Below, piece by piece: positions 1 to 64,000 of a stretch of 64,000 bases of DNA (position 1 is its first letter; each line of letters starts with the position of its first letter). The notes beneath the pieces were generated by a model. The model was not told where the DNA came from. It worked only from the letters and a program-made list of their open reading frames with translations, and did not search any database. The stretch lies in NCBI RefSeq assembly GCF_000013385.1, contig NC_007760.1:1799001-1863000 (forward strand). Direction: 5' to 3'. The position numbers were made by a program, and so were the translations under genes. Origin of the DNA: Anaeromyxobacter dehalogenans 2CP-C (GTDB taxonomy: Bacteria; Myxococcota; Myxococcia; Myxococcales; Anaeromyxobacteraceae).

Positions 1-917
1 GCCGCGCCGGCCGCCTCGACGCGCGCCAGCCCCGCCTCGCCGCCCTCCAGGAACGCCGCCTTCCCCAGGATCTCGGCCTCCACCGCGGTCCGGGCCAGCA
101 CCGTCGCCGCGCGGCTCGCCGGGGAGGGGCGGCAGGTGCGCGGGTCGATGAGGTGGTGGTAGCGCCGGCCGCCGGCCTCGAACGCGTGCTCGTAGTCACC
201 GCTGGTGGAGAAGGCGCGGTCGGAGACGTCGAGCGCGGCCATGGCGTCAAGCGGGCCGCCCCGCGGGTCCCGGATGGCGACGTGCCATGGCGCGCCGCCG
301 CGCCGGCCCGCCGCGTACAGGTCCCCGCCGGCCTGGAGCAGGAAGTTCCGGATGCCGAGCGCGCGGAGGCGCCGGGCGGCCCGGTCCACCGCCCAGCCCT
401 TCGCGAGCCCGCCGAGGCCGACCTTCATGCCGGCGCGCAGCAGGCGCGCCTCGCAGCCCGGGCCGCCGCGGCGCGCGCGCAGCTCGAGGCCGCGCCAGCC
501 GACGAGCGCGCAGCGCGCCCGGACCGCCTCGTCGGGCGGGGGCGCCTGCTCGGTGCCGTCGAACCGCCAGAGATCCGACACCGCCGCCCAGGTCGGGTCG
601 AACAGGCCGCCGGTGTCGCGCGCGCCGCGCCGGGCGATCCGGAGCACCTCGCAGAGATCGGCGGGCAGGGCCACCCAGCCGCGGCCGGCGCGGGCGTTGA
701 GCCGGGAGAGCGGCGAGTCGGGCCGCCACTCGTTCATCACGCGATCCACCCGGTCGAAGACCGCGAACGCGGCGTCGATCCCGGCGCGGGCCCGGTCCGG
801 TGGCGCCACCACCGCGACCGTGAGCAGCGTTCCCATCCCGGGGCGCGACTCCCGGAGCTCGGCCTCCGGGGGAGGCGCGAGCGAGAGCAGGGCGAGCAGG
901 GCGGGGAGGGCGAGCAC
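1..917 (-). CDS. apbE: ApbE-family FAD:protein FMN transferase (C-terminus cut by window edge)
   Basis: Transfers FMN from FAD to threonine residues of extracytoplasmic redox proteins (Rnf/Nqr subunits, for example). The reading frame shows the family hallmarks in order: a GMGTLLTV start of the domain, a SRLNARAG segment, FDPTWAAVSDLW, the AGGDLYAAG flavin-binding motif, and STSGDYEH followed by HHLIDPRTCRPS. The start is placed at a GTG at 917, giving a hydrophobic leader (LALPALLALLSLA) that looks like a signal peptide. No ATG exists in frame before the domain, so the start is uncertain. It runs off the left edge. It is divergent from the tetR operon and shares an upstream region containing inverted repeats. 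Confidence 0.88.
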   Translation of the reverse strand, partial: MLALPALLALLSLAPPPEAELRESRPGMGTLLTVAVVAPPDRARAGIDAAFAVFDRVDRVMNEWRPDSPLSRLNARAGRGWVALPADLCEVLRIARRGARDTGGLFDPTWAAVSDLWRFDGTEQAPPPDEAVRARCALVGWRGLELRARRGGPGCEARLLRAGMKVGLGGLAKGWAVDRAARRLRALGIRNFLLQAGGDLYAAGRRGGAPWHVAIRDPRGGPLDAMAALDVSDRAFSTSGDYEHAFEAGGRRYHHLIDPRTCRPSPASRAATVLARTAVEAEILGKAAFLEGGEAGLARVEAAGA

Positions 918-1039
918 GGAGCGCTGGCATATCCGGGGTGCGGGCCGCCCGCCACCGGCCTCGCCGCGCGCGCCCGGCGGCGCGGCCGGCTCGACCGGGT
1001 GCGCCTTGACCGCGCGCGGCGCGATGTCTAGATCCCGGG

Positions 1040-1062
1040 TTCACTCGGTGAATCTGGATTCA
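1040..1062. promoter_or_regulatory. Overlapping inverted repeats upstream of tetR, candidate TetR operator
   Basis: Two perfect, overlapping palindromes lie just 5 bp before the tetR start codon: TTCAC-TCG-GTGAA (1040-1052) and TGAATC-TG-GATTCA (1049-1062). TetR-family regulators usually bind such elements next to their own gene. The site lies between divergent apbE and tetR, so it could affect both. Assignment as operator is inference. Confidence 0.6.
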
Positions 1063-1067
1063 GCGCC

Positions 1068-1676
1068 ATGAGCACGCGTTCCCAGGAGGTCCCCCGGCTG
1101 CGGGAGCGGCTCCGCGAGGAGACGGGGCGGGCCATCCTCGCCGCGGCCGAGCGCGTGTTCGGGGAGGACGGGCTGCACGCGGCGCGGATGGAGCGGATCG
1201 CCGCCGCCGCGGGCGTGGCGGTGGGCACGCTCTACAACCACTTCGCCGATCGCGACGCGCTGGTCGAGGCGCTGTGCCGGGCCGGGCGCGAGGCGCTCCT
1301 CGCGCGCGTGGACGCGGCGCTCGCGGCGGCGCAGGACCGCCCCGCGCGCGACCAGCTCCGCGGCTTCCTGGAGGGCGTGCGCGAGCACGCGATCGCGCGC
1401 GGCCCGTTCCTGGCGGTCCTGGCGCAGGCCGGCGAGGGCCCGGCGCGGGCGCGGCCGCCGGTGACGCTCGACGCCGAGCTGACGCGGCGGGTCGAGGCGA
1501 TCGTCCGGCGCGGGGTGCGCGCGGGCGAGCTCCGGCCGGACGCGCACGGCGTCCACGCGGTCGCGTTCCTTGGGATCGCCCGGGCGCTGGTGGTGCGCAC
1601 GCTCGAGCGGCGGGGGAGCTGGGAGGGGTTCGTGGACGCGGCGCTCGACGCGTTCCTGCGCGGGGCGGGGCGGTGA
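1068..1676 (+). CDS. TetR-family transcriptional regulator
   Basis: A 202-residue repressor with the N-terminal TetR helix-turn-helix at about residues 18-64 (AILAAAERVFGEDGLHAARM, then GVAVGTLYNHFADRDALVEAL) and an alpha-helical C-terminal ligand domain. It is the first gene of an operon with an MFS pump and a membrane-fusion protein. Its stop overlaps the GTG start of the pump by 4 bp, which strongly suggests that it regulates drug efflux and its own synthesis. Overlapping inverted repeats sit immediately upstream. The ligand cannot be read from the sequence. Confidence 0.93.
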   Translation: MSTRSQEVPRLRERLREETGRAILAAAERVFGEDGLHAARMERIAAAAGVAVGTLYNHFADRDALVEALCRAGREALLARVDAALAAAQDRPARDQLRGFLEGVREHAIARGPFLAVLAQAGEGPARARPPVTLDAELTRRVEAIVRRGVRAGELRPDAHGVHAVAFLGIARALVVRTLERRGSWEGFVDAALDAFLRGAGR

Positions 1677-3262
1677 GCGCCGCGCGGCCGCCCACCAACA
1701 AGTGGCTGGTGACCGTGTCGGTCACCTTCGGCACGCTCATGGGCGCCATCGACGCGTCCATCGTGAACGTGGCGCTGCCGCAGATCCGCGGCGCGGTCGG
1801 CGCGACGGTGCAGGAGATCACCTGGATCACCACCGGCTTCGCCATCGCCACGGTGATCGTCATGCCGCTGACCGCGTTCCTGGGCCGGCTGTTCGGCCAG
1901 AAGCGCGTCTACATGGCCTGCCTGCTGGTGTTCGTGGCGGGCTCGGCGCTGTGCGGGATGGCCTCGAACCTCGGCCAGGTGGTCGCGTTCCGGGCCATCC
2001 AGGGGCTCGGCGCGGGCGCGCTGCAGCCCACCGAGCAGGCCATCCTGCGCCAGACCTTCCCGCCCAAGGAGCAGGGCATGGCCATGGCGCTGTTCGCGAT
2101 GGCCGTGATGGTCGGGCCCGCCATCGGCCCGACGCTGGGCGGCTACATCGTGGACGACTTCCACTGGTCCTGGATCTTCTTCATCAACCTGCCGGTGGGC
2201 GCGCTCGGCCTGTTCATGGTCTGGCGCTTCGTGCACGAGCCGGAGGACATCCGCGCCGCGAACGCGGCGGCCGCGGCCGAGCAGCGCCGGAACATGGACT
2301 GGCTCGGCATCGCGCTGCTCGCGGTCGGGCTGGCCACGCTCCAGTACTTCCTGGAGGAGGGCCAGCGGGACGACTGGTTCGAGTCGCGCACCATCACCGC
2401 GGTGGCCGCGGTCGCGGCGCTGGCGCTGGCGCTGTTCGTGTGGCGCGAGCTGGTGGCGAAGGTGCCGGCCGTGAACCTGCGGCTGTTCCGCGACACGGTG
2501 TTCACCTCCGGCACGGTGATCGGCGCGGTCATGTTCGCGATCCTGATGGCGAGCATGTTCCTGCTGCCGCTCTTCATGCAGGAGCTGCTCGGCTTCACCG
2601 CCATGCAGTCCGGGCTCGCGCTGATGCCGCGCGTGCTCGTGATGATGCTGGTCACGCCCGTGGTCGGCCGGCTCTACTCGCGCGTCTCGCCGCGGCTGCT
2701 GGTGGCCATCGGCGTGGTGCTGGTGTCGCTCGGCTCCTTCGACGTCTCCCGCATCACGCTGGAGAGCACCTCCTCCGGCATCGTCCACGCCATCCTGATC
2801 CAGGGCGTGGGCTTCAGCTTCCTGTTCGTCCCCCTCACCACCGCCGCGCTCTCCAACGTCCCGCGCGCCCGGCTGGCGGACGCGACCGGGCTGAACTCGC
2901 TGCTCCGCCAGGTGGGGGCGTCGATGGGCCTCGCCGTCTTCGCGACGCTGCTCGAGCGCTCCGGCGTCCACGCCCGCGCCGCGGTCGCGAGCCACCTCAC
3001 CCCGGACCGGCCCGAGGTGCAGGAGCGGCTCGCGCAGCTCGGCGCCTTCTTCGCCCAGCGGGGCTTCGACCCGGTGTCGGCCCGCGAGGCGGCGCTCCGG
3101 GCGCTGGACGGCGTCGTCCGCAAGCAGTCGATGGTGATCGCCTTCGAGCAGGTGCTGTTCGTCACGGGGCTCCTGTTCCTGTGCGTGCTCCCGCTGCTCT
3201 ACTTCCTCAAGGTGAACCGGCACGGACCGAACGAGAAGGTCCACGTCGAGATGGAGCCGTGA
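1673..3262 (+). CDS. DHA2-family MFS multidrug efflux transporter (EmrB-like)
   Basis: A 529-residue inner-membrane drug:proton antiporter of the 14-helix DHA2 type. It has the early motif MGAIDASIVNVALPQI, WITTGF in helix 2, the GRLFGQKRVY loop, and the antiporter motif C (GPAIGPTLGGY) followed by WSWIFFINLPVG. The GTG start at 1673 overlaps the tetR stop (GTGA). The next gene is the matching periplasmic adaptor, so the two form an EmrA/EmrB-type pump. No outer-membrane TolC-like partner is encoded here, so that part would have to come from elsewhere in the genome. Confidence 0.93.
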   Translation: MSAARPPTNKWLVTVSVTFGTLMGAIDASIVNVALPQIRGAVGATVQEITWITTGFAIATVIVMPLTAFLGRLFGQKRVYMACLLVFVAGSALCGMASNLGQVVAFRAIQGLGAGALQPTEQAILRQTFPPKEQGMAMALFAMAVMVGPAIGPTLGGYIVDDFHWSWIFFINLPVGALGLFMVWRFVHEPEDIRAANAAAAAEQRRNMDWLGIALLAVGLATLQYFLEEGQRDDWFESRTITAVAAVAALALALFVWRELVAKVPAVNLRLFRDTVFTSGTVIGAVMFAILMASMFLLPLFMQELLGFTAMQSGLALMPRVLVMMLVTPVVGRLYSRVSPRLLVAIGVVLVSLGSFDVSRITLESTSSGIVHAILIQGVGFSFLFVPLTTAALSNVPRARLADATGLNSLLRQVGASMGLAVFATLLERSGVHARAAVASHLTPDRPEVQERLAQLGAFFAQRGFDPVSAREAALRALDGVVRKQSMVIAFEQVLFVTGLLFLCVLPLLYFLKVNRHGPNEKVHVEMEP

Positions 3263-3264
3263 CC

Positions 3265-4311
3265 ATGACCCCTCCCGCCGATCCGAAGCTCCACGAGGTC
3301 CGCGCGCCGCCCGCGCCCGCGGAGGCCGCTGCGCGCCCGGGCGGCCGGCGCCGCGTGGTGGTGGGCGCCGGCCTGGTCGCGGTGGTGATCGCGCTGGCGC
3401 TCGGCGCGCACGCGCTCCTGACGCGCGGCGAGGAGAGCACCGACGACGCGCAGGTCGAGGCCGACGTCGTCGCGATCGCGCCGCGGGTGGCGGGCCCGGT
3501 CGCCGAGGTGCTGGTGGCGGACAACGCCCAGGTGCGGCAGGGGCAGCCGCTGGTCCGCATCGACCCGGCCGACTACCAGGTCCGCGTGCGCCAGGCCGAG
3601 GCCGAGCTGGCGACGGCCCAGGCCCAGGCGGCCGCCGCGGAGGCGCAGGTGTCGGTCGCGCGCGCCGGGGTGACCCGCGCCGAGGCCGAGGCGGAGAAGG
3701 CCGCGCTCGACCTGCGCCGCGCGGAGGAGCTGAAGGCCGGCGACGCCATCGCCGCCGAGCGCTACGACGCGACCCGCATCGCCGGGGCCACCGCGCGCGC
3801 CGGCGCCGGCGCGAACCGGGCGCAGTACGCGGCCGCGCTCGCCAGCGGCGAGCTGGCGAGGGCCCGGGTGAAGGCGGCGCAGGCCGCGGTGGACCTGGCC
3901 CGCCTGCAGCTCTCCTACACCGAGGTGCGCGCGCCCGCCTCCGGCCGCGTCTCGCGCCTCGCCGCGCGGGTGGGGCAGATCGTGCAGCCGGCCCAGAGCC
4001 TCGGGCAGCTCGTGCCCGACCGGACCTACGTGGTCGCGAACTTCAAGGAGACGCAGACCGGCGACATCCGCCCCGGCCAGCCGGTGGACGTCGAGATCGA
4101 CGCGTACGGCGGGCGCACGCTCCACGGGAAGGTGGAGAGCATCTCCGGCGGCACCGGCGCGCGGTTCGCCCTGCTGCCGCCGGACAACGCCTCCGGGAAC
4201 TTCGTCAAGGTGGTCGAGCGCGTCCCGGTCCGGATCGCCTGGGACGCGGTGCCGGCGGACCTGCCGCTGCGGGCCGGCCTGTCTGCCTTCGTGACCGTGC
4301 ACACGAGGTAG
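3265..4311 (+). CDS. HlyD/EmrA-family membrane fusion protein
   Basis: Periplasmic adaptor of 348 residues for the preceding MFS pump. It has a cytoplasmic N-terminus, one transmembrane segment at about 31-50 (VVVGAGLVAVVIALALGAHA), a biotinyl-lipoyl half (VAPRVAGPV-like IAPRVAGPVAEVLV, NAQVRQGQPLVRI), an Ala/Glu-rich coiled-coil hairpin at about 95-205, then the second lipoyl half and beta-barrel (YTEVRAPASGRVSRL, VANFKETQ). The ATG at 3265 follows the pump stop by two bases; an in-frame GTG at 3259 overlapping the stop is an alternative start. Confidence 0.92.
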   Translation: MTPPADPKLHEVRAPPAPAEAAARPGGRRRVVVGAGLVAVVIALALGAHALLTRGEESTDDAQVEADVVAIAPRVAGPVAEVLVADNAQVRQGQPLVRIDPADYQVRVRQAEAELATAQAQAAAAEAQVSVARAGVTRAEAEAEKAALDLRRAEELKAGDAIAAERYDATRIAGATARAGAGANRAQYAAALASGELARARVKAAQAAVDLARLQLSYTEVRAPASGRVSRLAARVGQIVQPAQSLGQLVPDRTYVVANFKETQTGDIRPGQPVDVEIDAYGGRTLHGKVESISGGTGARFALLPPDNASGNFVKVVERVPVRIAWDAVPADLPLRAGLSAFVTVHTR

Positions 4312-4399
4312 GACGAGGGCTGCGGGGTCGCCCCGCCGCCGCGCCGCCGGCGCCCGCACACCCGCCCACCCGCGGGCCGGTGAGACATCGGCCGATTTC

Positions 4400-4427
4400 T
4401 GGACGGGTCCCCTCCGGCTGCTACGGT
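4400..4427 (+). promoter_or_regulatory. Putative promoter of ftsB-like gene and GGDEF gene
   Basis: TGGACG (4400-4405), a 16-bp spacer and TACGGT (4422-4427) lie 17 bp before the FtsB-like start. The match to the sigma-70 consensus is partial; it is the best candidate in the 133-bp gap. Confidence 0.35.
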
Positions 4428-4444
4428 CGCGGCGAGGCAGCCGA

Positions 4445-4744
4445 ATGGCCGTGACGCGCGGACGCAGGTGGGGCGTGTACGTGGGGGTCGTCGCCTTGCT
4501 GGCGGCCCTCTCCGCCGCCGATCCGTCCGGCCTCCGCAAGCACCTGCGCCTCGCCGGCGAGGTGGACCAGATGCGCGCCGAGAACGAGCGCCTCGCCGGC
4601 GAGAACGCGCGCCTCGCGCGCGAGGTCCGGGCGCTCCGCTCCGAGCCGGCCGCGCTCGAGCGCGCCGTGCGCGAGGAGCTCCGCTACATCCGTCCCGGCG
4701 AGCGCGTGTACTGGCTCGGCGCCGAGCGCGGAGGGGCCCCGTGA
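4445..4744 (+). CDS. FtsB/DivIC-like septum formation initiator protein
   Basis: A 99-residue bitopic membrane protein of the FtsB/DivIC type, which in other bacteria bridges FtsL and FtsQ in the divisome. A single membrane segment (about residues 9-25) is followed by a heptad-patterned coiled coil (about 35-68, VDQMRAENERLAGENARLAR), and the C-terminus carries the family ending EELRYIRPGERVYWL. Size is normal. Its stop overlaps the GTG start of a diguanylate cyclase gene, so the two are cotranscribed; whether that couples c-di-GMP to division is unknown. Confidence 0.85.
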   Translation: MAVTRGRRWGVYVGVVALLAALSAADPSGLRKHLRLAGEVDQMRAENERLAGENARLAREVRALRSEPAALERAVREELRYIRPGERVYWLGAERGGAP

Positions 4745-7035
4745 GCGAGCCGCTCCCCGCGCTGCCGCCGGTGCGCGCGCCGGTGGGCGCGACGCCCACG
4801 GTGCGCCGCCGGCTGGCGCTGCAGCGCTCGCGGCCGCTGCTCATCCGCGCGTACGCGCTCCTGCTCGGCGAGGCCGGGCTGGCCGGCCCCATCGCCCGCC
4901 GCCGGGCGGCGCGCTTCGCGGTGCGCAGCCTGCCGGCGCTGGTCACGGTGGCGGTGGGCGCGCTCGTGGCGCTGCGCGGGTTCGAGTCGGCCGCGGGGTG
5001 GGCGCAGGTGGCCGCGATGGCGGTGCTGGCGGTCGCGCTCGGCGCGCTGGTGTGGCGCCGGGTGGCGCGCGCGGCCGCCGGGGAGCAGGCGGGCTACCGC
5101 GAGCAGCTCGAGCTGGGCTCGCTGTTCGTGGTGGCCGCGTACGCGGTCGCGCAGAGCGCGAGCTTCGGGCACGCGGAGTCGGCGTTCCAGCCGGTGGTCT
5201 ACCTGGTGATGGCGTTCCTGGTGGCGTTCCTCGCCCCGGGCGTCGGCGCCGGGCTGGTGGCGCTGGCGGTGACGCTCGAGGCGCTGCTGTGGGCCGGGCG
5301 CGGCGCGCGGGTCGCGGAGCTGCCCGAGGCGGTGGTGCACGCCGGGTTCGTCACGGTGTTCGCGGTGCTCTACTACGCGGTGCTGGCCGGGCAGGTCGCG
5401 GCCAGCCGGCGCGACGAGCGGCTCGCCATCGAGCGGCGGATGAAGGAGATCGACCACCTGGCGCGCGCGTTCCGGCTGAGCGTGGCGGCGCCGGACGACG
5501 CGCAGGATCCGGCCGAGCGCGAGCGCCGCTGGAGCGAGGGCGCGGTCATCGAGGTCGAGGCGGCCGTGGGCGGGGCGCTCGAGGTCGCGGTGGCCGCCCT
5601 GCGCTGCCACACCTGCGCGCTGTTCTGGCTGAGCGAGGACGAGAAGACGCTCACGCTGCTCGACTGCCGCTCGCCCAGCGAGGCGGTGGGCCGCGAGCCG
5701 CTGCCGGCCGGCGAGGGCCCGCTCGGCGGCGCGGTGCGGCGGCGCTCCCCGGTGCGGCTCCACGGCGAGGTGAAGGCCGTCAGCTACTACGCCGACGGCA
5801 CGCGGCCGAAGGCGCTGCTGGCCGCGCCGCTGGTGGACCCGCGCGGCGGCCACGTCCGCGGCGTGGTGCTGGTGGACCGGATGGAGCCGACGCCGTTCAC
5901 CGAGGCCGAGGAGAAGCTCCTCGTCACGCTCGCCGCCGAGATCCTGCGGGCGGTCGGCGCCGAGCGGCTGATGAAGGACGTCCGCCAGACGCGCGCCGAG
6001 GTGGACCGGTTCTACCGCTCCATCGAGCGGCTGAACCGCACCCGCAAGCTCTCCGAGGTCTACGACGCGCTGGTGGGCGTGGCCTCGGAGATGGTGACGG
6101 TGGACTTCGCCGCGGTCGCGCTGCGCGACGAGGTGGATCCGTCCAAGGTGCGCGTGGTCCGGGTGGCGGGCGGGGAGGGGGAGCGCACCGGCGCGGCCGG
6201 CCTCGACGACCTGGAGTTCGCCATGGGCGACGGGTGCCTCGTCTCCTCGGCCATCAAGATCGACGACGTGCTCCCGGTGAACGCGCTCGACCCCGCCAAG
6301 ACGCGGGTGTTCGGCGCGGTGTGCCTGCGCGGCCTCGCCTCGCTCAAGATCTTCCCGCTCAAGGTCGGCGAGCGCTCCATCGGCGCGCTGGTGGTGGGCG
6401 CGAAGCGCGCCGGCGCCTACGGCCGCGACGCGGTCCAGCAGCTGCTCGTCATCTCCATGCACGCGGCGCAGTCCATCGACCGCGCCCGCCTGTTCGACCA
6501 GACCGAGCGCCTCGCCACCACCGACGGCCTCACCGGCCTCACCAACCACCGCACCTTCCAGGAGCGGCTGGACGCGCACCTGGGCCAGGCGCAGCGCTAC
6601 GGGAAGCGGACCTCGCTGCTGCTCTGCGACATCGACCACTTCAAGTCGGTGAACGACACCTACGGCCACCCGGTGGGGGACCAGGTGCTGCGCGGGGTGG
6701 CGAGGACGCTGGCGCGGGCGGCGCGCGGCACCGACGTGGTGGCGCGCTACGGCGGCGAGGAGTTCGCCATCGTCATGCCGGAGACCGACACCGGCGGCGC
6801 GATGGTGATCGCCGAGCGCATCCGCGAGAAGGTCGGCCAGCTCGTCTTCGAGACCGAGCAGGGTCCCCTCAAGGTCACGCTGTCGCTGGGGGTCGCGACG
6901 TTCCCCGACGACGGCGGCCAGAAGCCGGCGCTGATCGAGCGCGCCGACGCCTGCCTCTACCACGCCAAGCGGCACGGCCGGAACCAGAGCGTCTCGGCGG
7001 CCAGCCTGCGCGCCCCTCGCCGCGCCGCGGTGTGA
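4741..7035 (+). CDS. Membrane GAF-GAF-GGDEF diguanylate cyclase
   Basis: A 764-residue protein that should make cyclic di-GMP. An N-terminal part of several hydrophobic helices (about 60-215) is followed by two GAF-like sensory regions (about 255-410 and 430-590, with short coiled linkers) and a C-terminal GGDEF domain. The catalytic signature is GGEEF at residues 671-675, and an intact RxxD product-inhibition site (RGTD, 662-665) sits five residues before it, so an active, feedback-inhibited cyclase is expected. The substrate-binding TDGLTGLTNHR and CDIDHFKSVNDTYGH segments are intact. Start GTG overlaps the ftsB-like stop by 4 bp. Confidence 0.92.
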   Translation: MSEPLPALPPVRAPVGATPTVRRRLALQRSRPLLIRAYALLLGEAGLAGPIARRRAARFAVRSLPALVTVAVGALVALRGFESAAGWAQVAAMAVLAVALGALVWRRVARAAAGEQAGYREQLELGSLFVVAAYAVAQSASFGHAESAFQPVVYLVMAFLVAFLAPGVGAGLVALAVTLEALLWAGRGARVAELPEAVVHAGFVTVFAVLYYAVLAGQVAASRRDERLAIERRMKEIDHLARAFRLSVAAPDDAQDPAERERRWSEGAVIEVEAAVGGALEVAVAALRCHTCALFWLSEDEKTLTLLDCRSPSEAVGREPLPAGEGPLGGAVRRRSPVRLHGEVKAVSYYADGTRPKALLAAPLVDPRGGHVRGVVLVDRMEPTPFTEAEEKLLVTLAAEILRAVGAERLMKDVRQTRAEVDRFYRSIERLNRTRKLSEVYDALVGVASEMVTVDFAAVALRDEVDPSKVRVVRVAGGEGERTGAAGLDDLEFAMGDGCLVSSAIKIDDVLPVNALDPAKTRVFGAVCLRGLASLKIFPLKVGERSIGALVVGAKRAGAYGRDAVQQLLVISMHAAQSIDRARLFDQTERLATTDGLTGLTNHRTFQERLDAHLGQAQRYGKRTSLLLCDIDHFKSVNDTYGHPVGDQVLRGVARTLARAARGTDVVARYGGEEFAIVMPETDTGGAMVIAERIREKVGQLVFETEQGPLKVTLSLGVATFPDDGGQKPALIERADACLYHAKRHGRNQSVSAASLRAPRRAAV

Positions 7036-7135
7036 GGGCGGGCCTCCGCGGCGGTGGCCGGCCCCGCCCGCGCCCTGCTAGACTTCGGTCCGCGCCGCCC
7101 GTCCCCCGGGCGGCCTCGCCCGGAGCCGCCCAGGC

Positions 7136-8458
7136 TTGAAAAAGAACTTCGTCCTCGACACCAACGTCCTGCTCCACGATCCGCGCAGCATCTTCGGCTT
7201 CGGAGACAACGACGTCGTCATCCCCATCTACGTGATCGAGGAGGTCGACAACTTCAAGCGCGACCTCTCGACGCTCGGCCGCAACGCGCGCCAGGTCTCG
7301 CGCTCGCTCGACGAGTTCCGCGCCCGGGGCAAGCTGCGCGAGGGCGTGCCCATCGGCGACGCCCACGGGCACCTCCGCGTGCTGGTGGCGGAGCACAAGC
7401 TCCCGCACGGCGTCGGGAACGGCCACACCATCGACGACCAGATCCTGGCGGTGGCGCTGGAGCTGGCGCAGCGCGAGCAGGACACCCCCACCGTCTTCGT
7501 CACCAAGGACACCAACCTCCGCATCCGCGCCGACGCGCTCGGGCTCCACGCCGAGGACTACGACGTCGAGGGCGTGGTGCTCGACGAGCTGTGGAGCGGC
7601 AGCTCGGTGCTGGACGTCTCGCCGGAGGACGTGAACGCGTTCTACGCGGGCGGCGCGCTGCCGGCGGAGGAGGGGCGCGAGCCGCCCCCGCCGAACGCGT
7701 TCGTGGTGCTGCGCGATCGCACCAACCCGCAGCACTCGGCGGTGGGGAAGTACAGCGCCTCGAAGCAGGCGTACGTGCCGCTCATCAAGACGCCGAAGGA
7801 GGGCGTCTGGGGGATCCGGCCGCGCAACAAGGAGCAGTCGTTCGCGCTCGACCTGCTGCTCAACGACGAGGTGCGCCTGGTCACCATCGTCGGCAAGGCC
7901 GGCACCGGCAAGACGCTGCTCGCCATCGCCGCCGGCCTGCAGAAGACCATGGAGGACGGCGTCTACCAGAAGATGCTGGTCTCCCGGCCGATCTTCCCGC
8001 TGGGCCGCGACCTCGGCTACCTGCCGGGCTCGGTGGAGGAGAAGCTCAACCCCTGGATGCAGCCGATCTTCGACAACGTCGAGTACCTCATGAACCTGTC
8101 GCGCTCGGAGAAGAAGGCCGGGCGCGGGTACCACGAGCTGCTCGACCTGGGCATCCTCGAGATCGAGCCGCTCACGTACATCCGCGGCCGCTCGATCCCC
8201 AACCAGTTCATCATCGTGGACGAGGCGCAGAACCTGACGCCGCACGAGGTGAAGACCATCATCACGCGCGTCGGCGACGGGACCAAGATCGTCCTCACCG
8301 GCGACCCGTACCAGATCGACAATCCCTACGTGGACCAGACCAACAACGGCCTCATCCACGTGGTGAACCGCTTCATGCACGAGCGGCTGGCCGGGCACAT
8401 CACGCTGGAGAAGGGCGAGCGCAGCCCGCTCGCGGAGCTCGCTGCGAATCTATTGTAA
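7136..8458 (+). CDS. PIN domain-PhoH ATPase fusion protein (YlaK type)
   Basis: A 440-residue fusion of an N-terminal PIN ribonuclease-like domain (residues 1-130; FVLDTNVLLHD and a TKDTNLRIRA segment with the conserved acidic residues) and a C-terminal PhoH-like ATPase. Walker A is GKAGTGKT at about 253-260, Walker B is FIIVDEAQNL, and the sensor segment is KIVLTGDP. This architecture is shared with Bacillus YlaK and mycobacterial PhoH2, an RNA helicase/RNase. A TTG codon is the only suitable start before the PIN motif. A tandem repeat block begins two bases after the stop codon. Confidence 0.92.
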   Translation: MKKNFVLDTNVLLHDPRSIFGFGDNDVVIPIYVIEEVDNFKRDLSTLGRNARQVSRSLDEFRARGKLREGVPIGDAHGHLRVLVAEHKLPHGVGNGHTIDDQILAVALELAQREQDTPTVFVTKDTNLRIRADALGLHAEDYDVEGVVLDELWSGSSVLDVSPEDVNAFYAGGALPAEEGREPPPPNAFVVLRDRTNPQHSAVGKYSASKQAYVPLIKTPKEGVWGIRPRNKEQSFALDLLLNDEVRLVTIVGKAGTGKTLLAIAAGLQKTMEDGVYQKMLVSRPIFPLGRDLGYLPGSVEEKLNPWMQPIFDNVEYLMNLSRSEKKAGRGYHELLDLGILEIEPLTYIRGRSIPNQFIIVDEAQNLTPHEVKTIITRVGDGTKIVLTGDPYQIDNPYVDQTNNGLIHVVNRFMHERLAGHITLEKGERSPLAELAANLL

Positions 8459-8460
8459 CG

Positions 8461-8935
8461 GGGCTGCGCCCCGCCCCACGGAGCGGAGCTCCGCGGGGCC
8501 CCACCCTGCTGCGCGGGGCCCGTGACCTCGCGCGCCCGCCTTCGCGGGCTCGCGCGCGGTCCCCGCGGGCGCGCCTGACGGCGCGCGGTCAGGGCCGCGA
8601 TCGACTCGTTCCGGGCTGCGCCCCGCCCCACGGAGCGGAGCTCCGCGGGGCCCCACCCTGCTGCGCGGGTCCCGTGACCTCGCGCGCCCGCCTTCGCGGG
8701 CTCGCGCGCGGTCCCCGCGGGCGCGCCTGACGGCGCGCGGTCAGGGCCGCGATCGACTCGTTCCGGGCTGCGCCGCGCCCCACGGAGCGGAGCTCCGCGG
8801 GCCCCACCCTGCTGCGCGGGTCCCGTGACCTCGCGCGCCCGCCTTCGCGGGCTCGCGCGCGGTCCCCGCGGGCGCGCCTGACGGCGCGCGGTCAGGGCCG
8901 CGATCGACTCGTTCCGGGCTGCGCCGCGCTCCACC
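8461..8935. repeat. Three tandem copies of a 152-bp structured repeat plus a partial fourth
   Basis: Units span 8461-8612 (152 bp), 8613-8764 (152 bp) and 8765-8915 (151 bp), followed by about 20 bp of a fourth copy. The copies differ at only a few positions. Each unit contains a 12-bp palindrome (GCGGAGCTCCGC, 8483-8494 in unit 1), a hairpin GCCCGC-CTTC-GCGGGC (8534-8549), and a hairpin CCTGAC...GTCAGG (8574-8593). The block fills nearly the whole 496-bp gap between the PhoH-like gene and the DUF493 gene. Open frames across it shift from copy to copy because 152 is not a multiple of three, so it is probably not coding. Confidence 0.93.
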
Positions 8936-8954
8936 CGCGGATAGGTTGCTCCCG

Positions 8955-9242
8955 ATGACGAACCGGGCCGATCCCACGCCGCCGGCCGCGCCGGCGCTCG
9001 AGTACCCGCTCCGCTACACCTTCAAGGTGATGGGGCTGGCGGCCGACGACTTCGCCGAGCACGCGCGGCGGCTGGTGGCCCGCGGCGTGGGCGAGGCCCC
9101 GGCGATCGACGTGACCGTTCGCGCCTCGTCGGGCGGGAAGTACCACTCGGTGAGCGTGGCGGTGCGGCTGGAGTCGGAGGCGCAGCGGCGCGCGGTCTAC
9201 CAGCTGCTCTGGCAGGACGAGCGCGTCGTCTACTACCTGTGA
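8955..9242 (+). CDS. DUF493 (YbeD-like) protein
   Basis: A 95-residue protein of the DUF493/YbeD family, small ferredoxin-fold proteins of unknown role that in enteric bacteria lie near lipoate genes. Recognisable features are YPLRYTFKVMGLAADDF near the start, SSGGKYHSVSVAVRLES in the middle and LLWQDERVVYYL at the end. The ATG at 8955 is preferred over a TTG three codons earlier. The gene stands alone between the repeat block and a convergent lipid kinase-like gene, 7 bp from that gene's stop. Confidence 0.8.
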   Translation: MTNRADPTPPAAPALEYPLRYTFKVMGLAADDFAEHARRLVARGVGEAPAIDVTVRASSGGKYHSVSVAVRLESEAQRRAVYQLLWQDERVVYYL

Positions 9243-9249
9243 CCGCCGC

Positions 9250-10329
9250 TCAGGCGACGGCGCAGGGGGTGCCGAAGTCCACCAGGTCCACCGGCCGCGG
9301 CGCCATCCCGAACGTCAGCTCGTCGCGCCAGCCCTCGGCGTCGCCGCCGATCTGCAGCGGCATCGGCTTCTCGAAGCGCATGGCCACGCGGTCGGCGTGG
9401 AAGTCGAGCAGCCCGCGGTGCGCGAAGCGGCCGGACCAGATGCTCGGGACGCTGGTGAGCAGCGTGCGGATGGGGATGGCGGTGGCCACCCGGACCTGCA
9501 TCATGCCCGGCGCCTGCTCGGCGAACGGGAAGGCGCGCAGGCCGAGGCCGTAGTACGGGACGGTGCTCGCGGCGGCCATCATGCACGGGCCGGCGTAGAG
9601 CAGCTCGCCGTGGGCGATGGGGCGGCCGACGCGGTTGCCGCGCCCGTCGAGGCGCCAGGCCGGGCGGCCCACGTTCACGATCTCGCAGTAGGTGGGGCGC
9701 CGCTCGACCAGGCACCGCGGCGCGGAGCGCAGCGCGATGGCGAGGCCGTAGCCGCTCGCGCCCAGGCCCAGGCGCCGGAGCGGCGTGCCGGCGAGCTGCG
9801 ACTTCAGCCAGATGTAGTCGTTCAGCACGGCGGCGTCGATGCCGACGCCCGCGAACGGGGTGAGGCGGTCGCCGCAGGAGACGAGGTCGAGGCGGCGGAC
9901 GCGGCCGACCTCGCCGCGGACGAACCGGAGCAGGTCCTGCACGTGCCGCCGCGGGGTCGCGCCCACCACGCCGGCCACCGCGTTGCCGGTCCCGAGGGCG
10001 AGCACGCCGAAGCAGGGCGGCCGGGCCGCGCGCCGCTCCGCGCTCTCGAGGATCCGGTTCACCCAGGACACGAACGTCCCGTCGCCGCCGCCCGTGAACA
10101 CCGTGCGGTAGCGCCGGGTCACCACCTCGTCGGCGATGGCCGCGGCCTCGTCGGCGCAGCGCGACACGAAGAGGTGCTCGTCCGGCAGCACCGAGGAGAG
10201 CGCGCGGCGCACGCCGGGCGTCACCTGCTTCGCGTTCGCGTTGAGGAGGACGGCCACGTCGGCGCCCGGCGGGGCGAACGGCTGTTCGAACCCGTGGGAC
10301 CGCTCGGCGGTGGCGACCATTCGAAGCAT
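9250..10329 (-). CDS. Diacylglycerol/sphingosine kinase-family protein
   Basis: A 359-residue protein with a DAGK catalytic domain: LLNANAKQV near the N-terminus, the nucleotide-binding FTGGGDGTF motif at about residues 90-98, GVLALGTGNAVAGVVG, and a C-terminal part with LDFHADRVAMRFEKPMPLQIGGDAEG matching the family ending (IDGE-like). It probably phosphorylates a lipid such as diacylglycerol; the true substrate is unknown. The ATG at 10329 is chosen because AAGGGA precedes it at good spacing. It is divergent from dnaK. Confidence 0.85.
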   Translation of the reverse strand: MLRMVATAERSHGFEQPFAPPGADVAVLLNANAKQVTPGVRRALSSVLPDEHLFVSRCADEAAAIADEVVTRRYRTVFTGGGDGTFVSWVNRILESAERRAARPPCFGVLALGTGNAVAGVVGATPRRHVQDLLRFVRGEVGRVRRLDLVSCGDRLTPFAGVGIDAAVLNDYIWLKSQLAGTPLRRLGLGASGYGLAIALRSAPRCLVERRPTYCEIVNVGRPAWRLDGRGNRVGRPIAHGELLYAGPCMMAAASTVPYYGLGLRAFPFAEQAPGMMQVRVATAIPIRTLLTSVPSIWSGRFAHRGLLDFHADRVAMRFEKPMPLQIGGDAEGWRDELTFGMAPRPVDLVDFGTPCAVA

Positions 10330-10384
10330 GGAGTTCCCTTGCGAGGCTGTGACGCGGATGTCCGGGTTCCCTGAGCAAGCAGGG

Positions 10385-10418
10385 TGCCACGGCGCGTCAC
10401 CATGGCAAAACCGTGGCA
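10385..10418. promoter_or_regulatory. Inverted repeat between the lipid kinase gene and dnaK
   Basis: TGCCACGG (10385-10392) and its perfect complement CCGTGGCA (10411-10418) flank an 18-bp loop in the divergent promoter region. It could be an operator or an RNA hairpin; no CIRCE element (the HrcA site) is visible. Confidence 0.45.
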
Positions 10419-10552
10419 TCCCGGCAGCTTATTCGCCTGTGCGGCAGCCTGTGCGGGGAGCGTGGGACGCGTCGCCCGGGTGGCAGTGCGTCGCGCGCTA
10501 CGCAGCGCGCCGTCGCCCGCCCGCCGGGGCGCCGGGGGCGCGAGCGCGCCGT

Positions 10553-10580
10553 TTGACAGGGTTCGCCGCGGACTTACGTT
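10553..10580 (+). promoter_or_regulatory. Sigma-70-like promoter of dnaK
   Basis: A perfect -35 TTGACA (10553-10558), a 16-bp spacer and TACGTT (10575-10580) lie 28 bp before the dnaK start; AGGAGG at 10592-10597 is the ribosome binding site. It looks like a housekeeping rather than heat-shock promoter. Confidence 0.65.
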
Positions 10581-10608
10581 GCCCCCCGTCCAGGAGGACT
10601 TTCGAACC

Positions 10609-12507
<1,899 letters not shown>

Positions 12508-12526
12508 CGCGGCACCGCCGCGTGGA

Positions 12527-12559
12527 GACGGGCCGCCTGGCGCCGCCGGGCGGCCCGTC
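12527..12559 (+). terminator. Hairpin after dnaK, probable terminator
   Basis: A perfect 11-bp stem (GACGGGCCGCC, 12527-12537, with GGCGGCCCGTC, 12549-12559) begins 20 bp after the dnaK stop. There is no clear T-run, so termination may be weak or protein-assisted. Confidence 0.5.
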
Positions 12560-12654
12560 GTGCGTCCGGCGTCCGGGCGGGGCGGGCCGGGGCGCCGCGC
12601 GTCGAGCTCCAGCGCGCCTCGCTTTTCGGGCGCCCCCGCCTTAATGTCGCGCCC

Positions 12655-13596
12655 GTGCACCTCACGGTCCTGTCGCGCTCGAGCGAGATCTACACCACGC
12701 GCCGCCTGGTCGAGGCGGCGCGCGCCCGCGGGGTCCGCTCGCGGGTCGTCGATCCGCTCGAGGTGGAGATGGGGCTGTTCGACCAGGCGCCGCAGGCCTA
12801 CTGGCGCGGCAAGCGCTTCCCGCGCACCGACGTGGTCGTGCCGCGGATCGGCCTGTCCATCCACCAGTACGGCCTCTCGGTGGTGAACCAGCTCGAGCTG
12901 CTCGGGATCCCGGCGCTGAACGGCGCCTACGGCATCGCCGCCAGCCGCAACAAGATGCGCAGCCTGCAGATGCTCTCCGCCGCCGGCGTGCCGGTGCCGC
13001 GCACCGTCATGGCCAGCGACCCCTCCGGCCTGAAGGACATGGCGCGGCTGGTGGGCGGCGTCCCGGTGCTGGTGAAGCTGCTCTCCACCAGCGAGAAGTC
13101 GGGCGTGATGATCTGCGAGACGCTGCAGTCGCTGGAGGCGGCGCTCGAGGCCATCCTGGGCCTCGGCCAGAACATCGTGGTGCAGCAGTACCTGAAGGGC
13201 GCGAAGGGGCGGGACCTGCGCGCCCTGGTGGTGGGCGGCGAGGTCATCGCGGCGATGCGGCGGCGGCCGCCGGTCGGCCGCTTCTCGCGCAACCTGCGGC
13301 GCGGCGCGCAGTTCGAGCAGGTGAGCCTGCCGCCCGCCTACGCGCGGGCCGCCGCGCAGGCGGCCCGGGTGCTCCAGCTCGAGGTCTGCGCGGTGGACAT
13401 GCTCGACGTGAAGGGCACGCCGCGGGTCTTCGAGGTGAACTCCTCGCCCTCCATCCGCGAGGCGGAGACCGCGTGCGGCGTGGACGCCGCCGGGCGGATC
13501 GTGGAGCGCGCCATGGCGCTGGTGCGCCGCGGGAGCGCCCCGGCCGGCGCGGGGCGGCGCCGGCGCGACGGCGCGGCCGCGGCGGCGCGTCCCTGA
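12655..13596 (+). CDS. RimK-family ATP-grasp ligase
   Basis: A 313-residue ATP-grasp enzyme similar to RimK, which adds glutamate to ribosomal protein S6 or makes related amide bonds. Visible features are a RimK N-terminal fold (VLSRSSEIYTTRRLVEAA, VVVPRIG), the SRNKMRSLQMLSAAGVPVPRT segment, the ATP-binding VLVKLLSTSEKSGV, VVQQYLKGAKGRDLRALVVGG and the metal-binding VFEVNSSPSIREAE. The start is a GTG. The last 25 residues are Arg/Ala-rich and probably unstructured. It is a single-gene unit after dnaK, so the substrate cannot be inferred from context. Confidence 0.85.
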   Translation: MHLTVLSRSSEIYTTRRLVEAARARGVRSRVVDPLEVEMGLFDQAPQAYWRGKRFPRTDVVVPRIGLSIHQYGLSVVNQLELLGIPALNGAYGIAASRNKMRSLQMLSAAGVPVPRTVMASDPSGLKDMARLVGGVPVLVKLLSTSEKSGVMICETLQSLEAALEAILGLGQNIVVQQYLKGAKGRDLRALVVGGEVIAAMRRRPPVGRFSRNLRRGAQFEQVSLPPAYARAAAQAARVLQLEVCAVDMLDVKGTPRVFEVNSSPSIREAETACGVDAAGRIVERAMALVRRGSAPAGAGRRRRDGAAAAARP

Positions 13597-13638
13597 ATGC
13601 GTGGCCGGCCCCGGCCGTCCCTGGTATAGAGCCCGACC

Positions 13639-14064
13639 ATGCGCACCCTCGCACTCGCCCTCGCGCTCCTGCTCGCCCCCGCGGCGTCCCGCGCCGACGC
13701 GGCGTCCGACGCCGCCGCGAAGAGCTACCGGATCGACACCGAGGGCACCACGCGGTCGGTGAAGGCCGGCGCGGCCGGCAAGCTGGTGATCTCGATCGTC
13801 CCGGTGGCGGGCACGCACGTGCACCCGCAGGCGCCGCTCAAGATCACGCTCTCGGCGACGCCGGGGCTCACGCTCTCCAAGGACCGGCTCGGCCACAAGG
13901 ACGCGGTGGACCCGAAGGCGGAGGGGCCGCGCTTCGAGGTGCCGTTCACCGCGGCCCAGGCCGGCGTCCAGGAGGCGCGGGCGAAGGTGGACTTCTTCAT
14001 CTGCTCCGACCAGTGGTGCGTGAAGCAGGCGCGCGACGTGTCGGTCCCGGTCAAGGTCGAGTAG
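13639..14064 (+). CDS. Small secreted protein with CxxxxC motif (DsbD N-domain-like)
   Basis: A 141-residue protein with a clear signal peptide (RTLALALALLLAPAASRADA) and a beta-rich mature part of about 120 residues. Near the C-terminus it carries FFICSDQWCVKQ, a pair of cysteines four residues apart. A pair in this context resembles the N-terminal periplasmic domain of DsbD and related thiol carriers, but the likeness is weak and no transmembrane partner is adjacent. It lies 5 bp before an rRNA methyltransferase gene and is probably cotranscribed with it. Confidence 0.7.
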   Translation: MRTLALALALLLAPAASRADAASDAAAKSYRIDTEGTTRSVKAGAAGKLVISIVPVAGTHVHPQAPLKITLSATPGLTLSKDRLGHKDAVDPKAEGPRFEVPFTAAQAGVQEARAKVDFFICSDQWCVKQARDVSVPVKVE

Positions 14065-14069
14065 GCGCG

Positions 14070-14840
14070 ATGCGCGTCGTCTACGGCGTGAACCAGGTGC
14101 GCGAGCTGCTCCGCGCCGGGGGCGGCGACGTCGCCGAGGTGTGGCTGGCCGAGGGCGGCACCCGCGGCGCGGCGTTCGCGGAGCTGGAGCGGCTCGGGCG
14201 GGGGGCCGGCGCCAAGGTGCGCGCGGCGCCGCGCGCCAAGCTCGACCGGCTGGCCGGCACCGACCGGCACCAGGGCGTGGTCGCGGTGGTGGCCGACTTC
14301 CGCTACGCGGAGCTGGAGGACCTGCTCGCGCGCGCGCAGGCCAGCGGGCGCCCGCCGCTCCTGGTGGTGCTCGACGGCGTCGAGGACCCGCACAACCTCG
14401 GGGCCATCATCCGTTCGGCGCACGCGCTCGGCGCGCACGGCGTCGTCATCCCGCGCGACCGCGCGGTGGGCGTCACGCCGGCGGTGGCGAAGGCCTCGGC
14501 CGGCGCGGTGGAGCGCTGCCCGGTGGCGCGCGTCACCAACGTCGCGAAGACGCTCGAGCGGCTGAAGGAGGCGGGCATCTGGTCGGTCGCGTTCGCCGCC
14601 GACGGCGAGCGCGCCCTCGGCGAGGTCGATCTGAAGGGGCCGACCGCGCTCGTCCTGGGCAGCGAGGGGGAGGGGCTGCGGCCGCTGGTGCGCCGCACCT
14701 GCGACCTCTCCGCGCGGATCCCCATGTCGGGTGATCTCGACAGCTTGTCGGTCTCCGCGTCGGCCGCGGTCGCCCTCTACGAGGCCGCGCGGCAGCGCGC
14801 GGGCACCCCGTCGAAATCAGCGGTCGAAATGCGTCCTTGA
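14070..14840 (+). CDS. rlmB: SpoU-family 23S rRNA 2'-O-methyltransferase (RlmB-like)
   Basis: A 256-residue SPOUT methyltransferase that would methylate the 2'-hydroxyl of a guanosine in 23S rRNA (G2251 in E. coli). It has the small N-terminal substrate domain (VVYGVNQVRELLRAG, HQGVVAVV) and the three knot motifs: LDGVEDPHNLGAIIRSA, LVLGSEGEGL and IPMSGDLDSLSVSASAAVALYEAARQR. Size is typical. The -35 element of the downstream tRNA promoter overlaps its stop codon. Exact target position is inferred from family similarity only. Confidence 0.88.
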   Translation: MRVVYGVNQVRELLRAGGGDVAEVWLAEGGTRGAAFAELERLGRGAGAKVRAAPRAKLDRLAGTDRHQGVVAVVADFRYAELEDLLARAQASGRPPLLVVLDGVEDPHNLGAIIRSAHALGAHGVVIPRDRAVGVTPAVAKASAGAVERCPVARVTNVAKTLERLKEAGIWSVAFAADGERALGEVDLKGPTALVLGSEGEGLRPLVRRTCDLSARIPMSGDLDSLSVSASAAVALYEAARQRAGTPSKSAVEMRP

Positions 14841-14864
14841 CAAGATGGGGCCACTCATTTTAAA
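14837..14864 (+). promoter_or_regulatory. Promoter of the tRNA-tufB operon
   Basis: TTGACA (14837-14842), a 16-bp spacer and TTTAAA (14859-14864), in a short AT-rich stretch, lie about 80 bp before the first tRNA. The -35 box overlaps the end of the methyltransferase gene. This is one of the best sigma-70 matches in the window, as expected for a stable-RNA operon. Confidence 0.7.
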
Positions 14865-14944
14865 GACCGCCCTCCACAACGGACGGCGGTGGTTCGCCCG
14901 AGCCGTGCCCGAGGGATGACGGTCGTGGATTCGGGAAGGATTTT

Positions 14945-15017
14945 GCTGGCGTAGCTCAGCTGGTAGAGCAGCTGCCTTGTAAGCAGCAGGTCGCGGGTTC
15001 GAATCCCACCGCCAGCT
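14945..15017 (+). tRNA. tRNA-Thr (anticodon UGU)
   Basis: Cloverleaf with acceptor GCTGGCG/CGCCAGC, D-arm GCTC...GAGC, anticodon loop CTTGTAA giving TGT, and TTCGAAT T-loop. The CCA end is not encoded. First of four clustered tRNAs matching the E. coli thrU-tyrU-glyT-thrT order. Confidence 0.97.
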
Positions 15018-15063
15018 CAGCGAGCCGTGGGGTTCACGCAGCGTCATCGAGGTGAAGACATCT

Positions 15064-15146
15064 GGAGGGGTTCCCGAGCGGCCAAAGGGAGCAGACTGTA
15101 AATCTGCCGGCTTACGCCTTCGGTGGTTCGAATCCACCCCCCTCCA
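15064..15146 (+). tRNA. tRNA-Tyr (anticodon GUA)
   Basis: Class II tRNA of 83 nt with a long variable arm, acceptor GGAGGGG/CCCCTCC, anticodon loop CTGTAAA giving GTA, and TTCGAAT T-loop. CCA is not encoded. Confidence 0.97.
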
Positions 15147-15210
15147 CTGAGCAGGACCGGATAGCAGCAACTCGCTGGGCGAGAAGCGAAGAAGAGGTTC
15201 GGGAAAACTT

Positions 15211-15286
<76 letters not shown>

Positions 15287-15308
15287 GTGAGGTCGGATCA
15301 AAGGAATT

Positions 15309-15381
<73 letters not shown>

Positions 15382-15446
15382 CTCAGTCACTCCGTCGCGG
15401 TAGCCGAGTCATCCGGCGCACGCGCCAACAGCAGGGAGCGTACCCA

Positions 15447-16637
<1,191 letters not shown>

Positions 16638-16652
16638 GGAAAGAAGGACGTC

Positions 16653-16811
16653 ATGGCCGGCAATCGCAGCATCATCACGCTCGAGTGCAAGACCTGCAAA
16701 GAGCGGAACTACACGACCACCAAGAACAAGAAGAAGACGCAGGACAAGCTCACGCTCTCCAAGTACTGCCCGCGCTGCCGCAAGCACGTGGAGCACAAGG
16801 AGACGAAGTAG
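16653..16811 (+). CDS. rpmG: 50S ribosomal protein L33
   Basis: A 52-residue ribosomal protein with the typical opening [20 protein letters not shown] and ending [18 protein letters not shown]. Four cysteines in two CxxC pairs (12/15 and 39/42) mark the zinc-binding form. It lies 15 bp after tuf with GGAAAGAAGGA as ribosome-binding region and 13 bp before tRNA-Trp, a common order in this cluster. Confidence 0.96.
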
Positions 16812-16824
16812 CCGCGCGGCACCT

Positions 16825-16900
16825 AGGCCAGTAGCTCGAACGGTAGAGCAGCGGTCTCCAAAACCGCGGGTTGGGGGTTCGAATCCCTCCTGGCCTGCCA
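16825..16900 (+). tRNA. tRNA-Trp (anticodon CCA)
   Basis: Acceptor AGGCCAG/CTGGCCT, anticodon loop CTCCAAA giving CCA, TTCGAAT T-loop, discriminator G and an encoded CCA end (16898-16900). Located between rpmG and secE as in many bacteria. Confidence 0.97.
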
Positions 16901-16909
16901 GACAGAACG

Positions 16910-16939
16910 GGGCGGGGCCGTCTGCGGGCGGCCCCGCCC
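16910..16939 (+). terminator. Strong hairpin between tRNA-Trp and secE
   Basis: An 11-bp perfect GC stem (GGGCGGGGCCG, 16910-16920, with CGGCCCCGCCC, 16929-16939) starts 9 bp after the tRNA. With no T-run it may be a partial terminator or a 3'-processing signal for the tRNA. Confidence 0.45.
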
Positions 16940-16962
16940 TCCGAAGCCGAAGGTCGAGGGTC

Positions 16963-17355
16963 ATGGACAACGTCGGCGGGGTCGATCAGCCGAAGCGCGT
17001 CGTAGCGATCTTCTACGTGCTCGCGGCCATCGCGCTGGGGATCTTCCTGGAGAAGGTCCTCGAGCTGTCGCTCGGGTACGCGGGCGTCAACGACTTCGCG
17101 GTGTTCAGCGACTGGACGCTGTCCACGGTGGCGGGCTTCGCGCTCGCCATCGCGACCGCGGTGGTGGTCTGGCGGATCCCGAAGACGCAGCAGGTGTCGC
17201 TGGAGGTGGCGCTCGAGCTCCGGCGGGTCACCTGGCCGACCATGCGCGAGACGCGCGCCGCCACCGTGGCGGTGATCGTCGCGTCCGCCGTGGCGGCGGT
17301 CATCCTCGGTCTCTTCGACCTCGTCTGGAGCTGGCTGAGCTCGAAGATCTACTGA
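16963..17355 (+). CDS. secE: Preprotein translocase subunit SecE
   Basis: A 130-residue SecE, part of the SecYEG channel. Two N-terminal hydrophobic segments (about 13-32 and 54-73) precede the conserved amphipathic [13 protein letters not shown] motif and the essential C-terminal membrane helix ([21 protein letters not shown]). It is longer than the minimal single-helix SecE and of the three-helix E. coli type. It lies directly before nusG, the universal order. Confidence 0.96.
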
Positions 17356-17465
17356 GGTCCCCGCGTTCTTCGCGGCCGGGACGGAGCCGCGGCGGTTGGG
17401 GGCCGCCAGCACGGCTCCATCGGCGTTTTCTGGAATCGACGCGCGGGCGACGGAACGGAGCGGTC

Positions 17466-18005
17466 ATGGCGAAGAAGTGGTACGTCGTCCACACCTACTC
17501 GGGGTTCGAGAACAAGGTGAAGAAGTCGCTCGACGAGCGCATCCGGCAGCACGCGCTGCAGGACTCGTTCGGCGAGGTGCTCATCCCGATGGAGGTGGTC
17601 CAGGAGATGGTGAAGGGGGAGAAGAAGACCTCCAAGCGGAAGTTCTTCCCCGGCTACATCCTGGTGAACATGGAGATGAACCTGCAGACCTGGCACCTCG
17701 TGAAGGGGACGCCGAAGGTCACCGGGTTCGTGGGCAACGCCAAGACGCCGGACCAGGTCCCGGCGGTGTCCGACATCGAGGTGCAGCGCCTCACCACCCA
17801 GATCTCCGAGGGCTCGCTCAAGCCGAAGCCCAAGGTGCAGTTCGAGGAGGGCGACTCGGTCCGCGTGACCGACGGCCCGTTCTCGAACTTCAACGGCACC
17901 GTCGAGGAGGTCAAGCCGGACAAGGGCAAGCTCCGGGTGCTGGTCTCGATCTTCGGCCGCGCCACGCCGGTCGAGCTCGACTTCATGCAGGTGGAGAAGA
18001 CCTAG
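17466..18005 (+). CDS. nusG: Transcription termination/antitermination protein NusG
   Basis: A 179-residue NusG. The N-terminal NGN domain starts [20 protein letters not shown] and contains the RNA-polymerase-binding GYILVNMEM segment; the C-terminal KOW domain (about 125-179) reads [24 protein letters not shown]. It couples polymerase to the ribosome or Rho. It sits between secE and rplK. Confidence 0.97.
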
Positions 18006-18016
18006 CCTTTGCAGGG

Positions 18017-18038
18017 CCCCGCGGCGTCCGCCGCGGGG
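18017..18038 (+). other. Hairpin between nusG and rplK
   Basis: CCCCGCGGC (18017-18025), loop GTCC, GCCGCGGGG (18030-18038). Perfect 9-bp stem 11 bp after nusG, without a T-run. It may be an attenuator or mRNA-processing site ahead of the L11 operon. Confidence 0.45.
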
Positions 18039-18092
18039 GGAACGACGGCGTGGGAGAGCGATGAGCTCGCTTGCACCACGCGAGGAGCAACG

Positions 18093-18539
18093 ATGAAGAA
18101 GGTCACGGGACAGATCAAGCTGCAGCTCCCCGCCGGAAAGGCGAACCCGGCCCCGCCCGTGGGCCCGGCGCTCGGCCAGCACGGCGTCAACATCATGGAG
18201 TTCTGCAAGCAGTTCAACGCGGCGACGCAGGCCCAGGCGAAGGAAGCCCTCATCATCCCGGTCATCATCACGGTGTACCAGGACCGGTCCTTCACCTTCG
18301 TCCTGAAGACCCCGCCCGCCGCGATCCTCCTCAAGAAGGCGGCCGGCCTCCACACGGAGAAGAAGAAGGGCTCCGGCGCGCACAAGCCCGGCAAGGAGAA
18401 GGTCGGGCAGGTGACGCGCAAGCAGGTGGAGCAGATCGCGAAGACCAAGATGCAGGACATGACGGCGGGCACCCTGGAGGCCGCGATGCGGACCGTCGAG
18501 GGGACCGCCCTGTCCATGGGCATCGAGATCGTCGGCTAG
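18093..18539 (+). CDS. rplK: 50S ribosomal protein L11
   Basis: A 148-residue L11, part of the GTPase-associated centre. It begins [20 protein letters not shown], contains [21 protein letters not shown] and ends with the RNA-binding [13 protein letters not shown] region. The ATG at 18093 follows the ribosome site GAGGAG; an upstream in-frame extension is not supported by family length. First gene of the L11-L1 pair. Confidence 0.97.
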
Positions 18540-18555
18540 CCGGGAGGACACGCAC

Positions 18556-19260
18556 ATGGCTCACGTTGCGAAGAAGTACAAGGCGGCCGCCGAGAAGGTG
18601 GATCGCGCCAAGCGCTACAAGCTCGACGAGGCGATGAGCCTCGTGAAGCAGACCGCCACCAAGAAGTTCGACGAGACGGTGGACGCGTCCATCAACCTGG
18701 GCGTGGACCCGAAGCACGCCGACCAGGTGGTCCGCGGCGCCGTCGTGCTGCCGCACGGCATGGGCAAGACCGTCCGCCTGGCGGTGTTCGCGAAGGGCGA
18801 CAAGGCCAAGGAGGCCCAGGAGGCCGGCGCGGACATCGTCGGCGCCGAGGACCTGGCCGAGAAGATCCAGGGCGGCTTCATGGACTTCGACAAGCTCATC
18901 GCCACCCCGGACATGATGGGCGTGGTCGGCCGCCTCGGTAAGATCCTCGGGCCCCGCGGCCTGATGCCGAACCCGAAGGTCGGCACCGTCACGATGGACC
19001 TCGCCCGCGCCGTGAAGGAGCAGAAGGCCGGCAAGGTCGAGTTCCGCGTCGAGAAGGCGGGCATCGTGCACGTGCCGTTCGGGAAGGCCTCCTTCGATCC
19101 GGAGAAGCTGAAGGCGAACTTCAGCGCGATCATGGAGGTCATCTACAAGGCGAAGCCGCAGACGGCGAAGGGCGTGTACGTCAAGAACGTCACCCTGAGC
19201 ACCACCATGGGCCCCGGCATCAAGCTGGACCTGGCGGAGCTCGCCGCGCAGCACGCGTAA
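18556..19260 (+). CDS. rplA: 50S ribosomal protein L1
   Basis: A 234-residue L1, the stalk protein that helps release deacylated tRNA and in E. coli represses its own operon by binding the L11 leader. Typical segments are [35 protein letters not shown] and [15 protein letters not shown]. It starts 16 bp after rplK with GGGAGGA as ribosome site. Confidence 0.97.
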
Positions 19261-19274
19261 GCGCTTCAGGAGTT

Positions 19275-19298
19275 CCCGGCGGCAATCTCGCCGCCGGG
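19275..19298 (+). terminator. Hairpin after rplA
   Basis: CCCGGCGGC (19275-19283), loop AATCTC, GCCGCCGGG (19290-19298), a perfect 9-bp stem 14 bp after rplA. No long T-run follows, so termination is probably partial. Confidence 0.5.
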
Positions 19299-19425
19299 GT
19301 TCTGGTCCAAGACAGCGGGCCCGCTGCCACCGCTCCGGTGCGAGCGCAGTTCGGAGCGGACAGCGGCCAAGCGGATCCTCGCGGATCCGACCCGCCGAGA
19401 CGGGAACTGCGATTCACCGCAGCGT

Positions 19426-19448
19426 CCCCTGCTTGGCCAGGGGGTTTT
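19426..19448 (+). terminator. Attenuator-like terminator in the rplJ-rplL leader
   Basis: CCCCTG (19426-19431), loop CTTGGC, CAGGGG (19438-19443), then GTTTT to 19448, 82 bp before rplJ. The preceding leader (19299-19425) holds further self-complementary parts, for example CGGATCC-TCGC-GGATCCG. In many bacteria L10-L12 binds an rplJ leader and controls the operon; that role here is inference. Confidence 0.55.
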
Positions 19449-19530
19449 CGTACCGGACGTCCGGTCCGAGACCCGAACGACGCCGAGCCCGGCGCGACGC
19501 GCCGGCCGGCCGGAGAGGTGGTGAGTCAAC

Positions 19531-20055
19531 TTGAACCGGACGGAAAAAGAGCAGGTCATCGGTGAGCTCCACGAGAAGATGGCGAAGGCGAAGGCGGCCA
19601 TCGTCGCGGAGCCGAAGGGGCTGAACGTCGCGGTCGTCACGGATCTTCGCAAGAAGCTCCGCGACGCGAAGATCGACTACCGCATCGTGAAGAACACCCT
19701 CGCCGCGCGCGCCGCCAAGGGCACGCCGGTGGAGCCGGTGGCGGATCGGTTCGTGGGGCCGACGGCCCTCGTCATGTCGTACGACGACGTCGTCACCCCG
19801 GCGAAGCTCCTCGCGGACTTCATGAAGGACCGCGAGAACTTCGTCATCAGGACCGCGATCATCGAAGGCAAGGTCGTCGACGCGAAGGGCGTTCAGGCCC
19901 TCGCGAAGCTGCCGGGCCTGAAGGAGCTCCGCGGCCAGATCGCCGCGATGATCGCCCAGCCCGCGACCAAGCTCGCGCGCCTCGTCGGCACCCCTGGCCA
20001 GCAGCTGGCCCGGGTGGTCGGCGCCCGCCACGAGCAGCTCGAGAAGCAGGGTTAA
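19531..20055 (+). CDS. rplJ: 50S ribosomal protein L10
   Basis: A 174-residue L10, the base of the ribosomal stalk to which L7/L12 dimers bind through the C-terminal helix (QQLARVVGARHEQLEKQ). The N-terminal part has AIVAEPKGLNVAVVTDLRKKLRDA and RIVKNTLAARAA. The start is a TTG at 19531, preceded by GGAGAGG; no ATG or GTG is in frame nearby. A rare start fits a gene under translational feedback. A 270-bp structured leader precedes it. Confidence 0.95.
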   Translation: MNRTEKEQVIGELHEKMAKAKAAIVAEPKGLNVAVVTDLRKKLRDAKIDYRIVKNTLAARAAKGTPVEPVADRFVGPTALVMSYDDVVTPAKLLADFMKDRENFVIRTAIIEGKVVDAKGVQALAKLPGLKELRGQIAAMIAQPATKLARLVGTPGQQLARVVGARHEQLEKQG

Positions 20056-20070
20056 ACGGTACGTGAACCG

Positions 20071-20124
20071 CCCGCGCGCGGTTGCGCGGGCCAATGAGAC
20101 GCATCGGGCCGTCAGGGACGGCCC
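20071..20124 (+). other. Two hairpins in the rplJ-rplL gap
   Basis: CCCGCGC (20071-20077) pairs with GCGCGGG (20084-20090), and GGGCCGTC (20106-20113) pairs with GACGGCCC (20117-20124) around a 3-base loop. They may stabilise or process the mRNA to give the extra L7/L12 needed (several copies per ribosome). Function is inference. Confidence 0.5.
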
Positions 20125-20147
20125 GGCGGAGAGAAGAGGAAGAAGCG

Positions 20148-20522
20148 ATGGCCGATCTGAATGCGATCGTTGAGCAGCTCTCGGGCCTCACCATCATGGA
20201 GGCCGCGGAGCTGGTGAAGCAGCTCGAGGAGAAGTGGGGCGTGTCCGCCGCCGCCGCTCCGGTGATGATGGCCGGTGGCCCCGCCGCCGCCGCGGCGCCG
20301 GTCGAGGAGAAGACCGAGTTCACGGTGGTCCTCGCCGACGCCGGCGCGAACAAGATCAACGTGATCAAGGAGGTCCGCGCGATCACGGGCCTCGGCCTCA
20401 AGGAGGCCAAGGACCTGGTCGAGGGCGCGCCGAAGGAGGTCAAGGCCGGCGTCGCCAAGGCCGAGGCCGAGGAGCTCAAGAAGAAGCTCGAGGCCGCTGG
20501 CGCCAAGGTCGAGGTCAAGTAG
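20148..20522 (+). CDS. rplL: 50S ribosomal protein L7/L12
   Basis: A 124-residue stalk protein present in multiple copies. The N-terminal dimer helix ([20 protein letters not shown]) is joined by an Ala-rich hinge (about 37-52) to the C-terminal factor-binding domain with [20 protein letters not shown] and [15 protein letters not shown]. The ribosome site is AGAGGAAGAAG just upstream. It precedes rpoB, the usual order. Confidence 0.97.
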
Positions 20523-20542
20523 GACCGTTCGCCGTTCCTGGG

Positions 20543-20577
20543 CACGGCGGGGCGGGGTTGCAAGCCGCCCCGCCGTG
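20543..20577 (+). terminator. Long hairpin between rplL and rpoB, probable attenuator
   Basis: A perfect 13-bp stem (CACGGCGGGGCGG, 20543-20555, with CCGCCCCGCCGTG, 20565-20577) begins 20 bp after rplL. There is no T-run. In E. coli a partial terminator and an RNase III site in this gap lower rpoBC expression; the same role is plausible here. Confidence 0.55.
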
Positions 20578-20593
20578 GCCCACGTTGGAATCT

Positions 20594-20621
20594 TTGACGG
20601 GCGAGGGTCGAGCCGTTACAA
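20594..20621 (+). promoter_or_regulatory. Putative promoter of rpoBC
   Basis: TTGACG (20594-20599), 16-bp spacer, TTACAA (20616-20621), 124 bp before the rpoB start and after the strong hairpin. Confidence 0.5.
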
Positions 20622-20678
20622 ACCCCCATCCCATCAACGATTCCTGGATTTCCGGCCGCTCGGCCGGGCGACGCAGGA

Positions 20679-20709
20679 TAGCCGGCCCGGCGGCCGGCTA
20701 GACCCTTTT
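20679..20709 (+). terminator. Hairpin plus T-run in the rpoB leader
   Basis: TAGCCGGC (20679-20686), loop CCGGCG, GCCGGCTA (20693-20700), then GACCCTTTT to 20709. It is a terminator-like structure between the putative promoter and rpoB and may act as an attenuator. Confidence 0.45.
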
Positions 20710-20745
20710 GTGGCGGGTCTCGTTGGGGAAAGAGGACCGAAATCG

Positions 20746-25014
<4,269 letters not shown>

Positions 25015-25042
25015 CGCGCGCGTCCGGGGCCGCGCCCTCCCT

Positions 25043-25062
25043 CTCCCCGCCAGGGCGGGGAG
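25043..25062 (+). other. Hairpin between rpoB and rpoC
   Basis: CTCCCCGC (25043-25050), loop CAGG, GCGGGGAG (25055-25062), an 8-bp perfect stem in the 100-bp gap, without a T-run. Confidence 0.45.
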
Positions 25063-25114
25063 GGGGCCGGCGCGAGGGTGCTGATCAGGTTTCCCAGCTT
25101 TCCAGGGAGTCGAC

Positions 25115-29299
<4,185 letters not shown>

Positions 29300-29330
29300 C
29301 GAGCCGCCCGGCGAACGCCTCGCCGAGACC

Positions 29331-29370
29331 AAGGGTCCGGTCCCAGAAGGGGCCGGGCCCTTTCCTTTTT
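29331..29370 (+). terminator. Intrinsic terminator after rpoC
   Basis: A 14-bp stem with two G-U pairs (29331-29344 with 29349-29362, loop AGAA) followed by TCCTTTTT. It is the clearest rho-independent terminator in the window and closes the rplJL-rpoBC operon. Confidence 0.9.
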
Positions 29371-29728
29371 GATCGGGCGCATGAAGTTGTCCGGGCCGGT
29401 AAGCACCCGCTTATCGGCTGTGGCGGACCGCCGCGCCTCGGCCGCCCCGATCGGAGTTCGGTTTCGACTTGATCTGCCGCAAGCCCAGTGGTTTGACGTG
29501 GGACAGGCGGGCGCTCGCATGGGACCGGAATGCGGAATCCGGGCTCATGTTCATATTGGCGGAATCCGGAGACGACGGCGCGGCGGCAGAGCAGGGGACG
29601 GCGAAGAAGCCCGTCGTGGCGGTCGGTTCCGGGCTACTTGACTGATTCGGTCCATTAATCTAACCTGACGTTACGTAACCTCCCCGAGATGGATTGACGC
29701 AGGACAGGACAGGTAGAGAGGCAACGGA
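29371..29728. other. Gap between rpoC and the sigma factor gene: tandem palindromes, promoter
   Basis: A 358-bp region of lower GC than its surroundings with no supported gene. It holds two copies of GCGGAATCCGG (29532-29542 and 29559-29569), each containing the palindrome CGGAATCCG; a putative promoter TTGACT-N17-TAACCT (29638-29643 and 29661-29666); and a perfect 10-bp palindrome GTTACGTAAC (29670-29679) just downstream of the -10 box. These look like regulatory sites for the sigma factor gene; which proteins bind is unknown. Confidence 0.55.
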
Positions 29729-30454
29729 ATGAGGACGGCGAGCACGCAGAGAGGCAGCAAGGAGTTCGATGAGCTGGCCCCCTACCTCAAGGCGGTCCGC
29801 GACTTTCCGCCGCTCACCCGCGAGGACGAGCACGCGCTCGCCATCCGCGCGCGCAAGGGCGAGGTGTCGGCGAAGCAGAAGCTGGTCCGGCACAACCTCG
29901 CGTTCGTGGTCGCCATCGCGCGCAAGCAGCGCCGGGGCACGGTGCGGCTCGACGACCTGATCCAGGAGGGCAACGTCGGCCTGATGCGCGCCGTCGAGAA
30001 GTTCGACCCGCACGCCGGCACGCGCTTCTCGACGTACGCGGTGTGGTGGATCCGCGCCTACATCGGGAAGTACCTCAAGGAGGCGCGCTCGACGGTGCGG
30101 CCGCAGAGCGGCACCGTCGCCCAGCCGGACCTGTCGCTCGACAGCGCCATCGACGAGGAGGGTGACGCCACCCACCTCGAGCGCATCGAGGACGACGGCC
30201 CCGGGCCGGAGGACACCTACCTGTCCGGCGAGGGGGACCGCGAGGTCCGCGACGCGCTCGGCAAGGTCCGCAAGCGGATCGGCGAGCTGGGCTGGGACAT
30301 CGTGCACAACCGGCTCGAGCAGGACCAGCCGCGCACGCTGGAGGAGATCGGGAAGCGCTGGGGCGTGTCGCGCGAGCGCGTCCGCCAGGTGGAGCTGAAG
30401 ACGAAGCAGTTCCTGCACCGGTACCTCCAGCCCGTCGAGCGCGACGCCGCCTAG
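29729..30454 (+). CDS. RpoH-like sigma-70 family sigma factor
   Basis: A 241-residue sigma factor. Region 2 is intact (LIQEGNVGLMRAVEKFDP, FSTYAVWWIRAYI), and region 4 has EEIGKRWGVSRERVRQVELK. It lacks region 1.1 and is short, like RpoH/sigma-32 or SigB-type alternative sigmas. The region between 2 and 4 is acidic and divergent, so the RpoH assignment is tentative. ATG at 29729 has GAGAGG upstream. It has its own promoter region behind the rpoC terminator and a hairpin after it. Confidence 0.85.
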   Translation: MRTASTQRGSKEFDELAPYLKAVRDFPPLTREDEHALAIRARKGEVSAKQKLVRHNLAFVVAIARKQRRGTVRLDDLIQEGNVGLMRAVEKFDPHAGTRFSTYAVWWIRAYIGKYLKEARSTVRPQSGTVAQPDLSLDSAIDEEGDATHLERIEDDGPGPEDTYLSGEGDREVRDALGKVRKRIGELGWDIVHNRLEQDQPRTLEEIGKRWGVSRERVRQVELKTKQFLHRYLQPVERDAA

Positions 30455-30492
30455 CCCGGGCGCAGCTCCGCGCCGCGTCCCGCGGCCAACCC

Positions 30493-30523
30493 GAGGCCCG
30501 CCCCCGAACCGGAGGCGGGCCTC
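30493..30523 (+). terminator. Hairpin after the sigma factor gene
   Basis: GAGGCCCGCC (30493-30502) and GGCGGGCCTC (30514-30523), a perfect 10-bp stem 38 bp after the stop. The following bases (GTCGTCTCTCC) are only moderately T-rich. Confidence 0.6.
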
Positions 30524-30638
30524 GTCGTCTCTCCGGACCCCGTCCCCGCCCGCGCGGCCGCCGCAAGGGGCCCCTTCGCGCAGCGTGCGGGTCCGGCCCC
30601 TTACCCGTAGTAGAATCGGCGCCCGGCGCGGAGGGCGC

Positions 30639-31241
30639 ATGTCGAGGGTGCTGAAGGACGGCCCGGGCGGCCGTCGCATCGCGGGCGCGGTCTACGAGGC
30701 GGGCGAACGGGCGCGCGCGCTCGTGGAGGAGGCGCGCGCCGAGGCCGCGCGGCTCCGCGAGGCGGCCGGCGCGGAGCGGGACGCGGTCCGCGCCGAGGCG
30801 GTGCGGGAGGGCCGCGAGGAGGGGCTGGCCCGGGCCGCGGCCGCGCTCGCGACCGCCGGCGAGGCGCGCGCGGCTCGCCTCGCCGGGCTCGAGCGCGAGG
30901 TGGCGCGCCTGGCGCTCGACGTCGCGCGCCAGCTGCTCGGGCGCGAGCTGGCGGCGGCGCCGGAGGCGGTGGCCGACCTCGCGGCGCAGGCGCTGGTCCG
31001 GGCGCGCGAGCGGCGCGAGGTGGTCCTGCGGGTGAGCCCGGCCGACGCGGCCCGCCTGCGCGCCGAGCCGGCCCGCTCGCGGCTGGCGGGGCTCCTGGCG
31101 CGCCCGGAGGGGCCGGCGCTGCGCGAGGACCCGGGGCTCCCGCCCGGCGCGGTGGTGGTCGAGACCGAGGCCGGGCGCATCGACGCGCGCGTGGAGGCCC
31201 AGCTCGCCGCGCTGGAGCGCGCGCTGGAGGAGGCGCCGTGA
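30639..31241 (+). CDS. FliH/SctL-like stator protein of an export ATPase
   Basis: A 200-residue protein with a long N-terminal Ala/Glu/Arg coiled coil (about 18-80, ALVEEARAEAARLREAAGAE) and a compact C-terminal domain (LALDVARQLLGRELAAAPEAV, VLRVSPADAARL, DPGLPPGAVVVETEAGRIDARVEAQL) that matches the FliH/YscL/HrpE family. These proteins resemble the b and delta subunits of F-type ATPases and regulate FliI/SctN. Its stop overlaps the ATPase GTG start. Whether it serves a flagellum or a non-flagellar type III system cannot be told here. Confidence 0.82.
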   Translation: MSRVLKDGPGGRRIAGAVYEAGERARALVEEARAEAARLREAAGAERDAVRAEAVREGREEGLARAAAALATAGEARAARLAGLEREVARLALDVARQLLGRELAAAPEAVADLAAQALVRARERREVVLRVSPADAARLRAEPARSRLAGLLARPEGPALREDPGLPPGAVVVETEAGRIDARVEAQLAALERALEEAP

Positions 31242-32545
31242 CCGTGGACCTGGGGCGGGTGCGCACCGCGCTGGGGGAGGCCGCGCCGCTCCCGCTGCGC
31301 GGCCGGGTGACCCGGCTCACCGGCCTGGTGCTGGAGGCGGCGGTCGGCGGCGTCCGGCAGGGCGAAGCGGTGGAGCTCCGCGCGCCCGGGCGCGAGCCGC
31401 TGCTGGCGGAGGTGGTCGGGCTACGCGACGACCGCGCCGTGCTGGTGCCGTTCGGCGAGCTCGGCGGCGTGGGGCTCGACGCGGAGGTCATCCCCACCGG
31501 CCGGCCGCACGCCATCCGCGTCGGGCCCGGGCTGCTGGGGCGGGTGCTGGACGGCCTGGGCCGGCCGCTCGACGGCGCGCCGCTGCCGGCCGGGCTGGAG
31601 GAGTGGGCGGTGGATCGGCCCGCGCCGAACCCGCTCGCGCGCCGCCCGGTGGCGGCGCCGCTCCCGCTCGGCGTGCGGGTGCTCGACGGCCTCCTCACCG
31701 CCGGGGAGGGGCAGCGGATCGGGCTGTTCGCCGGCTCCGGCGTGGGCAAGTCCACGCTGCTCGGCCAGCTCGCCCGCGGCGCGCGCGCCGACCTGTGCGT
31801 GGTGTGCCTCGTCGGCGAGCGCGGGCGCGAGGTGCGCGAGTTCCTGGAGGGGCCGCTGGGGGCGGACGGGCTGGCGCGCAGCGTGGTGGTGGCGGCCACC
31901 AGCGACGCGCCGGCGCTGGTGCGCCTCAAGGCCGCGCACGTGGCCACCGCGGTGGCGGAGTGGTTCGCGGAGCGCGGCGACCGGGTGCTCCTGCTGGTGG
32001 ACTCGGTGACGCGCTACGCCCGCGCGCTCCGCGAGGTGGGGCTGGCCGCGGGCGAGCCGCCGGCGCGGCAGGGCTACCCGCCCTCGGTGTTCGCGGCGCT
32101 GCCGCGGCTGCTGGAGCGGGCCGGCAACCGCGCCCGCGGCGGGATCACCGCCGTGTACACGGTGCTGGTGGCGGGCGGCGACCTCGAGGAGCCCATCGCC
32201 GACGAGGTCCGGGGCATCCTCGACGGGCACGTGGTGCTCGACCGCGCGGTGGCGGCCGGCGGCCGCTTCCCGGCGGTGGACCCGCTCCAGAGCCTCTCGC
32301 GCGTCATGCCCGCGGTGGCGGGCCCGGACCACCTGGCGGCGGCCGGCCGGGTGCGGGCGCTGCTCGCGGCGCACGCGCGCGTGCGCGACCTGGTGGCGCT
32401 CGGCGCCTACCGCGCGGGCGGGGATCCCGAGGCGGACCTGGCCCTGGCGCGGCTGCCGGCGCTCGAGGCGTTCCTCCGGCAGCCCCTCGGCGAGCCGGCG
32501 CCGTTCGAGGAGACGCTGCGGCGGCTGGAGGCGCTGGCCGGGTGA
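31238..32545 (+). CDS. FliI/SctN-type export ATPase
   Basis: A 435-residue hexameric ATPase that unfolds and delivers substrates to a flagellar or type III export gate. Walker A is GLFAGSGVGKSTLLGQ (about 161-176), followed by CLVGERGREVREF, the Walker B strand VLLLVDSVTRYARALREV and the GEPPARQGYPPSVFAALPRLLERAG segment. ITAVYTVLVAGGDLEEPIADEVRGILDGHVVL identifies the FliI/SctN branch rather than F1-beta. Start GTG overlaps the SctL-like stop; its own stop overlaps the next start. Confidence 0.93.
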   Translation: MTVDLGRVRTALGEAAPLPLRGRVTRLTGLVLEAAVGGVRQGEAVELRAPGREPLLAEVVGLRDDRAVLVPFGELGGVGLDAEVIPTGRPHAIRVGPGLLGRVLDGLGRPLDGAPLPAGLEEWAVDRPAPNPLARRPVAAPLPLGVRVLDGLLTAGEGQRIGLFAGSGVGKSTLLGQLARGARADLCVVCLVGERGREVREFLEGPLGADGLARSVVVAATSDAPALVRLKAAHVATAVAEWFAERGDRVLLLVDSVTRYARALREVGLAAGEPPARQGYPPSVFAALPRLLERAGNRARGGITAVYTVLVAGGDLEEPIADEVRGILDGHVVLDRAVAAGGRFPAVDPLQSLSRVMPAVAGPDHLAAAGRVRALLAAHARVRDLVALGAYRAGGDPEADLALARLPALEAFLRQPLGEPAPFEETLRRLEALAG

Positions 32546-33021
32546 GCGGCGAGGCGTTCCCGCTCGCCGCGCTGGAGGCGCTCCGGCGGCGCGAGGAGGA
32601 CGCGGCGCGCGCGGCGGTCGCGGCGTCCCGGGCGTCGCTGGAGGCCGCCGAGGCCGCGCGCGCGGGGGGCGCGGCGGCGCTCGAGCTGGCGCGCCGGGCG
32701 GCCCGGGCGGCGGGGCGGGCGGTGCCGGCCCCGGGCTCCGCGGCGGCGCTCGCCGCCGGCGCCCGCCACGCGGCGCGGCTGCGGGACGAGACGGAGGCGC
32801 TCGCGGCCGCGCTCCGGGGCGCGGAGGCGGCGGTGGTCGCGCGCGGGGAGGCCCTCGAGGCCGCCCTGGCCGCACTGAGGGCCGCGTCGCGCGCCCGCGA
32901 GGTGCTGGAGCGGCGGCGCGCCGGCTGGGAGGCAGCGCGCCGGCGCCGGGCGGACCGGGCCGCGGAGGCGGAGCAGGACGACCGCGGCGGCGCCAGCCCG
33001 CCGGGCGACGGCGAGCCGTGA
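32542..33021 (+). CDS. FliJ/SctO-like coiled-coil protein
   Basis: A 159-residue, Ala/Arg/Glu-rich, almost wholly helical protein without other motifs. Its position as third gene after FliH- and FliI-like genes, the 4-bp start overlap and the coiled-coil make-up all fit FliJ/YscO, the central stalk of the export ATPase. Sequence likeness alone is too low for certainty. The next gene is convergent, so the module ends here. Confidence 0.65.
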   Translation: MSGEAFPLAALEALRRREEDAARAAVAASRASLEAAEAARAGGAAALELARRAARAAGRAVPAPGSAAALAAGARHAARLRDETEALAAALRGAEAAVVARGEALEAALAALRAASRAREVLERRRAGWEAARRRRADRAAEAEQDDRGGASPPGDGEP

Positions 33022-33044
33022 GCGCGCGCGTCCGGACGCGCGGC

Positions 33045-33416
33045 TCAGGCGGCGGCGAGCAAGCCGCGGAGGCAGTCGATCAGCTCGGCGTTGTCGAACG
33101 GCTTGCGCACGAAGCCGCTCGCGCCCGCCTCGACGGCCCTGCGCGGCAGGTCCGGGCCGGGCCGGGCCGAGACGACCAGGATCGGCCCGCCGAAGCCGGC
33201 CGCGCGCATGCGCCGGCACAGCTCGAGCCCGTCCACGCCCGGCATGGCCACGTCGAGGAGCACCGCGTCCGACTCCGCCAGCGCCGCGAGCGCGTCCTGC
33301 GCGCCCGGCGCGACCCGGGGCGCGAGCCCCTCCAGCTCGAGGAGCGTGGCGAGGAACTCGCAGATGGCGGCGTCGTCGTCCACGAGCAGGACGCGGGGCG
33401 TGGGCACGCGCGTCAC
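33045..33416 (-). CDS. Single-domain response regulator (CheY-like)
   Basis: A 123-residue receiver domain with no output domain. The acidic pair is in VLLVDDDAA, the phosphorylation aspartate in VLLDVAMPG, the switch serine in LVVSARPG and the lysine in GFVRKPF, so it looks functional. The GTG start at 33416 has AGAGG before it and overlaps the preceding gene's stop (GTGA). No kinase is adjacent; it may signal to another protein by binding. Confidence 0.88.
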   Translation of the reverse strand: MTRVPTPRVLLVDDDAAICEFLATLLELEGLAPRVAPGAQDALAALAESDAVLLDVAMPGVDGLELCRRMRAAGFGGPILVVSARPGPDLPRRAVEAGASGFVRKPFDNAELIDCLRGLLAAA

Positions 33417-33886
33417 CTCTGCGCCAGCGGCGCGTCCAGCTTGCCCTCGCTGCACTCCACGCGGAGCGAGCGCGGCTTCAGGTGCGCCGGGGCCGGCGCG
33501 CCGTCCTTCTCGAACCGGCTGGTGGCGACGACGAGCTTCTGCCCGTCGCGCACGGTGGGCGTCCGGAAGGTCCAGCCGCCCTCCAGCGTGAGCACCACGT
33601 CGGTCCAGAGGCGATCCGACGCGTTCCACACCATGATCTGCGTGCCGATGACCTCCTCGCTCATCCGCACCTCGGCGCCGAGCGCGTTGCGCGGGCCGGA
33701 GGACGGGCACGCCACCCACACCGTGCCGAGCGAGAGGAGCGCCCACGAGGCGACCACCGCGGCGCGCCGCCGGAAGCCGCGGGTGGACTTCCGGTAGCCG
33801 TCGGCGACGTCCTGGGCCAGGTCGCGCGCGAGGTGCGTCACGCGCTGCGCGGCGGCCACCGGGTCGGGGCGGAGCGTCTCCTTCAT
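33413..33886 (-). CDS. Hypothetical single-pass membrane protein
   Basis: A 157-residue protein I cannot assign. A charged N-terminal part of about 40 residues precedes one hydrophobic helix (AAVVASWALLSLGTVWVA, about 42-59), and the rest is a beta-rich domain (QIMVWNASDRLWTDVVLTLEGGW, KLVVATSRFEKDG) predicted outside the membrane. It is upstream of, and overlaps by 4 bp, a CheY-like regulator. Confidence 0.7.
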   Translation of the reverse strand: MKETLRPDPVAAAQRVTHLARDLAQDVADGYRKSTRGFRRRAAVVASWALLSLGTVWVACPSSGPRNALGAEVRMSEEVIGTQIMVWNASDRLWTDVVLTLEGGWTFRTPTVRDGQKLVVATSRFEKDGAPAPAHLKPRSLRVECSEGKLDAPLAQR

Positions 33887-33950
33887 GGCCGGCGAGCCTA
33901 CCGCCCGCCGCCGCGGCCCGACAAGCGGGTAGGCCCGCGCCCGCCCTGTC

Positions 33951-34715
33951 TCACACGCCCTCCATGCCCACGGTGGCGACCGCGGCCGCCTCGTCGCCGC
34001 CCTCGCCGCCGATCCGCCGGTGCAGCGCGATGACGCGCCGGCGCACCTCGGTGAGCAGCGCGGTCCGGTCGGGGAAGTCGGCCGGGCTCACCGGCTCGCC
34101 CACCGCGACGCGGATCGGGCCGGGCCAGATGGCGATGATCCGCTTCGGCGTCACCTTCCCGCTCCCGGAGATGGCCACCGGCACCACCGGCACGCCCGCC
34201 TCCATCGCGACCACGAACGGCCCCTTCTTGAACGGGTGGACGCGGCAGTCCAGCGAGCGCGTGCCCTCGGGGAACACGATGAGCGACGTCCCGGCGCGCA
34301 CCACCTCGCCGGCCTGGCGGAGCGACTGCACCGCCTGCGCGTGGTTGCTGCGGTCCACCGGCACGTGGCCGCCGAGCCGCATGTACGCGCCGAACACCGG
34401 GAGGCGGAACAGCTCGGCCTTGGCGATGAACCGCACGCTGCGCGGGAGGACCTTGAACAGCACCCAGATGTCGAGCGCGCTCTCGTGGTTGGACGCGAAG
34501 ATGAGCGGGCCGTCGGGCAGCGGCGGGAGCGGCTCGAGGTGCACGCGAGAGCCGGTGAGCCACAGGCACGAGGGCGACCAGGCGAACCGCGCGAACCAGA
34601 TCGGCAGGTCGCCCGAGCCGGTGAGGAGCATCACCGGCAGGCTCACGAAGAAGAAGAACGCCATCGAGATGGCGCAGTAGACGAGGACGACGAAGCCGCG
34701 GGCGCGCGCCAGCAT
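33951..34715 (-). CDS. plsC: 1-acyl-sn-glycerol-3-phosphate acyltransferase (PlsC family)
   Basis: A 254-residue enzyme that adds the second acyl chain in phosphatidic acid synthesis. An N-terminal membrane helix (FVVLVYCAISMAFFFFVSLPV) is followed by the catalytic NHESALD (HX4D), the GGHVPVDR segment, the FPEGTRS substrate motif and VPVVPVAI. All acyltransferase blocks are intact. It stands alone between a hypothetical gene and the divergent psuG. Confidence 0.92.
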   Translation of the reverse strand: MLARARGFVVLVYCAISMAFFFFVSLPVMLLTGSGDLPIWFARFAWSPSCLWLTGSRVHLEPLPPLPDGPLIFASNHESALDIWVLFKVLPRSVRFIAKAELFRLPVFGAYMRLGGHVPVDRSNHAQAVQSLRQAGEVVRAGTSLIVFPEGTRSLDCRVHPFKKGPFVVAMEAGVPVVPVAISGSGKVTPKRIIAIWPGPIRVAVGEPVSPADFPDRTALLTEVRRRVIALHRRIGGEGGDEAAAVATVGMEGV

Positions 34716-34812
34716 GGGTGCCTCTCGGACCGGGGCCCGGCCGGGCAGGGCGGGCGGGGCCGGGGGTATATAGCACGCGCCCGGCCCCCTTCCGCGGCGC
34801 TAGACTGTCCCG

Positions 34813-35745
<933 letters not shown>

Positions 35746-35812
35746 GACCGGAGAGGCCGCGGCGCGGATTTCCCGGCGGAATCGCGAGCCGCGCGGGCCG
35801 CGCTCCTCTAGA

Positions 35813-36697
35813 ATGCCGCGTCCGATGTCCGCCGCCCCGCGCCCCAGCCCCGTCTTCGTCTCCGATCCCGACGCGCTCACCCGGCTGCTCGACGCGCTGG
35901 CGGGCGAGCGGGTCCTCGCGCTCGACACCGAGTCCAACAGCTTCCACGTCTACCGCGAGCGGGTGTGCCTGCTGCAGCTCTCCACCCGGACGCAGGACTT
36001 CGTGGTGGATCCCATCTCGGTGGACGTCCGCCCGCTCGGCGAGATCCTGTGCGACGGCCGCGAGGTGGTGCTGCACGGCGCCGACTACGACGTCCGCTGC
36101 CTGCACCGCGAGTACGGCTGGCGCATCCCGCGCCTGTTCGACACGATGATCGCGGCGCGGCGGCTGGGCCGGCCCGGCCTCGGCCTGTCGGCGCTGGTCG
36201 AGTCGCACTTCGGCGTGCGGCTCTCGAAGGCGTTCCAGCGTTCCGACTGGGGCCGGCGGCCGCTCACCCCGGACCAGCTCGCCTACGCCGCGCTGGACAC
36301 GCACTTCCTGCTGCCGCTGTTCGACCTCCTCACCGGCGAGCTGGCCGCGCGCGGCGCGCTCGACGAGGCGTGGAAGGAGTCGCAGCGCATCGCCTCGGTG
36401 GTGGCGCGCGAGCGCGTGTTCGACCCGGAGGGCTGGCGGCGCGTCAAGGGGGCGCGCGAGCTCGACGCGCCCGGCAAGGCGGTGCTGCGCGCGCTCTGGA
36501 TCGCCCGCGAGGAGCGGGCGCGCGCGTCGGACCGGCCGCCGTTCAAGGTGCTCGGCGAGCCGGCCATGCTGGAGATCGCCCGGCGGCGCCCGGCCACGCG
36601 CGAGGCGCTCGCGGCGATCCCGGGCGTCACGCCGTCCGTGCTCGGGCGCATGGGCGAGACGATCGCCGCCGCGCTGAAGGCGGCGGGGCAGGGCTAG
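35813..36697 (+). CDS. rnd: Ribonuclease D (DEDDy exonuclease with HRDC domain)
   Basis: A 294-residue 3'-5' exonuclease for tRNA maturation and RNA turnover. The exonuclease motifs are LALDTESNSF (Exo I), VVLHGADYDVRCL (Exo II) and YAALDTHFLL (Exo III with the tyrosine of the DEDDy type). The HRDC domain lies at about 210-290 (LRALWIAREERARASDRPPFKVL). An ATG at 35825 is an alternative start four codons later. Confidence 0.93.
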   Translation: MPRPMSAAPRPSPVFVSDPDALTRLLDALAGERVLALDTESNSFHVYRERVCLLQLSTRTQDFVVDPISVDVRPLGEILCDGREVVLHGADYDVRCLHREYGWRIPRLFDTMIAARRLGRPGLGLSALVESHFGVRLSKAFQRSDWGRRPLTPDQLAYAALDTHFLLPLFDLLTGELAARGALDEAWKESQRIASVVARERVFDPEGWRRVKGARELDAPGKAVLRALWIAREERARASDRPPFKVLGEPAMLEIARRRPATREALAAIPGVTPSVLGRMGETIAAALKAAGQG

Positions 36698-38991
36698 AAG
36701 CCGACCCCGGGCGCCGGCGCCGCCACCGGCCGCTCCGGATCGACGGGCGCCGGGGCGCCGCCGGAGAGCCGGCGGTACACGTCCCAGTCCGACAGCACGA
36801 CCTTCACGTACTGCCGCGTCTCCCGGTACGGGATGCACTCGACCCACGCGTCGAGCGGCATGCCGGCGCGCGAGCGGGCCCACTCCGACGCCGGCCCGGG
36901 GCCGGCGTTGTAGGCGGCGAGCACCACCGCCGGGTCGGCGAAGCGGGCGCCGAGCAGGCCGAGGTAGTGCGCCCCGAGCGCCACGTTCACCTCGGGCCGG
37001 TCGAGCCGGTCGCCGACGCCCCCGGGGACGCCCAGCAGCGCCGCCAGCCGCTCGGCGGTGACGGGCCGGAGCTGCAGCAGCCCCTCGGCCCCGGCGCCGC
37101 TCCGCACCGCGCGGCGGAAGCTCGACTCGCGCCGCATCACCGCCAGCACCAGCGCCGGGTCCACGCCGAACGCCCGCGCGCGCGCCGGGAGCAGCTCCGG
37201 GTACGGCTCGGGGTGGGACCAGCGCAGCGTGCGCGCGCTCTGGCCGAGGAAGTCGCGGGCCATGCGGAACGGCAGCTCCGCGTCGCCGGCGTGCGCCGCG
37301 AGCTGCGCCACGAGCGGCGCGGCCGCGCGGACGGCGCCGCCGCGGGCGAGCTGCCGGAGCTCGTCCAGCCCCTCGTCCTCGAGCCCGAGCCCCATCAGCT
37401 CGGCCGCGACGGCGAGCTGTCCGGCGGCGGCCGCCGGCGCGGCGTCGGGCAGCGGCCGCGGCGGCGCCGCGGGCGGGGGCGGGGGCGGGGAGGCGACGCC
37501 GGACGCCTCGAGCCGGGCGCGCGCGAGCAGCGCGTACCACGGGTCGGCGCCGGCCGCGGCGGCGCGCAGGAGCCGCGCGCGACGGCGGGGGTCCTTCGCC
37601 AGGCGGCCCTGCCAGTAGGCGGCCGCGTCGGCGAACGGCCCGCGCGACAGGCGGGCGAGGGCGCGCGCGGCGTCGGCGGTGCGGCCGAGCCGGTAGCGCG
37701 ACCAGGCGGCGAACCAGAGCGCCTCGTCCACCCGCCGCGACGTCCGGCGGTACGCGCGCGCGAACGCATCCAGCTCGGTCGCCGCGCGGCGGTAGTCGCC
37801 GGCGTCGTAGTGGAGCCAGGCCGCGAGGTACGCCGCCTCGTCGCCCAGGTCCCGCTGGCGCCACTCGGGCAGGCCGGCGATGGGCGCCTCGGACGCGGCC
37901 ACCTCGCGGTAGCGCCGGCTGGCCTCGTCCACCCGGCCCGCGCGCGCCGCGGCGCGCGCCAGCGCCAGGCGCGCCGAGCGCTGCACCCGCGGGTCGGGAT
38001 CGTCCGCGAACGGGGCCGCCACCCGCGCCGCCTCGGCGTGGCGCCCGAGGCCGACGAGCGCGGCCGCCCGCAGCACCTCGACGCGGCCGGCCGGCACCTC
38101 CGGGTCCGCCTCGCGCGCGGCGGCGAGCTCCTGCAGGGCGTCGTCGGGCCGGGCGGTCGCCACCAGCCGCTCCGCGCGCGCCAGGTGATCGTCCGCGGAG
38201 GCGAGCGGCACCGGGCCGCCCGCGGCGCGCCAGGCCGCGAGCAGCTCGCCCGCGCTCCGCGCCTGCGGCAGGTCCGCCTCGAGCCAGAGCGCGCGCCAGG
38301 TCTCCACCGCGCGGGCCTCGTCGCCGGCGGCGCGCGCCGCGCGGCCGAGCGCGAGCCGCGCGGCCGGGGCGGCGGGATCCGCGGGCCAGGCGCGCAGCGC
38401 CGCGTCGAGCGTGGCGACGGCCTCGGCGGCGAGCCCCGCCTCGACCAGCGCCTCGCCCGCGAGGAAGCGCGCGCGCCGCGCCACCGCGAGGCGCGGGTCG
38501 GCGCCGGCCTGCTCGAGCAGCCGCGCCGCGGCGTGCGGCTCCCCCGAGGCGAGCAGCGCCTGCCCGCGCACGAACGCGAGGTGCGGCCGCGCCGGCGCGA
38601 TCGCCGGGGCGAGCGCCACCTCCAGCGCCTCCGCCGCGTCCGCGGGCTGGCCGGCGTCGGCGAGCGCGAGGCCGAGCGCCGCCTGCGCGCGCGCCCCCGC
38701 CGCGCCGCGGGGCCGCGCGGAGAACGCCCGGCGCGCCGCCGCCGCGGACGCGTCGGCCTGCCCGCCGGCGAGCGCCTGGGCCGCGTCGCCGATGCCGGCG
38801 AGCCAGTCGGTGAGCGGCTCGGGGACGCTCCGGGCCGCGCAGGCGGGGCGGGCCGTCAGCAGCAGGGCGCAGGCCAGGAGCGCCCGCCCACCCCGGCGGC
38901 TGGCCGGGTAAGCCCAGGGCGTACGGATGCTTTCCGGGCAGGTGGGAAGAGGGACCCCTAGGGGGGAGGTGGGGGCCTTGACGGGCTGCAT
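36694..38991 (-). CDS. Soluble lytic murein transglycosylase with TPR-like repeats
   Basis: A 765-residue exported Slt70-type enzyme that cleaves peptidoglycan glycan strands. After a signal sequence (RALLACALLLTARPACA), about 500 residues of Ala-rich helical repeats precede the C-terminal catalytic domain with the Glu in VMRRESSFRRAVRSGAGAEG, then LLQLRPVTAERL and VVLAAYNAGPGPASEW. The ATG at 38991 lacks a good ribosome site, and a plus-strand promoter lies over it, so the start is uncertain. Convergent with rnd: the two coding ends overlap by 4 bp. Confidence 0.9.
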   Translation of the reverse strand: MQPVKAPTSPLGVPLPTCPESIRTPWAYPASRRGGRALLACALLLTARPACAARSVPEPLTDWLAGIGDAAQALAGGQADASAAAARRAFSARPRGAAGARAQAALGLALADAGQPADAAEALEVALAPAIAPARPHLAFVRGQALLASGEPHAAARLLEQAGADPRLAVARRARFLAGEALVEAGLAAEAVATLDAALRAWPADPAAPAARLALGRAARAAGDEARAVETWRALWLEADLPQARSAGELLAAWRAAGGPVPLASADDHLARAERLVATARPDDALQELAAAREADPEVPAGRVEVLRAAALVGLGRHAEAARVAAPFADDPDPRVQRSARLALARAAARAGRVDEASRRYREVAASEAPIAGLPEWRQRDLGDEAAYLAAWLHYDAGDYRRAATELDAFARAYRRTSRRVDEALWFAAWSRYRLGRTADAARALARLSRGPFADAAAYWQGRLAKDPRRRARLLRAAAAGADPWYALLARARLEASGVASPPPPPPAAPPRPLPDAAPAAAAGQLAVAAELMGLGLEDEGLDELRQLARGGAVRAAAPLVAQLAAHAGDAELPFRMARDFLGQSARTLRWSHPEPYPELLPARARAFGVDPALVLAVMRRESSFRRAVRSGAGAEGLLQLRPVTAERLAALLGVPGGVGDRLDRPEVNVALGAHYLGLLGARFADPAVVLAAYNAGPGPASEWARSRAGMPLDAWVECIPYRETRQYVKVVLSDWDVYRRLSGGAPAPVDPERPVAAPAPGVGF

Positions 38992-39007
38992 GCGGGAGCG
39001 CGATATA
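38978..39007 (+). promoter_or_regulatory. Promoter for the small cysteine-rich gene
   Basis: TTGACG (38978-38983), 18-bp spacer, GATATA (39002-39007). It overlaps the first codons of the opposite-strand transglycosylase gene, so the two promoters may compete. It would give a leader of about 160 bases. Confidence 0.5.
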
Positions 39008-39175
39008 GCGCGCGCAGCCTGGCCGCCTGTCGGCCGGGCGAGAGCTTCGAGTCTTTCAACTTCGGAAGGCGGCGCGCCATGCCTCGGGGAGGGGCCGTGG
39101 CGCTGGACGGGTGGCGGTCTCGGCGCCCCGTCGCGTCGCCGGGGGCCGGCCGCGGGGCCGGTCAGAGGAGTCCAC

Positions 39176-39400
39176 GTGCTCGCCAAGCCTTGTCCCACCG
39201 AGCTCACCGCACCCATCAACCCCGATCGCGGCGTCGAAGGCCACCGGAACCTGTTCTGCAACTTCTACGACAGCTGCCTCGACGAGGCGGTGAAGCGCGG
39301 CTGGAACAGCTGGACCTGCACGCGCTGCCAGCTCCACGCCGTCGAGCCGGAGGTCGAGGGCGGCATCGAGAGCTACGCCACCCAGCGCCGCCTCGTCTGA
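39176..39400 (+). CDS. Small cysteine-rich protein of unknown function
   Basis: A 74-residue protein with five cysteines (6, 28, 34, 48, 51). The core reads RNLFCNFYDSCLDEAV, then GWNSWTCTRCQL, suggesting a small zinc-binding fold with a terminal CxxC. I recall similar short proteins in deltaproteobacteria, without a known role. GTG at 39176 is preceded by AGAGGAG at ideal spacing, which supports translation. It has its own promoter and ends 4 bp before a convergent gene. Confidence 0.75.
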   Translation: MLAKPCPTELTAPINPDRGVEGHRNLFCNFYDSCLDEAVKRGWNSWTCTRCQLHAVEPEVEGGIESYATQRRLV

Positions 39401-39404
39401 TCCC

Positions 39405-41063
39405 TCAGTCCGTGTAGATCACCGCGACGAACAGCCGCCCCGGCCCGAAGCGGCGGCTGTCGCCCTGCACCGCGCCCACGCCCACGCGGGCGAAGCGCGC
39501 GTCGCCCACGTTCGCGGACCGGGCCGCCTCGCCCGGGCCGCTCACCACGAACACGTCCACCGCGGCGATGCGGCGCCCGAGCCGCAGCGCGCGCACCTCG
39601 ACGTCGCCCGGGTCGGTCTCGTCGCGGGCGCGCATGCCCACCGCGGCGTCGCGCGCCAGCGCGTCCAGGCGCAGGTCGGCGGTGAGCGGCGTCCGGCCCA
39701 GGCGCGCGCGCTCGGCCCAGATCGCCTCCCGCACCCGCGCGTCCGGCGTGAGCCGCGAGCCGGCGCCGTCGTCGGGCGGCTCGACCAGGATCTCGGTGAG
39801 GTAGACGGTCGGGTCGCCGGAGGACAGGCGGCCGCGCGCGATCCCGACGCCCACCCGCGAGACGCCGGGCTGGAGCAGGTTCCCGAGGTGCGCGGGGCTC
39901 TCCTCCGCGGCCTGGTGGGCCTCCAGCGCGGTGGAGGCGCGGGCCACGTTCTCGTAGGCGCGCCGGTAGGCGATGCGGGCGCGGGAGAGGCGCTCCACCA
40001 GCTCGCCCGTGCCCGGGAGCACGTGCGCCACCTTGCCCTGCGCGAGCATGTTCGCGCTGTGGGCTCGGGCCGCCTCGGTGAGCTGGGGCGCGGCCGTCAC
40101 CGGCTGCAGGCCGCGCGCCGCGCGGAGCGCGTTGATGGCGCGCACGACCCCGGCCTCGGCGGCGGCCGCGTCGCCGGGCTCTGGCGCGGGCCGCCGCGCG
40201 GGGACCGGCTGCGCCGCCGGGACCGCGGCGGCGCCGGCCTGCACCTCGAGCAGCGCCGCGACCTCCGGTCCGCCGCGCCCGTGGCCGAGCACCTCGACCA
40301 CGTGGCGCCCGGACGCGGCGAACGCGACCCGCGCCCGGAAGCCGGCCGGGCCGCCGGAGACCGCCTCCTCGTGGACGGCACCCGCCGGCGAGGTGACGAA
40401 GACGCGCGGGCGCGACAGCCCGCCCAGCAGCTCGCCCGCGATCACCGCCGACGCGCCCTCGGCGACGCGGCGCGGGACCGGCTCGAGGCGGACCTTGCGG
40501 TCCGAGGCCAGGACCACCACGACGGCCGACCCGTCGGCCTGGGCCGCGCCGGCGCCGAGGTGCGTGGCGGCGCCGCGCGGGATGACGTCGGAGAGGGCCG
40601 CCGCCGCGCGCGCGGGCGCGGCGCGCACCAGGTACGCCTCGGGCGCAGGGTCGTAGGCGCCCGCGCGCGTCAGCGCGGCCCGGAGGTGCTCGCGGGCGAG
40701 CGGCTCCTCCGCGCCGGAGGCGGCGAGCGCGGCGAGCGCGCGCGCGGCGAGCGAGAGGGCCCCCGAGGTGCGCGGGGCGCCGCGCGCGGAGAGGCGCTCG
40801 GCCGCGGCGCGGAACGCGTCGGCCTCCACGCGCGTCGCCTGCACCGCGGGCTCGCGGCCGTAGGCCGTCCCGGGCGCCTCGGCGAGCGGGGGGGCCGGCG
40901 GCGCAGGCGACGCGGCAGGGGTGGCTGCCGCGGGCGCGGGCGGCGGCACCGCGCCGCGGGTGGGCGCGCGCGCCGGCCCCGCGCAGGCGGCGAGGGCGGC
41001 CGCCAGCGCGGCCGCGAGCGCGGTGCGCGCGGCGGGCGGGCGGGCGGGACGGGCTCGCCGCAT
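39405..41063 (-). CDS. CAP (SCP/PR1)-domain lipoprotein
   Basis: A 552-residue envelope protein. The N-terminus has a lipoprotein signal (TALAAALAAALAAC lipobox), followed by an Ala/Pro-rich linker, a central beta-rich region of about 200 residues, and a CAP domain at about 310-420 (INALRAARGLQPVTAAPQLTEAARAHSANMLAQGKVAH, then YENVARAS). A further region of about 130 residues follows (VYLTEILVEPP...). CAP proteins are usually secreted; biochemical role is generally unknown. It follows a DUF721 gene by 5 bp. Confidence 0.8.
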   Translation of the reverse strand: MRRARPARPPAARTALAAALAAALAACAGPARAPTRGAVPPPAPAAATPAASPAPPAPPLAEAPGTAYGREPAVQATRVEADAFRAAAERLSARGAPRTSGALSLAARALAALAASGAEEPLAREHLRAALTRAGAYDPAPEAYLVRAAPARAAAALSDVIPRGAATHLGAGAAQADGSAVVVVLASDRKVRLEPVPRRVAEGASAVIAGELLGGLSRPRVFVTSPAGAVHEEAVSGGPAGFRARVAFAASGRHVVEVLGHGRGGPEVAALLEVQAGAAAVPAAQPVPARRPAPEPGDAAAAEAGVVRAINALRAARGLQPVTAAPQLTEAARAHSANMLAQGKVAHVLPGTGELVERLSRARIAYRRAYENVARASTALEAHQAAEESPAHLGNLLQPGVSRVGVGIARGRLSSGDPTVYLTEILVEPPDDGAGSRLTPDARVREAIWAERARLGRTPLTADLRLDALARDAAVGMRARDETDPGDVEVRALRLGRRIAAVDVFVVSGPGEAARSANVGDARFARVGVGAVQGDSRRFGPGRLFVAVIYTD

Positions 41064-41068
41064 CCGGC

Positions 41069-41365
41069 TCAGCGCTCCGGCCCGATCCGGATCTCGAGGC
41101 CGAGCGCCACCGCCCGGCCCATGCGCGCGTTCACGCGCTCGCACAGCGCCGATGCCAGCTCGGTCACCTGGGTCGCCCATTCGGGGGAGCTTACCAGCAC
41201 CAGCAGGCGGCCGTCGCGGAGACGCCCGCGCATCGACACCTCGCGGGAGAGCCGCGGGCCGCAGGCCTCGGCGAACGCCGCGGCGAGCGCGGCGGACTGC
41301 GCCTCCGGGCGCCGCGCGAGGGCTTCCGCCAGGGCGGCGGCGACGGTGCGGCGGCGGCCACGCAT
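41069..41365 (-). CDS. DUF721 (DciA-like) protein
   Basis: A 98-residue protein of the DUF721 family, with the conserved pattern AAFAEACGPRLSREVSMRGRLRDGRLLVLVSSPEWATQVTEL and ending in EIRIG. Some family members (DciA) load the replicative helicase; this short form could do so but the link is not shown. The ATG at 41365 (RGRRRTVAAAL) is preferred over a GTG at 41416. It lies upstream of the CAP lipoprotein gene in the same operon. Confidence 0.75.
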   Translation of the reverse strand: MRGRRRTVAAALAEALARRPEAQSAALAAAFAEACGPRLSREVSMRGRLRDGRLLVLVSSPEWATQVTELASALCERVNARMGRAVALGLEIRIGPER

Positions 41366-41481
41366 GGCGGCGACGTTAGGGGGATGCTTGGGCGCCGTCA
41401 AGCCGTGGTGCGACACCGGGCCGCGCCGTGCTCCGGTTGGGCACCCCTGTGCTAACCTCTCGTCGTTCTCGGGGGATTGCC

Positions 41482-42855
41482 GTGGCGCAAGGAGAGATCG
41501 CAGCGGGGGACCTGGCGGCGGCGGCCGGGACGGCGCCGCACCCGAATCGGTCCCCTGCGCGCAGCGCCGCCGCCGTCGAGCGCGGCCGCCTGAACCTGTC
41601 GTGGCTCGTCCAGCTTCACTGGTGGGCGATCCTCGGCCAGGCGACCATCGTGGTGGGCGCGCAGTCGTGGACCCACTTCGGCCTGCCCATGGGCACGCTG
41701 GTGGCGGTGATGGTCCTGGAGGTCATCGGGAACATCGTGCTGGGCGCCTGGGCGCGCCGCGCGGAGGTGACCGACCGGGACATCGCCCTGGTGATGCTGA
41801 TCGACGCGGTGGTCCTGACCGTCCTGCTCGACCTGACCGGGGGCGCGTCCAACCCGTTCTCCACGCTCTACCTGGTCAACGTGGCGCTGGCGGCCGTGCT
41901 GCTGCCGTCCGCCTGGTCGTGGCTGCTCATGGCGGCGAGCCTGACGGGCTTCGCGTCGCTGTTCGTGCACGAGCACTTCGCCGGCGTGAGCCACCACATC
42001 CGCACCCACATGGACCACGCGCAGACCATGGCCGCGCACCTGCGCGGCATGTGGGTCGCGTTCGCGCTGGCCGCGGTGTTCGTGGTGTTCTTCGTCCAGC
42101 GGGTCACGCGCGCGCTCGCCGCGCGGGAGGGTGAGCTCCAGGCCGCGCGCTCCCAGGCGCTGCGGCGCGAGAAGCTCGCCTCGCTGGCCACGCTCGCCGC
42201 GGGTGCGGCGCACGAGCTCTCGACCCCGCTCTCCACCATCGCGGTGGTCGCGAAGGAGCTGCAGCGCGCCATCCCGGCCGACGCCTCGAGCGAGCTCCAC
42301 GACGACCTGCAGCTCGTCCGCGACCAGGTGGCGCGGTGCCGCGAGATCCTCGACCGGATGGCGGCGCACGCGGGGGAGAACGTGGGGGAGCCGTTCGCGC
42401 AGATGCGCGCGCGCGACTGGGTGGACGCCGCGCTCGACGGGTTCCGCTGGCCCCAGCGCGTGGAGGTGCGGATCGACCCGAGCGCCCAGGCCGCCGCGCT
42501 GGTGGGCCCCCAGCGCGGGCTCGCCGAGGCGCTGCGCGGCCTGCTCAAGAACGCGGTCCAGGCGTCGCCGCCCGACGCCCAGGTCACGCTCCTCGTCACC
42601 GCGCCGCCCGGTCGCATCCAGGTGACCGTCCGGGACCGGGGCCGCGGCATGACGCCCGACGTGCTGTCGCGCGTGGGCGAGCCGTTCTTCACGACGAAGG
42701 TTCCCGGGGAGGGGATGGGGCTGGGCCTCTTCCTCACCCGGGCGCTCGCCGAGCAGCTCGGCGGCGAGTTCAACATCACCTCCACCCCGGGGGACGGGAC
42801 GGAGGCGCGTATCGAGCTGCCGGTGTCGACCGCCGGCGAGAGGAGCAGTCCATGA
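41482..42855 (+). CDS. regB: RegB/PrrB-type redox-sensing histidine kinase
   Basis: A 457-residue sensor with six predicted membrane helices (about 35-210) carrying the quinone-binding signature GGASNPF at residues 120-126, then a kinase core. The phospho-acceptor is His 244 in AAHELSTPLSTIAVVAKEL, and Cys 286 (VARCREIL) lies where the redox-active cysteine of RegB is found. ATP-binding motifs are LLKNAVQASP, VRDRGRGM and GLGLFLTRAL. The GTG at 41482 with GGGGGA is preferred. Its stop overlaps the regA start. It should sense quinone redox state. Confidence 0.93.
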   Translation: MAQGEIAAGDLAAAAGTAPHPNRSPARSAAAVERGRLNLSWLVQLHWWAILGQATIVVGAQSWTHFGLPMGTLVAVMVLEVIGNIVLGAWARRAEVTDRDIALVMLIDAVVLTVLLDLTGGASNPFSTLYLVNVALAAVLLPSAWSWLLMAASLTGFASLFVHEHFAGVSHHIRTHMDHAQTMAAHLRGMWVAFALAAVFVVFFVQRVTRALAAREGELQAARSQALRREKLASLATLAAGAAHELSTPLSTIAVVAKELQRAIPADASSELHDDLQLVRDQVARCREILDRMAAHAGENVGEPFAQMRARDWVDAALDGFRWPQRVEVRIDPSAQAAALVGPQRGLAEALRGLLKNAVQASPPDAQVTLLVTAPPGRIQVTVRDRGRGMTPDVLSRVGEPFFTTKVPGEGMGLGLFLTRALAEQLGGEFNITSTPGDGTEARIELPVSTAGERSSP

Positions 42856-43409
42856 ACACGATGACGCCCGAAGTGACCCGCGAGTCGTTGCCGAGCATCC
42901 TGCTGGTGGACGACGACGAGGTGCTGCGCGAGCGGCTCGCCACCGCCATCCGCGCCCGCGGGTACGAGGTCCGGACGGCCGGCTCCGCCGAGGAGGCGAT
43001 GCGCGAGGCGACCCGCGACTCGCCGGAGATGGCGGTGCTCGACCTGCGCATGCCCGGCGGCTCGGGCCTGGAGATCCTGCGCGAGCTGCGCCGCCAGGAC
43101 CCGTCCACCCGCGTGCTCATGCTGACCGGCTACGGCAGCATCGCGACGGCGGTCGAGGCGGTGCGCGAGGGCGCGGTGGGCTACCTGCCGAAGCCCGCCG
43201 ACGCGGACGAGATCCTGGCCGCGCTGAACGGCACCAACACCGCCAAGGAGAAGGGCATCGAGACGCCCTCGCTCGCCCGGGCGGAGTGGGAGCACATCCA
43301 GCGCGTGCTCACCGACTGCGGCGGCAACATCTCCGAGGCGGCGCGGCGGCTCGGGATCCACCGCCGCTCCCTCCAGCGGAAGCTGCACAAGTACCCGCCG
43401 GCGAGGTAG
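42852..43409 (+). CDS. regA: RegA/PrrA/ActR-type response regulator
   Basis: A 185-residue regulator, partner of the overlapping RegB kinase. The receiver domain has ILLVDDDEVL, phospho-aspartate 64 in VLDLRMPG, LMLTGYGS and YLPKP. A short linker with PSLARAEWEHIQRVL leads to the Fis-type DNA-binding helix-turn-helix GGNISEAARRLGIHRRSLQR, whose sequence is almost invariant in this family. It would activate or repress respiration and redox genes. Confidence 0.94.
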   Translation: MNTMTPEVTRESLPSILLVDDDEVLRERLATAIRARGYEVRTAGSAEEAMREATRDSPEMAVLDLRMPGGSGLEILRELRRQDPSTRVLMLTGYGSIATAVEAVREGAVGYLPKPADADEILAALNGTNTAKEKGIETPSLARAEWEHIQRVLTDCGGNISEAARRLGIHRRSLQRKLHKYPPAR

Positions 43410-43555
43410 CCGTCCGCCCGCCGGGGCCCGGCCCACCGCGCGCCCTCCCGTCAGGGCGGGGGCGCGCGGCGAACCCTTTTCCCCTCGGCGGGGTCGAACT
43501 CCGTGTCAGGCGCCCCGGAGGCCGATGCACGGCGGGCGCGGAGAGGCACGGAGAC

Positions 43556-43951
43556 ATGGCGCACGCGACGGTCGAGATCACCTCGCAGAACTTCAAGGAC
43601 GTGGTCGAGAAGGACGGCATCGTCCTCATCGACTGGTGGGCGCCGTGGTGCGGCCCGTGCCGGTCGTTCGCCCCGACGTACGAGAAGGTCGCGGGCAAGC
43701 ACCCGGACATCGCCTTCGCGAAGGTGAACACCGAGGAGCAGCAGGAGCTCGCGGCGGCGTTCGACATCCGGTCGATCCCCACGCTGATGATCCTGCGCGA
43801 CAAGGTCCTGCTCTTCTCGCAGGCCGGCGCGCTGCCCGAGGCCGCGCTCGAGGACCTCATCCGCCAGGTGCGCGCGCTCGACATGGACAAGGTCCGCGCC
43901 GACGTCGCCGCGCAGGAGGCCGAGGCGGCGAAGCGCACCGCGTCGGCCTGA
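43556..43951 (+). CDS. trxA: Thioredoxin
   Basis: A 131-residue thioredoxin with the active site WCGPC at residues 31-35 and the cis-proline in RSIPTLMIL. The normal domain ends near residue 105; a charged helical extension of about 25 residues (VRADVAAQEAEAAKRTASA) follows. The ATG at 43556 is preceded by GGAGA. It follows regBA, but a 146-bp gap separates them. A strong bidirectional hairpin lies after it. Confidence 0.95.
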   Translation: MAHATVEITSQNFKDVVEKDGIVLIDWWAPWCGPCRSFAPTYEKVAGKHPDIAFAKVNTEEQQELAAAFDIRSIPTLMILRDKVLLFSQAGALPEAALEDLIRQVRALDMDKVRADVAAQEAEAAKRTASA

Positions 43952-43977
43952 TCCCGTCCCCCGCGGCCGGCGAAAGA

Positions 43978-44011
43978 GAAGGGCGGATGGCCGCGAGGCC
44001 ACCCGCCCTTC
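43978..44011. terminator. Bidirectional terminator between trxA and the convergent gene
   Basis: A 15-position stem with one mismatch (43978-43992 with 43997-44011, loop GCGA) lies between convergent genes. On the minus side it is followed by TCTCTTTC. It can end both transcripts. Confidence 0.75.
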
Positions 44012-44031
44012 GAGCCTCCGCGCCTGGCAGG

Positions 44032-44829
44032 CTACTTCGTCCCGCCGGTGCTCGGGGTGCTGCTGCCCGACGTCCCGCCGCCGGAGCCGGCCGCGCCGGT
44101 GCCGGAGGTGTCGGTCGAGGAGCCCGAGCCGGTCGAGCTGCCGGAGCCGGTGGTCGGGCTGCTCGTGTCCGTGCTCGAGCCCGAGCCGGTGGTGCCGCTC
44201 GAGCTGCCCGACCCGCTGGTGCTGCCGGAGCCGTAGCTCGGGGAGCCGCTGCTGCCCGACGAGCCGGCGCTCATCACCTCGAGCGTCTTCACCGTGACCG
44301 TGTCTCCCGCCCCCGAGAAGCTGGCGCGGACCTGATCGCCCTCCTGGATGTCGGTCAGCGTGGCCATCTGGCCGTCCTTCGTGACCGTCGTGTCGTCGCT
44401 GATCCGGAGCTTCTTGTCGGAGTTCGCGAGCGTCAGCTCCTTCGTGTCCTTGTCGAACTTCTGCACGGTCCCGGTGAGCTGGTGGGTGCGCTTCGCGCTG
44501 CCCATGGTGGACGCCGACGAGCCGGTGCCCATGTCGCTCGAGGACCCGGTGCCGTAGCTCGAGCTGCCGGTGCTGTCCGGGCTCGTGCTGCCCGAGGTGG
44601 CGCTCCCCGAGGTCGCGCTGTCGCTCGAGCCGCTGCCGGTCGTGCCGGAGCTGCCCGTCCCCATGCTGCCGCTCCCGGTCGTCGTGCCGGTCCGATCGTC
44701 GCGATCGGTCGTCGATGAGCCCGACGTCGTCGAGCCGCCCGTGGCTCCCTGCGCGCTCGCCGGCTGCGCCGCGACGAGCAGCCCGGCCATGCCGAGGCCG
44801 GCCACCGTACCCCATCCGAAATACCTCAT
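44032..44829 (-). CDS. Secreted Ser/Gly/Thr-rich low-complexity protein
   Basis: A 265-residue protein with a signal peptide (to ASAQG, about residue 26). Two low-complexity regions, about 28-108 and 186-265, consist of short Ser/Gly/Thr/Asp repeats such as TGSGSS and SSTDTS. They flank a beta-rich domain of about 75 residues (QLTGTVQKFDKDTKELTLA, DDTTVTKDG, EGDQVRASFSGAG) that looks like DUF5666-type small beta barrels. ATG at 44829 has AGGGAGA before it. Function unknown; a surface or matrix role is speculation. Confidence 0.8.
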   Translation of the reverse strand: MRYFGWGTVAGLGMAGLLVAAQPASAQGATGGSTTSGSSTTDRDDRTGTTTGSGSMGTGSSGTTGSGSSDSATSGSATSGSTSPDSTGSSSYGTGSSSDMGTGSSASTMGSAKRTHQLTGTVQKFDKDTKELTLANSDKKLRISDDTTVTKDGQMATLTDIQEGDQVRASFSGAGDTVTVKTLEVMSAGSSGSSGSPSYGSGSTSGSGSSSGTTGSGSSTDTSSPTTGSGSSTGSGSSTDTSGTGAAGSGGGTSGSSTPSTGGTK

Positions 44830-45041
44830 TGGATCTCCCTCTCTGCTTCTGGTTCGGAGCCCGGCGGTCGCCGTGGCTCTCGTGTTGGCTTCCGATACGG
44901 TAGTGCCGGGGCACCTGTGCGGAAGGGTTGCGCCCCCGGGAAAAGGCGCAGGAAGTGCCGTGCGCACGGGCAGTTGCGAGGGGCTCGGGCCCTCGCCTTC
45001 CCGCGCCGCGCGCCGCCCGCCGGCCCCCGTGTCAGACCGCC

Positions 45042-45071
45042 TTGCTACCTGAACATGCGAGCAGCTAAGTT
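45042..45071 (+). promoter_or_regulatory. imuA promoter with LexA-like SOS box in the spacer
   Basis: TTGCTA (45042-45047), 18-bp spacer, TAAGTT (45066-45071), 20 bp before imuA. The spacer contains CCTGAACATGCGAGCAG (45048-45064), whose reverse complement matches 15 of 17 positions of the Myxococcus xanthus LexA motif as I remember it (CTRHAMRYBYGTTCAGS). LexA bound here would block RNA polymerase. Confidence 0.65.
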
Positions 45072-45091
45072 GCGGGCAGGAGCCGCCGGCC

Positions 45092-45772
45092 ATGTCGCAG
45101 CCCAGGGAACGCCACCTCGTCCTCGCGCACCTGCGCGACGAGATCCGCCGCATCGAGCGCCGCCCGGCGCGGCGGGAGGGGTGCGTCCCGAGCGGCCTGG
45201 CGGAGGTGGACGCCGCGCTGCCGGGCGGCGGGTTCCCGCGCGGCGCGCTCTGCGAGCTCGCGGGCGGGCCCGCCAGCGGCAAGACGGCGGTCGCGCTCTC
45301 GCTGCTCGCCCGGCTCGGCCCGGAGGATCTGTCCGCGTGGGTGGACGTCCGGGGGGATCTCTACCCGCCCGCCGCGGCGGCGCGCGGGGTGGACCTCGCG
45401 CGGCTGCTGGTGGTGCGGCCCGGGTCGGGGACAGGGGCCGGGCCCGCGGCCCGGGACGGCGACGACGCCGCGCGCGCGCCGGCGGTCACGGCGTTGTGGG
45501 CGGCCGAGGCGCTGCTCGCCTCGGGCGCGTTCGCGGCGGTGGTGGTGGACGTGCCGGCGGCGAGGCTGGCGCACGGCGCGGACGCGATGGCGCGGCGGCT
45601 CCAGGCCGCGGCGGAGAAGGGCGGATCGGTGGGGCTGTGGCTCGCGCCGGCCCGCGCCGCGCTGCGGGTCCCCGCCGCGCTCCGGCTCGAGCTCTCGTCC
45701 GAGGGCGGGCGCGTGGTGGCCCGCCGGGCGGTGGGCGGCGCGGTGGCGGGGAGGGCGGGCCATGCCGCGTGA
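45092..45772 (+). CDS. imuA: ImuA, RecA/SulA-like protein of the mutagenesis cassette
   Basis: A 226-residue RecA-fold protein. It has LAEVDAALPGGGFPRGALCELAGG followed by a Walker A-like GPASGKTAVALSLLARL (about 58-75), then degenerate distal motifs. ImuA is the first of three proteins that carry out damage-induced mutagenesis in many bacteria lacking UmuDC. Its position directly before imuB (11-bp overlap) and dnaE2, behind a LexA-like site, supports the name more than similarity does. Confidence 0.88.
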   Translation: MSQPRERHLVLAHLRDEIRRIERRPARREGCVPSGLAEVDAALPGGGFPRGALCELAGGPASGKTAVALSLLARLGPEDLSAWVDVRGDLYPPAAAARGVDLARLLVVRPGSGTGAGPAARDGDDAARAPAVTALWAAEALLASGAFAAVVVDVPAARLAHGADAMARRLQAAAEKGGSVGLWLAPARAALRVPAALRLELSSEGGRVVARRAVGGAVAGRAGHAA

Positions 45773-47417
45773 GCCGGCCGCGCCGCGGGTGCTGGCGCTG
45801 CAGCTGCCCGATCTCCCGCTCCAGCGCGTCCTGCGCGGGCGCGAGCGCGCCGCCAGCGGGCGCGGGCTGGCGATCCTGGAGGACGGGCGGGTGGCGTGCT
45901 GCGACGCGGCGGCGCGCGCCGCCGGCGTGCGGGCCGGCCAGTCCGCGGCCGAGGCGCTCGCCGCCTGCGGCCGCCTGGAGACGGTGGTGCGGGACCCCGC
46001 CGCCGACCTCGTCGCGCTGCGGGCGCTCGCCGAGGTCCTGCTCGGGATCGCGCCCGCCGTCGAGGTGGCGGCGCCGGACGCGCTGCTGCTGGATGCGGGC
46101 GCCGCGCGCCTGCTCGCGGCCGGCGCCGGCGCGGTGCCGCCCGGCGGGGCGTTCGGGCCGGGCGAGGAGCGGCTGGCGCACCGGGCGGTGCAGGCCGCCG
46201 CGGACATGGGCTACGCCGCGCGCGCGGTGGTCGCGACCGGGCGCGGGCCGGCGGCGGCCCTGGCGCGGTACGGGCGGTTCGACGGCGCCGTCCACGGCGT
46301 CGCGCCCGGGGGCGCCGCGGCGGCGGCCGCGCTGGCGGGCCTTCCGCTGGCGGCGCTCGGCCTCGCGCCGGCGGTGGCCGGCCGGCTGGCCGCGGTGGGG
46401 GTGGCGGGCGCGGGCGCGCTCGCGCGGCTGCCGGAGGGGACGCTCGCGCACCGGTTCGGGCCGGAGGGCGTGCGCGCCGCGCGGCTGGCCCGCGGCGAGG
46501 ACGCGTCGCCGCTCGTGCCGCACGTTCCGGAGACGCTCCCCCAGGAGTCGCTGGAGCTGGAGGCGCCGGCGGAGGGCGCCGAGCCGCTGCTGTTCGGGCT
46601 GAAGCGGCTCGCCGACCGCGTGGCGGCGCGGCTGGCCGGGCGCGGCCTCGGGGCGACGCGCCTGCGCCTCGTGCTCGCGCTCGATCCGCGCGGCGAGGAG
46701 CGGATCCAGGTGCCGCTCTCGCAGCCCAGCGCGTCGGCGGCGCGCTGGCTCGTCCCGGTGAAGGAGCACCTCTTCACGCTCCGGCTGCCCGGCGCGGTGA
46801 CGGCGCTGCGGCTCGTGGCCGCCGAGGTGGCGCCGGTGGCCGCCGAGCAGCTCGCGTTCGGCGACCGGCCGGAGGCGGTCGCGGCGCTGGACGGCGTGCT
46901 GGCGCGCCTCGCGGTGCGGCTCGGGGACGGCGCGCTGTTCGCGGCCGAGCCGGTGGCGCGCTACCGCCCGGAGGGCGCCTACCGGCCGGTGCCGTTCCGG
47001 CGGCCGCGAGCGTCGCGCGGATCGGGGCAGGTCCCTTCGGCACGCGCGGGGCGCCCCTTCGACGCGCTCACGATGCACGGGGCTTCGAATCCGCTCGGGG
47101 TGAGCCCGTCGAGCCCCGAGCGTGGGATCGACGCGAGCGGGCAGGGCGAGGAAGGCGCGTTCCGGCCCACCCGGCTGCTCGCCGCGCCGGAGCAGGTGAT
47201 CGCCGAGGGCGAGGGCGGCCGGCTCACCGCGCTGCGGGTGGGCGGGCGCGATCGCGCGGTGCTCGCGCTGGACGGCCCGGAGCGCCTGCGCGGCGAGTGG
47301 TGGTCCGGCGGGTTCGACCGCGACTACTACCGCGTCCGGCTCGAGGGGCTCGGCGACTGCTGGGTGTACCGCGACGGCGCCGACGGCCGGCTGTGGCTGC
47401 ACGGGTTCTTCGACTGA
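45762..47417 (+). CDS. imuB: ImuB, inactive Y-family polymerase-like protein
   Basis: A 551-residue protein of the DinB/UmuC fold that links DnaE2 to the sliding clamp. The positions of the polymerase acidic residues are degenerate (LALQLPDLPLQR and LLLDAGAARLL in place of the DxD and DE sites), as known for ImuB. The little-finger region follows at about 270-400 and the C-terminus ends in DCWVYRDGADGRLWLHGFFD. A segment of about 45 residues at 425-470 is encoded by a palindromic repeat and interrupts the normal C-terminal part. Confidence 0.9.
   Translation: MPREPAAPRVLALQLPDLPLQRVLRGRERAASGRGLAILEDGRVACCDAAARAAGVRAGQSAAEALAACGRLETVVRDPAADLVALRALAEVLLGIAPAVEVAAPDALLLDAGAARLLAAGAGAVPPGGAFGPGEERLAHRAVQAAADMGYAARAVVATGRGPAAALARYGRFDGAVHGVAPGGAAAAAALAGLPLAALGLAPAVAGRLAAVGVAGAGALARLPEGTLAHRFGPEGVRAARLARGEDASPLVPHVPETLPQESLELEAPAEGAEPLLFGLKRLADRVAARLAGRGLGATRLRLVLALDPRGEERIQVPLSQPSASAARWLVPVKEHLFTLRLPGAVTALRLVAAEVAPVAAEQLAFGDRPEAVAALDGVLARLAVRLGDGALFAAEPVARYRPEGAYRPVPFRRPRASRGSGQVPSARAGRPFDALTMHGASNPLGVSPSSPERGIDASGQGEEGAFRPTRLLAAPEQVIAEGEGGRLTALRVGGRDRAVLALDGPERLRGEWWSGGFDRDYYRVRLEGLGDCWVYRDGADGRLWLHGFFD
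47040..47150 (+). repeat. Palindromic dispersed repeat inserted in frame in imuB
   Basis: A hairpin of GCTCGGGG (47093-47100) and CCCCGAGC (47114-47121) with a 13-bp loop lies in an unusual segment of imuB. Its core (GCTCGGGGTGAGC) resembles GCTCGGGATGAGC in the repeat after dnaE2 (around 51013-51026). The surrounding coding sequence reads as low-complexity SNPLGVSPSSPERGIDAS and does not look like ImuB family sequence. Limits are approximate. Confidence 0.6.
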
Positions 47418-47432
47418 TCGCCGAGGCGCGCC

Positions 47433-50400
47433 ATGTCCCACGCTCCCCGCTACGCCGAGCTCCGCTGCAAGTCCTGCTTCTCCTTCCTGGAGGGCGCGAG
47501 CCATCCCGAGGAGCTGGTGGGGCGCGCGGCCGAGCTCGGGCTCTCCGGGCTCGCCCTCGCCGACGTGAACGGGCTGTACGGCATCGTCCGCGCGCACGCC
47601 GAGGCGAAGCGCCAGGGGCTCCCGCTCATCGTGGGCGCGGAGCTGGTGGTGGCCGGGCTCGCGCCGGGGCGCCCGGCGCGGCTGGTGCTGCTCGCCCAGG
47701 ATCGCGAGGGCTACGCGGGGCTGTGCCGGCTGGTGACGCGGGCGCACTGCGGCGAGGGCTGGACCGGCGCGCCGCCGCGCCGCGAGCGGGACGCGGTCGC
47801 GGTGCCGTTCGAGGCGGTCGCGGCCGGCGCGCGGGGGCTGTTCGCGCTGTACCCCGGCGCCGACGGCGACGCGGTCGCGCGGCTGAAGGACGCGTTCGGC
47901 CGGCGGGCGGCGCTCGCGGTGGCGCGCCACCGGGTGGCCGGCGAGGAGGCGCGCGTGCTCGCGGCCCGCTCCGCGGGGCGGCGGCTCGGGGTGCCGGTGG
48001 CGGTGACGAACGACGTCCACACGCACGCGCGCGCCCGGCAGGTGCTGCAGGACGTGCTCACCTGCGTGCGCCACGGCACCACCGTGGACCGGGCCGGGCG
48101 GCGCCTGTTCCCGAACGCCGAGCGGACGCTGAAGGGGCCCGAGGAGCTGGCGCGGCTGTGGAGCGACTTCCCCGAGGGGCTCGCGGCCGCCGCCGACATC
48201 GCCGACCAGTGCCGGTTCCGCATGGAGGAGATCCGCGGCGAGCACCCGCTCCCGCCGGTGGTGGTCGAGCGCGGCGGGCTCGCCGGCGGCGTCGAGGTCG
48301 CCACCTCCAGCCCGGCACAGGCGGCGCGGGACGGCGCGCGCTCCACCACGCCCAGCCTGCGGCTCCGCGCCTCGCTCCCGGCGGAGCCGCCCGCCGCGCC
48401 CGCGCCCGAAGCTCCCGCTGCCGCCGCGGCCCCCGGCCTCGCCGCCTCCGCCGCCTCCGTCGCCGCGGACACGGGCGCGGATCGCGACGGGGCGCTCGCC
48501 GGGATGGCGCTGCTGCGCGAGCTGGTGCGCGAGGGCGCGCGGTGGCGCTACGGCGGCGAGCCGCCGGAGGACGTGGCCCGGCAGCTCGCCCGCGAGCTCG
48601 ACCTGGTCGAGTCGCTCGGGTACGCGAGCTACTTCCTCACGGTCTGGGACGTGGTCCGGTTCGCGCGCTCGCGCGGGATCCTCTGCCAGGGGCGCGGCAG
48701 CGCGGCCAACTCCGCGGTCTGCTACGTGCTCGGCATCACCTCCATCGACCCCGTGCGCATGGGGCTCCTGTTCGAGCGGTTCATCTCCGCCGAGCGCGGC
48801 GAGCCACCCGACATCGACGTGGACTTCGAGCACGAGCGCCGCGAGGAGGTGCTCCAGTACGTCTACCAGCGCTACGGCCGCGACCGCGCCGGGATGGTCT
48901 GCGAGGTGATCACCTACCGGGGCAAGTCGGCGCTCCGCGACGTGGGGAAGGCGCTCGGGCTCTCGCTCGGCCAGGTGGACCGGCTCGCGAAGCTGGTGGG
49001 CAGCTACGAGGACCTGGGCCAGGTGGGCCCGGAGCTCCTCGCGCAGGCCGGGCTCGACGCGGCGGACTCGGAGCGGGTGCGGATGACGCTCGCGCTCGCG
49101 CGAGAGCTGCAGGGCTTCCCGCGCCACCTCTCCATCCACGTGGGCGGCTTCGTCATCACGCGGCGGCCGCTCTGCGAGACGGTGCCCATCGAGCCCGCCG
49201 CCATGCCCGGCCGCACCATCGTCCAGTGGGACAAGGACGACCTCGCCGAGCTGGACCTGCTCAAGGTGGACCTGCTCGGCCTGGGCATGCTCACCGCGCT
49301 CTCCCGGGCGCTGGCGCTGCTCGCGCGCCACCGGCCGGCCCCTGCCTCGCCCACCCCGGTGCCGCACCCCGACGCGCTCGCCACCATCCCGGCCGAGGAT
49401 CCGGAGGTGTACGAGATGCTCGGGCGCGCCGACTCCATCGGCGTGTTCCAGGTGGAGTCGCGCGCGCAGATGTCGCTCGCCCCGCGGCTGCGCCCGCGCA
49501 ACTTCTACGATCTCGTCATCTCGGTCGCGATCATCCGGCCCGGGCCGATCCAGGGCGGCATGATCCACCCCTACCTGCGCCGCCGCGACGGCAAGGAGCA
49601 GGTCCGCTACCCGTACGCGCCGCTCGAGCCGGTGCTGGCCCGCACGCTCGGCGTCCCGCTGTTCCAGGAGCAGGCCATGCGCCTGGCGGTGATCGCCGCG
49701 GGGTTCACGCCGGGCGAGGCGGACGAGCTGCGCCGGGTGATGACGCACCGCCGCTCGCACGAGAAGCTCGCCGCCATGAAGGCCCGGCTGGTGGCGGGGA
49801 TGGCGGAGCGGGGCATCTCCGGCGCGGACGCGGAGGAGATCTTCAAGCAGCTGCTCGGGTTCGCCGGGTACGGCTTCCCGGAGTCGCACGCGGCCTCGTT
49901 CGCGCTGCTGGTCTACGCCTCGGCCTGGCTGAAGCGCTACCACCCGGCCGCGTTCGCCTGCGCGCTCCTGAACAGCCAGCCCATGGGGTTCTACGCGCCG
50001 CACACGCTGGTGGAGGACGCGAAGCGGCACGGCGTGGAGGTGCGCGGGGTGGACGTCGGCTGCAGCGGCTGGGAGAGCAGCCTGGAGGGCGCGGCGCCCG
50101 GGCGGCCCGCCGCGCCGGGCGAGGCGGCGGTGCTGCGCGTGGGGCTGCACGCCATCCGCGGCCTCCCGCGCGCGGTGGGCGAGGCCATCCTCGAGGCGCG
50201 GGCGGCCGGCCCGTTCGGCTCGGTGGCGGAGCTGGTCCGCCGCGCCCGGCTCTCCCGCGCCTGGCTGGTGCGGCTGGCCGAGGCGGGCGCGCTCGGGACG
50301 CTCGCGCCCGACCGCCGCGGCGCCGTCTGGCGCAGCCTGGCGGTGGAGGCGGACGGCGGCGACCTGTTCGCGGGCCTGGCGCCGCCGGAGCCCGAGGCGG

Positions 50401-50831
50401 CGCTCCCGGAGGCCTCCGCCGCCGACGAGGTCTCGGCCGACTTCACCACCACCGGCCTGTCGGTGCGCGGCCACCCCATGGCGCTGGTGCGACCCGGGCT
50501 GGGCGGCGACCGGATCCGCACCGCGCGCGAGCTGGGGCGGCTCCCGGATCGCGCGCCGGTCGAGGTGGCGGGGCTGGTCATCGTCCGGCAGCGGCCGGAG
50601 ACCGCCCGCGGCATCGTGTTCGTGAGCCTGGAGGACGAGACCGGGATCGCGAACCTGGTGGTGATGCCGGACGTGTACGAGCGCTTCCGGCCGGTGGTCC
50701 GCGGCGCGCCGTTCCTGCTGGCGCGCGGGCGGGTGGAGCGGAGCGGGAAGGTGGTGAACGTGCGGGTGGACTCGGTGGCCCCGCTCGCGCTCGCGCCCTC
50801 CATGGACGCGCGCGCCCGCGACTTCCACTGA
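47433..50831 (+). CDS. dnaE2: Error-prone DNA polymerase III alpha subunit DnaE2
   Basis: A 1132-residue C-family polymerase for translesion synthesis. The N-terminal PHP domain has lost the HxH metal ligands (ELRCKSCFSFLEGASHPEELV), as usual for DnaE2. The palm carries GRGSAANSAVCYVLGIT and PDIDVDFEHERREEV; the ending has FTTTGLSVRGHPM and an OB fold. An Ala/Pro-rich insertion at about 286-352 separates the PHP and palm parts. It follows imuB by 15 bp, completing imuA-imuB-dnaE2. DnaE1 must be elsewhere. Confidence 0.95.
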   Translation: MSHAPRYAELRCKSCFSFLEGASHPEELVGRAAELGLSGLALADVNGLYGIVRAHAEAKRQGLPLIVGAELVVAGLAPGRPARLVLLAQDREGYAGLCRLVTRAHCGEGWTGAPPRRERDAVAVPFEAVAAGARGLFALYPGADGDAVARLKDAFGRRAALAVARHRVAGEEARVLAARSAGRRLGVPVAVTNDVHTHARARQVLQDVLTCVRHGTTVDRAGRRLFPNAERTLKGPEELARLWSDFPEGLAAAADIADQCRFRMEEIRGEHPLPPVVVERGGLAGGVEVATSSPAQAARDGARSTTPSLRLRASLPAEPPAAPAPEAPAAAAAPGLAASAASVAADTGADRDGALAGMALLRELVREGARWRYGGEPPEDVARQLARELDLVESLGYASYFLTVWDVVRFARSRGILCQGRGSAANSAVCYVLGITSIDPVRMGLLFERFISAERGEPPDIDVDFEHERREEVLQYVYQRYGRDRAGMVCEVITYRGKSALRDVGKALGLSLGQVDRLAKLVGSYEDLGQVGPELLAQAGLDAADSERVRMTLALARELQGFPRHLSIHVGGFVITRRPLCETVPIEPAAMPGRTIVQWDKDDLAELDLLKVDLLGLGMLTALSRALALLARHRPAPASPTPVPHPDALATIPAEDPEVYEMLGRADSIGVFQVESRAQMSLAPRLRPRNFYDLVISVAIIRPGPIQGGMIHPYLRRRDGKEQVRYPYAPLEPVLARTLGVPLFQEQAMRLAVIAAGFTPGEADELRRVMTHRRSHEKLAAMKARLVAGMAERGISGADAEEIFKQLLGFAGYGFPESHAASFALLVYASAWLKRYHPAAFACALLNSQPMGFYAPHTLVEDAKRHGVEVRGVDVGCSGWESSLEGAAPGRPAAPGEAAVLRVGLHAIRGLPRAVGEAILEARAAGPFGSVAELVRRARLSRAWLVRLAEAGALGTLAPDRRGAVWRSLAVEADGGDLFAGLAPPEPEAALPEASAADEVSADFTTTGLSVRGHPMALVRPGLGGDRIRTARELGRLPDRAPVEVAGLVIVRQRPETARGIVFVSLEDETGIANLVVMPDVYERFRPVVRGAPFLLARGRVERSGKVVNVRVDSVAPLALAPSMDARARDFH

Positions 50832-50862
50832 CGACGCGTCCCGAGCCACGCGCAAAAGAGCA

Positions 50863-50890
50863 GCGCCCGGGACCCTGAGGTCCCGGGCGC
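50863..50890 (+). terminator. Terminator hairpin after dnaE2
   Basis: GCGCCCGGGACC (50863-50874), loop CTGA, GGTCCCGGGCGC (50879-50890): a perfect 12-bp stem 31 bp after the stop. No T-run follows. Confidence 0.65.
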
Positions 50891-50920
50891 CCCTCGACTC
50901 GGCGCGGCTGGGGCCGCGCC

Positions 50921-51030
50921 GCTCACCCTGAGCGTAGGACGGACCGAAGGTCCGTCCGGAGTCGAAGGGTCGGGATGAGCGTCCCTCGACTCCGCGCCGC
51001 TTCGCGGCGCTACGCTCGGGATGAGCGCGG
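50921..51030. repeat. Dispersed palindromic repeat cluster between dnaE2 and nrdJ
   Basis: Nested inverted repeats fill the gap: GGACGGACC-GAA-GGTCCGTCC (50937-50957), GGAGTCGAAGGG facing CCCTCGACTCC (50956-50993 region), and GCGCCGC-TTC-GCGGCGC (50995-51011 region), bounded by GCTCACCCTGAGCGTAGG on the left and CTACGCTCGGGATGAGC on the right. This is typical of dispersed intergenic REP-like elements. It lies between convergent genes. Confidence 0.7.
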
Positions 51031-51041
51031 TGGAGTGGGGC

Positions 51042-53819
<2,778 letters not shown>

Positions 53820-54114
53820 CGCTTTCCACCTCCCGCTCGAGACCGTCCCCCGGTCCGAGGCAAACACCTTCCCCATACGGGTGCCGATATCGGCGCCCGC
53901 TCAAGCCCTGTCCTCCGGCCGGCCCGCGTCAGTGAACCGGAGGTCTACCTAATCGCGATGGTCTGACATGAACGCCGGCTTCGCCCCCAAGCCGGCAGAA
54001 GGACTGATCATCCGTCGCACCCACCCCGCCGCCATCCCGCCCGTCCTCCCCGTCCCGCGCCCCCGCGGAACGAGAAGACATGCTAGCAATCGCCCGCCGA
54101 GTGTCAACGCCTGA
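53820..54114 (-). other. Long nrdJ leader region
   Basis: About 295 bp between the NrdR boxes and nrdJ contains no supported gene. It carries a second possible promoter on the minus strand (TTGACA at 54107-54102, 16-bp spacer, TAGCAT at 54085-54080), a GCCGGCTT...AAGCCGGC hairpin (53976-53995 region) and the palindrome GCCGATATCGGC (53883-53894). I do not see a convincing cobalamin riboswitch. Confidence 0.5.
53883..53897. repeat. Left copy of inverted GGCGCCGATATCG repeat
   Basis: CGATATCGGCGCC (53885-53897) is the reverse complement of GGCGCCGATATCG at 54209-54221. The two copies flank the divergent nrdJ/lepA promoter region at a distance of about 325 bp. The left copy also forms a perfect 12-bp palindrome (53883-53894). 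Confidence 0.6.
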
Positions 54115-54161
54115 CCACAACATATGGTGGGGTACATGTATATCAACACAAGATACGGATA
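54115..54161 (-). promoter_or_regulatory. Paired NrdR-like boxes over the nrdJ promoter
   Basis: CCACAACATATGGTGG (54115-54130) and ACACAAGATACGGATA (54146-54161) resemble the NrdR box consensus ACACWAWATMTWGTGT; the first matches 12 of 16, the second mainly in its left half. They are 31 bp apart start to start (15-bp gap), the usual NrdR spacing of three helix turns. A minus-strand promoter, TTGATA (54146-54141), 16-bp spacer, TATGTT (54124-54119), overlaps both. Confidence 0.65.
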
Positions 54162-54208
54162 TTTCTGAGCCGGTGTCCCAGTAGGGTGTCGAACGGTTGG
54201 TGAAGGGG

Positions 54209-54221
54209 GGCGCCGATATCG
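54209..54221. repeat. Right copy of inverted GGCGCCGATATCG repeat
   Basis: Exact 13-bp inverted match to 53885-53897, located 79 bp before lepA. A binding site pair or chance cannot be told apart from sequence alone. Confidence 0.5.
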
Positions 54222-54299
54222 CCCGGAAGCGGGACCGGCGGCGCGGGGACCGGCGCCGTGGTCCCCCCGGCGCCGCCGTGTTAAAAGCCTGCCGCCCCG

Positions 54300-56105
54300 A
54301 TGGCCGAAAAGAACTCACACATCCGCAACTTCTCCATCATCGCCCACATCGATCACGGGAAGTCCACGCTCGCCGATCGCCTCCTCGAGCACACCGGGAC
54401 GGTGACCAAGCGCGAGGCCCAGGCCCAGTTCCTCGACAACATGGAGCTGGAGCGGGAGCGCGGGATCACGATCAAGGCCCAGACCGTCCGCATGAAGTAC
54501 CGGGCGCAGGACGGCCGCGACTACGAGCTGAACCTCATCGACACCCCCGGGCACGTGGACTTCGCCTACGAGGTCTCGCGCTCCATGGCGGCCTGCGAGG
54601 GCGCCATCCTGGTGGTGGACGCGACGCAGGGCGTGGAGGCGCAGACGCTCGCGAACGTCTACCAGGCGCTCGACCACGACCTGGAGATCGTCCCGGTCAT
54701 CAACAAGATCGACCTCCCGTCCGCCGACGTGGAGGGCGTCCGCCAGGAGATCGAGGAGGTCATCGGCCTCGACGCGAAGGACGCGGTGCCCGCCTCGGCC
54801 AAGGAGGGCATCGGCATCGGCGAGATCCTCGAGCAGATCGTGCACCGGGTGCCGCCGCCGGAGGGCGATCCCGAGGCGCCGCTGAAGGCGATCGTGTTCG
54901 ACTCCTGGTACGACTCGTACCGCGGCGTGGTCATGCTGGTGCGGGTGTTCGAGGGCACCGTCCGCCCGAAGCAGAAGATCCGGCTCTGGTCGAACCGCAA
55001 GGAGTTCGAGGTCCAGGAGCTGGGGATCTTCGCGCCGTTCGCGAAGGCGGTCGGCGAGCTGCAGGCGGGCGAGGTGGGCGTCGTCGTGGCGAACGTGAAG
55101 GACGTGCACGACGCCAAGGTGGGCGACACCATCACCGACGCGGCCCGGCCCACCGAGGCGCCGTTCCCCGGCTTCAAGGTCGTGAAGCCGATGGTGTTCT
55201 CCGGCGTCTTCCCCATCGAGGCGGCCGACTACGAGCAGCTCCGCGACGCGCTGGAGAAGCTCTCGCTCAACGACTCGGCGTTCACCTACGAGCCGGAGAC
55301 CTCGCAGGCGCTCGGCTTCGGGTTCCGCTGCGGCTACCTCGGGCTGCTGCACATGGAGATCGTGCAGGAGCGGCTGGAGCGCGAGTACCAGCTCGCGCTC
55401 ATCACCACCGCGCCGTCGGTGGTGTACCGGGTGACCGACACCACCGGCGCGGTGGAGGAGATCGACAACCCGGCCAAGCTCCCGCCGGTGCAGAAGATCG
55501 CGAAGCTGGAGGAGCCGCACCTCACCTGCCACATCCACGCCCGCACCGAGGACGTGGGCGCCATCCTGAAGCTGTGCCAGGAGCGGCGGGGCCTGCAGCG
55601 CGACCTCAAGTACCTCGGCACCAAGCGCGTCCAGATCACCTACGACATCCCGCTCGCCGAGGTGGTGTTCGACTTCTTCGACAAGCTGAAGAGCGTCTCC
55701 CGCGGCTACGCGTCGCTCGACTACGAGCTGAAGGGGTACGAGGAGGCCGACCTCGTCAAGCTCGACATCCTCATCAACGGCGAGCCGGTGGACGCGCTCT
55801 CGGTCATCGTCCACCGCGAGCGCGCGTACCAGCGCGGGCGCGACCTCTGCCAGCGGCTGCGCGAGGTGATCCCGAAGCAGATGTACGAGGTGGCCATACA
55901 GGCGGCCATCGGCGCCAAGGTGATCGCCCGTGAGACGGTGAAGGCCTTCCGCAAGAACGTCCTCGCGAAGTGCTACGGTGGCGACATCTCGCGCAAGCGC
56001 AAGCTCCTCGAGAAGCAGAAGGAGGGCAAGAAGCGCATGAAGCAGGTGGGCTCCGTGGAGATCCCGCAGGAGGCGTTCCTCGCGGTCCTGAAGGTGGAGG
56101 AGTAG
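54300..56105 (+). CDS. lepA: Elongation factor 4 (LepA)
   Basis: A 601-residue translation GTPase that helps ribosome biogenesis or back-translocation. GTPase motifs: [13 protein letters not shown] (about 16-28), [16 protein letters not shown] and NKIDLPSAD; the LepA-specific C-terminal domain is present ([30 protein letters not shown]). The ATG at 54300 has no good ribosome site. It is the first gene of a run through lepB to carA and divergent from nrdJ. Confidence 0.97.
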
Positions 56106-56112
56106 GGCCGCC

Positions 56113-57132
56113 GTGGCGGACGCCGCCCGCCTCGCGCGCGCGCGCCGCGACGCGCTCCGCTTCGCGCGCGACGCCCGCCGGCTGGCCGCCCGGCACCGCC
56201 GTGCGCTCGGCGACGCGCGCGGCGCCGTGGACGCGGCCGCCGGCGAGGTGACCGCCGCGGCGCGGGGCGGCGAGCCGGAGGCGCTCTCGGCGGCGCTCCG
56301 CAGGCTGGACGCGCTCTGGGAGGAGCACCTCGCCGCCCGGGTGAAGCCCTGGTGGCGGGAGTACGCCGAGTCCATCGCGCTCGCGGTGGTGCTGGCGCTC
56401 CTGGTCCGCGCGTTCGTGCTCGACGCGTTCCGGATCCCGTCCGGCTCGATGGTCCCGACGCTGGTGGTCGGCGACTACATCTTCGTCTCCAAGGTCGCCT
56501 ACGCGGTGCGGCTCCCGTTCACGCACCTGCGCCTGGTCGAGACCGGCGCGCCGCGGCGCGGCGACGTCATCGTGTTCGAGAACCCGCGCGACCCGACCAG
56601 CGACTACGTGAAGCGGGTGGTGGGTATCCCGGGCGACGTCATCGAGATCCGGGAGCAGGTCCTCCACGTGAACGGCGTGCCGCAGCCGCGCGCGCCGGCC
56701 GGCGACTACGCCTACGCCGAGCGGAGCCCGTCCACCGGCGAGCCGCTCGCCGAGAGCTGCCGCCGCTACCGCGAGGCGCTCGCCAAGGGGCCCATCCTCC
56801 CGCCCCGGGGCGATCTCCCCGGCGACGCCGAGACGAGCTGGCAGGCGGCCGCCGCCGACGGGGTGGCGAGCTACGACGTCCTCCAGTGCCGGCGGGCGCG
56901 GCTCGCCTCGCGCGAGGGGCCGTTCGAGGTGGTCCGGCCCGGGCACGTGTTCGTGATGGGGGACAACCGCGATCTCTCGGCCGACAGCCGGGGGATGGGC
57001 GGGTGGCAGGTCCCCGTCGGCCACATCCGCGGCCGCGCCGCGCTGGTCTTCTGGAGCTGGGGGGATGGGGGCCTGTGGCCGCGGGGCGCAGGCGGGCTCC
57101 GGCTCGACCGGCTTTTCAAACCCATCGACTAG
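56113..57132 (+). CDS. lepB: Signal peptidase I
   Basis: A 339-residue membrane peptidase that removes signal peptides. A charged N-terminal extension of about 80 residues precedes the membrane helix (SIALAVVLALLVRAFVL) and the catalytic serine 112 in IPSGSMVPTL; the general base is lysine 167 in DYVKRVVGIPGDVIE, and the last box is GDNRDLSADSRGMG. An insertion of about 75 residues lies between the last two boxes. GTG start, 7 bp after lepA; lepA-lepB is a common pair. Confidence 0.94.
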   Translation: MADAARLARARRDALRFARDARRLAARHRRALGDARGAVDAAAGEVTAAARGGEPEALSAALRRLDALWEEHLAARVKPWWREYAESIALAVVLALLVRAFVLDAFRIPSGSMVPTLVVGDYIFVSKVAYAVRLPFTHLRLVETGAPRRGDVIVFENPRDPTSDYVKRVVGIPGDVIEIREQVLHVNGVPQPRAPAGDYAYAERSPSTGEPLAESCRRYREALAKGPILPPRGDLPGDAETSWQAAAADGVASYDVLQCRRARLASREGPFEVVRPGHVFVMGDNRDLSADSRGMGGWQVPVGHIRGRAALVFWSWGDGGLWPRGAGGLRLDRLFKPID

Positions 57133-57150
57133 CGCTAGAAACACCCCCTG

Positions 57151-57624
57151 ATGCCCAGCCTCTCCCCGTCCTCCCTGCCGCGCTCCGCGCGCGGGCAGAT
57201 CACGTGGGTCACGGCCGCGATCCTCGCTGCGCTGCTGGGCGGCGGCTACCTGGCCTGGGTCTGGGTGCCGGTCTACATCGTGGACTTCCAGGCGCGGCAG
57301 GTGGTGCGGGACTTCATGAACCGCGCCGTCAAGGACCGGAACGACGACCGGCTGCGCGCCGACATGATCCGCCGGCTGGAGATGCTCGCCACCGACCAGG
57401 TCGTGGACGAGCGCGGCGAGCCGGCCACGGTGCCGGCGGTGGCGCTCGCGCCCGGCGACGTGGTCTGGGAGCGCGACACCAGCGGCGCGGCCCCCACGCT
57501 GCACGTGGCGTTCGACTACGTCCGCGTGGTGGAGCTGCCGTTCCTGGACCGCACCGTGGAGAAGGCGTTCACGGTGGACTTCACGCAGGACATCTCCATC
57601 CCGGACTGGGGACCATCGCGGTAG
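57151..57624 (+). CDS. Single-pass membrane protein, DUF4845-like
   Basis: A 157-residue protein with an N-terminal membrane helix (TWVTAAILAALLGGGYLAWVWVPVYI) and an external domain beginning VDFQARQVVRDFMNRA. Position after lepB, length and the helix-then-VPVY pattern match DUF4845 proteins found after lepB in other Proteobacteria, but sequence likeness is weak. Function unknown. It ends 10 bp before pyrR. Confidence 0.7.
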   Translation: MPSLSPSSLPRSARGQITWVTAAILAALLGGGYLAWVWVPVYIVDFQARQVVRDFMNRAVKDRNDDRLRADMIRRLEMLATDQVVDERGEPATVPAVALAPGDVVWERDTSGAAPTLHVAFDYVRVVELPFLDRTVEKAFTVDFTQDISIPDWGPSR

Positions 57625-57634
57625 AGGGGGGCGC

Positions 57635-58171
57635 ATGAACGCTGCGGACATCGAACGAGCGGTACGACGCCTGGGCCGCGACATCGCGGAGCGCGCCCGC
57701 GCGGCGGGGGCGGCCGGCGACGTCGCCATCGTGGGCATCCGGCGGGGCGGGGTGCACCTGGCCCAGCGGCTCCGCCGCGAGCTGGCCCGGGAGCTCGGCG
57801 CCGAGCCGCCGCTCGGGACGCTGGACATCGCGCTCTACCGCGACGACCTCGCCGACAAGGGCGCGGCCCCGGTGATCGGCCCGACCGACGTCCGGTTCCC
57901 GGTCCAGGGCAAGACCCTGGTGCTGGTGGACGACGTGCTCTACACGGGCCGCACGGTGCGTGCGGCGCTCGACGAGATCGTGGACTTCGGCCGCCCGCGC
58001 CGCGTCTGGCTGGCGGTGCTGGTGGACCGCGGCGGCCGCGAGCTGCCCATCTCGGCCGACTTCGCGGGCGCGCGGCTGGAGGTCTCGGACCAGGACGACG
58101 TGCAGGTGCGCCTGGTGGAGTCGGGCGCGCCCGAGGACGCGGTGGTGGTCAAGCCGAGGAGGGCGCCGTGA
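57635..58171 (+). CDS. pyrR: PyrR bifunctional regulator/uracil phosphoribosyltransferase
   Basis: A 178-residue phosphoribosyltransferase-fold protein. The PRPP-binding motif is LVLVDDVLYTGRTVRAALDE (about 91-110), preceded by IVGIRRGGVHLAQRL; the C-terminal LVDRGGRELPISADFAG matches PyrR. In Bacillus it binds pyr mRNA to control attenuation and makes UMP from uracil. Here the gap before it is only 10 bp, with no room for a leader attenuator; it overlaps pyrB by 4 bp. Confidence 0.92.
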   Translation: MNAADIERAVRRLGRDIAERARAAGAAGDVAIVGIRRGGVHLAQRLRRELARELGAEPPLGTLDIALYRDDLADKGAAPVIGPTDVRFPVQGKTLVLVDDVLYTGRTVRAALDEIVDFGRPRRVWLAVLVDRGGRELPISADFAGARLEVSDQDDVQVRLVESGAPEDAVVVKPRRAP

Positions 58172-59109
58172 TCGGTCGACACAAGCACTGCATCGCGCTG
58201 GAGGACTTCTCCCGCGAGGAGATCCTCGAGGTCATCGACCTCGCGGTCTCCATGAAGGAGGTGCTGCAGCGGCCCATCAAGAAGGTCCCGAGCCTGCGCG
58301 GCAAGATGGTGGTGAACCTGTTCTTCGAGGCCTCCACCCGCACCCGCAGCTCCTTCGAGACCGCCGCCAAGATCCTCTCCGCCGACGCGCTCAACTGGAC
58401 GTCGTCGTCCTCGTCGGTCACCAAGGGCGAGACGCTGGTGGACACGGCGAAGAACCTCGAGGCGATGCGCCCGGACGTGCTGGTGATCCGGCACTCGGCC
58501 GGCGGCGCGCCGCGGCTGGTCGCGGAGCACGTGGGCTGCTCGGTGGTCTCCGCCGGCGACGGCGCGCACGAGCACCCGAGCCAGGGGCTCCTCGACTGCT
58601 TCACGCTGCGGGAGAAGCTCGGCACGCTCGAGGGCAAGACCGTCGCCATCGTGGGCGACGTCAGCCACTCGCGCGTGGCCCGCTCCGACCTGCACGCGTT
58701 CCCGAAGCTGGGGGCGAAGGTCCGGCTGTGCGGGCCGCCCACCATGATGCCGGCCGGGGTGGAGCGGCTCGGCGCCACGGTCCACACCGATCTGCGCGAG
58801 GCGGTGGACGGCGCGGACGCGGTCATCATGCTGCGCATCCAGCACGAGCGCATCGGCGACCCGCTCATCCCCGGCACGCGCGAGTACTCGAAGGTCTGGG
58901 GCCTGAACGCGAAGAAGGCGGCGGACTGGCTGAAGCCCTCCTGCGTGATCCTGCACCCCGGCCCCATCAACCGCGGCGTGGAGCTGTCGCCCGAGGTGGC
59001 GGACGGGCCCCGCTCGGTGATCCTGGACCAGGTGCAGAACGGGGTGGCGGTCCGGATGGCGATCCTGTACCTGCTCGCGGGCGGCGCGGGCGAGGAGGCC
59101 AGGGCGTGA
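58168..59109 (+). CDS. pyrB: Aspartate carbamoyltransferase catalytic subunit
   Basis: A 313-residue enzyme joining carbamoyl phosphate and aspartate, second step of pyrimidine synthesis. Carbamoyl-phosphate site FFEASTRTRSSFETAAK, then SSVTKGETLVDTAKNL, HEHPSQGLLD and HPGPINRGVEL. GTG start overlaps the pyrR stop. No regulatory pyrI subunit is nearby. Cotranscribed with pyrC and carA. Confidence 0.96.
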   Translation: MIGRHKHCIALEDFSREEILEVIDLAVSMKEVLQRPIKKVPSLRGKMVVNLFFEASTRTRSSFETAAKILSADALNWTSSSSSVTKGETLVDTAKNLEAMRPDVLVIRHSAGGAPRLVAEHVGCSVVSAGDGAHEHPSQGLLDCFTLREKLGTLEGKTVAIVGDVSHSRVARSDLHAFPKLGAKVRLCGPPTMMPAGVERLGATVHTDLREAVDGADAVIMLRIQHERIGDPLIPGTREYSKVWGLNAKKAADWLKPSCVILHPGPINRGVELSPEVADGPRSVILDQVQNGVAVRMAILYLLAGGAGEEARA

Positions 59110-59139
59110 CGGCGCGGCTCGGGACGGGAGGCAGGCGCG

Positions 59140-60441
59140 ATGTCTGACGTGCTCTTCATCGAGGGCGGCCGGGTCATCGACCCGGCCGGCGGCGTGGACG
59201 GCGTCCGCACCGTGGTGATCCGCGACGGCAAGGTGGCGGAGGTGGCGGAGCGGGTGGAGCGCCCGCGCGACGCCCGCGTCCTGGACGCGCGGAACCGGTG
59301 GGTCACCCCGGGCTTCGTGGACCTCCACGTCCACCTGCGCGAGCCGGGGCAGGAGTACAAGGAGACGGTCGCGACCGGCGCGCGCGCGGCGGTGGCGGGC
59401 GGCTTCACCGCCGTCTGCGCCATGCCGAACACGAAGCCGGTGAACGACTGCGCCGCGGTGACCGAGCTCGTGCTCGCGCGCGCCGCGGCGGCCGGGCTGG
59501 CGCGCGTCTACCCGGTGGGCGCGATCTCGAAGGGCTCCGGCGGCGAGGAGCTGGCCGAGTACGGCGAGCTGAAGGCCTCGGGGTGCGTGGCGCTCTCGGA
59601 CGACGGCCGGCCGGTGATGTCGTCGGCGCTCATGCGCCGCGCGCTCGAGTACGCGCGCGCGTTCGGCCTGCCGCTCACCGTGCACGAGGAGGACCTGCAC
59701 CTCGTCGGCAAGGGCGTGATGCACGAGGGCGCCGCCGCGACGCGGCTCGGCCTGAAGGGCATCCCGTCCCAGGCCGAGGACGTGATGGTGCTGCGCGACA
59801 TCGCGCTGGTGGAGCTCACCGGCGGGCGGCTGCACGTCGCCCACGTCAGCACCGCCGGCGCGGTCCGGGCCATCCGGGAGGCGAAGCGCCGCGGGCTGCC
59901 GGTGACCGGCGAGGTCACCCCGCACCACCTCGCGCTCACCGACGACGACGTGGCCGCCTCGGGCTACTCGACCGACTTCAAGATGAACCCGCCGCTCCGC
60001 TCGGCGGACGACGTCCGCGCCTGCCGCGAGGGGCTCGCGGACGGGACGCTCGACGCCATCGCCACCGACCACGCGCCGCACTCGGCGGTGGAGAAGGACG
60101 TCGAGTTCGACGCCGCCGCGAACGGCATCGTCGGGCTCGAGACCGCGTTCTCGGTGTGCCTGGGCCTGGTGCGGGAGGGCGCGCTGACCGAGCGCCGGCT
60201 CGTCGAGGCGCTCACCGCGGGGCCGGCCAGGGTCTTCGGGCTGCCCGCCGGGACGCTGGCGCGCGGCGCCGCCGCGGACGTGGCGGTGCTCGACGCCGCC
60301 GCCGAGTGGACGCTGGACCCGGCGCGGCTCCAGTCGAAGGGCCGCAACACGCCGTGGAAGGGAAGGCGGCTCGCCGGGCGTTGCACGCACACGATCGTGG
60401 GTGGCCGGATCGTCCACGAGGAGGGCAAGGCAGACCGATGA
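59140..60441 (+). CDS. pyrC: Dihydroorotase
   Basis: A 433-residue type I dihydroorotase (third step of pyrimidine synthesis). The metal ligands are in [20 protein letters not shown] (residues about 60-79) and [10 protein letters not shown]; substrate-binding [11 protein letters not shown] and FKMNPPLRS are intact, so it is an active enzyme rather than a PyrC-like structural partner. It starts 30 bp after pyrB, and its stop overlaps the carA start (ATGA). Confidence 0.96.
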
Positions 60442-61559
60442 AGCAGGCGATCCTGGCGCTGGCGGACGGCACCACCTTCGAGGGGTTCTCGCTCGGCGCG
60501 ACCGGCGAGGCCACGGGGGAGGTCGTCTTCAACACCTCCATGACCGGATACCAGGAGATCCTGACCGACCCGTCGTACGTCGATCAGATGATCTGCATGA
60601 CGTATCCGGAGCAGGGGAACTACGGCGTGAACCGCGCCGACGAGGAGTCCGCGCGCCCGCACGCCACCGGCTTCATCGTCCGCCACGCCGCCGAGCAGCC
60701 GTCGAACTTCCGCGCCGAGCAGAGCCTGCACGGCTACCTCGCGGCGCACGGCATCGTCGGGATCACCGGCATCGACACGCGGCGGCTCACGCGGCACATC
60801 CGCACCGCCGGCGCGCAGATGGGCGTCATCGCCACCGAGGGGAGCGCCGGGGCGCTGGTGGAGCGGGCGCGCGCGCTGCCCGGGATGGAGGGGCAGGACC
60901 TCGCCACCCGCATCTCGACCGCGGCGCCGTACGAGTGGACGGAGCAGGGCGCCGACTGCTGGACCGACGCCGAGCGCGCGCCGCTCGCGAAGCCGCGCTT
61001 CCACGTGGTCGCGTACGACTGGGGGCTGAAGCGCGCCATGCTCCGGCTGCTGGCCGAGGCCGGCTGCCGCGTCACGGTGGTGCCGTCGCGCACCAGCGCG
61101 GCCGAGGCGCTGGCGCTCCGCCCGGACGGCGTGTTCCTCACGAACGGCCCCGGCGACCCCGCCGCGGTGACGGGCGCGCGCGAGACGGTGGCGGCGCTGC
61201 TCGGCAAGGTGCCGGTGTTCGGCATCTGCCTCGGCCACCAGATCCTGGCGCTCGCCATCGGCGCGCGCACCTACAAGCTCAAGTTCGGCCACCGCGGCGC
61301 GAACCAGCCGGTGAAGGAGCTGGACACCGGCAAGGTGGACATCACCGCCCAGAACCACGGCTTCGCCGTGGACGACGCCAGCCTGGGCAAGCGCGCCCGC
61401 GTCACCCACGTGAACCTGAACGACGGGACGGTGGAGGGCATCGAGGTGCTCGACGCGCCGGCCTTCAGCGTCCAGTACCACCCCGAGTCGTCGCCCGGGC
61501 CGCACGACGCGCGCCCGCTGTTCGCGCGCTTCGTGGCGATGATGGAGCGGTCTCGATGA
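60438..61559 (+). CDS. carA: Carbamoyl-phosphate synthase small subunit
   Basis: A 373-residue glutaminase subunit that supplies ammonia to CarB. N-terminal domain: [22 protein letters not shown]; glutaminase triad: Cys in [11 protein letters not shown] and His/Glu in [12 protein letters not shown]. The start overlaps the pyrC stop and its own stop overlaps the next start. The large subunit carB is not next to it. Confidence 0.96.
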
Positions 61560-62257
61560 CGCTGCAGCTGCTGCACGAGCGCCTGCTCGCCTGGGCCACC
61601 GACGGCGCGCGCAAGGAGGAGCTCCTCGCCGCGCGCCGGTTCCACTTCGACCGGTACGGCGAGCCGCACGAGGAGGATCGCACCTACGAGCCCCGGCTGA
61701 ACGGGATGCTCGACTACTACCTCTACGACCACCGGCCCGCGGGCGGCACCGGCACCACCATCGAGCGGTTCATCGAGGCGGAGGGCCCCTCGCTCTCGCC
61801 CGAGGAGCTGGCCGCGTACCAGGACCTGGCGCGCAACGTCCACGGGCTGTTCGAGGTCCGCAAGATCCGCGACGGCCTGCTGCGGCTCCGCGACGTGTTC
61901 ACCGCAGGGGACTACGACGTCACCGAGCGGCGCCACGTCGCCGGGCTGGACAAGGGCGACGTGCTGGAGGCGCGGCTGCTCCCGTTCCAGGGCGCGCTCT
62001 ACTTCTCCGGCGCGTTCCTGTACCACCCGCGCGAGGCGCACAAGGCGATCCACGCCGAGGTGAAGCGCCTGCGCAAGGCGGCCGGGAAGGGCGGCACGGT
62101 GGACGTGAAGGAGTTCCTGGCGACGCTGTCGCGCATGGCGTTCAAGCTGGAGCGCTACCGCAACGTCCGGCTCGAGTCGATCTACGACTTCGCCGCCGAG
62201 TCGCGGCTGCCCACGCCGCGCCCGGCGCGCCCGCCCGGCGAGCCGGGCGCGCAGTAG
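61556..62257 (+). CDS. Conserved hypothetical protein cotranscribed with carA
   Basis: A 233-residue soluble protein I do not recognise. It is helical and charged: [23 protein letters not shown] near the start, YYLYDHRP at about 57-64, a run with [20 protein letters not shown], and a C-terminal [19 protein letters not shown] helix and Pro-rich tail. No cysteines, signal peptide or membrane segment. ATG overlaps the carA stop by 4 bp, so it is translated in the pyrimidine operon; role unknown. Confidence 0.75.
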
Positions 62258-62269
62258 CGCCGCCCGCCG

Positions 62270-62806
62270 CTACATCCGCTGCGGCTCCCCGCCCTCGCGC
62301 GCGACGCGCTCGCGGGCCCGGTCCACCTCCTCCGGCGACAGGCCCGACTCGTCCATCACCCGGCGGCTGGTGAAGATCGGCGCGCCGGCCGAGACGGCCA
62401 GCGCCACCGACTCGGAGGCCGCGCCCGGGAGCTCGAGGCGGCGCGCGCCCTGCGTCAGCCGCACCCGCGCGCCGCCCGGGCCCTCGTCCGCGGACGCGAT
62501 CTCCACCTCGCGCACCCGCCCGCCCAGCGCCCGGATCGTCTCGGCGAGCAGGCCCGGGGCCGCGTCCGCGCGCAGGCGCCGGCCGAGGTCCTGGTCCTGC
62601 GCGCCCGGCACGACGAGCGGCAGCAGGTTCTTCGCCCCCTTCTCGCGCAGCACCAGGATCGAGGCGGCCCCCTCGGGCATCGGCAGCACGCCCGCCACCT
62701 CCAGCTCGACCCGCGCCGCGGGCGGCGCCGCCGCGTGCGCGGAGATCCCGGCCAGGCCCGTCACGAGCACGAACCAGGGGATGGAGAGAGAGGCGCTGAC
62801 TCGCAT
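62270..62806 (-). CDS. Exported, degenerate bifunctional-nuclease-family (DUF151) protein
   Basis: A 178-residue protein with a signal peptide (ISAHAAAPPAA) and a DUF151-like core: VAGVLPMPEGAASILVLREKGAKNLLPLVV, LLAETIRALGGRVREVEIA, and SESVALAVSAGAPIFTSRRVMDE. The usual DxRPSDAIALAL catalytic patch is replaced by GAASESVALAV, so nuclease activity is doubtful. Family members are usually cytosolic; an export signal is unusual. Convergent with the preceding gene. Confidence 0.7.
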   Translation of the reverse strand: MRVSASLSIPWFVLVTGLAGISAHAAAPPAARVELEVAGVLPMPEGAASILVLREKGAKNLLPLVVPGAQDQDLGRRLRADAAPGLLAETIRALGGRVREVEIASADEGPGGARVRLTQGARRLELPGAASESVALAVSAGAPIFTSRRVMDESGLSPEEVDRARERVAREGGEPQRM

Positions 62807-62954
62807 GGACGCTCCGGGGTCACCGTGGGACCACCTTGAAGGTGGGCTCCGCCGGTCCGCGCGGGCACCGGGGCGGGCGAGCGGGCGCGGGCCCCGCACC
62901 GGGAGGGCGCGGGACTTCACGGAGCGCGCCGGACGCCGCATCTCAGAGGGCGGC

Positions 62955-64000
62955 GTGGACTTCTCGCTGCTCGACTCGGCGCCGGACGCCATGGTGATCG
63001 CCGACGACGCCGGCGCGATCCTCTTCGTGAACGCCCACGCCGAGCGCCTCTTCGGCTACCGGAGCGAGGAGCTGCTGGGCAGGCCGGTGGAGGTGCTGCT
63101 CCCGGCGCGCTACCGGACCATGCACCAGGTCCACCGGTCCGCGTACCAGGCCGCGCCGCGCACCCGCCCCATGGGGCTCGGCCTCGACCTGTCCGGGCTC
63201 CGTCACGACGGGGCCGAGTTCCCGGCCGAGATCAGCCTGTCGCCGATCCAGGTGGACGGGCGGAGCTGCGTGATCGCGGCGGTGCGCGACGCGACCGAGC
63301 GGCGGAAGATCGAGGAGCGCGCCCGGCTCTGGCGGAAGGCGCAGGAGGAGGTGCGCGAGCGCGACGAGTTCCTGTCGGTGGCCTCGCACGAGCTGCGCAC
63401 GCCGGTGACCGCGCTCCAGCTGCAGCTGCTCCACCGGGCCGCGCTCCGCTCGGGCGAGGGCCTGCCGCCGGACGTGGTGGACCGGCTGGAGACGCTGGAG
63501 CGGCAGACGCGCCGGCTCGCCGCGCTGGTGGGCGAGCTGCTCGACGTCTCGCGCATGCGCCTCGGCAAGATCGAGCTCCGGCGCGAGGCGCTCGATCTCG
63601 CCGAGGTGGCGCGCGACGCGGCCGGCCACGCCCAGGGCGACCTGGCGCGCTCCGGGTCGAAGCTCGCGCTCGACCTGCAGCCGGTCACCGGGGCCTGGGA
63701 CCGGACGCGCCTCGAGCAGGTGATCGCGAACCTGCTCGTGAACGCCGCCAAGTTCGGGCAGGGGCGGCCGATCGCGCTGCACGTCACCGGCGACGACGGC
63801 ACCGCCCGCGTGCGCGTCAGCGACCAGGGCATCGGCATCGCGCCGGAGCAGCAGGTGCGGGTGTTCGACCGCTTCGCGCGCGCCGTGCCGGCCCAGAACT
63901 TCGGCGGGCTCGGGCTGGGGCTCTACATCGCGCGGCAGATCGTGGAGGCGCACGGCGGCACCATCGAGGTGGCGAGCACGCCAGGCGCCGGCGCGACGTT
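62955..64000 (+). CDS. PAS-domain sensor histidine kinase (C-terminus cut by window edge)
   Basis: At least 348 residues. An N-terminal PAS domain (residues 1-125; LDSAPDAMVIADDAGAILFVN, RLFGYRSEELLGRPVEVLLP) is followed by the dimerisation box with the phospho-acceptor in FLSVASHELRTPVTALQL, then ATPase motifs VIANLLVNAAKF, VSDQGIGIAPE and GLGLGLYIARQIVEAHGG. No membrane segment is seen, so it is probably cytoplasmic. GTG start at 62955 has AGAGGG upstream. It runs off the right edge; no cognate regulator is visible. Confidence 0.92.
   Translation, partial: MDFSLLDSAPDAMVIADDAGAILFVNAHAERLFGYRSEELLGRPVEVLLPARYRTMHQVHRSAYQAAPRTRPMGLGLDLSGLRHDGAEFPAEISLSPIQVDGRSCVIAAVRDATERRKIEERARLWRKAQEEVRERDEFLSVASHELRTPVTALQLQLLHRAALRSGEGLPPDVVDRLETLERQTRRLAALVGELLDVSRMRLGKIELRREALDLAEVARDAAGHAQGDLARSGSKLALDLQPVTGAWDRTRLEQVIANLLVNAAKFGQGRPIALHVTGDDGTARVRVSDQGIGIAPEQQVRVFDRFARAVPAQNFGGLGLGLYIARQIVEAHGGTIEVASTPGAGAT

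What the first reader, a model, noticed from the sequence alone, without database searches (positions are those of the whole stretch)
8461..8935. 152-bp tandem repeat with conserved hairpins directly after a PIN-PhoH gene
Three near-identical units (152, 152, 151 bp) and a partial fourth start two bases after the stop codon of an RNA-acting PIN-PhoH protein. Each unit holds a 12-bp palindrome and two hairpins, one with a CTTC loop. Copy-to-copy changes are few, so they are recent or kept identical by recombination. They could be a family of structured RNA or DNA elements, or form the 3' end of the PhoH mRNA. Whether the unit occurs elsewhere in the genome is unknown to me.
Basis: partly seen in the sequence, partly recalled or inferred. 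Interest (0 to 1): 0.6.

Follow-up and report, generated by a model that had tools for sequence, protein, structure and literature searches.

The report
Stop-codon-hugging hairpin repeat family
The three repeats behind the phoH gene are one local tandem expansion of a 130-base, five-hairpin DNA element that is scattered 30-50 times through Anaeromyxobacter genomes, mostly starting within a few bases after a gene's stop codon; it resembles the REP/BIME repeats of other bacteria but lacks their usual hallmarks.

Summary
In detail: 3.1 units of 152/152/151 bp, 98% alike, begin right behind the phoH stop codon. It is not an isolated duplication. The unit belongs to a dispersed family: 33 covariance-model matches in this genome, 51 in the closest complete relative, present in all nine genus genomes searched, a few in sister genera, none in 36 other genomes of the order. 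Each unit is five consecutive hairpins. Arms change together between copies (covariation score 0.210 against 0.079 in shuffles), but whole hairpins are also exchanged as cassettes at fixed loci, so the covariation cannot be credited to RNA selection alone. In 50 of 87 loci the element starts within about 15 nt after a stop codon, in the gene's orientation (4.4% expected). Nine loci filled here are empty in a ~95% identical relative. The phoH array is specific to this strain and shares a 26-nt tail with one other locus, evidence of copying between loci. No RAYT transposase, reverse transcriptase, consistent terminal repeat, T-run or Rfam family was found with it. Best reading: a new REP/BIME-like family of mosaic 3'-end hairpin elements; its effect on mRNA is inferred, not shown.

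The parts
7136..8458 (+). phoH (PIN-PhoH ATPase/nuclease), gene whose stop codon TAA (8456-8458) abuts the array
   Evidence: Pfam PF13638 and PF02562; orthologues in 38 of 41 relatives
8459..8473 (+). hairpin 1 of unit 1: CGGGGC-TGC-GCCCCG, starts directly after the stop codon
8474..8498 (+). hairpin 2 of unit 1: CCCCACGGAGC-GGA-GCTCCGCGGGG (one A.C mismatch); contains the 12-bp palindrome
8505..8517 (+). hairpin 3 of unit 1: CCTGC-TGC-GCGGG (weakest covariation support)
8524..8561 (+). hairpin 4 of unit 1: GACCTCGCGCGCCCGC-CTTC-GCGGG-CT-CGCGCGCGGTC (one pair broken in this array, intact in most copies)
8569..8586 (+). hairpin 5 of unit 1: GCGCGCC-TGAC-GGCGCGC; variable between copies but nearly always a hairpin
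8587..8612 (+). 26-nt tail/spacer of unit 1, shared only with genome locus 2915792 and its orthologue in G004
8459..8612 (+). unit 1 of the array (with the two bases that complete hairpin 1)
8611..8764 (+). unit 2 (model match 8611-8719)
8764..8915 (+). unit 3 (model match 8764-8870), one base shorter, hairpins 1 and 2 slightly damaged
8916..8934 (+). partial fourth unit (hairpin 1 region)
8955..9242 (+). DUF493 (YbeD-like) gene, the next gene; separated from phoH by the array here, about 50 nt behind phoH in the relative without an intact element (G001)

Best explanation
The array is a strain-specific tandem expansion of a dispersed, lineage-specific repeat element of Anaeromyxobacter. The element is about 130 bp, five G+C-rich hairpins in a fixed order, usually placed directly behind a stop codon and in the same orientation as the gene. 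It spreads and turns over in the genome like REP/BIME repeats: copies appear and vanish at sites between close strains, hairpin cassettes are swapped between copies by recombination, and tandem arrays grow by unequal exchange or slippage. (Shown: family, position, turnover, cassette exchange, inter-locus copying. Inferred: enzyme and pathway.) The likely working of each copy, inferred from anatomy and from what is published for E. coli REPs, is a 3'-UTR hairpin block: hairpin 1 folds at the edge of the terminating ribosome, and hairpins 2-5 (three times over at phoH) shield the upstream mRNA from 3' exonucleases and reduce read-through into the next gene, here DUF493. It is not needed at phoH, since several relatives lack it there.
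For: Dispersed family: 33 model matches in the own genome, 51 in G004, present in 9/9 genus genomes, 0 in 36 genomes of other families of the order; the named hits of a pattern scan over all GTDB species are only Anaeromyxobacter. Position: 50/87 loci in four genomes, 22/35 in this genome, start within -4..15 nt of a same-strand stop codon, 4.4% expected (p about 1e-21 for this genome alone); convergent gaps enriched, divergent gaps depleted. Hairpins: 13 of 38 pairs change on both sides, covariation 0.210 vs 0.079 (0 of 500 shuffles), slid structures at most 0.046. Turnover: nine loci filled here are empty in G004, with native stop codon kept and the element directly behind it at 482101, 1231475, 4600885 and 1399339. 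Mosaic exchange at shared loci with 93-97% identical flanks: hairpin 4 at 4819184, hairpin 2 at 12746 and 2914061, hairpins 1-2 at 3979123. phoH in G004 has one copy 85% like this one; 26-nt tail shared with locus 2915792. Other arrays: 5 units at G004 3535183, 4 at 1955569, 3 at G007 4436757. Function by analogy: E. coli REPs within 15 nt of a stop stall ribosomes (as cited in PMC12306157); REPs of other species lie under 20 bp from ORF 3' ends (PMC3733652).
Against: No expression data. No mobilising enzyme found: no element near any of 28 Y1-transposase loci of the genus, no reverse transcriptase in the genome. The position could reflect survival of insertions rather than targeting or function. 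Several species lack the element at phoH, so it is dispensable there. The covariation comes largely from a small number of discrete hairpin types exchanged as units, so it does not prove RNA function; G-U intermediates are rare (90 two-sided versus 9 one-sided cells).
Confidence: 0.7

Rival explanations
1. Purely selfish or neutral palindromic repeats: the element is copied by recombination or template switching and survives best in the short gap behind stop codons, where it does no harm; it has no function for the host.
For: Rapid turnover between strains and species; cassette exchange; dispensable at phoH; intergenic gaps are short (median 100 nt), which leaves little other room.
Against: The distance to the stop codon is much sharper than free intergenic placement gives. 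Hairpins stay intact in most copies (95.9% of cells paired), although repair of imperfect palindromes by template switching could also do that.
Confidence: 0.4
2. Transcription terminator: the hairpins end transcription behind the gene, as an intrinsic terminator without U-tract or by helping Rho.
For: Position at gene 3' ends, preference for convergent gaps, very stable hairpins.
Against: No T-run follows any hairpin of the array; the only terminator-like site found (8430-8447) lies inside phoH. About half of the elements lie between codirectional genes. Intrinsic terminators a few bp behind a stop codon are strongly repressed by the ribosome (PMC4824070), although the distal hairpins would escape this.
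Confidence: 0.25
3. A true mobile element with target specificity for the position behind stop codons, moved by an unidentified enzyme; duplications of gene 3' ends around some copies are its insertion scars.
For: Empty sites. Direct repeats of the gene 3' end around inverted copies: 96 nt at G000 4848181, 77 nt at G004 4868220, 36 nt at G004 4028189, 71 nt at phoH of G010 and 39 nt at phoH of G002. Six near-identical copies of a compound element in G007.
Against: Duplication lengths vary widely and sense copies lack them; no consistent terminal inverted repeats in this genome; no linked transposase or reverse transcriptase. Template switching during replication or tandem duplication gives the same scars.
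Confidence: 0.25
4. A local duplication without relatives, as in the first reader's null hypothesis.
For: The tandem array itself is strain-specific.
Against: The unit occurs at more than 30 other places in the genome and across the genus.
Confidence: 0.01

Closest known systems
REP elements (repetitive extragenic palindromes; GTAG and CGTC super-families, Di Nocera 2013, PMC3733652)
   Same: Dispersed extragenic hairpins, mostly close behind ORF 3' ends (under 20 bp), between convergent and codirectional genes; lineage-specific families.
   Different: About 130 bp with five hairpins instead of a single 20-40 bp palindrome; no conserved GTAG or CGTC tag; 30-50 copies rather than over 100; no RAYT gene linked.
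BIMEs (bacterial interspersed mosaic elements)
   Same: Several hairpins in one intergenic unit, mosaic composition, exchange of hairpin modules, tandem arrays at some loci.
   Different: The modules are five different hairpins in fixed order and orientation, not REPs in alternating orientation.
MITEs and other short intergenic repeats (ERIC, BOX, Correia type)
   Same: Size range of 100-270 bp, no coding capacity, presence/absence differences between strains.
   Different: No consistent terminal inverted repeats or short target-site duplications in this genome. A compound form in G007 carries a 60-nt palindrome with CTAAAC...GTTTAG ends at its left side and ends in GTTTAG.
E. coli REPs within 15 nt of a stop codon that stall ribosomes (Liang, Rudd and Deutscher 2015, as cited in PMC12306157)
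   Same: A stable hairpin starting 0-11 nt behind the stop codon.
   Different: Effect untested here; different sequence family and host.

Membership tests
REP | Extragenic, close to ORF 3' ends | tested here: met
   50/87 loci within about 15 nt behind a same-strand stop codon, 4.4% expected
REP | Single 20-40 bp palindrome | tested here: not met
   About 130-bp unit with five hairpins in all full-length copies
REP | Unpaired GTAG or CGTC tag at one end | tested here: not met
   Bases before hairpin 1 vary (AACG, GACG, CACG, ACGA, GCGA); no GTAG or CGTC in the hairpin-1-to-hairpin-4 consensus
REP | RAYT (Y1) transposase flanked by the repeat | tested here: not met
   3 Y1 genes in the own genome and 28 in the genus, none with an element within 1.5 kb; CGTC REPs also lack one
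REP | Very high copy number (over 100) | tested here: inconclusive
   33 in G000, 51 in G004 at E<=0.01 and 0.001; the search scores a limited number of candidates, and diverged or solo hairpins exist beyond these
BIME | Mosaic combination of exchangeable hairpin motifs | tested here: met
   Whole-hairpin exchanges at orthologous loci between G000 and G004
BIME | Built of REP units in alternating orientation | tested here: not met
   Five different hairpins in fixed order
MITE | Terminal inverted repeats and short target-site duplications | tested here: not met
   No consistent terminal repeats in this genome; only 36-96 nt duplications around some inverted copies
Intrinsic transcription terminator | G+C-rich hairpin followed by a T-run | tested here: not met
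   No terminator-like site within the array
Known structured RNA family (Rfam 15) | Covariance-model match | tested here: not met
   0 matches up to E=5 in 8300-9100
Ribosome-stalling 3' hairpins | Ribosome pausing at the stop codon | not testable with these tools
   Position fits; needs ribosome profiling or reporters

The most novel reading that the evidence does not exclude
A previously undescribed class of mobile 3'-end element: a modular five-hairpin unit that is inserted precisely behind stop codons (a site of exposed nascent RNA or single-stranded DNA behind the last ribosome) by a mechanism that uses no known transposase or reverse transcriptase, sometimes duplicating 36-96 nt of the gene's 3' end, and that diversifies by swapping whole hairpins.
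Probability: 0.15. Interest if true: 0.75.

Novelty: new variant of a known kind. Interest (0 to 1): 0.5.

Why it matters
Dispersed palindromic repeats are mostly known from gamma- and alphaproteobacteria and are usually explained by RAYT transposases. This family shows strong stop-codon adjacency, cassette exchange of whole hairpins and visible gain/loss between close strains without any linked RAYT or reverse transcriptase, so it offers a natural system for asking how such repeats move and why they settle at gene 3' ends. Strain pairs with 0, 1 and 3 units behind the same phoH gene make the effect on phoH and DUF493 expression directly testable.

Tried and rejected
Rfam: no match. Viral contigs: no match for a conserved 27-nt core. 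RAYT link: Y1 genes of the genus carry no element nearby. Retro-mobility by a host reverse transcriptase: no RVT_1 match. Intrinsic terminator with T-run: not found. Idea that the element supplies the stop codon: rejected for the main family, since empty orthologous sites carry the same stop codon; it may hold for the separate 60-nt palindrome. Target-site duplications for sense copies: searched, none of 14 nt or more that flank the element closely (minus-strand loci were scanned in genome orientation, which does not affect direct repeats). The plain RNAalifold consensus of a mixed alignment missed hairpins because copy types differ in length; hence the explicit structure on a length-homogeneous subset. 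Literature: no paper found that names Anaeromyxobacter together with REPs or intergenic repeats.

Full report
OBSERVATION. The array is real: 8461-8934, period 152, 3.1 copies, 98% matches, by far the strongest tandem repeat of the window. Units 1 and 2 differ at one base, unit 3 by one substitution and one deletion. The first hairpin begins at 8459, immediately after the TAA (8456-8458) of a PIN-PhoH gene. The next gene is DUF493 (8955-9242).

FAMILY. A nucleotide search of the whole genome (5,013,479 bases, one contig; the size equals that of A. dehalogenans 2CP-C as I remember it, and the genus is confirmed by relatives such as A. oryzae Red232 and Anaeromyxobacter sp. PSR-1) finds more than 30 further places with 80-97% identity. 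A covariance model built from 35 copies gives 33 matches in this genome, 51 in G004, hits in all nine genus genomes, 12 in G010, 4 in G011, single hits in G016 and G022, and none in 36 genomes of other families of the order. Most copies cover unit positions 1 to about 128; the 26-nt tail that makes the 152-bp period is a spacer.

ANATOMY. Hairpin 1 CGGGGC-TGC-GCCCCG (variants CGAGGGC/GCCCTCG, CGGGGAC/GTCCCCG, CGGGGGAC/GTCCCCCG); hairpin 2 CCCCACGGAGC-GGA-GCTCCGCGGGG (many variants, including a longer one with CCCTGAGCTTGCCGAAGGG); hairpin 3 CCTGC-TGC-GCGGG; hairpin 4 GACCTCGCGCG-CCCGC...GCGGG-nn-CGCGCGAGGTC (variants GACCGCTCGCG, GAACCTGCGCG and others, with matching arms); hairpin 5 variable in sequence but nearly always a hairpin. 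On alignment A2, 95.9% of cells pair, 13 of 38 pairs change on both sides, covariation 0.210 against 0.079 +/- 0.006 (0 of 500 shuffles) and at most 0.046 for slid structures.

CAVEAT ON COVARIATION. Two-sided changes (90 cells) far outnumber one-sided ones (9), the reverse of what stepwise RNA evolution through G-U would give. At orthologous loci of G000 and G004, complete hairpins are replaced while neighbours stay identical: hairpin 4 at 4819184/4839022, hairpin 2 at 12746/13086 and 2914061/1532060, hairpins 1-2 at 3979123/4031075, the downstream half at 1651692/2778326. So pairing is kept partly because hairpins are exchanged as units; correction of imperfect palindromes by template switching could add to this. 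The data show that hairpins are the unit of inheritance; they do not decide between RNA and DNA.

POSITION. With a simple codon-usage gene finder, 22 of 35 loci here and 50 of 87 loci in four genomes begin within -4..15 nt of the stop codon of a gene in the same orientation; 4.4% of oriented intergenic positions would qualify (binomial p about 1e-21 for this genome). The pooled set includes loci shared by sister strains, so the single-genome value is the fair one. Convergent gaps hold 37% of elements against 16% of gaps; divergent gaps 9% against 18%. A minority lies inverted behind a stop codon.

TURNOVER. Nine loci filled in G000 are empty in G004 although flanks are about 95% identical (116542, 1231475, 3062918, 153681, 1399339, 4600885, 482101, 4712359, 2789499). 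In four of these the native stop codon is unchanged and the element sits directly behind it; downstream junctions are ragged. About 19 loci are shared by the two strains. Between more distant species only three of 21 sampled loci follow the same gene (ychF, an ABC-F gene, phoH; gene names from my reading of the sequences). This is more than chance (p about 0.001) and could be retention or a hot spot.

PHOH. G004 has one copy, 85% like unit 1. G001 has only a remnant-like hairpin and about 50 nt between phoH and DUF493. G007 has an inverted hairpin-4 region; G010 has an inverted copy flanked by a 71-nt duplication of the phoH 3' end; G002 has a 39-nt duplication of the phoH 3' end around a degenerate inverted copy recognised by eye only; G003, G005 and G006 have none. 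The 26-nt tail of the array (GGTCAGGGCCGCGATCGACTCGTTCC) recurs, with one difference, only at G000 locus 2915792 and, with a few more, in its G004 orthologue, where units are also in tandem. The simplest reading is that the phoH array was seeded or overwritten by copying from that locus. Independent arrays exist elsewhere: five units at G004 3535183, four at 1955569, three at G007 4436757.

MOBILISATION. Inverted copies can be flanked by long direct repeats of the gene 3' end (96, 77, 71, 39, 36 nt); sense copies are not. None of 28 Y1-transposase loci in the genus has an element within 1.5 kb; those in this genome have repeats of their own. No reverse transcriptase was detected. G007 carries six near-identical copies of a compound in which a 60-nt palindrome CTAAACCATGG...CCATGGTTTAG precedes hairpins 1-3 and the right end reads GTTTAG. 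A relative of that palindrome (CTGAACGACG...CGTCGTTCAG) precedes two G000 copies and is absent from the G004 orthologue of one of them. The mechanism is open.

FUNCTION. Established knowledge: E. coli REPs within 15 nt of a stop codon stall ribosomes (work cited in PMC12306157); REPs of several species lie under 20 bp from ORF ends (PMC3733652); an intrinsic terminator just behind a stop codon is repressed by the ribosome (PMC4824070). The array has no T-run. I therefore judge a general 3' hairpin block (protection against 3' exonucleases, reduced read-through, perhaps ribosome pausing) more likely than classical termination, and give nearly equal weight to a purely selfish element. None of this was tested.

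VERDICT. As a kind it is REP/BIME-like; as a member it fails the size, tag and RAYT criteria of REP and the alternating-REP criterion of BIME.

Noticed in passing
L097 and L098 (G000:C1 about 1192983 and 542860): Two similar 225-aa Y1 transposases in this genome are preceded by short repeats of their own (GGTGCCGGAGTC type), unrelated to the phoH element; they look like a separate RAYT/REP pair.
   Followed up: partly
L130, L131, L132, L133, L135, L137 (G007): Six near-identical copies of a compound repeat: a 60-nt palindrome with CTAAAC...GTTTAG ends, followed by hairpins 1-3 and ending in GTTTAG. In at least three copies the TAA of the left end serves as the stop codon of the upstream gene.
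   Followed up: partly
L062 and L060 (G000:C1 about 779260 and 2789499): A related palindrome CTGAACGACG...CGTCGTTCAG directly precedes the element; its first bases contain the stop codon TGA at 779260. It is absent at the G004 orthologue of 779260.
   Followed up: partly
L208 (G000:C1:4138430): A shortened element (hairpin 1 plus a GGCGGGCTCGCTCCGCTCGC hairpin) lies behind a stop codon a short way upstream of a sequence that reads like RNase P RNA. The same short form occurs at 911427 (L194) behind a T-rich terminator.
   Followed up: no
G000:C1 about 12746, 467793, 1399352, 2914061, 1453130, 4486182: In these copies hairpin 2 is replaced by a longer hairpin containing CCCTGAGCTTGCCGAAGGG or a near variant, which resembles hairpin motifs I recall from other proteobacteria; possibly a captured foreign REP.
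   Followed up: no
L051 (G000:C1:4848181) and L118 (G004:C1:4868220): A response-regulator-like gene end is duplicated (96 and 77 nt) on the far side of an inverted element.
   Followed up: partly
phoH 3' end in G000, G004, G007, G010, G002: Elements in either orientation occur behind phoH in several lineages; ychF and an ABC-F gene also carry elements in two species. Three genes linked to RNA or translation may be coincidence.
   Followed up: partly
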